Position numbers and translations under genes: made by a program. 41,639 bases of DNA, taken from contig JAITAB010000052.1 in the NCBI GenBank assembly GCA_031284315.1, forward strand, positions 1 to 41,639. Direction: 5' to 3'. This DNA comes from Campylobacteraceae bacterium. Its GTDB lineage: Bacteria; Campylobacterota; Campylobacteria; Campylobacterales; Campylobacteraceae. Within the stretch, counting starts at the first letter, position 1. Every line of letters starts with the position of its first letter. The notes below the pieces were generated by a model that saw only the letters and a list, made by a program, of their open reading frames with translations, was not told the DNA's origin and ran no database searches. Of this stretch, positions 1 to 41,639 are shown one piece after another.

Positions 1-156
1 CTCGCCCGCTTTTTCTATCGCATCGGACGCGCCTTTTTGCACATCGGTTATCACGCTTTGCACGCTTTTATTTATCTCTTCAAGTTTGCCCGCGCTCTCT
101 TTTTCGCCGCAGCCGATAAACAGCAATAAAACAGCGGCTATTAGTATATTTCTCAT
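1..156 (-). CDS. small lipoprotein, partial (3' end outside window)
   Basis: An open frame reads leftwards from an ATG at 156 and runs off the window edge. The visible 52 residues start with a hydrophobic signal peptide and a lipobox (LFIGC, Cys at about residue 16), followed by a charged stretch rich in Lys/Glu/Asp that looks helical (KLEEINKSVQSVITDVQKG). It is probably an outer- or inner-membrane lipoprotein with an amphipathic or coiled-coil body. Only 10 bp separate its start from the queD stop codon, so it may be the last gene of the que operon. No family is recognisable from this fragment. Confidence 0.6.
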   Translation of the reverse strand, partial: MRNILIAAVLLLFIGCGEKESAGKLEEINKSVQSVITDVQKGASDAIEKAGE

Positions 157-166
157 GTTCGCCTCT

Positions 167-748
167 TTAAATTATTTTCGGATTTGTAAATTGCTCGCCG
201 CTTAGGATTTTACTCCACAAATCAATATCTCCCCACTCTTCCCTGACACCCATGGAAAAGATAATATTGTTTGGATTGATAATGCCCATAGCTTCGCTGT
301 AAGTATCGGCAGAATCGGCTTTGGCGTAACCTCTATCGGTTTCATGGACAACAATGGAATTGACGGTTATCTTTCCCTCGCCGTTCGTGAAAACCGTATT
401 TGTCAAAAGCAAATCAACCATAAGATATATAACTCTTGCAAACTGCTCTGCCGTCGGACTTACGGGAAGTTCTACCCATCTGTCAGAGTATCTTTTCATA
501 GCGGCGATATATCCCGCATCGTCTTTATTCCACAAAGTAACGCTGTGGTCAAACGATTCTATCAAATCCTGCATGTTGCCCTTCATCAGCCCAAAATCAT
601 ATATCATCTGCGCATTGTCAAGACTTTTCGACTCAAAAAGCGCTTCCACTTTATACGAGTGTCCATGTATGCTCGTACGACATCTCTTTGTAGCGCAGCC
701 GCGCACAATATGCGTATTTTCAAACTGAAACATTTTACGGATAATCAT
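167..748 (-). CDS. queD: 6-carboxytetrahydropterin synthase QueD
   Basis: QueD converts 7,8-dihydroneopterin triphosphate to 6-carboxy-5,6,7,8-tetrahydropterin, the second step of the preQ0/queuosine pathway in the cytoplasm. The 193-residue protein shows the PTPS/QueD metal site: His13 followed by His28 and His30 in an SIHGHSY motif, the Cys23 nucleophile region just before it, a DHSVTLW motif (Asp67-His68) and a VHETDRGYA motif near residue 135. It is longer than the ~120-residue E. coli enzyme; extended forms are common in Campylobacterota. Its ATG abuts the queE stop codon directly, so the two are translationally coupled, matching their consecutive roles in the pathway. Confidence 0.93.
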   Translation of the reverse strand: MIIRKMFQFENTHIVRGCATKRCRTSIHGHSYKVEALFESKSLDNAQMIYDFGLMKGNMQDLIESFDHSVTLWNKDDAGYIAAMKRYSDRWVELPVSPTAEQFARVIYLMVDLLLTNTVFTNGEGKITVNSIVVHETDRGYAKADSADTYSEAMGIINPNNIIFSMGVREEWGDIDLWSKILSGEQFTNPKII

Positions 749-1510
749 TTAGACCCCTTTCTTGTTATTCCACAAATTGACATGAATTCTATCACTGTAA
801 TTGTAGCCATTTTTGATACAAAAAAGAGCAGTCGGCAGAGCATTTTTTTTAATTTCCACTCTATTTTTACCAAGCGGCATGCAAAATATCGGCACATGCA
901 TTCCCGAAGTTATATCCAATATCTCCTCTTCCGCGCCCTGCTCTATCAGCTTTTTGTCCGTCACAAATTTAAAAAACGCCTCTTTTGCATGCGAAGCGAT
1001 ATTTTGTATAGCTTTTTTATTTACTCTTTTTTTATACGGTTCGCCGCTGTTTGAGAATTTCACGCTCATGGCAAACCCAACTTTTTTATACAAGGCAAAC
1101 TTTTCAAAATCTATATTTATCGTCCCGTTCGTCTCAAAAAAAACATCAAATCCATGTTTTAACGCCAACTCCAAAAAGCCGTAAAAAACGGGGTTTTTAT
1201 AATGTATCAAAGGCTCTCCGCCCGTGATGATAAGATGCGGCAGATAAGTTATATTTTTTACATGCGAAGCGATTTTTGAAAAAAGTTTTTTTGCGTCTTT
1301 GTACTCTTCCCACTCATTTTTAAAATGCTTTTCATTTACGGCGTATAGAGAGTCGCAGCCGATAAGTTTTGAGCCGTCATGCGGCGATATAAATTCGCAC
1401 GCAAAGCCTTTACAGTTTAAATTGCACCCGCCGAAACGCACAAATAAAGATGGCGTTCCCGCATATTTTCCTTCACCTTGAATACTTAAAAAACTTTCAA
1501 CTAAATACAC
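749..1510 (-). CDS. queE: 7-carboxy-7-deazaguanine synthase QueE (radical SAM)
   Basis: This 253-residue radical-SAM enzyme converts the QueD product to 7-carboxy-7-deazaguanine in queuosine biosynthesis. Visible features are the N-terminal SIQGEGKYAG motif typical of QueE, then a cysteine-rich segment (Cys29, Cys33, Cys38, Cys52 in GGCNLNC...CEF...GCDS), then an ITGGEPL motif for SAM binding near residue 95. The Cys spacing is the expanded form seen in epsilonproteobacterial QueE rather than the compact CxxxCxxC of most radical-SAM proteins. The start is a GTG at 1510, overlapping the end of the upstream glycosylase gene by 10 bp; no ATG lies nearby in frame. Confidence 0.92.
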   Translation of the reverse strand: MYLVESFLSIQGEGKYAGTPSLFVRFGGCNLNCKGFACEFISPHDGSKLIGCDSLYAVNEKHFKNEWEEYKDAKKLFSKIASHVKNITYLPHLIITGGEPLIHYKNPVFYGFLELALKHGFDVFFETNGTINIDFEKFALYKKVGFAMSVKFSNSGEPYKKRVNKKAIQNIASHAKEAFFKFVTDKKLIEQGAEEEILDITSGMHVPIFCMPLGKNRVEIKKNALPTALFCIKNGYNYSDRIHVNLWNNKKGV

Positions 1511-2244
1511 CTCTTCAAAAGCTCCATTTTGGAAAATCTATCAAGCGTTTTTTTATCGGTTATGAACTTTATATTATATGGGTGGCAGGCGTAAAAGAGG
1601 CGGAAATTGTGCGTTTGCGGCAAAAGTTGTTCTATCTCCTTGCTGATTGAGCCAAGCAGTATAAGCTCTATATTCTCATGCTTTAATTTGCCCAAAAGCG
1701 CGCGCATGAACGCCGCAAACGCTTTGGCATGCTTTTTCGTATCCTCTTTTTTTGTAAAAACAAGCGCGCTGTTTAGCAGTAAAACGCCCTCTTTTTCAAA
1801 ATTGTTTTTCCACTCATGTATGGAATTTATCAGCTCTTTTTTATCAAGCCGCGCGATATTTTCCTGCGTTAATTCCTCTTTTTTTAGATAATTTGACGCA
1901 AGCAGCAGCATTTTTATGAAATTTCTCAAACTTGTGGCGCGGTTCACTTCGCGCGACAAACCTTTATCCGAAAAGAGCGTTTTCACCGCTTTGTCTATAA
2001 AAGCGTAACCTGTCGCGCTCTCTTTGCGCGGATATGGGTCTTGCCCGAAAAGTATGGATTTGGTTTTGTCGCGCGGCAGAGTTTTGAAGGCATTTAGAAA
2101 ATTATGGAAATCGGGAAAATACGCATGAGAGTTTTCCAAAAATTCGCGGTATTTCATATCAAGCGAGCCGTACGCATTTTCTATAATCCCACGCCAGCTC
2201 TCATGTACGCTCAAATCCGCGCGAGGCTTTTCAAGGATGCTCAT
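1501..2244 (-). CDS. uracil-DNA glycosylase-like protein
   Basis: A 247-residue protein with the family-1 uracil-DNA glycosylase water-activating motif GQDPYP (residues 67-72, Asp69) followed by SATGYAF, and a GVLLLNSALVF segment near residue 155 matching the uracil-recognition strand GVLLLN. The second catalytic motif, normally HPSPLS, is HPYN (221-224): the His is kept but the DNA-intercalation loop is different. It therefore belongs to the UDG superfamily, presumably acting in base-excision repair, but substrate specificity may differ from classical Ung. Its ATG overlaps the stop of the upstream gene (ATGA), and its 3' end overlaps queE. Confidence 0.8.
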   Translation of the reverse strand: MSILEKPRADLSVHESWRGIIENAYGSLDMKYREFLENSHAYFPDFHNFLNAFKTLPRDKTKSILFGQDPYPRKESATGYAFIDKAVKTLFSDKGLSREVNRATSLRNFIKMLLLASNYLKKEELTQENIARLDKKELINSIHEWKNNFEKEGVLLLNSALVFTKKEDTKKHAKAFAAFMRALLGKLKHENIELILLGSISKEIEQLLPQTHNFRLFYACHPYNIKFITDKKTLDRFSKMELLKRCI

Positions 2245-2666
2245 TGCGGGTCGTTCAGCGACAATATAAGCTCCACCTGCGCAATCGTAAGCCCCAAAAT
2301 CTGCGCTATCGCGCTTTCGCTTTTGCCGTCTTTATAAAGCTCTATCACCTTTTTTTCATAATCCCCAGCGCTGTGCTGTTCCCTAAATTCTTCGGTGATT
2401 TTTCTGACCTCTTGCAGAGATTGTTTCAACGGCACTACGCGGTTTTGCACTTCGTCTTCTACGATTTTTTGTATGCCGCCGTCAATGTCCAGATTTTGTT
2501 TTTTAACGACTTTATTTAACTTGTGGTTTTCTTGATTTAAATCCTCTATGACTTTCTCCAAAATCGCAAGCCTTGAAATTACATTTTTATCGCGCACAAC
2601 GATAAAAATAACGAGCAAAAACACCGCCGCAATCAAAGCGGTAAATATTAAAATATCCGCGCCCAC
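2241..2666 (-). CDS. membrane-anchored coiled-coil protein with C-terminal HTH (DUF6115-like)
   Basis: A 141-residue protein with one N-terminal transmembrane helix (residues about 4-25), a long charged coiled coil (about 30-100, with many Leu/Ile heptads), and a short C-terminal helix-turn-helix-like segment (VIELYKDGKSESAIAQILGLTIAQVELIL). This arrangement is a conserved hypothetical family common in Campylobacterota and is similar to what is annotated as DUF6115. The function is unknown. It lies 2 bp after the prenyltransferase gene and overlaps the glycosylase start by 4 bp, so it is inside the same operon. Confidence 0.7.
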   Translation of the reverse strand: MGADILIFTALIAAVFLLVIFIVVRDKNVISRLAILEKVIEDLNQENHKLNKVVKKQNLDIDGGIQKIVEDEVQNRVVPLKQSLQEVRKITEEFREQHSAGDYEKKVIELYKDGKSESAIAQILGLTIAQVELILSLNDPQ

Positions 2667-2668
2667 AA

Positions 2669-3553
2669 TCAGCCTCCTGCCATAAAAACAATATCTATCA
2701 GCACAAAGATAAAAAACATTATGCCAAGATAGCCGTTAAGCGTAAAAAACGCTCTGTCTATCTTCCGAAAATCGCGCCTGACTATCGTATGTTCGCAAAA
2801 TAGTATCGCCGCGCTAAGAGCCACAGCCGCATAAGATACAAAGCCCAAAGAAGCGCCTATGGCAAACAGCAGCCAAAAAACGACCGCCAGCGCATGAAAA
2901 ACGGCAGATATTGTAAGCGTTGCATCTTTGCCGTAACGCGAAGGGATAGAGTGAAGTCCGTACTCTTTATCAAACTCAATATCCTGCAAAGAGTACAACA
3001 GATCAAACCCCGCCACCCAAAACATAATGCCAAAACACAAAAGCCATGACCATACATGCATATAACCCAAAACCGCTATGGATCCCGCTATCGGCGCAAG
3101 TCCCAAAGAAAAGCCCAATACCAAATGGGCAAATGCCGAAAAGCGTTTAAAAAAAGAGTAACTTGCAAGCACAGCAAGCGTTGGAAAAGAGAGTAAAAAC
3201 GCCGCTTCATTGATAAGCCATGCGGAAAAAACAAACAAAACAGCGTTAAATGCGATAAATATCAGCATGTTAAGCTTGCCGATTCTGCCGTCCACGCTGG
3301 GGCGGTTTGCAGTTCTGGGATTGAGCGCGTCTATATCCTTGTCGGCAAATCTATTGACCGACATGGCAAAACTCCTCGCACTCACGGCGCAAATCAGCCC
3401 AAGTATCAACAGTCTAAACCCAAACCAAGCAGAATCGTTTATCTCATGCGAAGCTATTATCATCGCGATAAAGATAAATGGCATGGCAAAAACCGAATGT
3501 TTGAAAACTATCAACTCGTTTATGTCTCTCAAAATAGACCAAAGCCGCCTCAT
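2669..3553 (-). CDS. UbiA-family polyprenyltransferase (probably MqnP, menaquinone pathway)
   Basis: An integral membrane prenyltransferase of 294 residues and about eight hydrophobic helices. It carries the two Asp-rich motifs of the UbiA family: NRFADKDIDALNPRTANRP near residue 66 and DIEFDKEYGLHSIPSRYG near residue 192. It is the length of 4-hydroxybenzoate polyprenyltransferases. Campylobacterota make menaquinone by the futalosine route and use a UbiA homologue (MqnP) for the prenylation step, so that role is more likely than ubiquinone synthesis; this is inference from lineage. It is the first gene of the minus-strand run 3553-1, reading away from miaA. Confidence 0.85.
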   Translation of the reverse strand: MRRLWSILRDINELIVFKHSVFAMPFIFIAMIIASHEINDSAWFGFRLLILGLICAVSARSFAMSVNRFADKDIDALNPRTANRPSVDGRIGKLNMLIFIAFNAVLFVFSAWLINEAAFLLSFPTLAVLASYSFFKRFSAFAHLVLGFSLGLAPIAGSIAVLGYMHVWSWLLCFGIMFWVAGFDLLYSLQDIEFDKEYGLHSIPSRYGKDATLTISAVFHALAVVFWLLFAIGASLGFVSYAAVALSAAILFCEHTIVRRDFRKIDRAFFTLNGYLGIMFFIFVLIDIVFMAGG

Positions 3554-3572
3554 GCCTGCCCTTCTTGTTTAA

Positions 3573-3600
3573 ATTATCAAATTTTACATCAATTTGCCAA
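3573..3600 (-). promoter_or_regulatory. putative promoter of the prenyltransferase-que operon
   Basis: On the minus strand a TTGGCA (3600-3595) and a GATAAT (3578-3573) are separated by 16 bp, about 20 bp before the ATG at 3553. The layout fits a sigma70 promoter with a very short leader. It overlaps the divergent miaA promoter region. Confidence 0.4.
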
Positions 3601-3632
3601 AAAATTAAATTTATTTACACGAAAAATATAGA

Positions 3633-3638
3633 TATAAT
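3633..3638 (+). promoter_or_regulatory. -10 box of miaA promoter
   Basis: A perfect TATAAT lies 26 bp before the miaA ATG, inside a very AT-rich stretch. There is no good -35 box, which is usual for Campylobacterota sigma70 promoters. A CAGGAG ribosome binding site follows at 3654-3659. Confidence 0.6.
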
Positions 3639-3664
3639 TTGTAAAAACAGTTGCAGGAGTTTTT

Positions 3665-4570
3665 ATGCAGTTTGCGCTTATCGGAACCACAGCATGCGGA
3701 AAAAGCGATTTATCTATCAAAATAGCCCGCAAAACGGGAGCCGTCATACTTTCGCTTGACTCGCTTTGCGTTTACAAAGAGATAGATATTGCTTCGGCTA
3801 AACCGTCCAAAGAAGAGATGTCGGGCGTCAAACATTACGGTATAGACATTATCGCGCCAAATGAGAAATTTAATGTAACAATTTTCTTTGATTTGTACAG
3901 AAAGGCGGCGGCGGACGCGGAGAAAAAAAAGTCGCCGCTTATCATCGTGGGCGGAACGAGTTTTTATTTAAAGGCTTTATTGTCGGGGCTTAGCGACAAG
4001 CCGCTTGTGAGCGATGAAAACCAAAAAAGGGTTTTACGCACGCTGCGCGATTTGACATGGGCATATGACAATATATCCTTAACAGACGCCGCGTTTGCCG
4101 AAAAGATAGAAAAAAACGATATATACCGCATAGGAAAATGGTATGAAATTTATTACGAAACGGGCGAAATTCCGAGTAATTTTCTGAAACGCACCAAAAA
4201 AGACCCTGTTATCCATGATCTGGCAATATTTGAAATAGAGACAGACAAAGAGGAGTTAAGGGAACGCATAAAAACGCGCGCTGAAAAAATGATAGAAGCG
4301 GGGCTTGTGGACGAAGTTGCGCGGTTGGAAAAAAAATATACAAGAGAGCCAAACTGCATGAAATCCATCGGCATAAAAGAGGTGATAGAGTATTTTGACG
4401 GATACGGCGATATTGCTTTTATGAAAGAGAAAATCATTGACAATACCGTCAAACTCGCGAAAAGACAACGCACATTCAACCGCACACAATTTTTGCAGAC
4501 GATCATAAAAAAACCTCTTTCAGAAATGGAGGGCGAGATTATGGAATTTTTGCATAAGCGCGTAAAATAA
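3665..4570 (+). CDS. miaA: tRNA dimethylallyltransferase MiaA
   Basis: MiaA transfers the dimethylallyl group to N6 of A37 in tRNAs reading UNN codons. The 301-residue protein has the P-loop GTTACGKS (residues 7-14), the substrate-binding LSLDSLCVYKEIDIASAKPS segment (IPTase family DSxxxY/AKPS motif), and a downstream GGTSFYLKALLSG motif near residue 92, all diagnostic of the family. The C-terminal region contains the MKSIGIKEVIEY and AKRQRTFNRTQF motifs that close the active site. It is a single plus-strand gene opposite the que/prenyltransferase run, with its own promoter, and is followed by the repeat cluster. Confidence 0.95.
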   Translation: MQFALIGTTACGKSDLSIKIARKTGAVILSLDSLCVYKEIDIASAKPSKEEMSGVKHYGIDIIAPNEKFNVTIFFDLYRKAAADAEKKKSPLIIVGGTSFYLKALLSGLSDKPLVSDENQKRVLRTLRDLTWAYDNISLTDAAFAEKIEKNDIYRIGKWYEIYYETGEIPSNFLKRTKKDPVIHDLAIFEIETDKEELRERIKTRAEKMIEAGLVDEVARLEKKYTREPNCMKSIGIKEVIEYFDGYGDIAFMKEKIIDNTVKLAKRQRTFNRTQFLQTIIKKPLSEMEGEIMEFLHKRVK

Positions 4571-4722
4571 AGGCAATCGGCACAGAAATTATAAAAGAAT
4601 TAAAAAATAAAAAAAAGCAATATTTTCGTCATTGGAAGCGCTGCAAAACAATCTTTCCTTTTTGTCATTCCCGCGCCCTTTCCGTCATTCTCGTTTCCCT
4701 ATGTCATATCCGCGCCCTTTCC

Positions 4723-4750
4723 GTCATTCCCGCGTAGGCGGGAATCCAAA
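4723..4750 (+). repeat. GTCATTCCCG-type palindromic repeat, copy 1
   Basis: It begins GTCATTCCCGCG, turns around TA, and ends GCGGGAATCCAAA, so the transcript would fold into a hairpin with arms ATTCCCGC/GCGGGAAT. Just before it, 4664-4722 holds partial copies of the left half only (GTCATTCCCGCGCCC, GTCATTCTCG, GTCATATCCGCGCCC). Confidence 0.8.
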
Positions 4751-4754
4751 CTTT

Positions 4755-4853
4755 CCATTATTCCCCGCGATAGAACGACAAGCGAAGCGCATATCGTGAG
4801 ATTGGGGGTCCCCAAAAGCAACGCTTTTGGGGCAAGAAAGCGGGAATCCAAAC
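4755..4853 (+). repeat. ~100-bp composite repeat element with CCCCAAAAGC hairpin, copy A
   Basis: The element starts ATTATTCCCCGCGA and ends CGGGAATCCAAAC, so its ends are related to the short palindromes. Inside it is a strong hairpin with perfect 10-bp arms CCCCAAAAGC (4810-4819) and GCTTTTGGGG (4823-4832) around AAC. A diverged copy lies in opposite orientation near 41120-41220. Confidence 0.6.
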
Positions 4854-4946
4854 TAATAATTTTAAAATATGAAAGCATGAAAGAAAATAAAAAAAGAGTT
4901 ATAAAATGTCAATTTTTTTTATATTCTCTTTGTTTGTAAATACTCT

Positions 4947-4975
4947 TTTGGATTCCCGCCTACGCGGGAATAACG
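4947..4975 (-). repeat. GTCATTCCCG-type palindromic repeat, copy 2 (reverse)
   Basis: Reads TTTGGATTCCCGCCTACGCGGG on the plus strand, that is the reverse complement of copy 1 with the same TTGGATTCCCGC edge. The far end is TAACG instead of TGACG. Confidence 0.75.
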
Positions 4976-4990
4976 AAAGGGGGAGGAGGA

Positions 4991-5027
4991 CGGAAAGTGT
5001 TTTGCGCTGATTTCGTCAGCTTGTAGC
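4991..5027 (+). repeat. 37-bp duplicated segment, copy 1
   Basis: A 37-bp sequence starting CGGAAAGTGTTTTGCGC and ending GTCAGCTTGTAGC is identical to 5456-5492. Both copies are followed by a CAACCGT(TT)ATGTCATA stretch, so the duplication involves a larger block that has since diverged or been rearranged. Confidence 0.8.
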
Positions 5028-5092
5028 AATCAACCGTATGTCATACTAAAATTGACGCTCACACGCCTTGATATTTCGGACAAATACAATGG

Positions 5093-5165
5093 CAACCGTT
5101 TATGTCATACCCGTGAAAACGGGTATCTATTTTTGGATTCCCGCCTGCGCAGGAATGACGGAAAG
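5093..5165 (+). repeat. paired palindromic repeats, block B copy 1
   Basis: Starts CAACCGTTTATGTCATA, then a GTCATACCCGTGAAAACGGG palindrome (5104 onward), then a reverse unit TTGGATTCCCGCC...GGAATGACGG (5134-5160). The whole block recurs with few changes at 5500-5570. Confidence 0.75.
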
Positions 5166-5298
5166 AAGTCGTGTGAATGACAAAAAAGGTACATTGGAAT
5201 AACTAAATAAACGCATGTGTTTTATTTGTCGTTTGGGAATGACGGAATTATTCATTTATGATTGTTTAGATTATTGCATGATACATGACGCTTTCTTC

Positions 5299-5330
5299 GT
5301 CATTGCGAGCAAAGCGCGGCAATCCAAAAA
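5299..5330 (+). repeat. GTCATTGCGAGC-type repeat variant
   Basis: Reads GTCATTGCGAGCAAAGCGCGG then CAATCCAAA. It shares the GTCATT and AATCC edges with the other copies but has a different centre, the variant found in many unrelated genomes as GTCATTGCGAGC...GCGGCAATCC. Confidence 0.65.
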
Positions 5331-5378
5331 AACTTTCCATTATTTCATTGTTTCATACGAAATGCATACATTCTCTAT

Positions 5379-5461
5379 GTCATTCTCGTGAAAACGGGAA
5401 TCCAAATTTTATATATATCTATGCGCAAAATGGATTCCCGCCTGCGCGGGAATGACGGAAA
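5379..5461 (+). repeat. pair of opposed palindromic repeats
   Basis: A unit GTCATTCTCGTGAAAACGGG followed by AATCCAAAT (5379-5407), then about 23 bp of AT-rich DNA, then a reverse unit TGGATTCCCGCCTGCGCGGG with AATGACGGAAAG (5431-5461). The two units are in opposite orientation, as in copy-2/copy-1 pairs. Confidence 0.75.
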
Positions 5462-5492
5462 GTGTTTTGCGCTGATTTCGTCAGCTTGTAGC
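5456..5492 (+). repeat. 37-bp duplicated segment, copy 2
   Basis: Identical over 37 bp to 4991-5027. Here it is joined after 7 bp to block B (5500 onward), which gives the likely original order of the duplicated unit. Confidence 0.8.
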
Positions 5493-5499
5493 GCAATGA

Positions 5500-5570
5500 C
5501 AACCGTTTATGTCATATCCGTGAAAACGGGTATCTATTTTTGGATTCCAGCCTAGACGGGAATGACGGAG
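5500..5570 (+). repeat. paired palindromic repeats, block B copy 2
   Basis: Starts CAACCGTTTATGTCATA, continues GTCATATCCGTGAAAACGGG (5511 onward) and ends with the reverse unit TGGATTCCAGCCTAGACGGG (5541 onward). It matches 5093-5165 except for a few substitutions that break palindrome symmetry. Confidence 0.75.
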
Positions 5571-5747
5571 GGAGGAAGCGCGGTATAAAGAAAGGATAAT
5601 TTTTGCTTTGAACCAACAAATTGCTTTTGGAGTTTGCGATTGTGCTTCGCATGCGGGGCAATTACGGAGAGATTGTCCGCTTTTTAATGCATTCGCTAAA
5701 TTCACAAAAACAGCAAACAAATACCAGCGATTTAGTTTAGCTCATTT

Positions 5748-7220
5748 TCACAAAAAATATTCGCTCATTCTCATCACAGGCTCTATCAGCAATACCGCCG
5801 CAAGCGTTACGCCCGCCGTTATTCCGACAACTGCACTGACTGACAAAGAGGCGTTTTGCGCATAAATTTTACCATCCATAGCGGAAGGTTCGGCCAAAAA
5901 CATGTAAACTATCAGTTTTAGATAGTAATACGCCGCTATCGCGCTGTTTACCGCCATTATCACGGCCAGCATGATATAACCGTCATTGATGACTGCGCTC
6001 ATGATGTATATCTTGCCCCAAAATACCGAAAACGGCGGAATGCCCGCCAGCGAAAGCAAAAATAACGCCATAAGCGCCGCCGTTACGGGCGCGGTTTTAA
6101 TAAGTCCTGAAAATTTCACAAACGGATGCTGAAATCTCGCGTCATACAAATTTGCATCGTTCCGCGCCGCCCACAAAAGCGCAAATGCGCCCATGTTTGT
6201 AAACATAAAGAGTATCCAGTAAACAAATATCGCGCTGTTAGCCTGTTTCGTTCCTGCAAGTGCCGCGCACAATATAAATGCCGCATGCGACATGGAGCTG
6301 AAAGCCAGCATTCTTTTGACATCTGTCTGCACCAAAGCCATGAGATTTGCAAGCGTCATTGTAACAACGGCTAATACATAAAAGATATTCTCCGCCCATG
6401 CCGCGCCGCCCTCAATAAACGGTTCAAATATCCTTATCGTAACCGCAAACGCCGCTACTTTTGGCGCGATTGAAATGTATCCGGCAAGCGGTGCGGGCGA
6501 GCCTTCATAAACATCTGGCATCCAAGTGTGAAATGGTATGAGCGAAAGTTTAAAGCCTATCGCGCCCAGCATCATGGAAAGCGCCAAGATAACGACAAAC
6601 AGAGGTTCAAAATTTCTATCCGAAATAGTTAAAAATATTTCATTAATATCCACGCTCGTGCTCAAAGCGTAAAAAATCATCGCGCCGAATGCGTAAAAGC
6701 CGCTTGACAGCGCGCCCATAGTAAAGTATTTCAACGCCGCTTCAATTGCTTTTGCGCGGTTGTGCATCGCTATCATCGTATAAAGACAAAGCGAAGCCGT
6801 TTCAAGCCCTATAAATATCAATATAAGATTTGTCGTGGATACCATGAACAAAAAGCCGGCATTTGCAAAAAGCAGAAGCGCAAAATATTCGGCAAATTTA
6901 TGTTCAGAAAACTCTTTTTTACAAAGCGCCAAAGGAACAAAAAGCAAAGACGCCGCGACAATGACAATCTGCGATAATTTTGAAACGCCGTCTATCGTCA
7001 TCATGTCAAAAAAGCCGCTCTCGTTTTTATCTCCAAACGATACGGCATAAACAAGCGAAAACGCCAAAAACAGCATACTTATGCATATATAAAAATTGCG
7101 GCTTAATCCTTTTTTGAACATATCAACGCACATGACAAAAAGCGCGCCCGCGCATAAAATTATCATAGGATAGAGCGTAGGAAGATTTAAACTTTCAAGC
7201 GTTATTTGTGATATAAGCAT
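5748..7220 (-). CDS. nuoN: NADH-quinone oxidoreductase subunit N
   Basis: NuoN is one of the three antiporter-like proton-pumping subunits in the membrane arm of complex I. The 490-residue protein is almost entirely hydrophobic (about 14 helices). Key elements include the conserved Glu in the GLETASLCLY segment near residue 138 of helix 5, the KLSLIPFHTWMPDVYEGSPAP motif near residue 224, and the DVKRMLAFSSMSHAA segment. It is the last gene of the operon; its start overlaps the nuoM stop by one base. No clear hairpin terminator follows, and the downstream DNA is the repeat cluster. Confidence 0.95.
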   Translation of the reverse strand: MLISQITLESLNLPTLYPMIILCAGALFVMCVDMFKKGLSRNFYICISMLFLAFSLVYAVSFGDKNESGFFDMMTIDGVSKLSQIVIVAASLLFVPLALCKKEFSEHKFAEYFALLLFANAGFLFMVSTTNLILIFIGLETASLCLYTMIAMHNRAKAIEAALKYFTMGALSSGFYAFGAMIFYALSTSVDINEIFLTISDRNFEPLFVVILALSMMLGAIGFKLSLIPFHTWMPDVYEGSPAPLAGYISIAPKVAAFAVTIRIFEPFIEGGAAWAENIFYVLAVVTMTLANLMALVQTDVKRMLAFSSMSHAAFILCAALAGTKQANSAIFVYWILFMFTNMGAFALLWAARNDANLYDARFQHPFVKFSGLIKTAPVTAALMALFLLSLAGIPPFSVFWGKIYIMSAVINDGYIMLAVIMAVNSAIAAYYYLKLIVYMFLAEPSAMDGKIYAQNASLSVSAVVGITAGVTLAAVLLIEPVMRMSEYFL

Positions 7221-8749
7221 TATTTTGCCTCCTTTGCGGCTGCCTGTTCCAAAAAGAGTTTTGTTTCATGTTTTTGCGCATTCTGCGACATAACTTGAAT
7301 CGTGCTTTTCACGCTCTCTTGAACGGGATTTAAAATAGCTTTCGGATAAATTCCCAAAAATATTATCAAAACGGCTATCGGCACAAGCGCAAAAAGTTCT
7401 CTTGGGTATAAATCTTTCAAGGTTTTGTTTGCCTTTTTTTTCACCTCTCCGAAGAAAGATTTTCTATACAGCCTCAACATGTAAACCGCGCCCAAAATTA
7501 CGCCTGTACCTGCAAATGCGGTCAAAATCGGGCTTATTTTGAAAAATCCAGTCAGCGATAAAAACTCGCCTACAAATCCTATCGTCAAGGGAAGCCCCAC
7601 CGCGCCCATGAGAACGATAGCAAATATCACGGCGTAGCGCGGCATTACGGAAGCAAGCCCGCCGAATTCATTCATAATTTTCGTATGGCGTCTGTCGTAT
7701 ATGACGCCCACCAGCATAAACAATGCGCCGCTTACGAGTCCATGGCTTATCATAAAAAAAACCGACCCTGAAATTCCCTCTATATTGAGAGCGAATGTTC
7801 CCAAAATGATAACGCCCATGTGAGAAATGGAACTATACGCGATAACTTGCTTCATGTCGTCCTGCGCGAATGCTATCAAAGCCGCGTATATCACCATGAT
7901 AACGGATAAAATCGCGACAGGCGCGATAAAATATACAACTGCGTCCGGAAAAAGCGGCAGTAAAAATCTCACAAAGCCGTAAGTTCCCATTTTAAGCAAA
8001 ACTGCCGCAAGGATTACAGAACCTATCGTTGGAGCCTGTCCATGCGCGTATGGAAGCCATGTATGGAACGGAAACATCGGCACTTTTATCGCAAATCCCA
8101 AGAAAAACGCGCCAAAAAGCCACAATTGCACGCCGTAAGCAAGCGGGAAATTTTCCCAGTCTATCAGCGAAAAACTCCAAATGCCGTTTGCTTCATGATA
8201 CAAATGCCCGAGATATAAAATACCAACAAGCATTAAAACTGAGCCTGCAAATGTATATAAGAAAAATTTAACCGCCGCGTATATGCGTTTGTCTGCGCCC
8301 CATGCGCCGATAATGTAAAGCATCGGCACCAAAGAGAGTTCCCAGAAAAGATAAAACAACAGCAAATCAAGGCTTACGAAAACGCCTACCATCGTCATTT
8401 CTAAAAAAAGTATGGACAAAATGAGGTTTTTTATATTTTTCATTTCGCCAAGCGCGATAAGTCCCACAAAAGTTATAAATGTGCTTAAAATCACCAAAAA
8501 CAGCGATATACCGTCAATGCCGATGAGAAACGAAACGCCGAAACTCGGTATCAAAGGCATGCTCAAAACCATTTGAAAGCCGCCTTCGTTCATGTCAAAT
8601 ACCGCCCAAACCGCCAAAGAGAGCGCAAACTCCACAAAAGCGCATGCGATGCCGTAGATTTTAATATCTTCCTTTTTTATCAAAAAGCCCAAAAATCCGG
8701 CAAGTAAAGGAAATAAAACCGTTACAAGCAGCAGCGTATTACCCATCAT
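7220..8749 (-). CDS. nuoM: NADH-quinone oxidoreductase subunit M
   Basis: Antiporter-like membrane subunit of complex I, 509 residues and about 14 helices. Motifs include FWELSLVPMLYIIGAWG (conserved Glu of helix 5), KVPMFPFHTWLPYAHGQAPT, and DDMKQVIAYSSISHMG with a conserved Lys region. Two ATGs are adjacent (8749 and 8746); the AAGGAG site lies so close to the first that the second may be the one used. It follows nuoL after 6 bp and overlaps nuoN by one base. The C-terminal tail (about 35 residues) is charged and cytoplasmic. Confidence 0.95.
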   Translation of the reverse strand: MMGNTLLLVTVLFPLLAGFLGFLIKKEDIKIYGIACAFVEFALSLAVWAVFDMNEGGFQMVLSMPLIPSFGVSFLIGIDGISLFLVILSTFITFVGLIALGEMKNIKNLILSILFLEMTMVGVFVSLDLLLFYLFWELSLVPMLYIIGAWGADKRIYAAVKFFLYTFAGSVLMLVGILYLGHLYHEANGIWSFSLIDWENFPLAYGVQLWLFGAFFLGFAIKVPMFPFHTWLPYAHGQAPTIGSVILAAVLLKMGTYGFVRFLLPLFPDAVVYFIAPVAILSVIMVIYAALIAFAQDDMKQVIAYSSISHMGVIILGTFALNIEGISGSVFFMISHGLVSGALFMLVGVIYDRRHTKIMNEFGGLASVMPRYAVIFAIVLMGAVGLPLTIGFVGEFLSLTGFFKISPILTAFAGTGVILGAVYMLRLYRKSFFGEVKKKANKTLKDLYPRELFALVPIAVLIIFLGIYPKAILNPVQESVKSTIQVMSQNAQKHETKLFLEQAAAKEAK

Positions 8750-8755
8750 ATCTCC

Positions 8756-10600
8756 TTACGCCCGATAAAAAAATGCCGTCAAAAGCAGTACGCACAAGCC
8801 AAATACCATCCATCTTAACATCGCGGAAAGATTGCCGCTTTGCATGCCTCCCGCCTTGCCTCCGCCGCGCGCCAATAACGCCGCAATCATATCCACGCTC
8901 GCATCAACGACTTTTTCGTCCATGTTTTTCCATGAAAATTTCGCGAGCAGTTCAAACGGTCGTACGATATATTTTTGATAAAGCAGCGGAATATAATATT
9001 GATTGAATAAAAACTTATATACAACTCTCTCTTCCATGCGCTTTGAAAAGCCGCCTTTTATGATATACATATAAAATGCAAAAAATATACCGAATACCGC
9101 TATTCCAAGCGTTGATGCGACCATCAAAACAACCGTCTCTTCCGAAATATCAAATGCGTATTCGGGCAGCAATTTCGTTACAAAATGTTCAAATTTTTCT
9201 TCCAAAAATCCAGCCAAAGCGGCTAAAATACCAAGCGGAAGCATCGCTAAAAGCGTATTTTTAGGCGCGTCATGCGGGTGCAGGTTTTGCCATTTTTTTC
9301 TGCCGAAAAATACGATAAATATAAGCCTGAAACCGTAAAACGCCGTCAAGCCCGCGCCTATCCAAAGAACCAGATAAAGAATGTGCGCATTTTCATTCAG
9401 CGCTACTTCCAAAATCTTGTCTTTGGAAAAAAAGCCCGCAAACGGATAGATGCCCGCGAGCGCGACAGAGGCTATTATCATTAAAACCGCCGTAAATTTC
9501 ATACTTTTGTACAAACCGCCCATTTTTTTGATATTTAACTCTTCATGCATGGCGTGCATAACATTTCCCGCGCCCAAAAACAGAAGCGATTTGAAATATG
9601 CATGCGTCATCAAATGAAACAACGCTATCCAATAAGCCCCAAGCCCTGCGGCTACGAACATGTATCCAAGCTGCGAGAGCGTAGAGTAAGCGATAATGCG
9701 TTTCAAATCATTATTCACAAGCGCCATAAAAGCGGCAAAAACCGCCGTAAATGCGCCCAAAGATGCGATGAAAAATCCAACATCGGGGATATTTACATAT
9801 ATCGGATTGGCGCGGATAACAAGATAAACGCCTGCCGTTACCATCGTTGCGGCATGTATGAGCGCGGAAACCGGCGTTGGTCCTTCCATGGCGTCCGCAA
9901 GCCATGTGTGCAGCGGAAATTGCGCTGATTTGCCCATTGCGCCGACAAAAAGCAGTATGCCGATAAGCGTTAAAACCATTATATCTGTACCGGACGCGGC
10001 AGCAAAAACGATGTCGTACTGCAAACTTCCAAACTGCCAGTAAATCATAAATATGCCAAGAAGCATGCCAAGATCGGCGATTCTGTTCATGATAAAAGCT
10101 TCATTCGCCGCCCATGACGCGCTGTCTCTTTCGTACCAAAAACCTATAAGCATCCACGAACAAAGCCCCACGCCTTCCCATCCGATAAAAAGCCCCAAGA
10201 AATTATCGCTCATTACAAGTACAAGCATGGAGAAAACAAATGCCGAAAGATATGCGAAAAAGCGGTTAAAAGATTTATCATGCGCCATATAATCTATAGA
10301 GTAGATATGCACCAGCGTTGAAACAACGCCGACCGTTACCATCATCGCCGCGCTGACTTCGTCAATGACAAATCCAAACGGAATATTCAAATCCCCAACG
10401 CTTATCCAGCTTAATAAATTAACGCTGAAGCTCTCATCGCCAAGATTACATAAAAGCACGATGGAAGCGGCGGTTGAGAGTGCGATAAGGGCAGAATTTA
10501 CCACTCCCGCGATAATTTTTTTCTCCCTCATCGCAAAAACCGCCGCAAACAGAGCGGCTGCAAGCGGCGCAAAAAGTGCTGTATATATCCAAATCTCCAT
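8756..10600 (-). CDS. nuoL: NADH-quinone oxidoreductase subunit L
   Basis: The largest antiporter-like subunit, at the far end of the membrane arm of complex I. The 614-residue protein has the GWEGVGLCSWMLIGFW motif near residue 140, KSAQFPLHTWLADAMEGPTPVSALIHAATMV near residue 228, and NDLKRIIAYSTLSQLGYMF. The C-terminal part should form the long lateral helix that links NuoM and NuoN. It overlaps nuoK by one base on the 5' side. Length and motif order are normal for the family. Confidence 0.96.
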   Translation of the reverse strand: MEIWIYTALFAPLAAALFAAVFAMREKKIIAGVVNSALIALSTAASIVLLCNLGDESFSVNLLSWISVGDLNIPFGFVIDEVSAAMMVTVGVVSTLVHIYSIDYMAHDKSFNRFFAYLSAFVFSMLVLVMSDNFLGLFIGWEGVGLCSWMLIGFWYERDSASWAANEAFIMNRIADLGMLLGIFMIYWQFGSLQYDIVFAAASGTDIMVLTLIGILLFVGAMGKSAQFPLHTWLADAMEGPTPVSALIHAATMVTAGVYLVIRANPIYVNIPDVGFFIASLGAFTAVFAAFMALVNNDLKRIIAYSTLSQLGYMFVAAGLGAYWIALFHLMTHAYFKSLLFLGAGNVMHAMHEELNIKKMGGLYKSMKFTAVLMIIASVALAGIYPFAGFFSKDKILEVALNENAHILYLVLWIGAGLTAFYGFRLIFIVFFGRKKWQNLHPHDAPKNTLLAMLPLGILAALAGFLEEKFEHFVTKLLPEYAFDISEETVVLMVASTLGIAVFGIFFAFYMYIIKGGFSKRMEERVVYKFLFNQYYIPLLYQKYIVRPFELLAKFSWKNMDEKVVDASVDMIAALLARGGGKAGGMQSGNLSAMLRWMVFGLCVLLLTAFFYRA

Positions 10601-10905
10601 TATCGCCCCTTCATGATATTTAAACTGTCAAGGTCTATGGAGCCTGCGCGTTTATACCAAAGCGACAAAAGACCGAGTCCGACCGCCACTTCGCTCGCAG
10701 CTATCGCTATGATAAACAGCGCAAATATCTGCCCGCTCATATCTGCGTAAAATTTTGACGCGGCAACAAAACCGACATTTGCGGCATTGAGTAAAATCTC
10801 CGTTGAAAAAAAGAGCATCAAAAGATTTTTCCTTCTCAAAACGCCGACCAAGCCTATCGCAAACAGAGCCGCGCTCAATATCAAATAGTGATTGAAGCCT
10901 ATCAT
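10600..10905 (-). CDS. nuoK: NADH-quinone oxidoreductase subunit K
   Basis: Small three-helix membrane subunit (101 residues) of complex I, related to MrpC. It has the family sequence GLVGVLRRKNLLMLFFSTEILLNAANVGFVA with the conserved membrane Glu near residue 38 and a second Glu in IAIAASEVAVGLGLL near residue 70; both are on the proton path. The start overlaps the end of nuoJ by 4 bp (ATGA-type). Confidence 0.95.
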   Translation of the reverse strand: MIGFNHYLILSAALFAIGLVGVLRRKNLLMLFFSTEILLNAANVGFVAASKFYADMSGQIFALFIIAIAASEVAVGLGLLSLWYKRAGSIDLDSLNIMKGR

Positions 10906-11420
10906 TGCGCACCTCCCGCATCAAGGCGGCGGCTGACCAAAATAATGCCCGCCATCATCGCGACCAAAAGCATTATCGCCGTAAGTTCAAAAGCCGCCAA
11001 ATATTTTGTAAACATGACAAATCCCAGCGCCGCGGTGTTGCTCAAATTTTTATCCATCGGCGCGTCTAATATGATATTGCTTCCGATTATCGGCGCGCAG
11101 ACAATGAAAACAAGCAAAACGCTGACGAGTATCCACAGCGTGTATATCGCCTTTTTTGCCGTTATATTTTCCTTGACTTCCCGCGCCGTGTCAAAAAACA
11201 TCATACCGAAAGCGTACAAAGCCATAATCGCGCCCGTATATACAACTATTTGCACAACTCCTATAAATTCGGCATCCAAAAGAAAAAAAAGTCCGCTTAT
11301 AAAAATCATTCCGGCAGCCAGCGCGCTCATGGAGTAAAGCGCGTTTTTACTGAAAACCGTGATCAAAAACATTGCGGCAATTACCGCCGCGAATAGATAA
11401 AAAGCGATGATTTCGTACAT
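10902..11420 (-). CDS. nuoJ: NADH-quinone oxidoreductase subunit J
   Basis: Five-helix membrane subunit of complex I, 172 residues. It shows the VQIVVYTGAIMALYAFGMMFF segment with the conserved YTGAI motif and helix 3 of the E-channel near residue 57. The tail ends in a charged RRLDAGGAQ. Its start overlaps the nuoI stop by one base and its end overlaps nuoK. Confidence 0.93.
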   Translation of the reverse strand: MYEIIAFYLFAAVIAAMFLITVFSKNALYSMSALAAGMIFISGLFFLLDAEFIGVVQIVVYTGAIMALYAFGMMFFDTAREVKENITAKKAIYTLWILVSVLLVFIVCAPIIGSNIILDAPMDKNLSNTAALGFVMFTKYLAAFELTAIMLLVAMMAGIILVSRRLDAGGAQ

Positions 11421-12040
11421 TATTCGTCTCCTGAAAGCGGAGTTTTTTTGATATTTTTGTCGGCATTTGCGCTTATGCTGCCGTATCCTTCAAACTCTTT
11501 TTGCGCGTCATTCTTGAATGTATCTATCGGCGTGAGCATATCTTCCTTGATACCAAACAGCGAACGCTGGAAACTTGCGTATTCGTACTCGTTTCCATGC
11601 ACTATCGCAAGCTCCGGACACACTTCCGCGCAAAGTCCGCAGTAGATGCAGCGTCCGAAATTGATGCTGTACTCTTTTACCGCTTTGCGTCCGTCATTAT
11701 CGGCATATGTCTCTATCCTGATGCAGTTTGAAACGCATATCTTTTCGCAAAGTCCGCACCCAATACATCTCTCGCCGCCGCTCTCTAAAAGGCGCAAAAG
11801 CTTATGCACAGAGCGGTATCTCGGACCTATTGGCATCTTTTCGAGCGGATATTGCGTAGTGTGGCAATTTTTTTTGCCCTTCGCCATCTCTCTGAAAACT
11901 ATCCAAAGTCCGACAAAAAGTTCAAGTTTTGCGCTTCTTTTCAGCACGCGGCAAAATTTTTGCCAACCTGTTACAGGTATCGGCTCATGTTTAAAGTAAA
12001 TATATCCGTTTGTATTTCTATTTGTAAACTGCTCTATCAT
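11420..12040 (-). CDS. nuoI: NADH-quinone oxidoreductase subunit I (2x[4Fe-4S])
   Basis: The hydrophilic TYKY-type subunit that passes electrons to NuoB through clusters N6a and N6b. Two ferredoxin motifs are seen: [15 protein letters not shown] near residue 93 and [15 protein letters not shown] near residue 133, giving eight cysteines. The 206-residue protein is longer at its C-terminus than E. coli NuoI (180), with an acidic tail after residue 165. One base separates it from nuoH. Confidence 0.95.
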
Positions 12041-12041
12041 A

Positions 12042-13046
12042 TCAAACCCCCAAAAGCAAAACGATGCCCGTTATCAGCACATTTAAAAGGGCTATGGGCA
12101 GCAGTACCTTCCAGCAAAGCCACATCAACTGATCAGGTCTCACATGAGGCCACGCGCCTCTTACCCACATGAAAAGAAATATAAAAAATACGACTTTTAA
12201 AAGCATCATGATACTTCCCGGGATAAACCACAAAGAGTTAAATCCTCCGAAAAACATCAGTGAAACCAAGAATGAGATGAGTATCATGTTTGAGTATTCG
12301 CCAAGAAAAAAGAGCGCCCATCTCATGCCTGAATACTCCGTGATATATCCGCTGACGATTTCGCTCTCCTGCTCCAAAAGGTCAAACGGCACCCTGTTTG
12401 TTTCGGCAAAGCCCGCGATGAGAAAAAGCACGAATGCCGCGGGCTGCTTAAAAACAAGCCATTTTAAAATTCCGCCCTCTTGAAAATTATTGATATCTAC
12501 AAGCGATAAAGAGCCTGTAATCATTATCGGAGCCAAAATGGCAAGCGCCGTTATAACTTCAAAAGAGAGCAATTGCACTACGGCGCGGGCGCCTCCCAAA
12601 ATAGACCATTTATTCGCGCTGCCAAGCCCCGCAAGAAGCGGTGCGTACATGCCTGCGGACGAAACGCCGATAACAAACAAAATTCCCACATTTATATCCG
12701 ATATGAGCGCGGAGGTTCTGTATTCGCCAAATTGAAATTCAGGAAAAAACGGCACCGCCGCAAATGCCGTAAAAGTAGCCGTTACTATCAAAAGCGGAGC
12801 CAAACAAAATATCACTTTTACACTGTTTTGCGGTATGATATCCTCTTTCATAAATAGCTTAACAACATCAGCCAAAGCCTGCAAAAGCCCGAAAGGTCCC
12901 ACATACATGGGTCCCAAACGGCGGTGCATGAAGCCCAAAATCTTTCGCTCTATATATGTCAAAAGTCCAGCGAGAGACGCCACAATTACAAGTATAAAGA
13001 TGGATTTTACAATCGTCTCCATGATTATCGCTGCTTCATTCGTCAT
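12042..13046 (-). CDS. nuoH: NADH-quinone oxidoreductase subunit H
   Basis: Membrane subunit that forms the quinone-binding chamber with NuoB and NuoD. The protein (334 residues from this start) has the [39 protein letters not shown] motif set in its N-terminal quarter and the [21 protein letters not shown] loop near residue 222, both hallmarks of NuoH. The ATG at 13046 has a good AAGGGA site 7 bp upstream; a TTG at 13052 extends the frame by two codons but has poorer support. It overlaps the end of nuoG by 11 bp. Confidence 0.93.
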
Positions 13047-15423
13047 TATCAATCCCTTCTATGCTAAACGGAGCAAATCTGTACTCTTCAAAAAACGGAT
13101 ACACATTGAGCGTTTTATCAAAAGTCGGCAGACAGGCGAAATTACCCGATATATTTTTATCCTCTTCTATATTCAGATACAAAATCACGCCGCTTTGAGA
13201 CGTTATCTTTACATTTTGTCCTTCGCATAAATTGTGCAAATCCATAAACTCTTTTGAAACAAAAAGCACGCCTTTTCTTTTTAACTCATGGGCGCGGTTT
13301 GTAAATATGCTAAATTGTGAAACAGGATTCAGTCTATACACAACATCTCCATACAATGTTATCGTTTCGCAGCCTATCGGCGTTTTTGACAATTCCACGC
13401 TTTGAGACGCGATCTCGTATCCCCTCTTATCTTTGCCCGCATTGTCAAAATCCACGCCTAAATCGTCAAACGCTATCTCTTTAAAACCTGCGCTTATAGG
13501 TAATTTTTGTGTATAGTCTATCGTATATTTCGCATAAATTCCAAGCTCCGAAGCGATGTCGTTCAATTCGTAGCCGCTATATGGAAGAGCCGCATTTGTC
13601 GGCACTACTCTTTTATCTACATTTGCAAATGTGCCTTCCTGCTGATTTAAAGCAGGCATGTCAAATCCATCTCCAAATGCGCTCATGGTCATATCGCCAA
13701 ATCTATTATAACCAAGCGTTTTACCCTCTTCATGTTTGTCAAGTTCACATATTAAAGAGACGCCAAGTGTGTTTGTTTGTGTAGGAATAACAATCGTTTC
13801 AAAATTTGCCAAATGCTCCAGCGTACCTGCGATATAAGCCATATTCTGCCATCTTGGATGCATCAATATGTCTTCGCCGATTATCAATGAAAAGCTATTT
13901 TTGCCCGCCTTCATTGCTTTTATTTGCGCGCTTTTATCCTCCAAACCAACCATATCCCAAAGTTTTGAAGTAATTATTTCAGCCTCTTGAGCGTCTATGA
14001 TTTTTGTCTCTTTTATGTGAAATGTCTGCAAATATTCGCTTGTTATATCGTCAAGTTCCGAGAGCGGCGCAAAAAGTTCAAGCAAAAGATATAAAAGCGC
14101 CTCTTCGCTTCCCGCTTTATAATTTAACTCCAGCAGATTTTTAGAAAAATCCCGCACGCTCTTATCGCTTATCGGGTGGCAATACAGAGCGGCGGCGCGG
14201 TTTATTTTAAGGGCAGAATTTAGCATATAGCCGACATTTGGGGCGTCATATCTTAGCATTGAACCCACGCTAATGATAAAATCGCTTTCGCGAATACTCT
14301 CAAGCGTACCCTTATAAAGAGTGCGCCCCGAACATCTGCCCATAGCTTTTAAAAATCTCTGATATATGTAAGCGTCCTCGTTGACGAGCTTAAGCGAAAA
14401 TTTTTCTTTCAATTTTTGCAGTATCAAAGCCTCTTCATTAGTGATAAAACTGTTAAAAAGTATCGTTCCTGCTTCATGTTTGATAAACTCTATCAACTCT
14501 TTTTTGTCATTTTCATCTTTTACCGCATCTGCGTTTTCAAAATCATACCCATATCTTGCCGCCGCACTTAGCGGAGCAAAATTTTGCTCTCCATGCACGC
14601 GGTAAATTTTCGGCGAAGCATCATTTATGCCGCAATGTTTTACTTCATAATATATTAAAGAGCAGTCCGAACTGTGCGGATTTGCGGCTGGTATGCGGTT
14701 AAGCTCCCATGCATTTGAAACATAATGAAAACTTTTTTCCGTAAGTGCGCCTGTCGGACAAACCGCACTGCATTCACCACATTTTACACACTCTATAATG
14801 TCGCCGTTTTCATCGCGTATTTTGTCTATAAGCGACTTTTGCATTTTATTCCAGACGGCGTATGCATCTTTTGACATTGTATCTTTATACTCTTTAGGAA
14901 TGGCGAACTCTTCGCCGCGCGGTACTGTTTTCAAGGCGGTTTCACCTATTTTATCTTTGCATACCGTTACACATCTTTCGCATACTATGCAGAGTGAAGC
15001 GTCATATCGTATATTGCCCCAATCCTGTACTTCATGACAGCCGCTCATTATGGCGCATCGCTGCTCTTTGACTTTTGCTTCAAGCATATAATTTTGCAAT
15101 TCGCACTCACCGCTTTTATCGCATACGCCGCACTCCAAGGGGTGGTTAATCGCATAAACTTCCATTATCGCGCGGCGTTCGGCTTCAATTTCTGCGGTAT
15201 CTGTTACGATAATCTGTCCCTCTTTTGCTTTTGCGTTGCATGTATAAACTCTTTTGCCGTCCACATCAGCCATGCAAAGTCTGCATGCAAGCGTAGGAGA
15301 ACAGCAGCTAAGATAGCACAGCGCGGGGATAAAAATGCCGTTCGCACGCGCCGCGTTCAAAATAGTTTCATTCTCTTTTGCCGTTATTTTCACGCCATTT
15401 ACAGTTATCGTTATATCAGCCAT
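13036..15423 (-). CDS. nuoG: NADH-quinone oxidoreductase subunit G
   Basis: The large iron-sulfur subunit of the peripheral arm, 795 residues. The N-terminal [2Fe-2S] ferredoxin domain has Cys36, Cys47, Cys50 and Cys62; next come the His/Cys ligand motif HPLECGVCDKSGECELQNY (about 94-112) and two [4Fe-4S] motifs, CIVCERCVTVC near 145 and CVKCGECSAVCPTGA near 214. The remainder is a degenerate molybdopterin-oxidoreductase fold without cofactor motifs, as usual for NuoG. It follows the NuoE/F-like gene directly with an 8-bp overlap. With no true NuoF, electrons must enter NuoG from another partner. Confidence 0.93.
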   Translation of the reverse strand: MADITITVNGVKITAKENETILNAARANGIFIPALCYLSCCSPTLACRLCMADVDGKRVYTCNAKAKEGQIIVTDTAEIEAERRAIMEVYAINHPLECGVCDKSGECELQNYMLEAKVKEQRCAIMSGCHEVQDWGNIRYDASLCIVCERCVTVCKDKIGETALKTVPRGEEFAIPKEYKDTMSKDAYAVWNKMQKSLIDKIRDENGDIIECVKCGECSAVCPTGALTEKSFHYVSNAWELNRIPAANPHSSDCSLIYYEVKHCGINDASPKIYRVHGEQNFAPLSAAARYGYDFENADAVKDENDKKELIEFIKHEAGTILFNSFITNEEALILQKLKEKFSLKLVNEDAYIYQRFLKAMGRCSGRTLYKGTLESIRESDFIISVGSMLRYDAPNVGYMLNSALKINRAAALYCHPISDKSVRDFSKNLLELNYKAGSEEALLYLLLELFAPLSELDDITSEYLQTFHIKETKIIDAQEAEIITSKLWDMVGLEDKSAQIKAMKAGKNSFSLIIGEDILMHPRWQNMAYIAGTLEHLANFETIVIPTQTNTLGVSLICELDKHEEGKTLGYNRFGDMTMSAFGDGFDMPALNQQEGTFANVDKRVVPTNAALPYSGYELNDIASELGIYAKYTIDYTQKLPISAGFKEIAFDDLGVDFDNAGKDKRGYEIASQSVELSKTPIGCETITLYGDVVYRLNPVSQFSIFTNRAHELKRKGVLFVSKEFMDLHNLCEGQNVKITSQSGVILYLNIEEDKNISGNFACLPTFDKTLNVYPFFEEYRFAPFSIEGIDNDE

Positions 15424-16471
15424 TTGAACCTCTTTTTGAAACTATTGCCGCTTCGTATCTGTAACCGCTCTTTTTTATTCCCAAAACGGCGATTGTTCCC
15501 TTCATGTTTTGTTCAAGCGAAAAAACGCTCTCAAATTTGCCGTTTGAAGTTTCCACTATGACCTCATCGCCGTCTTTTAATTTCGCCGCGATAGCAAATT
15601 GAGAAGAGCCGTAAAGCTTTGTATCCGCATCATCGCTTTCATAAAAATATACTATTGTGCCGTCAAAACTTTTAAGTCCGCTTATCTGCGGCGGTAACGC
15701 GGTTTTCGGTTTTGCTTTCAATTCCGCTTCGCTTAAAACGCTTACCTTTACGGACTTAAAGCGTGCAATGAGAGCTATCAACCCCGCTATCAAATCCGCA
15801 TCATAATGTTCATATAAATCACAGCCCAAAAGCAAAAAGGACGAAGGCGCCGCCAAAATGCCCATTATCTCCTCTATCTCCTCTTCGCCGACATTGCTTT
15901 CCGCGCTCAAATATCCCTCGTCCAACTCTTCAAGATATTTTTTCACATTGTCCGGAATTTGCGCATCTTTCAAAAAAGTTTTTGCTATGAGCGCAAACAC
16001 GCCGGCTTCGGAACCAACTTCATATTTTATATAAGCTTTGGCATTTTTTTGAAGGCTCAAATCCTCCTGCGCACTCATGTATATAAATTCTCTTTCTCCG
16101 TCATTAATATCCCGCGCCAAATCACTGTTATCTTTATAAAAGTGTGTACCAATACATAAAATAGCGCCGCTTTTGTCAAGTTTTTTAATTTCTACGCCAT
16201 ATTTTTCAAAAGCGTCAAACAGCGGATTTGAGATTCTCGGCTCATGTACAAAAGCTTTCACGACTATCGTCCAGTCAACTTCGTTAAAGCGAAGCGAATT
16301 CATCACTTCATGCCCTTTGAATTTCAGGCTTTTCATAAGAATTTGCAGCGTTTCATTAGCGGGCATTTCAAAGATAAATATTGATACTTCGCCCTTTTTA
16401 GAATCATCCGCCAATTCAAAAAGCCTGTCTGAAAAGTACTCTTTAAGGTGTCTTAAATCATATCGCTTCAT
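15416..16471 (-). CDS. complex I NuoE/NuoF-position protein (HP1264-HP1265-like, fused)
   Basis: This 351-residue protein occupies the nuoE-nuoF slot between nuoD and nuoG but has none of the NuoE or NuoF signatures: no [2Fe-2S] CxxxxC...CxxxC pattern, no NADH/FMN glycine-rich loop and no N3 cluster cysteines. Residues 1-76 ([13 protein letters not shown]... to FNEVDWTIVV) resemble, as I remember it, the ~76-residue Helicobacter HP1264/Campylobacter Cj1575c protein, and the rest, starting HEPRISNPLFDAFEKYGVE, resembles HP1265/Cj1574c. Those are separate genes in Helicobacter and Campylobacter; here one uninterrupted frame covers both. They are thought to let complex I take electrons from flavodoxin or ferredoxin instead of NADH. 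The overlap is one base with nuoD and 8 bp with nuoG. Confidence 0.75.
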   Translation of the reverse strand: MKRYDLRHLKEYFSDRLFELADDSKKGEVSIFIFEMPANETLQILMKSLKFKGHEVMNSLRFNEVDWTIVVKAFVHEPRISNPLFDAFEKYGVEIKKLDKSGAILCIGTHFYKDNSDLARDINDGEREFIYMSAQEDLSLQKNAKAYIKYEVGSEAGVFALIAKTFLKDAQIPDNVKKYLEELDEGYLSAESNVGEEEIEEIMGILAAPSSFLLLGCDLYEHYDADLIAGLIALIARFKSVKVSVLSEAELKAKPKTALPPQISGLKSFDGTIVYFYESDDADTKLYGSSQFAIAAKLKDGDEVIVETSNGKFESVFSLEQNMKGTIAVLGIKKSGYRYEAAIVSKRGSNG

Positions 16472-17703
16472 TATCTATCCGTTTCGCCAAGCAAAATATT
16501 TGAGCTTGCTATCATAGCTATCGCATCTGGTAAGTATGAATTACACATTATTTCTTGGAAAAGGCTGCAATGCCAAAATGAAGGAGTTCGGATTTTGACT
16601 CTGTAAGGATATGCGCCGCCCTGCGAATTGATATAGTATCCAAGCTCGCCTTTTGGGGATTCTGTCGCGACATAAACTTCACCTTTCGGAGGTCTCATGC
16701 CTTGCGTTACAAGCACAAAATGCTGCATTAAAGAGTAATTTTGCGTCATTATCTGCTCTTTTGGCGCACTGATAAACTCCGGCGCGTCAGCCATTATCTG
16801 TTGTTGTGTATCTTTGTACATCAATATAAGCTGTCTCAATATTTTCGCAGATTGGCGCATCTCCTCCATGTAGAGTTTATATCTGCCGTAACAGTCGCAT
16901 GTATGGGCTATCGGAACATCAAATTCCACTTCGTCATAAAGTTCGTAAGGTTCCTCTTTTCTTATATCCCATTCTATGCCGCTTCCTCTTAGCATGATAC
17001 CCGAAGCGCCCCAGCTTTGCGCTGCTTCCGCTGTGAGTACGCCAACATTTTCAAGCCTCATGCGCCAGATTCTGTTTTCGTCCAAAAGCCCTTCATAAGT
17101 CTTGATGGCTTCGGGCAGTTTATCAAGATATTCGCTCAATTTTTCAAGCCATTCTTCACGCAAATCCAAAGGCACGCCGCCGATTCGTATAGAACTGTGT
17201 GTAAGTCTTGCACCGCAATAATCCTCTATCAAATCCATGGCAAATTCACGCTCTCTGTACGCATACAAAAACACTGTCATCGCTCCGATATCTAAAGCAT
17301 GCGTAGCGAGCCAAAACAGATGCGAAGAGATGCGGTTTAGCTCCAAAAGCAGCATTCTGATAATTTGCGCGCGGCGCGGAACTTCAACTCCGATGAGTTT
17401 TTCAACCGCCAAAGCAAAGCCGTAATTGTTGGAACTCGCCGCTATATAATCCATGCGGTCGGTTACGGGCAAAAATTCGTTATATATCATATTTTCAGCC
17501 ATCTTTTCCACGCCTCTGTGCATGTATCCGATGTCGGGAGTTACTTTTATGATTTTCTCGCCGCTAAGCTCCAAAATAAGGCGCAATTGCCCATGCGCGG
17601 ACGGATGCTGCGGACCGAGATTTAATATCATATTGTTATCGTCTCTGTCAAAAGAGATATTTTCAAAAAACGGTTTTAATCTGTTGTGCTGCTGGACTGC
17701 CAT
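16471..17703 (-). CDS. nuoD: NADH-quinone oxidoreductase subunit D
   Basis: The 49-kDa-type subunit that forms the quinone site with NuoB, 410 residues. Visible family motifs: [25 protein letters not shown] (the His-rich loop that contacts the quinone head), [35 protein letters not shown], and the C-terminal [18 protein letters not shown], where the hydrogenase-like ligands are replaced as is normal. It is separate from NuoC, one base apart (17703/17705), unlike the NuoCD fusion of enterobacteria. Confidence 0.96.
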
Positions 17704-17704
17704 G

Positions 17705-18508
17705 TTAATGCCTCTTTTTAAGAGTGACAGATTTGCTCTTTTTTATCTTTTTCACAAGAAATACTCCATTTTCTTCTTGATATTCGCCGATTTTGCTCGG
17801 CGCATCGGAGTAAGGTTCGCCAAAATCTACCTCATGCCCCATTCTGGCGTATCCTCTCGTATTCTCTTTTTCTATCAGCGCACTGTCTCTTATCTCGGGT
17901 CCGATAATATCCCTGTACTCTTTGCCGAATAGCTGATCTATCTCGTACCACTGCGCCGCTTCGTCTCCATGTAAAGGATAGGTTTTCCTGAGCGGATAGC
18001 CGCTCCAGTCGTCAGGCATCAATATGCGCTTCATGTACGGATGTCCAGAGATAACTATGCCGAACATGTCGTACATTTCGCGCTCCGCCCAATCCGCGCT
18101 TTTATATACTTCGACCGCGCTTTTTATCTCTTCTTGCTCTTTAATGCTAAATTTTACGCGCACTCTTCTTCGCTTTTTCATAGAGAGCATTTGATAAAAT
18201 ATCTCAAATTCCCCTCTTTCGGATAGAAAATCTACCGCGCTCATTTCGCTTAAATTGTTATAAAAAAGGCTGTTTTTCAAAAATTTCAACACTTTTACAT
18301 TATCTTTCGGCTCTATCCAAATGACCATTTGCCCCGCTTCTATATGAGCGTCATTTATCTGAAATTTTGAAGAGAGTTTGATAAAATCCTGCGCAAAAAC
18401 TTCATCGCCTTCGGGAGAAAGCCTCTCAAGCGAAGGGCTAATACGGAATCTGTCGCTGTAATACTCTTTTTTTTGAACATTTTTTCTATTTGCATATTGA
18501 CGCATCAA
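17705..18508 (-). CDS. nuoC: NADH-quinone oxidoreductase subunit C
   Basis: The 30-kDa-type peripheral subunit, 267 residues. The core motif [40 protein letters not shown] lies near residues 140-180 and is diagnostic. N- and C-terminal extensions (Lys-rich tail ending [12 protein letters not shown]) make it longer than E. coli-type NuoC domains. Two adjacent ATG codons begin the frame, overlapping the nuoB stop. Confidence 0.94.
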
Positions 18509-19014
18509 ACAAGCCTTTTCGGTCTGTTCTGTCTTGTTATCTTTTCAGACCTTATCTTTTTTTGAAGCAGCATAACGGCGTACTGCAAAGTTTCCGGACG
18601 CGGAGCGCAGCCGGGCAGATATATATCAACGGGAATGATTCTGTCCACGCCCTGAACGGTAGCGTACGTATTGAAAAGTCCCCCCGTATTGGCACAGCTT
18701 CCCATGCTGATAACCCATTTGGGGTCTGGTATCTGGTCGTAAATCCTTTTCATCAAATGGGCATGTTTTTTTGAAAGCGTGCCTGCTACGATGATACCAT
18801 CCGCCTGCCTTGGACTTGCTCTGAAAATCGTCCCGAATCTGTCAAAGTCAAATCTCCCCGCGCCCGCCGCCATCATCTCAATAGCACAGCATGCGAGCCC
18901 GTAAGTGGCAGGCCAGAATGAATTGCTTCTGCCCCACTGTACGATTTTATCAAGCGTGGTAAGCGCAACGGGAAGCCCGCTGTCTTGAAAATAATTTATT
19001 TTATGTTGTGCCAT
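18505..19014 (-). CDS. nuoB: NADH-quinone oxidoreductase subunit B ([4Fe-4S] N2)
   Basis: The PSST-type subunit holding cluster N2, the final electron donor to quinone. In 169 residues the four cysteine ligands are seen: Cys42-Cys43 ([10 protein letters not shown]), Cys107 (GSCANTGG) and Cys136 (PGCAPRPE). The start overlaps the nuoA stop by 19 bp, and the stop overlaps the nuoC ATGATG. Confidence 0.96.
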
Positions 19015-19376
19015 TCCAGCGCTCCTTTATTCCATGCATAAACAAAGCCTATCGCCAAAAGAGCGATAAAAAACGCCATTTCCACAAAACCGAAAACTCC
19101 CAAAGCTTTGAAATTTACCGCCCATGGAAACATAAAAATAATCTCCACATCAAACAAAATAAACAGCAATGCAAAAAGATAAAAATGCGGACTGACGCGA
19201 TTTGGCTGTTTTGTGGTCGGAAATCCGCATTCATAAATAGTAAGCTTTAGCTTTTCATCATTTCTGCGCGCAAGTCTTTTGTTGATAAAGCGCGATAAAA
19301 AAGTTATAGCGGCAAATATTCCAAATGCCAAAAACAACATAAAAAAAGCGCCGAAATACGAATGGGCAAACGACAT
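18996..19376 (-). CDS. nuoA: NADH-quinone oxidoreductase subunit A
   Basis: Three-helix membrane subunit, first gene of the complex I operon. The conserved loop [40 protein letters not shown] contains the Glu-Cys-Gly and Asp-Val-Glu motifs of the family. I place the start at the ATG at 19376 (126 residues); the frame can be opened five codons earlier by a TTG at 19391, but its AAAGG sits only one base away and homologues begin near the chosen site. Confidence 0.92.
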
Positions 19377-19419
19377 GTGACTCACTGGCAAACCTTTAAG
19401 CGCATATATTTAATTTATT

Positions 19420-19425
19420 ATTATA
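19420..19425 (-). promoter_or_regulatory. -10 box of the nuo operon promoter
   Basis: The minus strand has a perfect TATAAT at 19425-19420 in a run of A/T, 44 bp before the nuoA ATG. A TTGACA occurs further upstream (19456-19451) but 25 bp away, too far for normal -35/-10 spacing; Campylobacterota sigma70 promoters usually lack a conserved -35. Confidence 0.5.
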
Positions 19426-19598
19426 GTTAAAAAGCTTTTTAAGAAAGCTTTGTCAAAATGAAAAATTATGATTTGGGAATGCCTTAAGAGTATATGTTAC
19501 TTTTTTACACAATAGAGCAAAAACAGCAGACAATGTGTGTAATTTTAGAGTATGAAAAATTTAAAAAGACAAAAGCCATGAAGCCGCCGCCTTTTTAA

Positions 19599-20421
19599 AA
19601 ATCAATACAACGCTTGTGTCGGTTCATGCCGCCTAAGCAGGAAGCCTTACTTTTAGGGTTTAATATTTCAATACAACTTTTGTGTCGGTTCATGGGAGCT
19701 TTCTAAACTGAATACCGAAAAACAAAATCTATTTCAATACAACTTTTGTGTCGGTTCATGAATTAGCCGCGCGGAGGACATAGGCGCGGCTAATATATTT
19801 CAATACAACTTTTGTGTCGGTTCATGCTTAGTATTTCAAGTGTCCAATTGATAGGATATGTCATTTCAATACAACTTTTGTGTCGGTTCATGAAATTTGT
19901 TTTATCGCGGATATGCTTGCTACGGTTGAATTTCAATACAACTTTTGTGTCGGTTCATGAAGCGATTTTACCATTTATGAAGATGGAGACTACGAATTTC
20001 AATACAACTTTTGTGTCGGTTCATGAGATTTGTTAAGGACGCAAGTCCTAAAAAATTACCTATTTCAATACAACTTTTGTGTCGGTTCATGCGAATTACA
20101 TATTTTTCATTTTTGCTTACGATATTAATTTCAATACAACTTTTGTGTCGGTTCATGCAGCAGAGCAGGCAGGCTTACAAGATATATACAAAAAATTTCA
20201 ATACAACTTTTGTGTCGGTTCATGAATTACAAACTTGAACTTGTATGCAAAGTTGATACATTTCAATACAACTTTTGTGTCGGTTCATGGATTACTATAA
20301 TAGCTCTTTAGGAGCAGGCACAGTATTTCAATACAACTTTTGTGTCGGTTCATGAGGCTATATTGTTAGATACATTACAGACAATAACAAGATTTCAATA
20401 CAACTTTTGTGTCGGTTCATG
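19599..20421 (-). CRISPR. CRISPR array, 13 repeats and 12 spacers, no cas genes nearby
   Basis: A 30-bp repeat (plus strand begins ATTTCAATAC, ends TCGGTTCATG) starts at 19599, 19665, 19731, 19797, 19863, 19930, 19996, 20062, 20128, 20195, 20260, 20325 and 20392. Spacers are 35-37 bp and all different. Repeats 2-13 are identical; repeat 1 differs at four positions, marking the old, leader-distal end. On the minus strand the repeat ends ATTGAAAT, which resembles the AUUGAAA(C/U) 5' handle of type I-B/III crRNAs. Both facts put the leader on the right and transcription on the minus strand. No cas gene is in the window, so effector complexes must come from elsewhere or the array is orphan. Short open frames across it are repeat translations. 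Confidence 0.98.
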
Positions 20422-20600
20422 GAAGAAAAATAGGCTGTCTTAAAAAAGACGACCCCCTTAAATCCGTTGTTTTTTGAACTTTTTCCAACCATTTTGACAG
20501 TGATAAGTCAAAGAGCGAAAAAAATATCAGAAAGCGTTATTTTAGCGATATTTTCATAAAAATAGCAAAAAACTGCTGGAAAAATTTGCCTGTAAATGAT
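20422..20600 (-). promoter_or_regulatory. probable CRISPR leader
   Basis: About 180 bp, strongly AT-rich with long T runs on the minus strand, between the newest (intact) repeat at 20421 and the thioesterase stop at 20601. It contains a small inverted repeat, GTCTT...AAGAC, around 20437-20450 just before the first repeat. Position and composition fit a leader; no specific leader motif is recognised. Confidence 0.5.
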
Positions 20601-21026
20601 TTACAATTTTGGCTCATAATTTTCGTCAGCAATATATTTTGTTAATAATTCATTTGGAATTTTGCTCGGCTTTCCGCTTGCGTTCAGATATATCCACACG
20701 GTTTTTGCACGCGCCAAAAGCACTCTGTCGCTTATCCTAAAAAACGCATATTCGCGGTTGGAAATGGAGCGTTTTATGGAGCTTATCCATGTCTGCACGA
20801 CCAATTCTTCTCCCAAAAATGCGGCTCTCAGGTACTCTATGTAGTGCGAGCGCGCAACCCATGTGCCGCCTATTTTTTCGTAAAACGCGCTTGTAAATCC
20901 CAACGAATCCGAATGCGCCGTAGCGGCATCCTGCATCCACTGCACATAAACTACATTATTGACATGCATATTTGTATCAATCGCACTTTGAGGTACGATT
21001 ATTTTATGTTCATAGATTATTGACAT
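20601..21026 (-). CDS. acyl-CoA thioesterase, hotdog fold (4HBT/YbgC-like)
   Basis: A 141-residue single hotdog-domain protein. The active-site segment DTNMHVNNVVYVQWMQDA (Asp17 and His21 region, followed by the N-N-x-x-Y-x-x-W pattern) is the signature of the 4-hydroxybenzoyl-CoA thioesterase/YbgC family, and the rest (GTWVARSHYIEYLRAAFLGEELVVQTWI) follows the same fold. It probably hydrolyses short- or medium-chain acyl-CoAs or acyl-ACP in the cytoplasm; the substrate cannot be read from sequence. It lies 23 bp after the methyltransferase gene on the same strand. Confidence 0.85.
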   Translation of the reverse strand: MSIIYEHKIIVPQSAIDTNMHVNNVVYVQWMQDAATAHSDSLGFTSAFYEKIGGTWVARSHYIEYLRAAFLGEELVVQTWISSIKRSISNREYAFFRISDRVLLARAKTVWIYLNASGKPSKIPNELLTKYIADENYEPKL

Positions 21027-21049
21027 AATTACTCCAAATTTTCATAAAA

Positions 21050-22045
21050 TTATTTCCGCAAAATGTGCAGATATTCAAGCGTAGAATTCGCCTTATACGC
21101 CCTTTTGCTGTCTGCCTTGTAGCGTTGATACTCTTTTTTTATCAAATCATATTCGCCGTACTTTTGCATGATTTGCCTTATCTCATTTTCGCTCATGAGA
21201 CCTTCGTTATTATAGCTTAAAAAAGTATATTTAAAATCCGCGTTTTTTATCAAATCCTCAAAGCTGCCGAGCGCTTTTTGTTTTTTGCAGTAATCAGAAC
21301 GATGATATTTTCTCATGCCCGTTTTGCCCTCAGGCGTGAAATTATCGTATTTGGCGATAGTATTTAAGATGTGATAATTCGCCCCATACTGTCTTTCGTT
21401 ATACGGCGGGTCAAGGTATAAAATATCGCCGCTGATTTTCCTTATCAGGATATTGCTATCTTCCCGATATGCCTCATGAGCGTTATCATTTAATTCAAAA
21501 GTTGATGGTAAAATATCCATGCTCTTTTGCGCCGAAGGTTTTAAATTTTTCAGAAACGCTCCATAAACAGAAGCTGTATTTGCAATTTTATCGGCGCTTT
21601 CAAGCAAAGATGCGAGTAAAAAATAGTATGTATCATTATCTATTTCCCCGCCCTCTTTCCATTCATTTATCGCAACTCTTACCGCATCTATTTTTTTGCC
21701 GTTTTCATCGCTGAAATACTGCCTGCCGCTGCCGCTTCCCAAGCAGTAATTTTGGTATATGAAGCCGTCTTCGCGCAAAGGCAAAAGATTCAGTTCGCGT
21801 AGTAAATCAGGCGCATTTGGAATTATCTTGTGGTTTTGTATGTAATTTCTGCAAAGAATATAGCTATACTCTTCCATGTCGTTGCTGATGACTTTTTTGA
21901 CAAGTTTTTTGAAAACCCTGCCTATCGTTCCCGTGCCGGCAAATATATCGCAAAAAACCTTTTCATGCAGCGCGCCATCGGTTCTTTGGGTTATTTCGTC
22001 TTTTATCCACTGCGAAAGCTTGACTTTTGAGCCTATATAGTTCAT
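21050..22045 (-). CDS. N6-adenine DNA methyltransferase (D12/Dam-type class)
   Basis: A 331-residue methyltransferase with N-terminal MNYIGSKVKLSQWI, SAM-binding FCDIFAGTGTIGRVFK (residues about 31-46), and catalytic DPPYNERQYGANYH near residue 213. The order (SAM motif first, DPPY later) is that of alpha/D12-type m6A enzymes such as Dam. The internal segments GSGSGRQYFSD and ESADKIANTASVYGAFLK resemble, from memory, the HpyAI/NlaIII-type CATG methylases, so CATG is my best guess for the target; this is not proved. No restriction endonuclease of a known family is adjacent, so it is an orphan methylase or part of a system with the divergent gene at 22215. It contains no GATC. Confidence 0.88.
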   Translation of the reverse strand: MNYIGSKVKLSQWIKDEITQRTDGALHEKVFCDIFAGTGTIGRVFKKLVKKVISNDMEEYSYILCRNYIQNHKIIPNAPDLLRELNLLPLREDGFIYQNYCLGSGSGRQYFSDENGKKIDAVRVAINEWKEGGEIDNDTYYFLLASLLESADKIANTASVYGAFLKNLKPSAQKSMDILPSTFELNDNAHEAYREDSNILIRKISGDILYLDPPYNERQYGANYHILNTIAKYDNFTPEGKTGMRKYHRSDYCKKQKALGSFEDLIKNADFKYTFLSYNNEGLMSENEIRQIMQKYGEYDLIKKEYQRYKADSKRAYKANSTLEYLHILRK

Positions 22046-22188
22046 TGCGGTTTCTCTCTTTTTTCTTTTGGTTCATCTTCCAATAATTCAACAGGACTTA
22101 CTTCTAAAAAAGAGATAAGTTTATCAAAAACAAGTAAAATTGTAAATAGAATATTTAAGTTTAAGTCTATTTTAAGTAAAATATCTAC
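22042..22188 (-). pseudogene. possible remnant of a gene upstream of the methyltransferase
   Basis: A 48-codon open stretch on the minus strand ends in a TGA that overlaps the methyltransferase ATG (ATGA), the coupling typical of real gene junctions. It reads like a gene C-terminus, with LLVFDKLISFLEVSPVELLED then a Lys/Glu-rich tail, vaguely like the end of an XRE-type regulator. An in-frame stop precedes it and no ATG, GTG or early TTG is available, so it cannot be translated alone. It may be the surviving 3' end of a gene cut off when the neighbouring 22215 gene arrived, or chance. Confidence 0.25.
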
Positions 22189-22192
22189 TTAA
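22155..22192. promoter_or_regulatory. operator-like cluster of TTAAGT sites between divergent genes
   Basis: TTAAGT occurs at 22155-22160, 22161-22166 (tandem) and 22172-22177, and inverted (ACTTAA) at 22187-22192. The last two form a perfect inverted repeat TTAAGTA-N7-TACTTAA (22172-22192) that covers a possible -10 box TAAAAT (22177-22182) for the gene at 22215. The pattern suits a dimeric repressor or controller protein acting on the divergent pair. Confidence 0.4.
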
Positions 22193-22214
22193 TTTTCCGC
22201 CTGAGGAGGCTTGC

Positions 22215-23711
22215 TTGGATACAGACAATTTTGCAAAATATAGTATGTATATAGACGACGCGAAAGAGTTTTTTGAAAATAATTTTGAAAAAATTAAAGC
22301 TCTTTTCGATAATAATATATTGCGCGATTTTATCCTTGAGCCTTTCCAAGATATTATAAAAGCGAGCGCTCCAAAGATCGATAATCATATTTACGGTATT
22401 ATCACGCAAACCGCGCTTATTAACGCGGTAATAGCGGCGTTTCCCGGCAAAATGGGAATAGGCGTGTTCGTATGCGTAGCGTTCGAGGCGTATATGGCGT
22501 ATCAGATCGCTAAATATATCGGAGTGGAAATCAAAAAACCTTCCGATATTTTTGATCATTTTGGCATAATCGCAAGCGGCGCTATCGGCATTACTTGGGG
22601 ATTCAAAACTTTGCTTTCTTTCATCTGCTCTACGCTCTCGTTTATTCCGTTTATCAATCCATTTATTATCGCGGAATTTTTGACGACGAATTTTATTGGC
22701 GTTATGTTTTGGACGGGATTTAAGACGATGAAAACAAACGGTTCGCCTAGCCTGCCAAATCTTACGCTGGATCTTTTTGAAAAAACTAAAAATATATTCG
22801 CGTATCAATACGAGGGCATAAAGACGACATTCACAATAGATAACGTAAAATCCGCCGCCTACAAATTCAAAGCGTGGATTACGGGCGAAATAGCGCAGGA
22901 CGTTAAAGCGTATAACGGGGAGATATTTTGCGCCGCCGCAATGATATATCTAATCAGCGATCGCGCGGAAAAATTAGGCGGCGAGTTGGGGCAAACGTTT
23001 TTGGAAGCAATCCGCTTGCGATGGTCTGTCCAACTGCCTCCCGACGCTACGATCGAGGAAATATCCGAGTTGTTCTCCGAATATAATAGCGAGCAACTTA
23101 TCGGCGCTATAAACGTTATTAAAGGCAAAATGTTCGAGTTGTTGGTCGCCGCCGCAGAAAACAACGACGGCGACAACATAAAAGCCTCGCTTTTTACGGA
23201 CGAATCGCACCCCGATTCGGATATTGTATTTATCGATCAAGACAGCGGCAGAAATATAGAAGTTTCGCTAAAAGCCACAGACGATCCGCAATATATAGAA
23301 CGCGCGCTTCAAAAATATCCCGACACTCCCATTATGACTACGCAAGAAATGAGCGAGTATTTTGGAGATAATCCATTGATTGCGCCAAGCGATATTTCAA
23401 ACGAATATCTCGAAAAAATTACGCATGAAAATATGGATAAACTCTTAAACGAAATCGAGCCGATAAACGCCGCGCAAGTCGCCGTTGGCGGAGTCGCCGT
23501 AAATATCGCCGCCGCTTTATGGCCATATACGATAGCGTATTTGCGTAAAAAAATATCGTTCGACGATTATCAAAAAGCCGTCGCAAAAATATGTCCGTCG
23601 CTTGGCTTACAATTTGCGAGCCGCGTCTCTTACGCGATTGTTTTAGGTCCGATTTTTGCGTGGTATCTGATCGCGCGAAGCGTATTTGTGATTACAAAAA
23701 CAAAAGAGTAG
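22215..23711 (+). CDS. unknown membrane protein with DUF697-like region and nuclease-like core; foreign composition
   Basis: A 498-residue protein of no family I can name. Residues about 55-170 are hydrophobic and laid out like DUF697/YcjF (ALINAVIAAFPGKMGIGVFV, then AYQIAKYIGVEI, then a second helical pair). Residues about 290-375 are soluble and look like a PD-(D/E)XK nuclease core: Glu308 in KGKMFELL, HPDSDIVF (Asp334/Asp336), EVSLKATD (Glu349, Lys353) and a following helix. Residues about 420-490 form one or two more membrane helices. The start is a TTG with a strong GAGGAGG site 5 bp upstream. Composition is unlike the surroundings: 9 GATC sites and about one CATG in 1.5 kb. It is divergent from a DNA methyltransferase and about 1.8 kb from the CRISPR array. 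A defence or mobile-element role is inference. Confidence 0.75.
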   Translation: MDTDNFAKYSMYIDDAKEFFENNFEKIKALFDNNILRDFILEPFQDIIKASAPKIDNHIYGIITQTALINAVIAAFPGKMGIGVFVCVAFEAYMAYQIAKYIGVEIKKPSDIFDHFGIIASGAIGITWGFKTLLSFICSTLSFIPFINPFIIAEFLTTNFIGVMFWTGFKTMKTNGSPSLPNLTLDLFEKTKNIFAYQYEGIKTTFTIDNVKSAAYKFKAWITGEIAQDVKAYNGEIFCAAAMIYLISDRAEKLGGELGQTFLEAIRLRWSVQLPPDATIEEISELFSEYNSEQLIGAINVIKGKMFELLVAAAENNDGDNIKASLFTDESHPDSDIVFIDQDSGRNIEVSLKATDDPQYIERALQKYPDTPIMTTQEMSEYFGDNPLIAPSDISNEYLEKITHENMDKLLNEIEPINAAQVAVGGVAVNIAAALWPYTIAYLRKKISFDDYQKAVAKICPSLGLQFASRVSYAIVLGPIFAWYLIARSVFVITKTKE

Positions 23712-23735
23712 TTTGGCAAACAAGTTATATTTTAT

Positions 23736-24218
23736 TCAAAAATCATCAGTTTGCCAATCTTTACACACATCTATCCACTTTTTATTTCGTGTGTATCGTT
23801 CCATACTTTTTATATCAAGTTCAATTGCGCTGTTTCTGCTGCCGCATGCGGGAAAAACGCTTTCGAATCGTTTGAGCGACTTGTCAAGATAGATATCAAC
23901 ATCGCCGCTTATCCCGAAAGGACAAACGCCGCCTACTTCATGCCCGATATTCGCCAAAACTTCGTCTGCTGAAAGCATTCTGACTTTCGCGCCGAATTCG
24001 GCTCTGTATTTGGCGTTATCTATCTTCGCGTCGCCTGCCATAACGATAAGAATAAATCTGTCGTTAAGCTTCAAAGAGAGTGTTTTTGCTATCCTTTTGC
24101 CTTCGCACCTGAGCGCTTTTGCCGCCAATTCCACAGTCGCGCTTGAAGTATCAAGCTCTATTATCTTTTCTTCCAAGCCAAATTGTCTGAAAAAATCTTT
24201 AACCTTATCCAATGCCAT
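23736..24218 (-). CDS. YbaK/ProX-type aminoacyl-tRNA deacylase
   Basis: A 160-residue protein of the YbaK/ProXp family, which hydrolyses mischarged tRNAs (for example Cys- or Ala-tRNAPro) in trans. Signatures are the TSSATVELAAKALRCEGKRIAKTL segment with the catalytic-site Lys near residue 45 and the GHEVGGVCPFGI loop near residues 111-122, plus the DIYLDKSLKRFESVFPACGSRNSAIELD strand region. The single domain is full length. The gene stands alone, convergent with the foreign gene at 22215 (24 bp between stops). Confidence 0.88.
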   Translation of the reverse strand: MALDKVKDFFRQFGLEEKIIELDTSSATVELAAKALRCEGKRIAKTLSLKLNDRFILIVMAGDAKIDNAKYRAEFGAKVRMLSADEVLANIGHEVGGVCPFGISGDVDIYLDKSLKRFESVFPACGSRNSAIELDIKSMERYTRNKKWIDVCKDWQTDDF

Positions 24219-24356
24219 TTTTAATCTCCAAAAATGAGAAGTCTAACAAAAACAGGTAAAGCTGTAAAGAGTTTGAATGGTTTTTAATACAATTAATTCT
24301 TATTATTTTGAAAAATCAGCTGAAATATGCAAAATATTTTGCAAGGAATGAAAGTT

Positions 24357-24384
24357 ATTTCGGCGCGAAAACGCGCCGAAATTT
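24357..24384 (-). terminator. hairpin terminator of the His/Tyr-rich exported protein gene
   Basis: Perfect 11-bp arms ATTTCGGCGCG (24357-24367) and CGCGCCGAAAT (24372-24382) with an AAAA loop begin at the stop codon of the minus-strand gene ending at 24383. The T run after the stem on that strand is weak, but the stem is long and GC-rich. Confidence 0.6.
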
Positions 24385-24829
24385 ATCGCTCTACAACAGT
24401 TGCCGTGCCGTCTGCATGTTCAACAATAACGCGCAAAGGCTGGCTTCCGCCGTATACATAATTATGAGGCTTTACTCTTCTGTGCATCGGAATGCCTGCG
24501 TCCGCTTCATTAGCCTTTTCCACATATATAATCTGCGGTTTAGGCTGTTCAACCTGCACAACGACAGGCTGGGTATTTACAACATTGGGCGCGTAGTAGC
24601 GTCCTTGATTGTAATTATAATGATGCTTGCCACCGTAGGTATTATAATGCCTGTTGCCGTATGATGCGCCGTAACTGTTGTGATGTCTGTGGTCAAGCAG
24701 ATGCGGCAAAGTCAATATCGCCGCCGCGCCCCACATGAGACGCTGCTCTCTCTTGCCAAATGCATTTGCCTGACTCGCGCAAAGCATCGCCAAAAGCGAA
24801 ACTACTGCCGCTGTTTTTACTATCTTCAT
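24383..24829 (-). CDS. small exported protein, His/Tyr/Asn/Gly-rich middle
   Basis: A 148-residue protein with a clear Sec signal peptide (MKIVKTAAVVSLLAMLCASQANAFG, cleavage after ANA, about residue 23). After a short hydrophobic stretch (WGAAAILTLPHLL), residues about 46-78 are low-complexity: HRHHNSYG, GNRHYNTYGGKHHYNYN and similar. Next comes a Val/Pro-rich segment (PVVVQVEQPKPQIIYVE) and a C-terminal LRVIVEHADGTATVVER strand pair. The His clusters could bind metals at the cell surface or periplasm, but no family is recognised. It has its own GC-rich terminator and lies 61 bp after ccoG. Confidence 0.75.
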   Translation of the reverse strand: MKIVKTAAVVSLLAMLCASQANAFGKREQRLMWGAAAILTLPHLLDHRHHNSYGASYGNRHYNTYGGKHHYNYNQGRYYAPNVVNTQPVVVQVEQPKPQIIYVEKANEADAGIPMHRRVKPHNYVYGGSQPLRVIVEHADGTATVVER

Positions 24830-24890
24830 GCTTCCCTCCTTAAAAAGAAGTTTGAGATACGCATTTTAAACCCTGCATGTAAACGGCATA

Positions 24891-26222
24891 TTAATGCCCG
24901 TTCTCCATATTTGGATACACAAACGAAGCCCTCTTCTCTATAAATATCTTCTCTTTATTGTCCACCGCAAAAGCTCTGATGATAACGGGCAGAGGTTTGC
25001 CGTTTTGGGCTTTGATTGACGAATTGATGTCCGTATAAAGTATAGCCACTTTGATATTTGCTTCGCCGGATTTCAGCTTGAAAGGCTCTTTTGGAGCTTT
25101 TATCTTTATGTCGGGGTTTAATACCTCAAAATAGAATGTATGCTCTTTGGAGTCTATGTTTTCAAATTTCATCTTATATACATTTTCAATGCTCTGCAAA
25201 TCTTTTGATATGCGAAATAGCTCCGTATCACGGTTAATATTCAAAATCATACTCTTTTTAGTCGTAGTCATAAACAAAAGTCCGACCAAAGCTATTGTGA
25301 TTACAATCGGATAAGCTATGGTTCTAAAGCGGACAAATTTGACTTTCCCTCTGCTTTGCACGGCATTCGGGCTTGTCCAATTTATAAGAGATGCGGCTTT
25401 TGAATGCGCCATGATTTTCGCGCATGCATCGGAGCATTCAAGACAGTTGATACACTCCAACTGCATTCCTGCTCTTATGTCTATATGCGTGGGGCAGACT
25501 TTGACGCATGCATCGCACCTTATACACTCGCCCTCTTTGCCGCCGTCTATTTTTTGCTTGTGCGCATCGTATATTTCGCCTCCTCTTATGGGATCATAAA
25601 TCGTCTGCACAGTGTCGTTGTCAAGCATTGTAGATTGAATCCTTACATACGGACAGACATAGGCGCAGAATTTCTCTTTTACAAAAGCGGCAGCCGCCAT
25701 CATCAAAGCGGTAAAAATAAACCATGCAACAAATACAATCTTATGTTCAAGCGGGTCTTGAATATAAACAAAAAAATCTTCAGGCGGTATAAAATACCAC
25801 AGCAAGTTCGCCGCCGCCGTTATCGCAAAGAGCGTAAATATCAAAAATGCAAGTATTTTTTCTACCCATTTGCCTTTTTCCATAGGTCGCTGCTTGTTGT
25901 CTATGCTTTTGTAAAGCCCGAATATCTTTGTCTGCAGCAAATCGCGGTATATAACTCTAAATATCGTCTGCGGACATGCCCAGCCGCACCAGACGCGCCC
26001 CGCGAGTGTGGTTATAAAAAATATCCCTAAAAAAAGGATAATGAGCAAAAAGAGCATTGGCCAGAGTTCCGACATGTTAAATGTGGTGAAAAACAGCTGC
26101 AATTGTTTCTTGTCAAAGCTTAGCAAAAAGAAGTGTCTGCTCTCTATGGTTATCCATGGCAGCGTCAAACTCACCAAAGTTATAATGGCAAAACCGATAT
26201 AACGCATTTTCCTGTAAGTCAT
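24891..26222 (-). CDS. ccoG: cytochrome c oxidase accessory protein CcoG (FixG/RdxA)
   Basis: CcoG is a membrane ferredoxin needed for copper handling during cbb3 oxidase assembly. From the ATG at 26222 it is 443 residues. It shows an N-terminal helix (YIGFAIITLVSLTLPWITI), further helices, a VWCGWACPQTIFR motif and CAYVCPYVRIQ, then two [4Fe-4S] motifs CIRCDACVKVCPTHIDIR and CINCLECSDACAKI, a late membrane helix, and a C-terminal periplasmic FixG domain (Ig-like) of about 130 residues. The frame is open to a GTG at 26258, but the AAGGA site 7 bp before 26222 and homology favour this start. No cco oxidase genes are in the window. Confidence 0.92.
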   Translation of the reverse strand: MTYRKMRYIGFAIITLVSLTLPWITIESRHFFLLSFDKKQLQLFFTTFNMSELWPMLFLLIILFLGIFFITTLAGRVWCGWACPQTIFRVIYRDLLQTKIFGLYKSIDNKQRPMEKGKWVEKILAFLIFTLFAITAAANLLWYFIPPEDFFVYIQDPLEHKIVFVAWFIFTALMMAAAAFVKEKFCAYVCPYVRIQSTMLDNDTVQTIYDPIRGGEIYDAHKQKIDGGKEGECIRCDACVKVCPTHIDIRAGMQLECINCLECSDACAKIMAHSKAASLINWTSPNAVQSRGKVKFVRFRTIAYPIVITIALVGLLFMTTTKKSMILNINRDTELFRISKDLQSIENVYKMKFENIDSKEHTFYFEVLNPDIKIKAPKEPFKLKSGEANIKVAILYTDINSSIKAQNGKPLPVIIRAFAVDNKEKIFIEKRASFVYPNMENGH

Positions 26223-26233
26223 ACATGTATCCT

Positions 26234-26911
26234 TTAAATTTGTGCTATTAGAGCGCACTCTTTGGGCGGATTTTCGCCGTTTTCATGCGCCGCTAATTTG
26301 TTGATTTTTTTATTGTCGTTTTTCGGCAGCGTTTTTTTGATTGCCGCCAACTCTTTCAATTCCCTTGAATTTATATAATCCTTCAAGGAACTGCGGCTAA
26401 ATCCAAGCGCTTTGGCGATATAATTTACCGATACGCCCTCTTCAAGCATATCTACTATTGCCGCTCTATTGTCGTCAAATTTTGACCTTGACATTCTGCC
26501 CTTAGGTCGTCCCGCATGCATCTCTTTTGAAGGATTTAGATTTAACTCGCGCTGTTTTGCCAAAAGCTCCAACACTTGAAAAAGCGGAGTCTGTTTTGAT
26601 ACGATAAAATGTTTATTACATATATGGAGCGTGATATTTCGGCGCAGCAAGCACTCAAATATCTTCACAAGTTCGTCCACTTTGTGCGTAAGCGACCAAA
26701 GGTCGTACACAAGTACGGTATCATTGGGCTTCAAAGAACGCAGAAAGCCTTTCAAGCTTTTCCTCTCTTCCAAAATCGTCTCGTTTGAAGAGTTGTCTAT
26801 CTCCGTTGCATGCACGCTAAAATCGTTAGAAAGAGCATATTTTAAAATCTGCTTTTGCTGCGCTGCGATATTGCTTTGGAAATCTCTATTTTTTAAAAGA
26901 ATGACAGCCAC
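26234..26911 (-). CDS. serine-recombinase-like protein lacking catalytic residues
   Basis: A 225-residue protein with the layout of a resolvase/invertase: N-terminal domain (residues 1-125), a GRPKGRMSRSKFDDNR linker, and a C-terminal Hin-type HTH (AAIVDMLEEGVSVNYIAKALGFSRSSLKDYI). Aligning the start to the usual Y-x-R-V-S-T-x-x-Q pattern puts Asn8 where the nucleophilic Ser should be, and the downstream L-D-R-L-x-R-S motif reads LWSLTHKV, so the catalytic arginines are gone too. It should bind DNA but not recombine it. Homologues annotated as invertase-like recombinases occur near ccoG in other Campylobacterota, as far as I recall, which suggests a fixed regulatory role. Its stop lies 11 bp before the ccoG start. 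Confidence 0.8.
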   Translation of the reverse strand: MAVILLKNRDFQSNIAAQQKQILKYALSNDFSVHATEIDNSSNETILEERKSLKGFLRSLKPNDTVLVYDLWSLTHKVDELVKIFECLLRRNITLHICNKHFIVSKQTPLFQVLELLAKQRELNLNPSKEMHAGRPKGRMSRSKFDDNRAAIVDMLEEGVSVNYIAKALGFSRSSLKDYINSRELKELAAIKKTLPKNDNKKINKLAAHENGENPPKECALIAQI

Positions 26912-27014
26912 AAATCGCCTTTACTTGATTTAACGGCTCAAGTATAATCTTTTTGGCGTAAAAAGTCAATAAAAAACTGTATATTTTCGTCAATTTTTAA
27001 AAATGCGGGCATAG

Positions 27015-27043
27015 TTGCAATTTATCGCCGTTTTTGATACAAT
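27015..27043 (+). promoter_or_regulatory. sigma70 promoter of rpsU
   Basis: TTGCAA (27015-27020) and TACAAT (27038-27043) are separated by exactly 17 bp, 48 bp before the rpsU ATG. The leader between them holds the sequence CCGTTTCGGCGG, a small hairpin, before the AAAGG ribosome binding site at 27076-27080. Confidence 0.6.
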
Positions 27044-27091
27044 ACCGCCTCAACCGTTTCGGCGGAATTTTAACGAAAGGCGGTGATAAGG

Positions 27092-27304
27092 ATGCCCGGT
27101 ATTAAGGTACATCCGAATGAGTCTTTCGAAGAAGCGTACAGAAAGTTTAAAAAGCAAGTTGACCGAAACCTCATAGTTACAGAGGTCAGGGCGCGCAAAA
27201 ATTTTGAAACTGCGACAGAAAAACGCAAAAAACAAAAAATCAGCGCGCGCAAAAAGATGCTGAAAAAACTTTACATGCTGCGCAGATACGAGTCAAGACT
27301 CTAA
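27092..27304 (+). CDS. rpsU: 30S ribosomal protein S21
   Basis: S21 binds the 3' domain of 16S rRNA and helps initiation. The 70-residue protein starts [19 protein letters not shown] and ends MLRRYESRL, nearly identical in layout to Campylobacter S21, with the basic [15 protein letters not shown] stretch. The frame extends upstream to a GTG at 27083, but the ATG at 27092 matches the family start and has a ribosome binding site at proper distance. Monocistronic, with its own promoter and terminator. Confidence 0.97.
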
Positions 27305-27310
27305 TCACGC

Positions 27311-27345
27311 AAATAGCCGAAGTTCTCTTCGGCTATTTTTCATTT
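27311..27345 (+). terminator. rho-independent terminator after rpsU, shared with the convergent gene
   Basis: Perfect 12-bp arms AAATAGCCGAAG (27311-27322) and CTTCGGCTATTT (27327-27338) with a TTCT loop are followed by TTTTTCATTTT. On the minus strand the stem is followed by a weaker tract, and the stop codon of the convergent M48 peptidase gene (27333-27335) lies inside the stem. Confidence 0.9.
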
Positions 27346-28340
27346 TCCCTAAATTTCTTTATTCTCTCTTCCATTGCAGGATGCGAACTTATTATTGAAT
27401 TTAACACTCCGCTGTCAGAATCCGCCTCTTTTTTCATTTTGTCAAACAAATCCGCCATATATTTTGTGGATATATTATACTCTCTCAACACTTTTAAGGC
27501 ATACAAATCTGCTTCGGCTTCATATTCGCGCGAATATTTTGCATTAACAATTATAGTCGCAAATGATGTTGCAAATCCTGAAATATCGCCCGTAAAATAG
27601 CCTATAAGCGCAGATGAAACAGATGATTTTATCAGCATTTTAAGCCCATGTAAATGCGCCGCATGTCCGCTCTCATGAGCCAAAACTCCGATGATGCCGC
27701 GAAATTCCCCGTCTTCTTCAATCTCTATCAAATCGTCAAAAAGGATAATATCTCCGTTTGGCAGCGCAAGCGCATTCGCGCCGAAAAACGAAGAGCCGCG
27801 AAAATGAAGCTCCAAACTGCCGTTTTTATTTAAAAGCGCGTTAAACCGCTTCGTTATAAAATCCCTCTTCTTTTTGTCTAATTTTGACTCTTCCATGTAG
27901 TGTTCATCTAAAAATTCAAATGTTTGAACGCTCACTCTCTCCACGATATTTTTTGGAATATGGGGAGCCAATATATTTGACGCCGCAGTCGCGCCGTAAG
28001 TTAGACAAAATGCAACAAAAACGCCCAATACGGCAAAAGATATAAGGGCGTATTTCATTTTTGATTCTATGTGCAGGATAAATTTGCCTTGATTGTTGAT
28101 GGATAAAAAATCCTCCGCGCCAAGTTCGCAGTATGAGCCGTTCGGAAAAGTTACGCTCTGCGGAGTATTTTTCAGTTTTGCTCTGACTTCAATATCTTTG
28201 AAATTATACGATAAATCAAGTTCCGCTATCCGCACAAAAGTGTCATGCAGCTCCAAAATAACGCTTTTTGATATTGACGACCTGCCGTCAAAATAACGCG
28301 CATTAAAACTTTGCAAAGCCAAAAACTCTTTTTCGCGCAT
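27333..28340 (-). CDS. M48-family zinc metallopeptidase, membrane anchored
   Basis: A 335-residue protein. Residues 1-90 are a soluble N-terminal domain, 95-118 a transmembrane helix (MKYALISFAVLGVFVAFCLTYGATAA), and the rest is an M48 catalytic domain with the zinc motif LAHESGHAAHLHG (HExxH plus the third ligand in the downstream YSREYEAEADLYAL helix, Glu). The GANALALPNGDIILFDDLIE strand before it is typical of Oma1/BepA-like peptidases. It probably degrades or edits membrane or periplasmic proteins. It follows the DUF898 gene after 46 bp on the same strand; this pairing is common, and the N-terminal domain may bind ligands rather than substrate. Confidence 0.85.
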   Translation of the reverse strand: MREKEFLALQSFNARYFDGRSSISKSVILELHDTFVRIAELDLSYNFKDIEVRAKLKNTPQSVTFPNGSYCELGAEDFLSINNQGKFILHIESKMKYALISFAVLGVFVAFCLTYGATAASNILAPHIPKNIVERVSVQTFEFLDEHYMEESKLDKKKRDFITKRFNALLNKNGSLELHFRGSSFFGANALALPNGDIILFDDLIEIEEDGEFRGIIGVLAHESGHAAHLHGLKMLIKSSVSSALIGYFTGDISGFATSFATIIVNAKYSREYEAEADLYALKVLREYNISTKYMADLFDKMKKEADSDSGVLNSIISSHPAMEERIKKFRENEK

Positions 28341-28386
28341 TAAAACTTTGCAAATGCAAAAATAAACCTTTCACTTTCTCCCCGCC

Positions 28387-29433
28387 TCAAAAGCCTATAT
28401 CAAAATCAAAAAAGTCCGCCGTCTCTTCGCCGATGGCGCTCCTATCCTGCTCCGGGCGTCCGACAAACACGCTAAGGTTAAGATTTTCAAAGCCCGTATT
28501 TTCAAGTTTGTAGCGTATGGATCTGATTTTTGCCCATGGATACATCAGTCCGAACGAAAACAGTATAACAAAAAAATTGCTTAAATATATCCATGAAAGC
28601 CGTGCTGCGCTCCATTGATTTAACATTCTGTACTCTTTAATGGAAGTGTCGTTATAAACGACTTTTCCTACCCATGCTTCAAGCGAGCCTTGAAGCGCAA
28701 ATGAAAAAGCTATCAGCACAAAATAACTCACCGCTCCAAAAATTATGCTGACAAGCGGCGCTCCCTCCGCAGTATATGCTACTATGCCCATCATCGCTGT
28801 CAGCATGATAATAAATACGATGACTAAAGCCGGTATTTTTAGATAAATAAGGAAAAACTGCCCTGTTCTGCCCGGAAAATAAAAATTGCTCTCTCCGTAG
28901 CTTGCGTTATTGAGAACGAGTTTTTTAAATTCGCTGTGAGTATAGGGAAATATGATGCCGAGCGTTATGAGATTTAAGAAAAAATGAAGCAGAAAAAAGC
29001 CGTAAAATTCGCCGATAGTCGCTTTGTATCTGAAACTAAGCCCATGAAATCTCGTATATTTTGCTTTGAATACCAATGCCTGCCTGATTAGAAGCGGCAG
29101 CGCAAGCATGAACAAAACCGCAATTAGCAGTTTGACTTTCTCAAACATGAGGTAGCTTGCTATAACATAAGGCGCGTAAAATCCGACCATTATCAGCCTT
29201 CCTATTAAAATTCTAACGGGGTTTGCCGTATATTCAAAAGGGCGTCCGCCAAGATATGTGTTGCCGTATATATAGTGGTTGTTTCTAACTTTTGCCCATG
29301 CTCCGTAAATGCCAAGCGTTATAATGGTAAGAACTACATTGACGAACCAGATTTTGAAAAAATCCAAAGCGCTGCCTCTAAATTCAAACGGCTCGTTTTC
29401 AAGTATTTGCGGATTGTCTGCGCCAATGTCCAT
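28387..29433 (-). CDS. DUF898/YjgN-family membrane protein
   Basis: A 348-residue integral membrane protein with about eight helices and the duplicated YjgN layout: each half has a F-x-G-x-x-x-x-F-F-x-I-W/L opening and a G-x-x-Y/F-P-W-A-K-x-R-x-x-x-Y signature (GIYGAWAKVRNNHYIYGNTYLGGRPFEY and GLMYPWAKIRSIRYKLENTGF). Function is not established. It is cotranscribed with an M48 peptidase, a pairing known for E. coli-type yjgN homologues, which suggests a membrane quality-control or transport unit. Confidence 0.85.
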   Translation of the reverse strand: MDIGADNPQILENEPFEFRGSALDFFKIWFVNVVLTIITLGIYGAWAKVRNNHYIYGNTYLGGRPFEYTANPVRILIGRLIMVGFYAPYVIASYLMFEKVKLLIAVLFMLALPLLIRQALVFKAKYTRFHGLSFRYKATIGEFYGFFLLHFFLNLITLGIIFPYTHSEFKKLVLNNASYGESNFYFPGRTGQFFLIYLKIPALVIVFIIMLTAMMGIVAYTAEGAPLVSIIFGAVSYFVLIAFSFALQGSLEAWVGKVVYNDTSIKEYRMLNQWSAARLSWIYLSNFFVILFSFGLMYPWAKIRSIRYKLENTGFENLNLSVFVGRPEQDRSAIGEETADFFDFDIGF

Positions 29434-29550
29434 AATAGCCGCCTTCTAAAAAATGCTCTATTTTAACAAAATATGTTAGAAAACAGCTTAAAAACGGCTG
29501 CCAAAAGCAGTTTTTTCATAATTATTTACTACTTTTTTAAAGATTTTGCG

Positions 29551-29556
29551 TATAAT
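29551..29556 (+). promoter_or_regulatory. -10 box and possible operator of the MerR-like gene
   Basis: A perfect TATAAT lies 44 bp before the ATG at 29600. AACTGTTAGC appears at 29568-29577 in the leader and again at 29611-29620 in the first codons, 43 bp apart (about four helical turns), a candidate pair of sites for autoregulation. Confidence 0.45.
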
Positions 29557-29599
29557 AACAAAATTCAAACTGTTAGCAAAAAATGCCAAAGGGTAGCAC

Positions 29600-30289
29600 A
29601 TGAGGAAACTAACTGTTAGCGATGCGGCTGATGAACTCGGCATAACAAAAGAGGCGATATACAACCGCATAAGAAGAGGAACGCTAAAATGCGTTGTTGA
29701 AAACGATGAAAAGTATATTGTTTTAGAAGGCGAAGATGAACTTGGAAACGGCAAATTTTTGCCCGCCGCCAAATCTAAAAAAATTGTTCCGGACGAGCGA
29801 TATATCAATCTTTTGATTTCCCAAATAGCCGAACTTAAAGCCACAAATTCCGAACTCAACAAAGACAAAGAACGGCTTATCAAAGAGAAAGAACAGCTTT
29901 TGATTGAGCAAAGAATCGCTTTGGAGACTATTTACAAAGAGCGCGATGAGCAGTTGAAAGCCATACTAACGCTTGCTAACCGTTCGTTATTGGCAAGACC
30001 TGCGAATGAAGCGGAAAAAGTTACGATAGAGGCGAGTTTTGAGGAGCGCATGGAAAAGTGGCGCGCCAAAAAAGACGAAAATGCCAATGAAATAAATTTG
30101 GAAGAGGCGGAAACAAGCGGTGATTTTTCAGATTGGCGCGAACTTAAAAGTTACTTAAAAGCAAAAGGTTTTTCCAAAAAAGAAAAAAAGAAAATCATCT
30201 CTCATGTAAAAGAGGCGGCAGATATTGAGGTGCAGGAAGATGACGGCGTTTTGTATGTAAAAAAAGAGACGATAGAAAAATTTATATAA
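29600..30289 (+). CDS. MerR-type HTH protein with coiled coil
   Basis: A 229-residue protein. Residues 1-45 form an excisionase/MerR-like winged HTH (LTVSDAADELGITKEAIYNRIRRGTLKCV), residues about 70-125 are a strongly charged coiled coil (ELNKDKERLIKEKEQLLIEQR), and residues 165-229 form a small C-terminal domain ending VQEDDGVLYVKKETIEKFI. The combination suggests a DNA-binding, self-associating regulator or chromosome-associated protein; no named family is recognised. It starts a plus-strand run that leads, after 10 bp, into the UPF0323 lipoprotein and the Cj0371-0374-like cluster. Confidence 0.75.
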   Translation: MRKLTVSDAADELGITKEAIYNRIRRGTLKCVVENDEKYIVLEGEDELGNGKFLPAAKSKKIVPDERYINLLISQIAELKATNSELNKDKERLIKEKEQLLIEQRIALETIYKERDEQLKAILTLANRSLLARPANEAEKVTIEASFEERMEKWRAKKDENANEINLEEAETSGDFSDWRELKSYLKAKGFSKKEKKKIISHVKEAADIEVQEDDGVLYVKKETIEKFI

Positions 30290-30299
30290 AGGAAATAGT

Positions 30300-30890
30300 A
30301 TGAAATATATAAGAAAAATTTCGGATTATGCGATAGCCGGGGGTTTGGGAGCTGTTGCGGTTTTTGGCATTTTGGGATGTGAAAGCAGTGAAAATAGCGC
30401 ACAGGAACAGCAAAAACAGGGCGCTTTTGTTATCGTTGAAGAGCAGCTTGACGGAAGCTATAAGATATTGGAAGAGTATCCGAGCAGCGTTACAAGAGTG
30501 GTTTTGAAAGATAAAAACGGAGTTGAAAGAATATTAAGCGATGCAGAGATAAACGAATTGTTGAGGGTAGAAGCCGCGAAAATAGACAACGGCACATCTT
30601 CTCTGACAAATTCGCAAATCTCAAGCGGCGCGCCCTCTTTGGGGCAAATTATATTATCAAGCGCGGCAGGAGCGATAATAGGAAGCTGGATAGGAGGCAA
30701 ACTGTTCGGCAATGCAAATTATCAGCAGCAACGCCAAGCCTCTTACAAATCGCCGCAAACTTACTCAAGAAGCGTGGATAGTTTTAATAAGGCAAACCCA
30801 TCAACCACAAAAAGTTCTACCTCAAAAAGCGGCGGATTTTTCGGCGGCGGAAGTAAAAGTTCCGGCGGCGGAAGCTCTTTTGGCGGTTAA
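30300..30890 (+). CDS. UPF0323 family lipoprotein (Cj0371-like)
   Basis: A 196-residue lipoprotein with a signal peptide and lipobox (VFGILGCES, Cys27). Its middle part (residues 35-100) is a compact domain starting QGAFVIVEEQLDGSYKILEEYPSS; next is a glycine-zipper-like helix (IILSSAAGAIIGSWIGGKLFG) and a Ser/Gly-rich tail ending in FFGGGSKSSGGGSSFGG. This matches the UPF0323 family found in Campylobacterota. Function unknown; in C. jejuni the homologue has been linked to chemotaxis and virulence in some reports. It lies 3 bp before the glutathionylspermidine-synthase-like gene. Confidence 0.85.
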   Translation: MKYIRKISDYAIAGGLGAVAVFGILGCESSENSAQEQQKQGAFVIVEEQLDGSYKILEEYPSSVTRVVLKDKNGVERILSDAEINELLRVEAAKIDNGTSSLTNSQISSGAPSLGQIILSSAAGAIIGSWIGGKLFGNANYQQQRQASYKSPQTYSRSVDSFNKANPSTTKSSTSKSGGFFGGGSKSSGGGSSFGG

Positions 30891-30893
30891 GTC

Positions 30894-32072
30894 ATGGTAA
30901 AACTTTTAAAATTGGAGCCTTTGACAAAAGAGTATTTGGAATCCATCAACTGCTATTGGCATACGGATACAGACGATACGCCTTACATCGGCGGAGAGCT
31001 TGTAGAGATTAGCCAAAGCGAGGCGCAGGCGTACTATGATGCGGCAAATGAACTTTATGACATGTATATAAATGCGGCGCAGCATGTGATAGACAATAAC
31101 CTTTTCCATGAAGTGGGCATTCCGTTCAATCTTGTGGATATAGTGAAAAACTCATGGGAAAACGATGTGCATTGGCATCTATATGGCAGGTTTGATTTGG
31201 CGGGCGGCATAGACGGCAAGCCGATAAAATTGATAGAGTTTAACGCGGACACGCCCACATCGCTTTATGAAAGTTCCATCATACAATGGGCTATCCTCAA
31301 AAAGAACGGCTTAAACGAGGCTTCGCAGTTTAACAATATATACGATGCCTTGAAAGAGAATTTCCGCAGGCTGGTTGTTTTGCATAGCGATACTGATGAG
31401 TTTGCGAAATATTACGAAGGGTGGAAAATACTTTTCAGCTCTATGGCGGGAAATTCGGAAGATGAGGTAACTACCAAATTTTTGCAAAACGCGGCGCAAG
31501 AGGCTGGATTTCATACGGACTTTGCCTATGCTGATGAAGTTAGTTTTTCCGAAGAAGAGGGAGTATTTAAAGGCGATGAAAATTTTGAGTTTTGGTTTAA
31601 GCTCATTCCATGGGAAGATATCGCCATCAAAGAGCCAAATCTTGCATTGATACTTAAAGACATCATAAAAAATCAAAAAGCCATTATATTAAACCCCGCA
31701 TATACGCTGCTATTTCAAAGCAAAGCCATGCTTAAAATATTGTGGGATTTGTATCCAAGCCACCCGCTTTTGCTTGAAACGGCATTTGAGCCTTTGCGTA
31801 AAAAGTGTGTAAAAAAACATAGTTTCGGTAGAGAAGGAGCCAATACGACTATTTTTGAAGTAAATGGAAATATTGTAGAAAAAACTGACGGAGAATATGA
31901 AAATTTTGTGCCGATTTATCAAGAATATGTGGAATTTCCAAAAGATATTTCGGGCAATTCGTATCAAGCGGGAGTGTTTTTTGCTTATGAGGGGTGCGGA
32001 CTTGGTTTTAGGCGCGGAGGCTTGATACTTAACAATTACGCAAAATTTACAGGGCATATTATAAAAGATTGA
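30894..32072 (+). CDS. glutathionylspermidine synthase family protein (ATP-grasp, C-terminal domain)
   Basis: A 392-residue protein corresponding to the synthetase half of glutathionylspermidine synthase, as in YgiC/YjfC and Cj0372. Family features: WHLYGRFDLAGGIDGKPIKLIEFNADTPTSLYESS near residue 85-120, the ATP-grasp motifs LFSSMAGNSEDE, PWEDIA, KSFGREGANTTIF-like KKHSFGREGANTTIF near residue 308, and the C-terminal YEGCGLGFRRGGLILNN. No amidase domain is attached or nearby. It likely forms an amide bond between a peptide carboxyl and an amine; the true substrate is unknown. Confidence 0.88.
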   Translation: MVKLLKLEPLTKEYLESINCYWHTDTDDTPYIGGELVEISQSEAQAYYDAANELYDMYINAAQHVIDNNLFHEVGIPFNLVDIVKNSWENDVHWHLYGRFDLAGGIDGKPIKLIEFNADTPTSLYESSIIQWAILKKNGLNEASQFNNIYDALKENFRRLVVLHSDTDEFAKYYEGWKILFSSMAGNSEDEVTTKFLQNAAQEAGFHTDFAYADEVSFSEEEGVFKGDENFEFWFKLIPWEDIAIKEPNLALILKDIIKNQKAIILNPAYTLLFQSKAMLKILWDLYPSHPLLLETAFEPLRKKCVKKHSFGREGANTTIFEVNGNIVEKTDGEYENFVPIYQEYVEFPKDISGNSYQAGVFFAYEGCGLGFRRGGLILNNYAKFTGHIIKD

Positions 32073-32076
32073 CAAC

Positions 32077-33033
32077 ATGAAAATAGTATTACCGGACGCA
32101 CGGACTTTGGGCGGCGATATTGATTTATCCGCTTTTTACAAATTCGGCGAATTTATCATTTACCAGACCACCAAAGAGGACGAAAAATTTGAGCGGGTCA
32201 AAGACGCCGATATAGTCATAACCAACAAAGTCGTATTTGACCGCGCGCTTTTGGAAAAACTGCCCAAATTAAAACTCATCGCGCTGACGGCTACGGGCAT
32301 GAATAATGTGGATTTGGCGGCGGCAAAAGAGTTGGGCGTAAGCGTAAAAAATGTCGCGGGCTACTCTACAAAATCGGTCGCACAACACACCATGACATTG
32401 GTATTGGCGCTTGTCGGCAGGCTGGAATTTTACGATAGCTATGTGAAAAAAGGTAAATGGTGCGGTAGTAGAATCTTTACCAATCTTGATAGAAGATTTT
32501 ATGAGATAGACGGCAAAAACTGGGGCATTATCGGACTTGGCGCAATAGGAAAAGAGACCGCCAAAATCGCCTCCGTTTTCGGCGCGAAAGTATCCTATTT
32601 TTCCACTTCGGGCGTTGAAAGAGAGGAGTTGTATCCGAGCTTGAGCTTGGACGAACTTTTGAAAGATTCGCACATTATCACCATACATGCGCCGCTAAAC
32701 GAGCAGACTAAATATCTCATAGCCAAAAGAGAGTTGTCGCTTTTAAGGCAGGACGCGGTGATAGTAAATACAGGACGAGGCGGCATCATAAACGAAACCG
32801 ATTTGGCTGAAGCGATAGAAAATGAAAAGATATACGCGGCAAGCGATGTGTTGGAGATTGAGCCGATGAGGATAGATTCGCCTCTGGCAAATCTTACAAA
32901 ACATGAGCGTTTTATCATCACTCCGCATGTGGCATGGGGCAGCGTTGAGGCGAGGAGAAGACTTATGGAATTAGTGTGTAAGAATATTGAAGATTTTATA
33001 AAAGGAGATGATTATGGCGGCAAAAGAGCATAG
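32077..33033 (+). CDS. D-2-hydroxyacid dehydrogenase, NAD-dependent
   Basis: A 318-residue two-domain enzyme that reduces 2-keto acids to D-2-hydroxyacids (or the reverse). The Rossmann motif GLGAIGKETAKIASVFGAKV is near residue 151; the catalytic triad is visible as Arg in VNTGRGGIINE, Glu in DVLEIEPM and His in ITPHVAWGS. The actual substrate (glycerate, lactate or other) is not readable. It begins 4 bp after the preceding gene and overlaps yajQ by 20 bp, an order matching Cj0372-Cj0373-Cj0374. Confidence 0.9.
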   Translation: MKIVLPDARTLGGDIDLSAFYKFGEFIIYQTTKEDEKFERVKDADIVITNKVVFDRALLEKLPKLKLIALTATGMNNVDLAAAKELGVSVKNVAGYSTKSVAQHTMTLVLALVGRLEFYDSYVKKGKWCGSRIFTNLDRRFYEIDGKNWGIIGLGAIGKETAKIASVFGAKVSYFSTSGVEREELYPSLSLDELLKDSHIITIHAPLNEQTKYLIAKRELSLLRQDAVIVNTGRGGIINETDLAEAIENEKIYAASDVLEIEPMRIDSPLANLTKHERFIITPHVAWGSVEARRRLMELVCKNIEDFIKGDDYGGKRA

Positions 33034-33514
33034 TTTTGATATAAGCGCAGAGTTAAATGCGCAAGAGTTTAAAAATGCGCTTGAACAGGCAAAAAAAGAG
33101 ATAGGCGGCAGGTTTGATTTCAAGGGCGTAACGGCGGAACTTGACTACAATGAAAAGGCAAAAACCCTCACTGTTACCGCTTCGAGCGATACAAAAGCGG
33201 ACGCAATATACGACCTGCTGCTTGGCAAAATTATCAAGCGCGGATTGTCCGCAAGCGTGCTTAAAGAGAGCAAAAAAGAGGACGCAAGCAAAGGAAATGT
33301 ACGCATTATTTACACAATAGTAGATACGATAAGCTCTGATGATGCGAAATTAATCGTAAAAACGATAAAAGACGAAGGGCTTAAAGTACAGGCGTCCATA
33401 AGAGGCGATGCGGTAAGAGTAGTCGGGAAATCCATAGACGATTTGCAAGCCTGCATAAAAGTTATCAGAGCAAAAGAGTTGTCCCTGCCGCTCAGTTTTA
33501 CAAATTTAAAATAG
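33014..33514 (+). CDS. yajQ: YajQ family nucleotide-binding protein
   Basis: A 166-residue protein of the YajQ family, which in some bacteria binds cyclic di-GMP or nucleic acid. The N-terminus MAAKEHSFDISAELNAQEFKNALEQAKKEIGGRFDFKG and the C-terminal IRAKELSLPLSFTNLK are typical, with two ferredoxin-like repeats between. The start at 33014 has AAGGAG 7 bp upstream; the ATG at 33008 abuts the same site and is less likely. It overlaps the dehydrogenase gene by 20 bp. Confidence 0.93.
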   Translation: MAAKEHSFDISAELNAQEFKNALEQAKKEIGGRFDFKGVTAELDYNEKAKTLTVTASSDTKADAIYDLLLGKIIKRGLSASVLKESKKEDASKGNVRIIYTIVDTISSDDAKLIVKTIKDEGLKVQASIRGDAVRVVGKSIDDLQACIKVIRAKELSLPLSFTNLK

Positions 33515-33864
33515 TCGGTTTCGCAAAAAATTTGCATTTAAATTTTTGTCGGCATGGGGTTTTAATATTTTTGCAAATTATCACTATTCGGAGTAGTTGA
33601 CAAGACTATTTTTATAACAATATAACATGTAAATTACAAACCCTCGCATGTGTGGAGTTGGCAGCAAGCAATCAGCTTTTTTATTTTTTTATAATTGGCA
33701 AAGAGATTAAAATGGCTGTTTAGGGATAAAATTATTAAAAATGGAGAGCTTTAAATGTCGGTGGGAACGGGGTTTGAAGGGTAGTTGGACAATTTTAATC
33801 TTTGGCGATGATTTAATTTAGACTATTGTTCCTACAATTTTTTATTTGCTTAATTGTGTAATTT
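33515..33864. other. 350-bp intergenic stretch, nothing recognised
   Basis: AT-rich DNA between the convergent yajQ and Sel1-type lipoprotein genes. There is a weak GCAAA-N3-TTTGC stem at 33523-33534 just after yajQ but no convincing terminator, tRNA or open frame longer than a few codons with a ribosome binding site. Confidence 0.5.
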
Positions 33865-34293
33865 TTATCTTGTGTTTTTACGCAAATTAGCTCGCTTTAT
33901 AATTTCTTGTTTTATAGTTGGGAAATCTTTTTTTCCCTCACAACCCTCGAATGACCTTAAGTAGCAAGCCTTATCATTATATCTTTCTATTTGCTTGAAA
34001 GATTTATTAGTGCAATTAATAATGCCGCCATAGCAATAAACCGTCAATGTTGTAGCGTAAGCAACACAACCATCTGCATAATGATGTGCATCGCAGGCAA
34101 ATTGATAATAATGTAATGCCGTATCAATGTTTTGCCTTGCCCCATATTTCCCTTCTTCATATGCCGCGCCTACCGATATACAAAATATGGGGTCGCTGCT
34201 TCTGCACCAATATTCCCAATCTGACAAAAGACCGCTGCTTGTGCTTGCACAACCACATATAAGAATTGGTGCAAATAAAATAATTTTTCTCAC
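33865..34293 (-). CDS. Cys-rich Sel1-repeat-like lipoprotein
   Basis: A 142-residue lipoprotein with signal peptide and lipobox (APILICGCAS, Cys15). The body has Sel1/Hcp-like helices with paired cysteines spaced as in Helicobacter cysteine-rich proteins: DPIFCISVGAAYEEGKYGARQNIDTALHYYQFACDAHHYADGCVAYA is one clear A-x-x-Y-x-x-G-x-G repeat, and a second is degenerate (NDKACYLRSFEGCEG). Disulfides would form in the periplasm, which fits the dsb genes nearby. The gene is short for this family (usually several repeats), so it may be a reduced version. Confidence 0.75.
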   Translation of the reverse strand: MRKIILFAPILICGCASTSSGLLSDWEYWCRSSDPIFCISVGAAYEEGKYGARQNIDTALHYYQFACDAHHYADGCVAYATTLTVYCYGGIINCTNKSFKQIERYNDKACYLRSFEGCEGKKDFPTIKQEIIKRANLRKNTR

Positions 34294-34365
34294 AATAGTA
34301 TAAAATAAGACCTTCCTCTATTTCACCTCAATTGAAATAAACTACCGACTTCAAGTCCTGCGGCG

Positions 34366-35004
34366 TTAATACGCCTTTTTTATCTCGTCTTCTATCAATT
34401 TTACAAGTTCCTTGTAGCCGAATTTCTCAAGCCTTCTGCCGTTTACGAAAAATTCGGGCGTCATGGTTACGCCGAGCGTTTTTGCATCTGCGATATCCTG
34501 AGAAACGCGCGCCAAAATCTCTTCGCTGCTCATGTCTTCAAGCGTTTTGTCCGCATAAAATATAACATCGTTTGCTTTTAGTAAAGAGACGGCTAATTCC
34601 ACGCGCGAAGTATGATTTATCACCCATGTATTTTGATTTGCAAAAAGTATCTCCAAAGCCTTTTCAAACTTTTGTTTTTTGCGCAGAGCCTCCAACAAAA
34701 CAGCTATAGCATCGGAATTTTTATGAAGCGGTGCATATCTGTACACAACTTTGAGTTTGCCATCGTATGTTTTAAGTAAATTTTTCACAATCGGATAAAA
34801 TTGCGCGCATGTCTCGCATGCAGGGTCAAAAAATTCCACCAAAACAACTTTAGCCTCAGCTGCGCCGTACCATGGCGAATAATCTCGCACAAGCGCTTCT
34901 TCCTGTTTTTTGGCAAGCTGCTCGTTTGTTTTACCTTTATACCAATAAGCTGCCGCCCCCATGACAAGAACGGCGATGAGTAGCGCCGCGGATATGATTT
35001 TCAC
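34366..35004 (-). CDS. DsbA-like thioredoxin-fold protein, CETC active site
   Basis: A 212-residue membrane-anchored periplasmic oxidoreductase. An N-terminal helix (SAALLIAVLVMGAAAYWY) anchors it; the thioredoxin domain follows with VVLVEFFDPACETCAQFYPIV (active site Cys-Glu-Thr-Cys near residues 63-66) and the cis-Pro loop GVTMTPEFFVNGRRL near residue 180. The dipeptide ET between the cysteines is unusual for DsbA (PH), so redox potential probably differs. It overlaps the next dsb gene by 4 bp and is the last of the purM-dsb run. Confidence 0.88.
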   Translation of the reverse strand: MKIISAALLIAVLVMGAAAYWYKGKTNEQLAKKQEEALVRDYSPWYGAAEAKVVLVEFFDPACETCAQFYPIVKNLLKTYDGKLKVVYRYAPLHKNSDAIAVLLEALRKKQKFEKALEILFANQNTWVINHTSRVELAVSLLKANDVIFYADKTLEDMSSEEILARVSQDIADAKTLGVTMTPEFFVNGRRLEKFGYKELVKLIEDEIKKAY

Positions 35005-35681
35005 TCTTTGACCTCTTTGAGCAGTTCGTCTTCAATCTCTTTGATAAGCTGGTTTTGTTCCACCTTTTTGCCGTTTACGAAAAATGTCGGCGTAGCATCC
35101 ACTCCAAGCGCGGCGGCATCTTCCCTGTTAAGGCGCAGCATGTCGTCTATTTTGGCTTGATTTTCATCTAAAAAGTTTTTCGCCCCTTCTATATCCGCGC
35201 CAGATTTTTCCATCACACCCCATGCGGCAAAGGCATTTACTTGATTATTGACAAACCAGTTTCTATAATACGCATTAAAAGCCGCCGCCGCCTCTTTATA
35301 TTTGCCCTGTTCTTTCGCCGCTTCCATGAGCGAAAGTATCAAATCCGAACCATTGTGAAACGCCAAAGCGCGGTAAACTACGCGCACTTGAGAGTTGTAC
35401 AATTCTGGAAGCCTTGCAACGGCTGGAGCTTTCGCAACGCATGCCGGACATGCAGGGTCAAAAAATTCCACAACGGTAACTTTTGCATTTTTACTGCCAG
35501 CTATATAGGCATTTTCGCGTATCAGCAATTTCTCTAACTGCGCTTTTTCGCTTTGAGATTTGTCTGAACCTGAATTTTTGTAACCATACACCGCGCCCGC
35601 TGTAAACAGTATCAGCACAGTAAACAGTGAAAGCAATATAATCAATTTCGCGTTAATTTCGCCGCCTTTTTTAGAACTCAT
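35001..35681 (-). CDS. DsbA-like thioredoxin-fold protein, CPAC active site
   Basis: A 226-residue paralogue of the downstream protein, with an N-terminal anchor helix (AKLIILLSLFTVLILFTAGAVYGY), the active site VVEFFDPACPACVAKAPAV (Cys-Pro-Ala-Cys) and a cis-Pro loop GVDATPTFFVNGKKV. It presumably introduces or shuffles disulfide bonds in periplasmic proteins together with DsbB. Starts and stops overlap both neighbours by 4 bp, so the three dsb genes are one translational unit. Confidence 0.88.
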   Translation of the reverse strand: MSSKKGGEINAKLIILLSLFTVLILFTAGAVYGYKNSGSDKSQSEKAQLEKLLIRENAYIAGSKNAKVTVVEFFDPACPACVAKAPAVARLPELYNSQVRVVYRALAFHNGSDLILSLMEAAKEQGKYKEAAAAFNAYYRNWFVNNQVNAFAAWGVMEKSGADIEGAKNFLDENQAKIDDMLRLNREDAAALGVDATPTFFVNGKKVEQNQLIKEIEDELLKEVKE

Positions 35682-36103
35682 TTTCTATCCTTTTTGTAAA
35701 AAATTATCAGACTGACGCCTATCAGCGTAAATGCCAATAAAGAGAGCATCGGTATATCAAAAAACCCAAACCAGTTTAAATATTTCGTTGAACACGGCAC
35801 GCCCAGCATGCACGGCGCAAGCTCTTCGGTAATAATATCGAGCGTTAAAAGCGTATGATAAAATGCCCAGCCAAACCCGACAACAACAAGCGGCGCGGCG
35901 TAAAGAACGGCGTTTTTATCATATTTTAAAAGCCCTGTTAAAAATATAACGACCAAAGGATACATACAAATCCGCTGATACCAGCACATCGTGCATGGAG
36001 GAAAGCCCATGATTTGGCTGAAAAACAAACTTCCCAATGTTGCAATAAGGGCGGTAACCCATGCAAAAAACATTATAAACCAAAGCGTTTTATTTTCTCT
36101 CAT
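35678..36103 (-). CDS. dsbB: disulfide bond formation protein DsbB
   Basis: A four-helix inner-membrane protein of 141 residues that reoxidises DsbA and passes electrons to quinone. The first periplasmic loop has the CTMC motif (GFPPCTMCWYQRICMYPLVV), and the second holds the other cysteine pair (LAPCMLGVPCSTKYLNWFG). Length is slightly short but complete. It lies 37 bp after the exported protein gene and overlaps the downstream thioredoxin gene by 4 bp. Confidence 0.93.
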   Translation of the reverse strand: MRENKTLWFIMFFAWVTALIATLGSLFFSQIMGFPPCTMCWYQRICMYPLVVIFLTGLLKYDKNAVLYAAPLVVVGFGWAFYHTLLTLDIITEELAPCMLGVPCSTKYLNWFGFFDIPMLSLLAFTLIGVSLIIFYKKDRK

Positions 36104-36140
36104 GAAGCTCCATTATCTCAATTTTATACACAATTTATCT

Positions 36141-36524
36141 CTACTGTCTCTCTTTTTTGCTCATTATTTCACTCATCATGTCAGTCCAATCGCCGATACT
36201 CAAATCTCTTACGCCGCCGCCAATTTCTATATTATTGCCGCTCAGTTTTATATTAAACATGAAAGCAGGATCTTTAATATCCATCAGCGTAGGGTTGTGG
36301 TTAGACTCCAAAAGACCAATTCCCGTGAAGTGAAACGCCCCCATTTTGAAACTCGTAAGACTTTCATTATTCTGTTCCAATTTCGGATAATTTCTAAAAA
36401 AGACACCCTGCTGGTCAATAACTCCCAAGCTTAAATTATCCGCATAAAGCGCTTTTGTCAAATTATCCGAACCATTATCGGCGGCAAAAGCAAACACAAA
36501 CATACACAATAAAAAAACTCTCAT
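36141..36524 (-). CDS. small exported protein of unknown function
   Basis: A 127-residue protein with a short signal peptide (MRVFLLCMFVFAFAADN, cleavage about residue 15). The mature part is mostly beta with Gly, Asn and Asp turns (NIKLSGNNIEIGGGVRDLSIGDWTDMM) and ends in a charged helix. There are no cysteines in the mature part. It sits between purM (3 bp upstream) and dsbB, so it is cotranscribed with them. No family is recognised. Confidence 0.65.
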   Translation of the reverse strand: MRVFLLCMFVFAFAADNGSDNLTKALYADNLSLGVIDQQGVFFRNYPKLEQNNESLTSFKMGAFHFTGIGLLESNHNPTLMDIKDPAFMFNIKLSGNNIEIGGGVRDLSIGDWTDMMSEIMSKKERQ

Positions 36525-36527
36525 GCC

Positions 36528-37526
36528 TTAAATCATCAGTACTTTATGCTCGCCGCCCGATATTTCACCTATAATATACCCGTCAGTTTGGGCAAGCGCC
36601 GTGTCCACATTCAAAGGATTTACCACCAAAACCATGCCAACACCCATGTTAAATGTACGGTACATCTCCTCTTCGTTTACATATTTTCTCAAAAATTCAA
36701 ACACAGGCAAAGTCTTTATATTGTTTTTGTAAACTCTTGCCTGCATGCCCGAAGGCAGTACGCGCGGCAGATTTTCCACGATGCCCCCGCCCGTTATATG
36801 CGCAAGAGCATTAATATACGGCTTTAAAAGTTTAAATGTTTTTACGTATATGCGGGTAGGTTCTAAAAGTGTTTCTATAAGGGTTTTTTCGCCAAAATTT
36901 TCATCAAATTTCATTTTTAATTTATCAAAAAACACTTTACGCACCAAAGAGTAGCCGTTAGAATGAATGCCTGAACTTGGAAGCGCGATAAGAACGTCGC
37001 CTGTTTTTATCTTTGCGGTTCTGTCTATCTCTTCTTTTTCGGCTACGCCGACAGCAAAGCCCGCCAAATCAAAATCATCTCCATGATACATACCCGGCAT
37101 TTCAGCAGTTTCGCCGCCTACAAGGGCTGTTTCAGCCTGTACACAACCTTGCGCAATGCCTTTCACAATTTCCAACGACGCGCCAATTTCCAACTTTCCC
37201 GTTGCATAATAATCCAAAAAGACCATTGGCGTTGCGAAATTGCATATCAAATCATTTACACACATAGCCACAAGATCTATACCGACAGTATCAAGTTTTT
37301 TTGATTCTATCGCAAGCCTTAACTTCGTTCCTACGCCATCCGTTGTGCTTAATATGACGGGTTTTTTATATCCGTCAGGCAATTCGTACGCGCCCGTAAA
37401 CGAACCTATGCCGCCTATGACATTTTTGTTAAATGTGGATTTGACTATCGGCTTTATATTTTCTACGAATTTGTTGCCGGCGTCTATATCTACGCCCGCT
37501 TCTTTGTAACTAATCATTTCATTCAT
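36528..37526 (-). CDS. purM: phosphoribosylformylglycinamidine cyclo-ligase (AIR synthetase)
   Basis: PurM makes aminoimidazole ribotide in step five of purine synthesis. The 332-residue protein has the ISYKEAGVDIDAGN opening, the IGGIGSFTGAYELP loop, STTDGVGTKLRLA, the LVGGETAEMPGMY segment near residue 135 and ALAHITGGGIVENLPRVLP near residue 240. All are characteristic. The ATG at 37526 has GAGGA 6-7 bp upstream. It is divergent from coaE over an 85-bp AT-rich region and heads the minus-strand run that includes the dsb genes. Confidence 0.96.
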   Translation of the reverse strand: MNEMISYKEAGVDIDAGNKFVENIKPIVKSTFNKNVIGGIGSFTGAYELPDGYKKPVILSTTDGVGTKLRLAIESKKLDTVGIDLVAMCVNDLICNFATPMVFLDYYATGKLEIGASLEIVKGIAQGCVQAETALVGGETAEMPGMYHGDDFDLAGFAVGVAEKEEIDRTAKIKTGDVLIALPSSGIHSNGYSLVRKVFFDKLKMKFDENFGEKTLIETLLEPTRIYVKTFKLLKPYINALAHITGGGIVENLPRVLPSGMQARVYKNNIKTLPVFEFLRKYVNEEEMYRTFNMGVGMVLVVNPLNVDTALAQTDGYIIGEISGGEHKVLMI

Positions 37527-37611
37527 AATTTTTCCTCAAAAGTGTAGCGATTTTAGCGAAAAAATGATAAAATCCGTATAAATTTTTTTAAAAAGGGCGC
37601 GGCATAAAATC

Positions 37612-38211
37612 ATGAAATATATCGTACTGACAGGCGGTATAGCAAGCGGCAAAAGCAGTGTCGGCAAAACAGTTCTTGAAAATGGTTTTGGTATAGTGGA
37701 CGCCGATAAAATCGCGCACGAAATATTAAATAAAAAAGCCGATAAAATCGCGCAAGTTTTTGGCGGTAAATATGTAGAAAAGGGCAAAGTCAAAAGAAAA
37801 GAGTTGGGCGCACTGGTTTTCGGCGACAAAAATAAGATGAAAGTTTTGGAGCGGATTTTGCATGATGAAATATATAAGGGGATAGAGACGGAGGCTGCGC
37901 ATTTAGAAAAGCAAAAAAAGCCTTTTATCGTGGATATTCCTCTTTTTTTTGAAAAAAGCGGAGTTTATGAAAGCGCATTTACGGCTGTCGTTTATGCGCC
38001 AAAAGCCGAACAGATAAAAAGGCTCATGCAAAGAGACGGATTAACAAAAGAAAGCGCCCAAGCAAGGGTCGCCGCACAGATGGACATTGAGCAAAAAAAG
38101 ATAATGGCGGATATCGTCATAGATAACTCCAAAGATTTGGCGCACCTTAAAGAAGAGGCTGAAAAATTTGTAAAAATTTTAAAGGAACGGTATGCAAATA
38201 AGCAAATATAG
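37612..38211 (+). CDS. coaE: dephospho-CoA kinase
   Basis: CoaE performs the last step of coenzyme A synthesis. The 199-residue protein has the P-loop TGGIASGKSSV (residues 6-16), VDADKIAHEIL near residue 30, the DIPLFFEKS lid segment near residue 106 and RLMQRDGLTKESAQARVAAQM near residue 138. It overlaps dapF by 20 bp, so the two are cotranscribed. Confidence 0.95.
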   Translation: MKYIVLTGGIASGKSSVGKTVLENGFGIVDADKIAHEILNKKADKIAQVFGGKYVEKGKVKRKELGALVFGDKNKMKVLERILHDEIYKGIETEAAHLEKQKKPFIVDIPLFFEKSGVYESAFTAVVYAPKAEQIKRLMQRDGLTKESAQARVAAQMDIEQKKIMADIVIDNSKDLAHLKEEAEKFVKILKERYANKQI

Positions 38212-38965
38212 CGCGAATGGAAATGATTTTATAATATTCGCCGCCGATAAAAAAATGGAGCGTTCAAAATTGGCGTGCGCGCTTTGCGACAGACATGAAG
38301 GCGTAGGCGCGGACGGATTGATAGTATTGCTGCCGAATAGCGAATATGATTTTGAATGGCAGTTTTACAATAGCGATGGAAGTACGGCTTCCATGTGCGG
38401 CAACGGTTCAAGAGCATGCGCCCACTACGCATTTGTCAATAATATTGCGCCGAAAAATATGCGCTTTTTGACGGGTGCGGGCGTCATAAGCGCAACGGTT
38501 GAAGAAGACATAGCGGAAGTAGAATTAACAAAACCCAAAAAAATTTCAGAACCGTTTGAAAAACTCGGCTTTACATGGCACGCATACGATACTGGAGTGC
38601 CGCATTTGGTAACAGTTGTTAATGATTGCAACATGTTTAATTTGGACATTTCGCAAAAAATGCGCTATAATTACAATGCAAATATAAATTTTATGACAAT
38701 TAAAAACAGTAACGAACTGTTTGTGCGCACTTATGAACGCGGCGTAGAAGATGAAACTCTCGCCTGCGGAACGGGCATGGCGGCGGCTTTTTTCACAGCT
38801 TTTAACATGGGTCTTTCGGCTCGTAAAACTACTGTGATACCAAAGAGCAAAGAGCCTCTTTTTTTGCGCATGAAGGGAGAAAAAATACTGTTTAAAGGCA
38901 GAGTGAAATTTATATTTACAGCAAATCTTAATTTTAATGAGGAAACGAATGAAATTTGCAGCTAA
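38192..38965 (+). CDS. dapF: diaminopimelate epimerase
   Basis: DapF converts LL- to meso-diaminopimelate for lysine and peptidoglycan. The 257-residue protein carries both active-site cysteines: Cys69 in SMCGNGSRACAHYA and a second in ETLACGTGMAAAF near residue 190, with the opening SKYSANGNDFIIF. The start is an ATG inside the coaE 3' end with a weak AAAGGA site; the end overlaps the Bax-like gene by 17 bp. Confidence 0.95.
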   Translation: MQISKYSANGNDFIIFAADKKMERSKLACALCDRHEGVGADGLIVLLPNSEYDFEWQFYNSDGSTASMCGNGSRACAHYAFVNNIAPKNMRFLTGAGVISATVEEDIAEVELTKPKKISEPFEKLGFTWHAYDTGVPHLVTVVNDCNMFNLDISQKMRYNYNANINFMTIKNSNELFVRTYERGVEDETLACGTGMAAAFFTAFNMGLSARKTTVIPKSKEPLFLRMKGEKILFKGRVKFIFTANLNFNEETNEICS

Positions 38966-39665
38966 ATTATTATTGTTATGCGTTTTTAGCTTCACGATGC
39001 TTGGCGCAGAAACATTCACGGAAGACTTTTTTAATATCAAAAACAGCGTGTCTCAAAAAAAAGAGTTTATAAAGCGCATGCTGCCTCTTATTAAAAAAGC
39101 TAACGAAAATATTGCTTTGGAGCGCAAAATTATTGACGATTTTTTTGAGGCTTTTCAAAACAGCGAAGATTTAAACTCCATTGACAACAAGACGATGGAA
39201 ACCGTTCAATCTTTAGCAAAGAAATATAATATAAGTTCTATCCATGACGCCAAAGCGTTCAAGTCAAAGGTTGCGCCTGTGCCGATATCATTGGCTTTAA
39301 CGCAAGCGGCTGTAGAAACGGGCTGGGGCAAAAGCAGATTTTTCAAAGATGCCAAAAACGCATTCGGGCAGTGGACATATAGCGCGACAAATGGTCTTGT
39401 ACCCGCAGACAGAGAAGAAGGCAAAACGCATAAAATCAGAGTTTTTAACTCTATACAGGAGTCTGTAAATTCATACATGCTCAATCTTAACCGCAATGAT
39501 GCCTATTCTGATTTTAGAAATCTGCGTTTTTTGCTTGGAGACGAATTTGACGGGCTTGCCGCAAGTTCAAAAATGCTTAATTACTCGCAAAGGCGCGAGC
39601 AGTATGTCGGACTGTTGCGCAGTATAATAATAAACAATGAGCTTATAAAATACGATTCTTTATAA
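38949..39665 (+). CDS. Bax-like glucosaminidase (GH73-type), exported
   Basis: A 238-residue exported peptidoglycan hydrolase. A signal peptide (FAAKLLLLCVFSFTMLGAE, about residues 4-20) is followed by a helical region, then the catalytic domain: PISLALTQAAVETGWGKSRFFKDAKNAFGQW contains the catalytic Glu in AAVETGWG, and the NSIQESVNSYMLNLNRNDAYSDFRNLR segment is typical of E. coli Bax and GH73 relatives. It should cleave glycan strands in the periplasm. The ATG at 38949 has AGGA 5 bp upstream and is preferred over the ATG at 38937. It follows dapF with overlap, a cell-wall context. Confidence 0.87.
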   Translation: MKFAAKLLLLCVFSFTMLGAETFTEDFFNIKNSVSQKKEFIKRMLPLIKKANENIALERKIIDDFFEAFQNSEDLNSIDNKTMETVQSLAKKYNISSIHDAKAFKSKVAPVPISLALTQAAVETGWGKSRFFKDAKNAFGQWTYSATNGLVPADREEGKTHKIRVFNSIQESVNSYMLNLNRNDAYSDFRNLRFLLGDEFDGLAASSKMLNYSQRREQYVGLLRSIIINNELIKYDSL

Positions 39666-39722
39666 ATATTTAATCTTATTTTATGTATTATTTGTGTATA
39701 AACTGCCGAAAAAGGGTTGGCG

Positions 39723-40085
39723 ATGCAAAAAGATTTAAGCTACTATATGGACTTGGATTATGAAATAGTCATAAAAAGAACAAAAAAAGATGATAAAAAT
39801 AATTGGGTCGCGTATTATAAGGATTTCAAAGTTGTAAGCTCGGAGGGCGAAAGCGCGAGCGAAGCGATATATAGCGTAAGAGAAGCTTTTGTGGAGTATG
39901 TCAAATCCGCGATTGAAAAAAAACAGCATATCGCGGAACCAAACGAACATGAAAGAGCTGTGCGAATAAATATCTCTGTAAACGCCGCCGCTCTTAAAAA
40001 AATAGACGCTTACATCGCGCCGCTTCATATCAGCCGCTCGGCATTTTTGCAAAAGAGCGCGTTGGAAGAGATAGAACGCAACTGA
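39723..40085 (+). CDS. HicB-like antitoxin, without adjacent HicA
   Basis: A 120-residue protein with the HicB layout: an N-terminal partial RNase H-like fold (LDYEIVIKRTKKDDKNNWVAYYKDFKVVSSEGESASEAIYSVREAFVEYV) and a C-terminal ribbon-helix-helix (RINISVNAAALKKIDAYIAPLHISRSAFLQKSALEEI). The ATG at 39723 has AAAGGG 6 bp upstream; a TTG at 39717 is less likely. HicB normally follows or precedes a ~60-residue HicA toxin, but there is no such frame in the 57 bp before or 59 bp after. It could be an orphan regulator. Confidence 0.8.
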   Translation: MQKDLSYYMDLDYEIVIKRTKKDDKNNWVAYYKDFKVVSSEGESASEAIYSVREAFVEYVKSAIEKKQHIAEPNEHERAVRINISVNAAALKKIDAYIAPLHISRSAFLQKSALEEIERN

Positions 40086-40144
40086 TAGATAGCCCGCGCC
40101 GTCCATCTGTCTGCAATTTTACGGCAAAACAAGGGAGCAATTAA

Positions 40145-40849
40145 ATGGAAAATTTCAAAAATCAACTTAAAGCGTTATTGTTAGGCGGTCAGCATGCCGC
40201 AATGAAAAAATTAAAAAACGATTTTGCAGGACATGAAACACTAAAAACCGATAAATCGCTTATCATATTCACAGGCAAAGGCGCGAAGCCCATGCTCTGC
40301 GTGCATCTGGATACGATAAACGAACATAGAGATATGTTCTTGTCGGCGGAAGATATTGAAGAGCGGGGCGATAAACTCTCTTTGTCGTCTGATACGGCGG
40401 CTTGTCTTGGCGGCGATGACAGATGCGGATTGACAATCGCGCTTAATTTAATAGAGACCAAAAAATACCATTTTGGATTTTTTTTGGACGAAGAGATAGG
40501 CAGGATTGGCAGTCAAGAGTGCGATTTGTCAAGCGCGATAGAGAGAATTACCTGCTTCATCGGTCTTGACAGGAAAAATTCAACGCTGGGCAAGCCTGAA
40601 TTTGCTTCGTATAATTACGACAACGATAAATTAGCAGAAAAACTCTCTGTCTATTGGAAAAATTTAGAAAGCGGTTCATCTACGGACTGCAAGATATTAG
40701 CCGAAAAATACGGCTTGGCTTGCTATAATTTATCGGTCGGCTATAGATATGAACACTCAAGAGACGAATATATTTATGTGCCTGATACATTTTATACCTA
40801 TCTAAAATTAAAAGACATGGAGTGGGACGAGACTGTGTATTTTTGCTGA
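40145..40849 (+). CDS. M20/M28/M42-like zinc metallopeptidase-like protein
   Basis: A 234-residue protein with the ligand pattern of co-catalytic zinc aminopeptidases: His54-x-Asp56 in CVHLDTIN, Asp91/Asp92 in LGGDDRCGLTIAL, Glu116-Glu117 in FFLDEEIGRIGSQ, Asp142 in IGLDRKN and His204 in RYEHSRDEYI. All metal ligands and the general-base Glu appear present. It is shorter than most family members (300-400 residues) and has no dimerisation insert or signal peptide, so it is a compact cytoplasmic form. Substrate unknown. AGGGAGC lies just upstream of the ATG. Confidence 0.75.
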   Translation: MENFKNQLKALLLGGQHAAMKKLKNDFAGHETLKTDKSLIIFTGKGAKPMLCVHLDTINEHRDMFLSAEDIEERGDKLSLSSDTAACLGGDDRCGLTIALNLIETKKYHFGFFLDEEIGRIGSQECDLSSAIERITCFIGLDRKNSTLGKPEFASYNYDNDKLAEKLSVYWKNLESGSSTDCKILAEKYGLACYNLSVGYRYEHSRDEYIYVPDTFYTYLKLKDMEWDETVYFC

Positions 40850-41119
40850 AATTTATACAGGCTTGGAGCGGGAGAGATAAAATAAAAAAGCTTTTTAGGT
40901 GAATTTTTGAATGCATAAAGGCATTTTTTGAATTTACGCTTTTTTCAATTTTAGCGTATTTGTGCGCGATTGCGACGAGTATTATTGGTTTTTTTGTTTA
41001 GTTCTATCTCATAGTTTTTGATATTTAAATGATTTGCACATGCCGTATGAATTATTTTTTGAAATTAATTCCAAGTGTTTTTTAAATAAATCAGCATTTG
41101 ACATTATATCAATGCGACA

Positions 41120-41220
41120 AACGGATTGCCGCATTTTTACCCCAAAAGCATTTGCTTTCGGAGACCTACGATCCACAATATGCGTTTCCTGCGGAAACTT
41201 GCCGTTCGGTCGCGGGAATG
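41120..41220 (-). repeat. ~100-bp composite repeat element, copy B (reverse orientation)
   Basis: Read on the minus strand this region follows copy A (4755-4853) in order: CATTCCCGCGA, GAACG-CAAG, CGCATAT-GTG, a CCGAAAGC/GCTTTTGGGG hairpin, then GCGGCAATCC. It is clearly diverged (hairpin arms no longer perfect), about 36 kb from copy A and inverted. Confidence 0.5.
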
Positions 41221-41285
41221 GCGGGAATGACAGAAAAGGAAATTGAATCCAAATCCAACCCTCCCCGTAGTTCATGTCTCTTTAT

Positions 41286-41314
41286 GTCATTCCCGCGCAG
41301 GCGGGAATCCAAAA
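41286..41314 (+). repeat. GTCATTCCCG-type palindromic repeat
   Basis: GTCATTCCCGCGCAGGCGGG followed by AATCCAAAA, the same family as 4723-4750, with a GCGCAG centre. Confidence 0.8.
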
Positions 41315-41324
41315 CAACACCTCC

Positions 41325-41352
41325 GTCATTCCCGTTTTCACGGGAATGACGG
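41325..41352 (+). repeat. fully palindromic GTCATTCCCG repeat
   Basis: GTCATTCCCGTTTTCACGGG followed by AATGACGG: both ends carry the GTCATT/AATGAC edge, making a nearly perfect palindrome, unlike the asymmetric units that end in AATCC. Confidence 0.8.
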
Positions 41353-41419
41353 AAAGGATAAAGAAATGGCGGAAAAAGTTTTGGATTTCACGCTAATTTT
41401 TGTGATATTAAACGCATAT

Positions 41420-41447
41420 TTCACATGCAGCTTTATTTGCATGTGAA
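41420..41447 (-). terminator. hairpin downstream of thiG, possible terminator
   Basis: Perfect 10-bp arms TTCACATGCA (41420-41429) and TGCATGTGAA (41438-41447) with an 8-nt loop lie 24 bp after the thiG stop codon. There is no strong T run after the stem on the minus strand, so termination is uncertain. Confidence 0.4.
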
Positions 41448-41471
41448 AAATTGCACCGAAAATACCAAAAC

Positions 41472-41639
41472 TCACCCTCTTTTAAACTCTACTATTCCCT
41501 CGCTTGGGCTGCTTGCGGAAGCGAACGGTTTTTTAGCCATTCTGCCGCTAAGAAAGCTTTTTCGTCCCGCGATGATGGCGTATTTCATCGCTTCCGCCAT
41601 CAAAACAGGCTCTTTTGCATGCGCTAATGCGCTATTTGT
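41472..41639 (-). CDS. thiG: thiazole synthase ThiG, partial (C-terminal 55 residues)
   Basis: The minus-strand frame entering at the right edge reads [20 protein letters not shown], then [28 protein letters not shown], and stops at 41472. This is the C-terminal helix region of ThiG (family pattern NTAIA-AKDPV-MA-A...AVEAGR-AYLAGR...ASASSP-EG), which builds the thiazole phosphate of thiamine from deoxyxylulose phosphate and ThiS-thiocarboxylate. The upstream part lies outside the window. Confidence 0.88.

Follow-up and report, generated by a model that had tools for sequence, protein, structure and literature searches.

A predicted membrane-anchored protein with a PD-(D/E)XK-like core, a candidate defence nuclease, in a Campylobacteraceae genome

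SNIPE is a defence protein in which a membrane anchor is joined to a GIY-YIG nuclease that cuts phage DNA during injection; it becomes toxic once the anchor is removed, and its N-terminal part differs greatly from one homologue to another (PMC13190303). Its example showed that a position at the membrane can be enough for a nuclease to discriminate between phage DNA and that of the cell. Kiwa and Zorya are likewise membrane-coupled defences that act where the phage enters (PMC12904381). Here, we describe a protein encoded in a window of 41,639 nucleotides (the whole stretch of DNA that was analysed) from a Campylobacteraceae bacterium. Kiwa and Zorya are multi-protein systems whose components are unrelated to it. 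The likeness to SNIPE is closer, in that both are single proteins combining an anchor with a nuclease or nuclease-like core, and in both families the anchor varies while the nuclease is conserved. SNIPE has features of its own, namely the GIY-YIG domain, a DUF4041 DNA-binding domain and one short membrane helix near the N terminus, whereas in the window protein a PD-(D/E)XK-like core is flanked on each side by multiple helices. GIY-YIG and DUF4041 gave no Pfam match in the window protein, and its predicted fold differs; the resemblance is one of analogy, not kinship.

The gene is a 498-codon open reading frame starting with TTG, and the open reading frame listing places it at 22215-23711 on the forward strand, as the earlier note on this DNA had it. 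A protein 49% identical over residues 4-493 is encoded in an Arcobacteraceae genome (apparently the same MAG as locus L016), so we regard it as virtually certain that the frame is a real gene and not a chance one. The earlier note had read a membrane-soluble-membrane layout, and hydropathy and the structure model agree, with hydrophobic stretches at about 57-172 and 416-495 and a soluble part between; the residues it named (E308, D334, D336, E349, S351 and K353) are all present in the protein. The features of the gene, all on the forward strand, are as follows.

22203..22209, forward strand: ribosome-binding site GAGGAGG, 5 bases 5' of the TTG (sequence)
22215..23711, forward strand: gene for the predicted membrane-anchored nuclease-like protein, 498 aa, TTG start (open reading frame and full-length homologues)
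22383..22730, forward strand: N-terminal membrane module, residues 57-172, predicted to form four hydrophobic helices and at best DUF697-like (hydropathy, model helices, weak hhalign match to a DUF697-type partner)
22977..23450, forward strand: predicted PD-(D/E)XK-like core, residues 255-412, with the PDC-M72B match at 278-437 (PADLOC match, AlphaFold2 model, Foldseek)
23136..23138, forward strand: Glu308, invariant, in the helix preceding the sheet (59/59 relatives)
23220..23222, forward strand: Asp336, invariant, candidate catalytic Asp (59/59 relatives)
23265..23273, forward strand: Ser351-Leu-Lys353, the [Q/S]-x-K motif, with K353 invariant and residue 351 Gln in 52/59 (alignment)
23298..23300, forward strand: Glu362, in the helix past the K353 strand, which may serve the S-x-K clade as a displaced acidic ligand (alignment; precedent in PMC4652773)
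23469..23705, forward strand: C-terminal membrane helices, residues 419-497 (hydropathy, model)

Pfam, NCBIfam and PHROGs recognised no domain in the window protein, a PHROGs search with the core set returned nothing useful, and sequence searches of the PDB brought up nothing beyond designed helical proteins and other hits that look like chance. The PADLOC models named PDC-M72B matched residues 278-437 (2.3e-24 and 5e-17). On these sequence matches the window core is a clear M72B member, and its family is thus already catalogued, although M72B itself is only a candidate defence family; the PADLOC candidate names trace to Payne et al. 2024 and its guilt-by-embedding set, which PMC12988326 cites. 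The earlier note knew of no described family with this order of domains. That view has to be narrowed to the layout, since the core family is in the catalogue, whereas the window protein departs from it by a core fused between membrane modules and by S-x-K in place of Q-x-K. The literature searched contained no mention of PDC-M72 or PDC-M09, and neither the fused architecture nor the S-x-K clade is described in it. The companion model M72A (392 positions) matched neither the methyltransferase nor ten other proteins encoded between 20.6 and 32.1 kb of the window; among the genomes or records of seven relatives it matched one, and it was not found beside the relatives checked.

We modelled the core (residues 255-412) with AlphaFold2 from 59 sequences, at pLDDT 96.1 and pTM 0.90. 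The model runs helix (292-316), three strands, helix, strand, helix, strand, helix, and contains the a-b-b-b-a-b order found in PD-(D/E)XK nucleases. In a Foldseek search of the core against the PDB, ranks 1-19 were without exception entries that we take to be PD-(D/E)XK nucleases, among them Can2, Ecl18kI, Bax1, cap-snatching endonucleases (influenza PA), Hjc, DdmD, MunI and SduA; Bse634I, SwaI and FokI came after rank 19. No match in the search passes an E value of 0.001 (best 0.07), so each is weak alone, yet the purity of the ranking is strong evidence for a PD-(D/E)XK fold. The search was informative with the core alone, that on the full-length model being swamped by helices. We therefore predict with high confidence that the core has this fold; the modelled topology is that of the superfamily, and the soluble core of the earlier reading is borne out by structure prediction and comparison.

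Eight positions are invariant in the 59 sequences (G297, K303, G304, E308, N316, D336, K353 and E378). Of these, E308 occupies the position of the helix Glu of PD-(D/E)XK sites, D336 that of the Asp and K353 that of the Lys. Of the catalytic candidates proposed earlier, these three hold up. Asp334 and Glu349 do not: residue 334 is Gly in 53 of 59 relatives, and residue 349 is variable, with E in 32 of 46 sequences. Position 351, where the earlier note saw a weakness of the nuclease assignment in Ser standing for the usual Glu or Gln, is Gln in 52 of 59 sequences and Ser in the other seven, which are the window clade and a sequence from a Desulfovirgula MAG (L083). The Ser does not stand alone. 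Residue 364 tracks it (Ala with Ser in 7/7, His with Gln in 47/52), and residue 307 is Phe in six sequences, as many as the clade has members, and His in the remaining 53. These joint changes are suggestive, though only that, of a variant of the site that has been remodelled and not of a defective one; joint inheritance could also account for them.

A source for the second acidic group may lie nearby. Ecl18kI, among the best structural matches of the core, belongs with Cfr10I and BsaWI to the CCGG-family restriction enzymes, in which an acidic residue has moved to the helix past the Lys strand and which are active with a permuted PD...K...E site (PMC6344858, PMC4652773). The BsaWI site consists of E92, D145, K165 and D175, the last ten residues past the Lys (PMC4652773). 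Those enzymes are soluble and sequence-specific, and we found no sequence relation between them and the window core; their activity nonetheless means that a missing second acidic residue need not kill an enzyme, and they offer a precedent for S-x-K. Glu362 in the window protein sits nine residues past K353 (eleven where a relative has an insertion of two residues) and, from the alignment, is a candidate for a displaced acidic group of the S-x-K clade. We also considered Glu362 as a hallmark of the S-type, which was only partly supported: it is present in 6/7 S-type and 6/52 Q-type sequences, but many Q-type sequences likewise have Glu at 362 or 363.

An alternative that bears directly on Ser351 is that catalysis is weak or lost, and that the protein stops phage replication solely by binding DNA at the membrane, in the manner of KwaB from Kiwa. 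KwaB binds but does not cut (PMC12904381), and the replacement of the usual Glu or Gln would fit such a loss. We consider this unlikely, because E308, D336 and K353 are invariant with the S-type clade included, because the accompanying changes at 307 and 364 look more like remodelling than decay, and because the CCGG-family enzymes cut with their permuted site. The S-x-K motif is unusual, as the earlier note said, but being clade-wide, accompanied by nearby changes and matched by the permuted-site precedent, it is a weaker objection than it seemed. The core is thus predicted to be an active nuclease, and probably is one.

The model places four helices ahead of the core (57-74, 81-102, 109-140 and 149-175) and two or three after it. 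The full-length model reached a pTM of 0.47, at which helix packing is not reliable. The protein is very likely membrane-anchored. With four helices ahead of it, the core would lie on the same side of the membrane as the N terminus, and we infer that this side is the cytoplasm.

In many relatives of the core the membrane component is of another kind, PDC-M09A. That M09A-type module is either fused to the core or encoded directly upstream: 25 non-redundant core proteins have a long N-terminal part, with the M09A match shown directly for Yoonia, while in Sulfitobacter the module is the gene directly upstream and the two genes overlap. The window module shows no relation to it: M09A is not among the PADLOC matches of the window protein, and hhalign gave a probability of 1% against the module that most other relatives carry. 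Another module appears in the Desulfovirgula MAG (L083), where the gene directly upstream of the nuclease gene encodes a Pfam DUF697 protein (4.5e-10, above the curated cut-off); in a Planctomycetota MAG (L029) the upstream gene is a weaker DUF697 match. The window module aligned with these DUF697-type partners weakly (hhalign probability 13%), yet at the right place, and the L083 partner holds the same architectural position. A separate hhalign comparison, of split partners with the DUF697 partners, was set aside since two sequences were present on both sides. The DUF697/YcjF-like region assigned earlier to residues ~55-170 is therefore not evident in the protein itself, which has no Pfam match to PF05128, and survives as an indirect link through the L083 neighbour. 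Judged from these alignments, the membrane modules that go with this one core are of at least two kinds, and probably of three.

Scanning public genomes with a profile returned five full-length homologues (L014-L018) at 42-55% identity, from Campylobacterota, Gracilibacteria and Gammaproteobacteria including SAR86. Together with the window protein they form a clade of six sequences with full support. Recovery of relatives depended on the query, as a single sequence scanned against the genome contigs found none and a four-sequence alignment found 73. One distant and doubtful relative, in G011 (L004), was excluded from the core set, and the match in G186 (L006) proved to be a false family match within an unrelated protein. 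The gene is sporadic, being present in 3/397 genomes of the phylum and 1/14 of the genus, some of which are incomplete; its wide host spread combined with this rarity points to horizontal transfer. Some homologues lie on contigs classed as viral, and tblastn found no relative in phage records. In another genome of the order a copy (G101:C1:135654-136682; L008-L011) is broken by several stop codons, which indicates that losses of the gene occur alongside gains. In the Arcobacteraceae MAG a gene for a 73-aa membrane protein (L016 2739-2960, forward strand) follows the nuclease gene immediately; this small gene is not conserved next to the other close relatives.

In the window itself, the gene lies in a block that is foreign to the genus and contains nothing else. 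The features of this site are as follows.

22111..23753, unstranded: block foreign to the genus, sister homology stopping near 22110 and resuming at 23754 (blastn against sister-genome regions)
22042..22128, reverse strand: C-terminal remnant of an XRE-type regulator, overlapping the methyltransferase start, N-terminal part missing (sequence; sister genomes)

The flanking thioesterase (20601-21026) and ybaK-like (23736-24218) genes are adjacent in sister genomes of the genus, and the gap between them is empty in three (about 129, 37 and 83 bases in G472, G433 and G476); stop codons interrupt ybaK in G433, G400 and G476. By translations read by eye, the gap in G477, G473 and G478 holds a D12 methyltransferase and remains of a second methyltransferase, with pieces resembling an HNH enzyme in G478, which we interpret as a decaying restriction-modification system. 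In G400 it holds a leucine-rich repeat protein and a phosphoesterase. The ybaK-thioesterase site (window 20601-24218; L123-L131) is thus variable, being empty or occupied by decaying restriction-modification genes, by the leucine-rich repeat and phosphoesterase genes, or by the nuclease gene. Loci L126, L127 and L128 have an intact D12 methyltransferase, fragments of the second one, HNH-like stretches and an HTH-like regulator frame whose end coincides with the start of the methyltransferase.

Tetramer composition tells the same story of origin. Only 4 of 161 segments of equal length are as extreme as the gene, and all four fall in the region of the CRISPR array, at 19.0-21.2 kb. The composition outlier and the gap in sister homology both uphold the earlier claim of deviant tetramer content and recent acquisition, and we consider that the gene was almost certainly acquired recently. 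The regulator remnant reads ...SPVELLEDEPKEKREKPQ, and in G478 (L128) the same place carries a longer frame with an HTH-like N-terminal part. This remnant, with the restriction-modification remains in the sisters, indicates that the nuclease gene entered in place of a lost regulator and restriction part.

The divergent methyltransferase (21050-22045, reverse strand) invites the reading that it and the nuclease form an unusual two-gene restriction system, and the adjacency noticed earlier is real. Its significance as a partnership is not: the methyltransferase is 79-86% identical in DNA to its counterparts in sister genomes, which carry it in this position and have no nuclease, and so is an old resident of the genus, and no methyltransferase immediately adjoins the close relatives examined. 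The sister genomes largely refute the two-gene system, which we hold to be scarcely credible. Among the nearby window genes PADLOC found no defence genes except the methyltransferase and weak matches.

The CRISPR array that had been noted close by lies at 19596-20423. It comprises about a dozen repeats of ~30 bases (ATTTCAATACAACTTTTGTGTCGGTTCATG), the first of them degenerate; no cas gene was seen beside it, and two cas1 genes lie on other contigs of the genome (C26, C55). Further along the window, a serine-recombinase-like gene with a C-terminal helix-turn-helix (26234-26911, reverse strand) overlaps a ccoG-like gene.

The neighbourhoods of the relatives point toward defence. Among 100 neighbour proteins there were four type I specificity subunits, four integrases and HsdR, as well as helicases and NERD, PLD, RAMP and Fic proteins. 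Within the window clade, L014 adjoins a DpdF-like helicase and L015 a WYL regulator; elsewhere L031 adjoins a type IIG enzyme, L069 a GajB-like (Gabija-like) helicase and the Sulfitobacter pair a BrxU-type HEC-05, and UzuA lies near the Yoonia gene. In our judgement, from a survey that had no random-gene control, defence genes are enriched beside the core relatives. Defence genes near the relatives, their occurrence on viral contigs, and the invariance of D336 and K353 all accord with the nuclease and defence reading proposed earlier. No partner gene recurs across the relatives except the membrane module.

These neighbourhoods also bear on the idea that the protein is a toxin against competing bacteria, with the membrane helices serving target-cell entry. 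Some bacteriocins couple a nuclease domain to hydrophobic segments. A conserved immunity gene is absent next to the close relatives, secretion-system genes were not seen among the sampled neighbours, and the relatives adjoin defence genes and occur in viral contigs, which makes such a toxin quite improbable. A stand-alone, membrane-held nuclease with no recognisable immunity gene argues instead for defence in which specificity comes from place, and a role in defence against phage or mobile elements is likely.

A membrane-tethered DNase in a defence system, as first suggested in the earlier note, is thus the best reading. In the mechanism we propose, membrane helices on both sides would hold the PD-(D/E)XK-fold core at the cytoplasmic face of the inner membrane, and this anchoring would separate the nuclease from the chromosome. 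The core would cut DNA of phage or other foreign origin on its entry at the membrane, with E308, D336 and K353 binding metal, Ser351 replacing the usual Glu/Gln and Glu362 perhaps providing a second acidic group. The specific proposal of a one-protein, membrane-tethered anti-phage nuclease that cuts incoming DNA stands at about even likelihood.

The main rival is abortive infection, in which the membrane part would sense infection or membrane damage and switch the nuclease on, so that host and phage DNA are degraded together. Several membrane-coupled defences sense membrane perturbation (PMC12904381), and a core between two membrane modules would suit a switch. A separate sensor or antitoxin gene does not recur beside the relatives, which speaks against it, and we rate this reading as unlikely. 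Sequence alone cannot separate abortive infection from direct defence; granted a defence role, we lean slightly toward direct action at DNA entry.

More tentatively, and with less than even confidence, the family as a whole may be a widespread modular entry-site defence, with one PD-(D/E)XK core, interchangeable anchors and an S-x-K clade with a rearranged active site, forming an independent counterpart of SNIPE that cuts DNA at injection. If an unrelated nuclease does act in the manner of SNIPE, the strategy has evolved more than once, the exchangeable membrane modules would reveal parts of the entry process that are open to defences, and a catalogued candidate family spanning several bacterial phyla would gain a function. 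As a further observation on the neighbourhoods, in two Bacillota MAGs (L023 and L045) the nuclease gene lies directly upstream of type III CRISPR genes, with Cas10 in L045.
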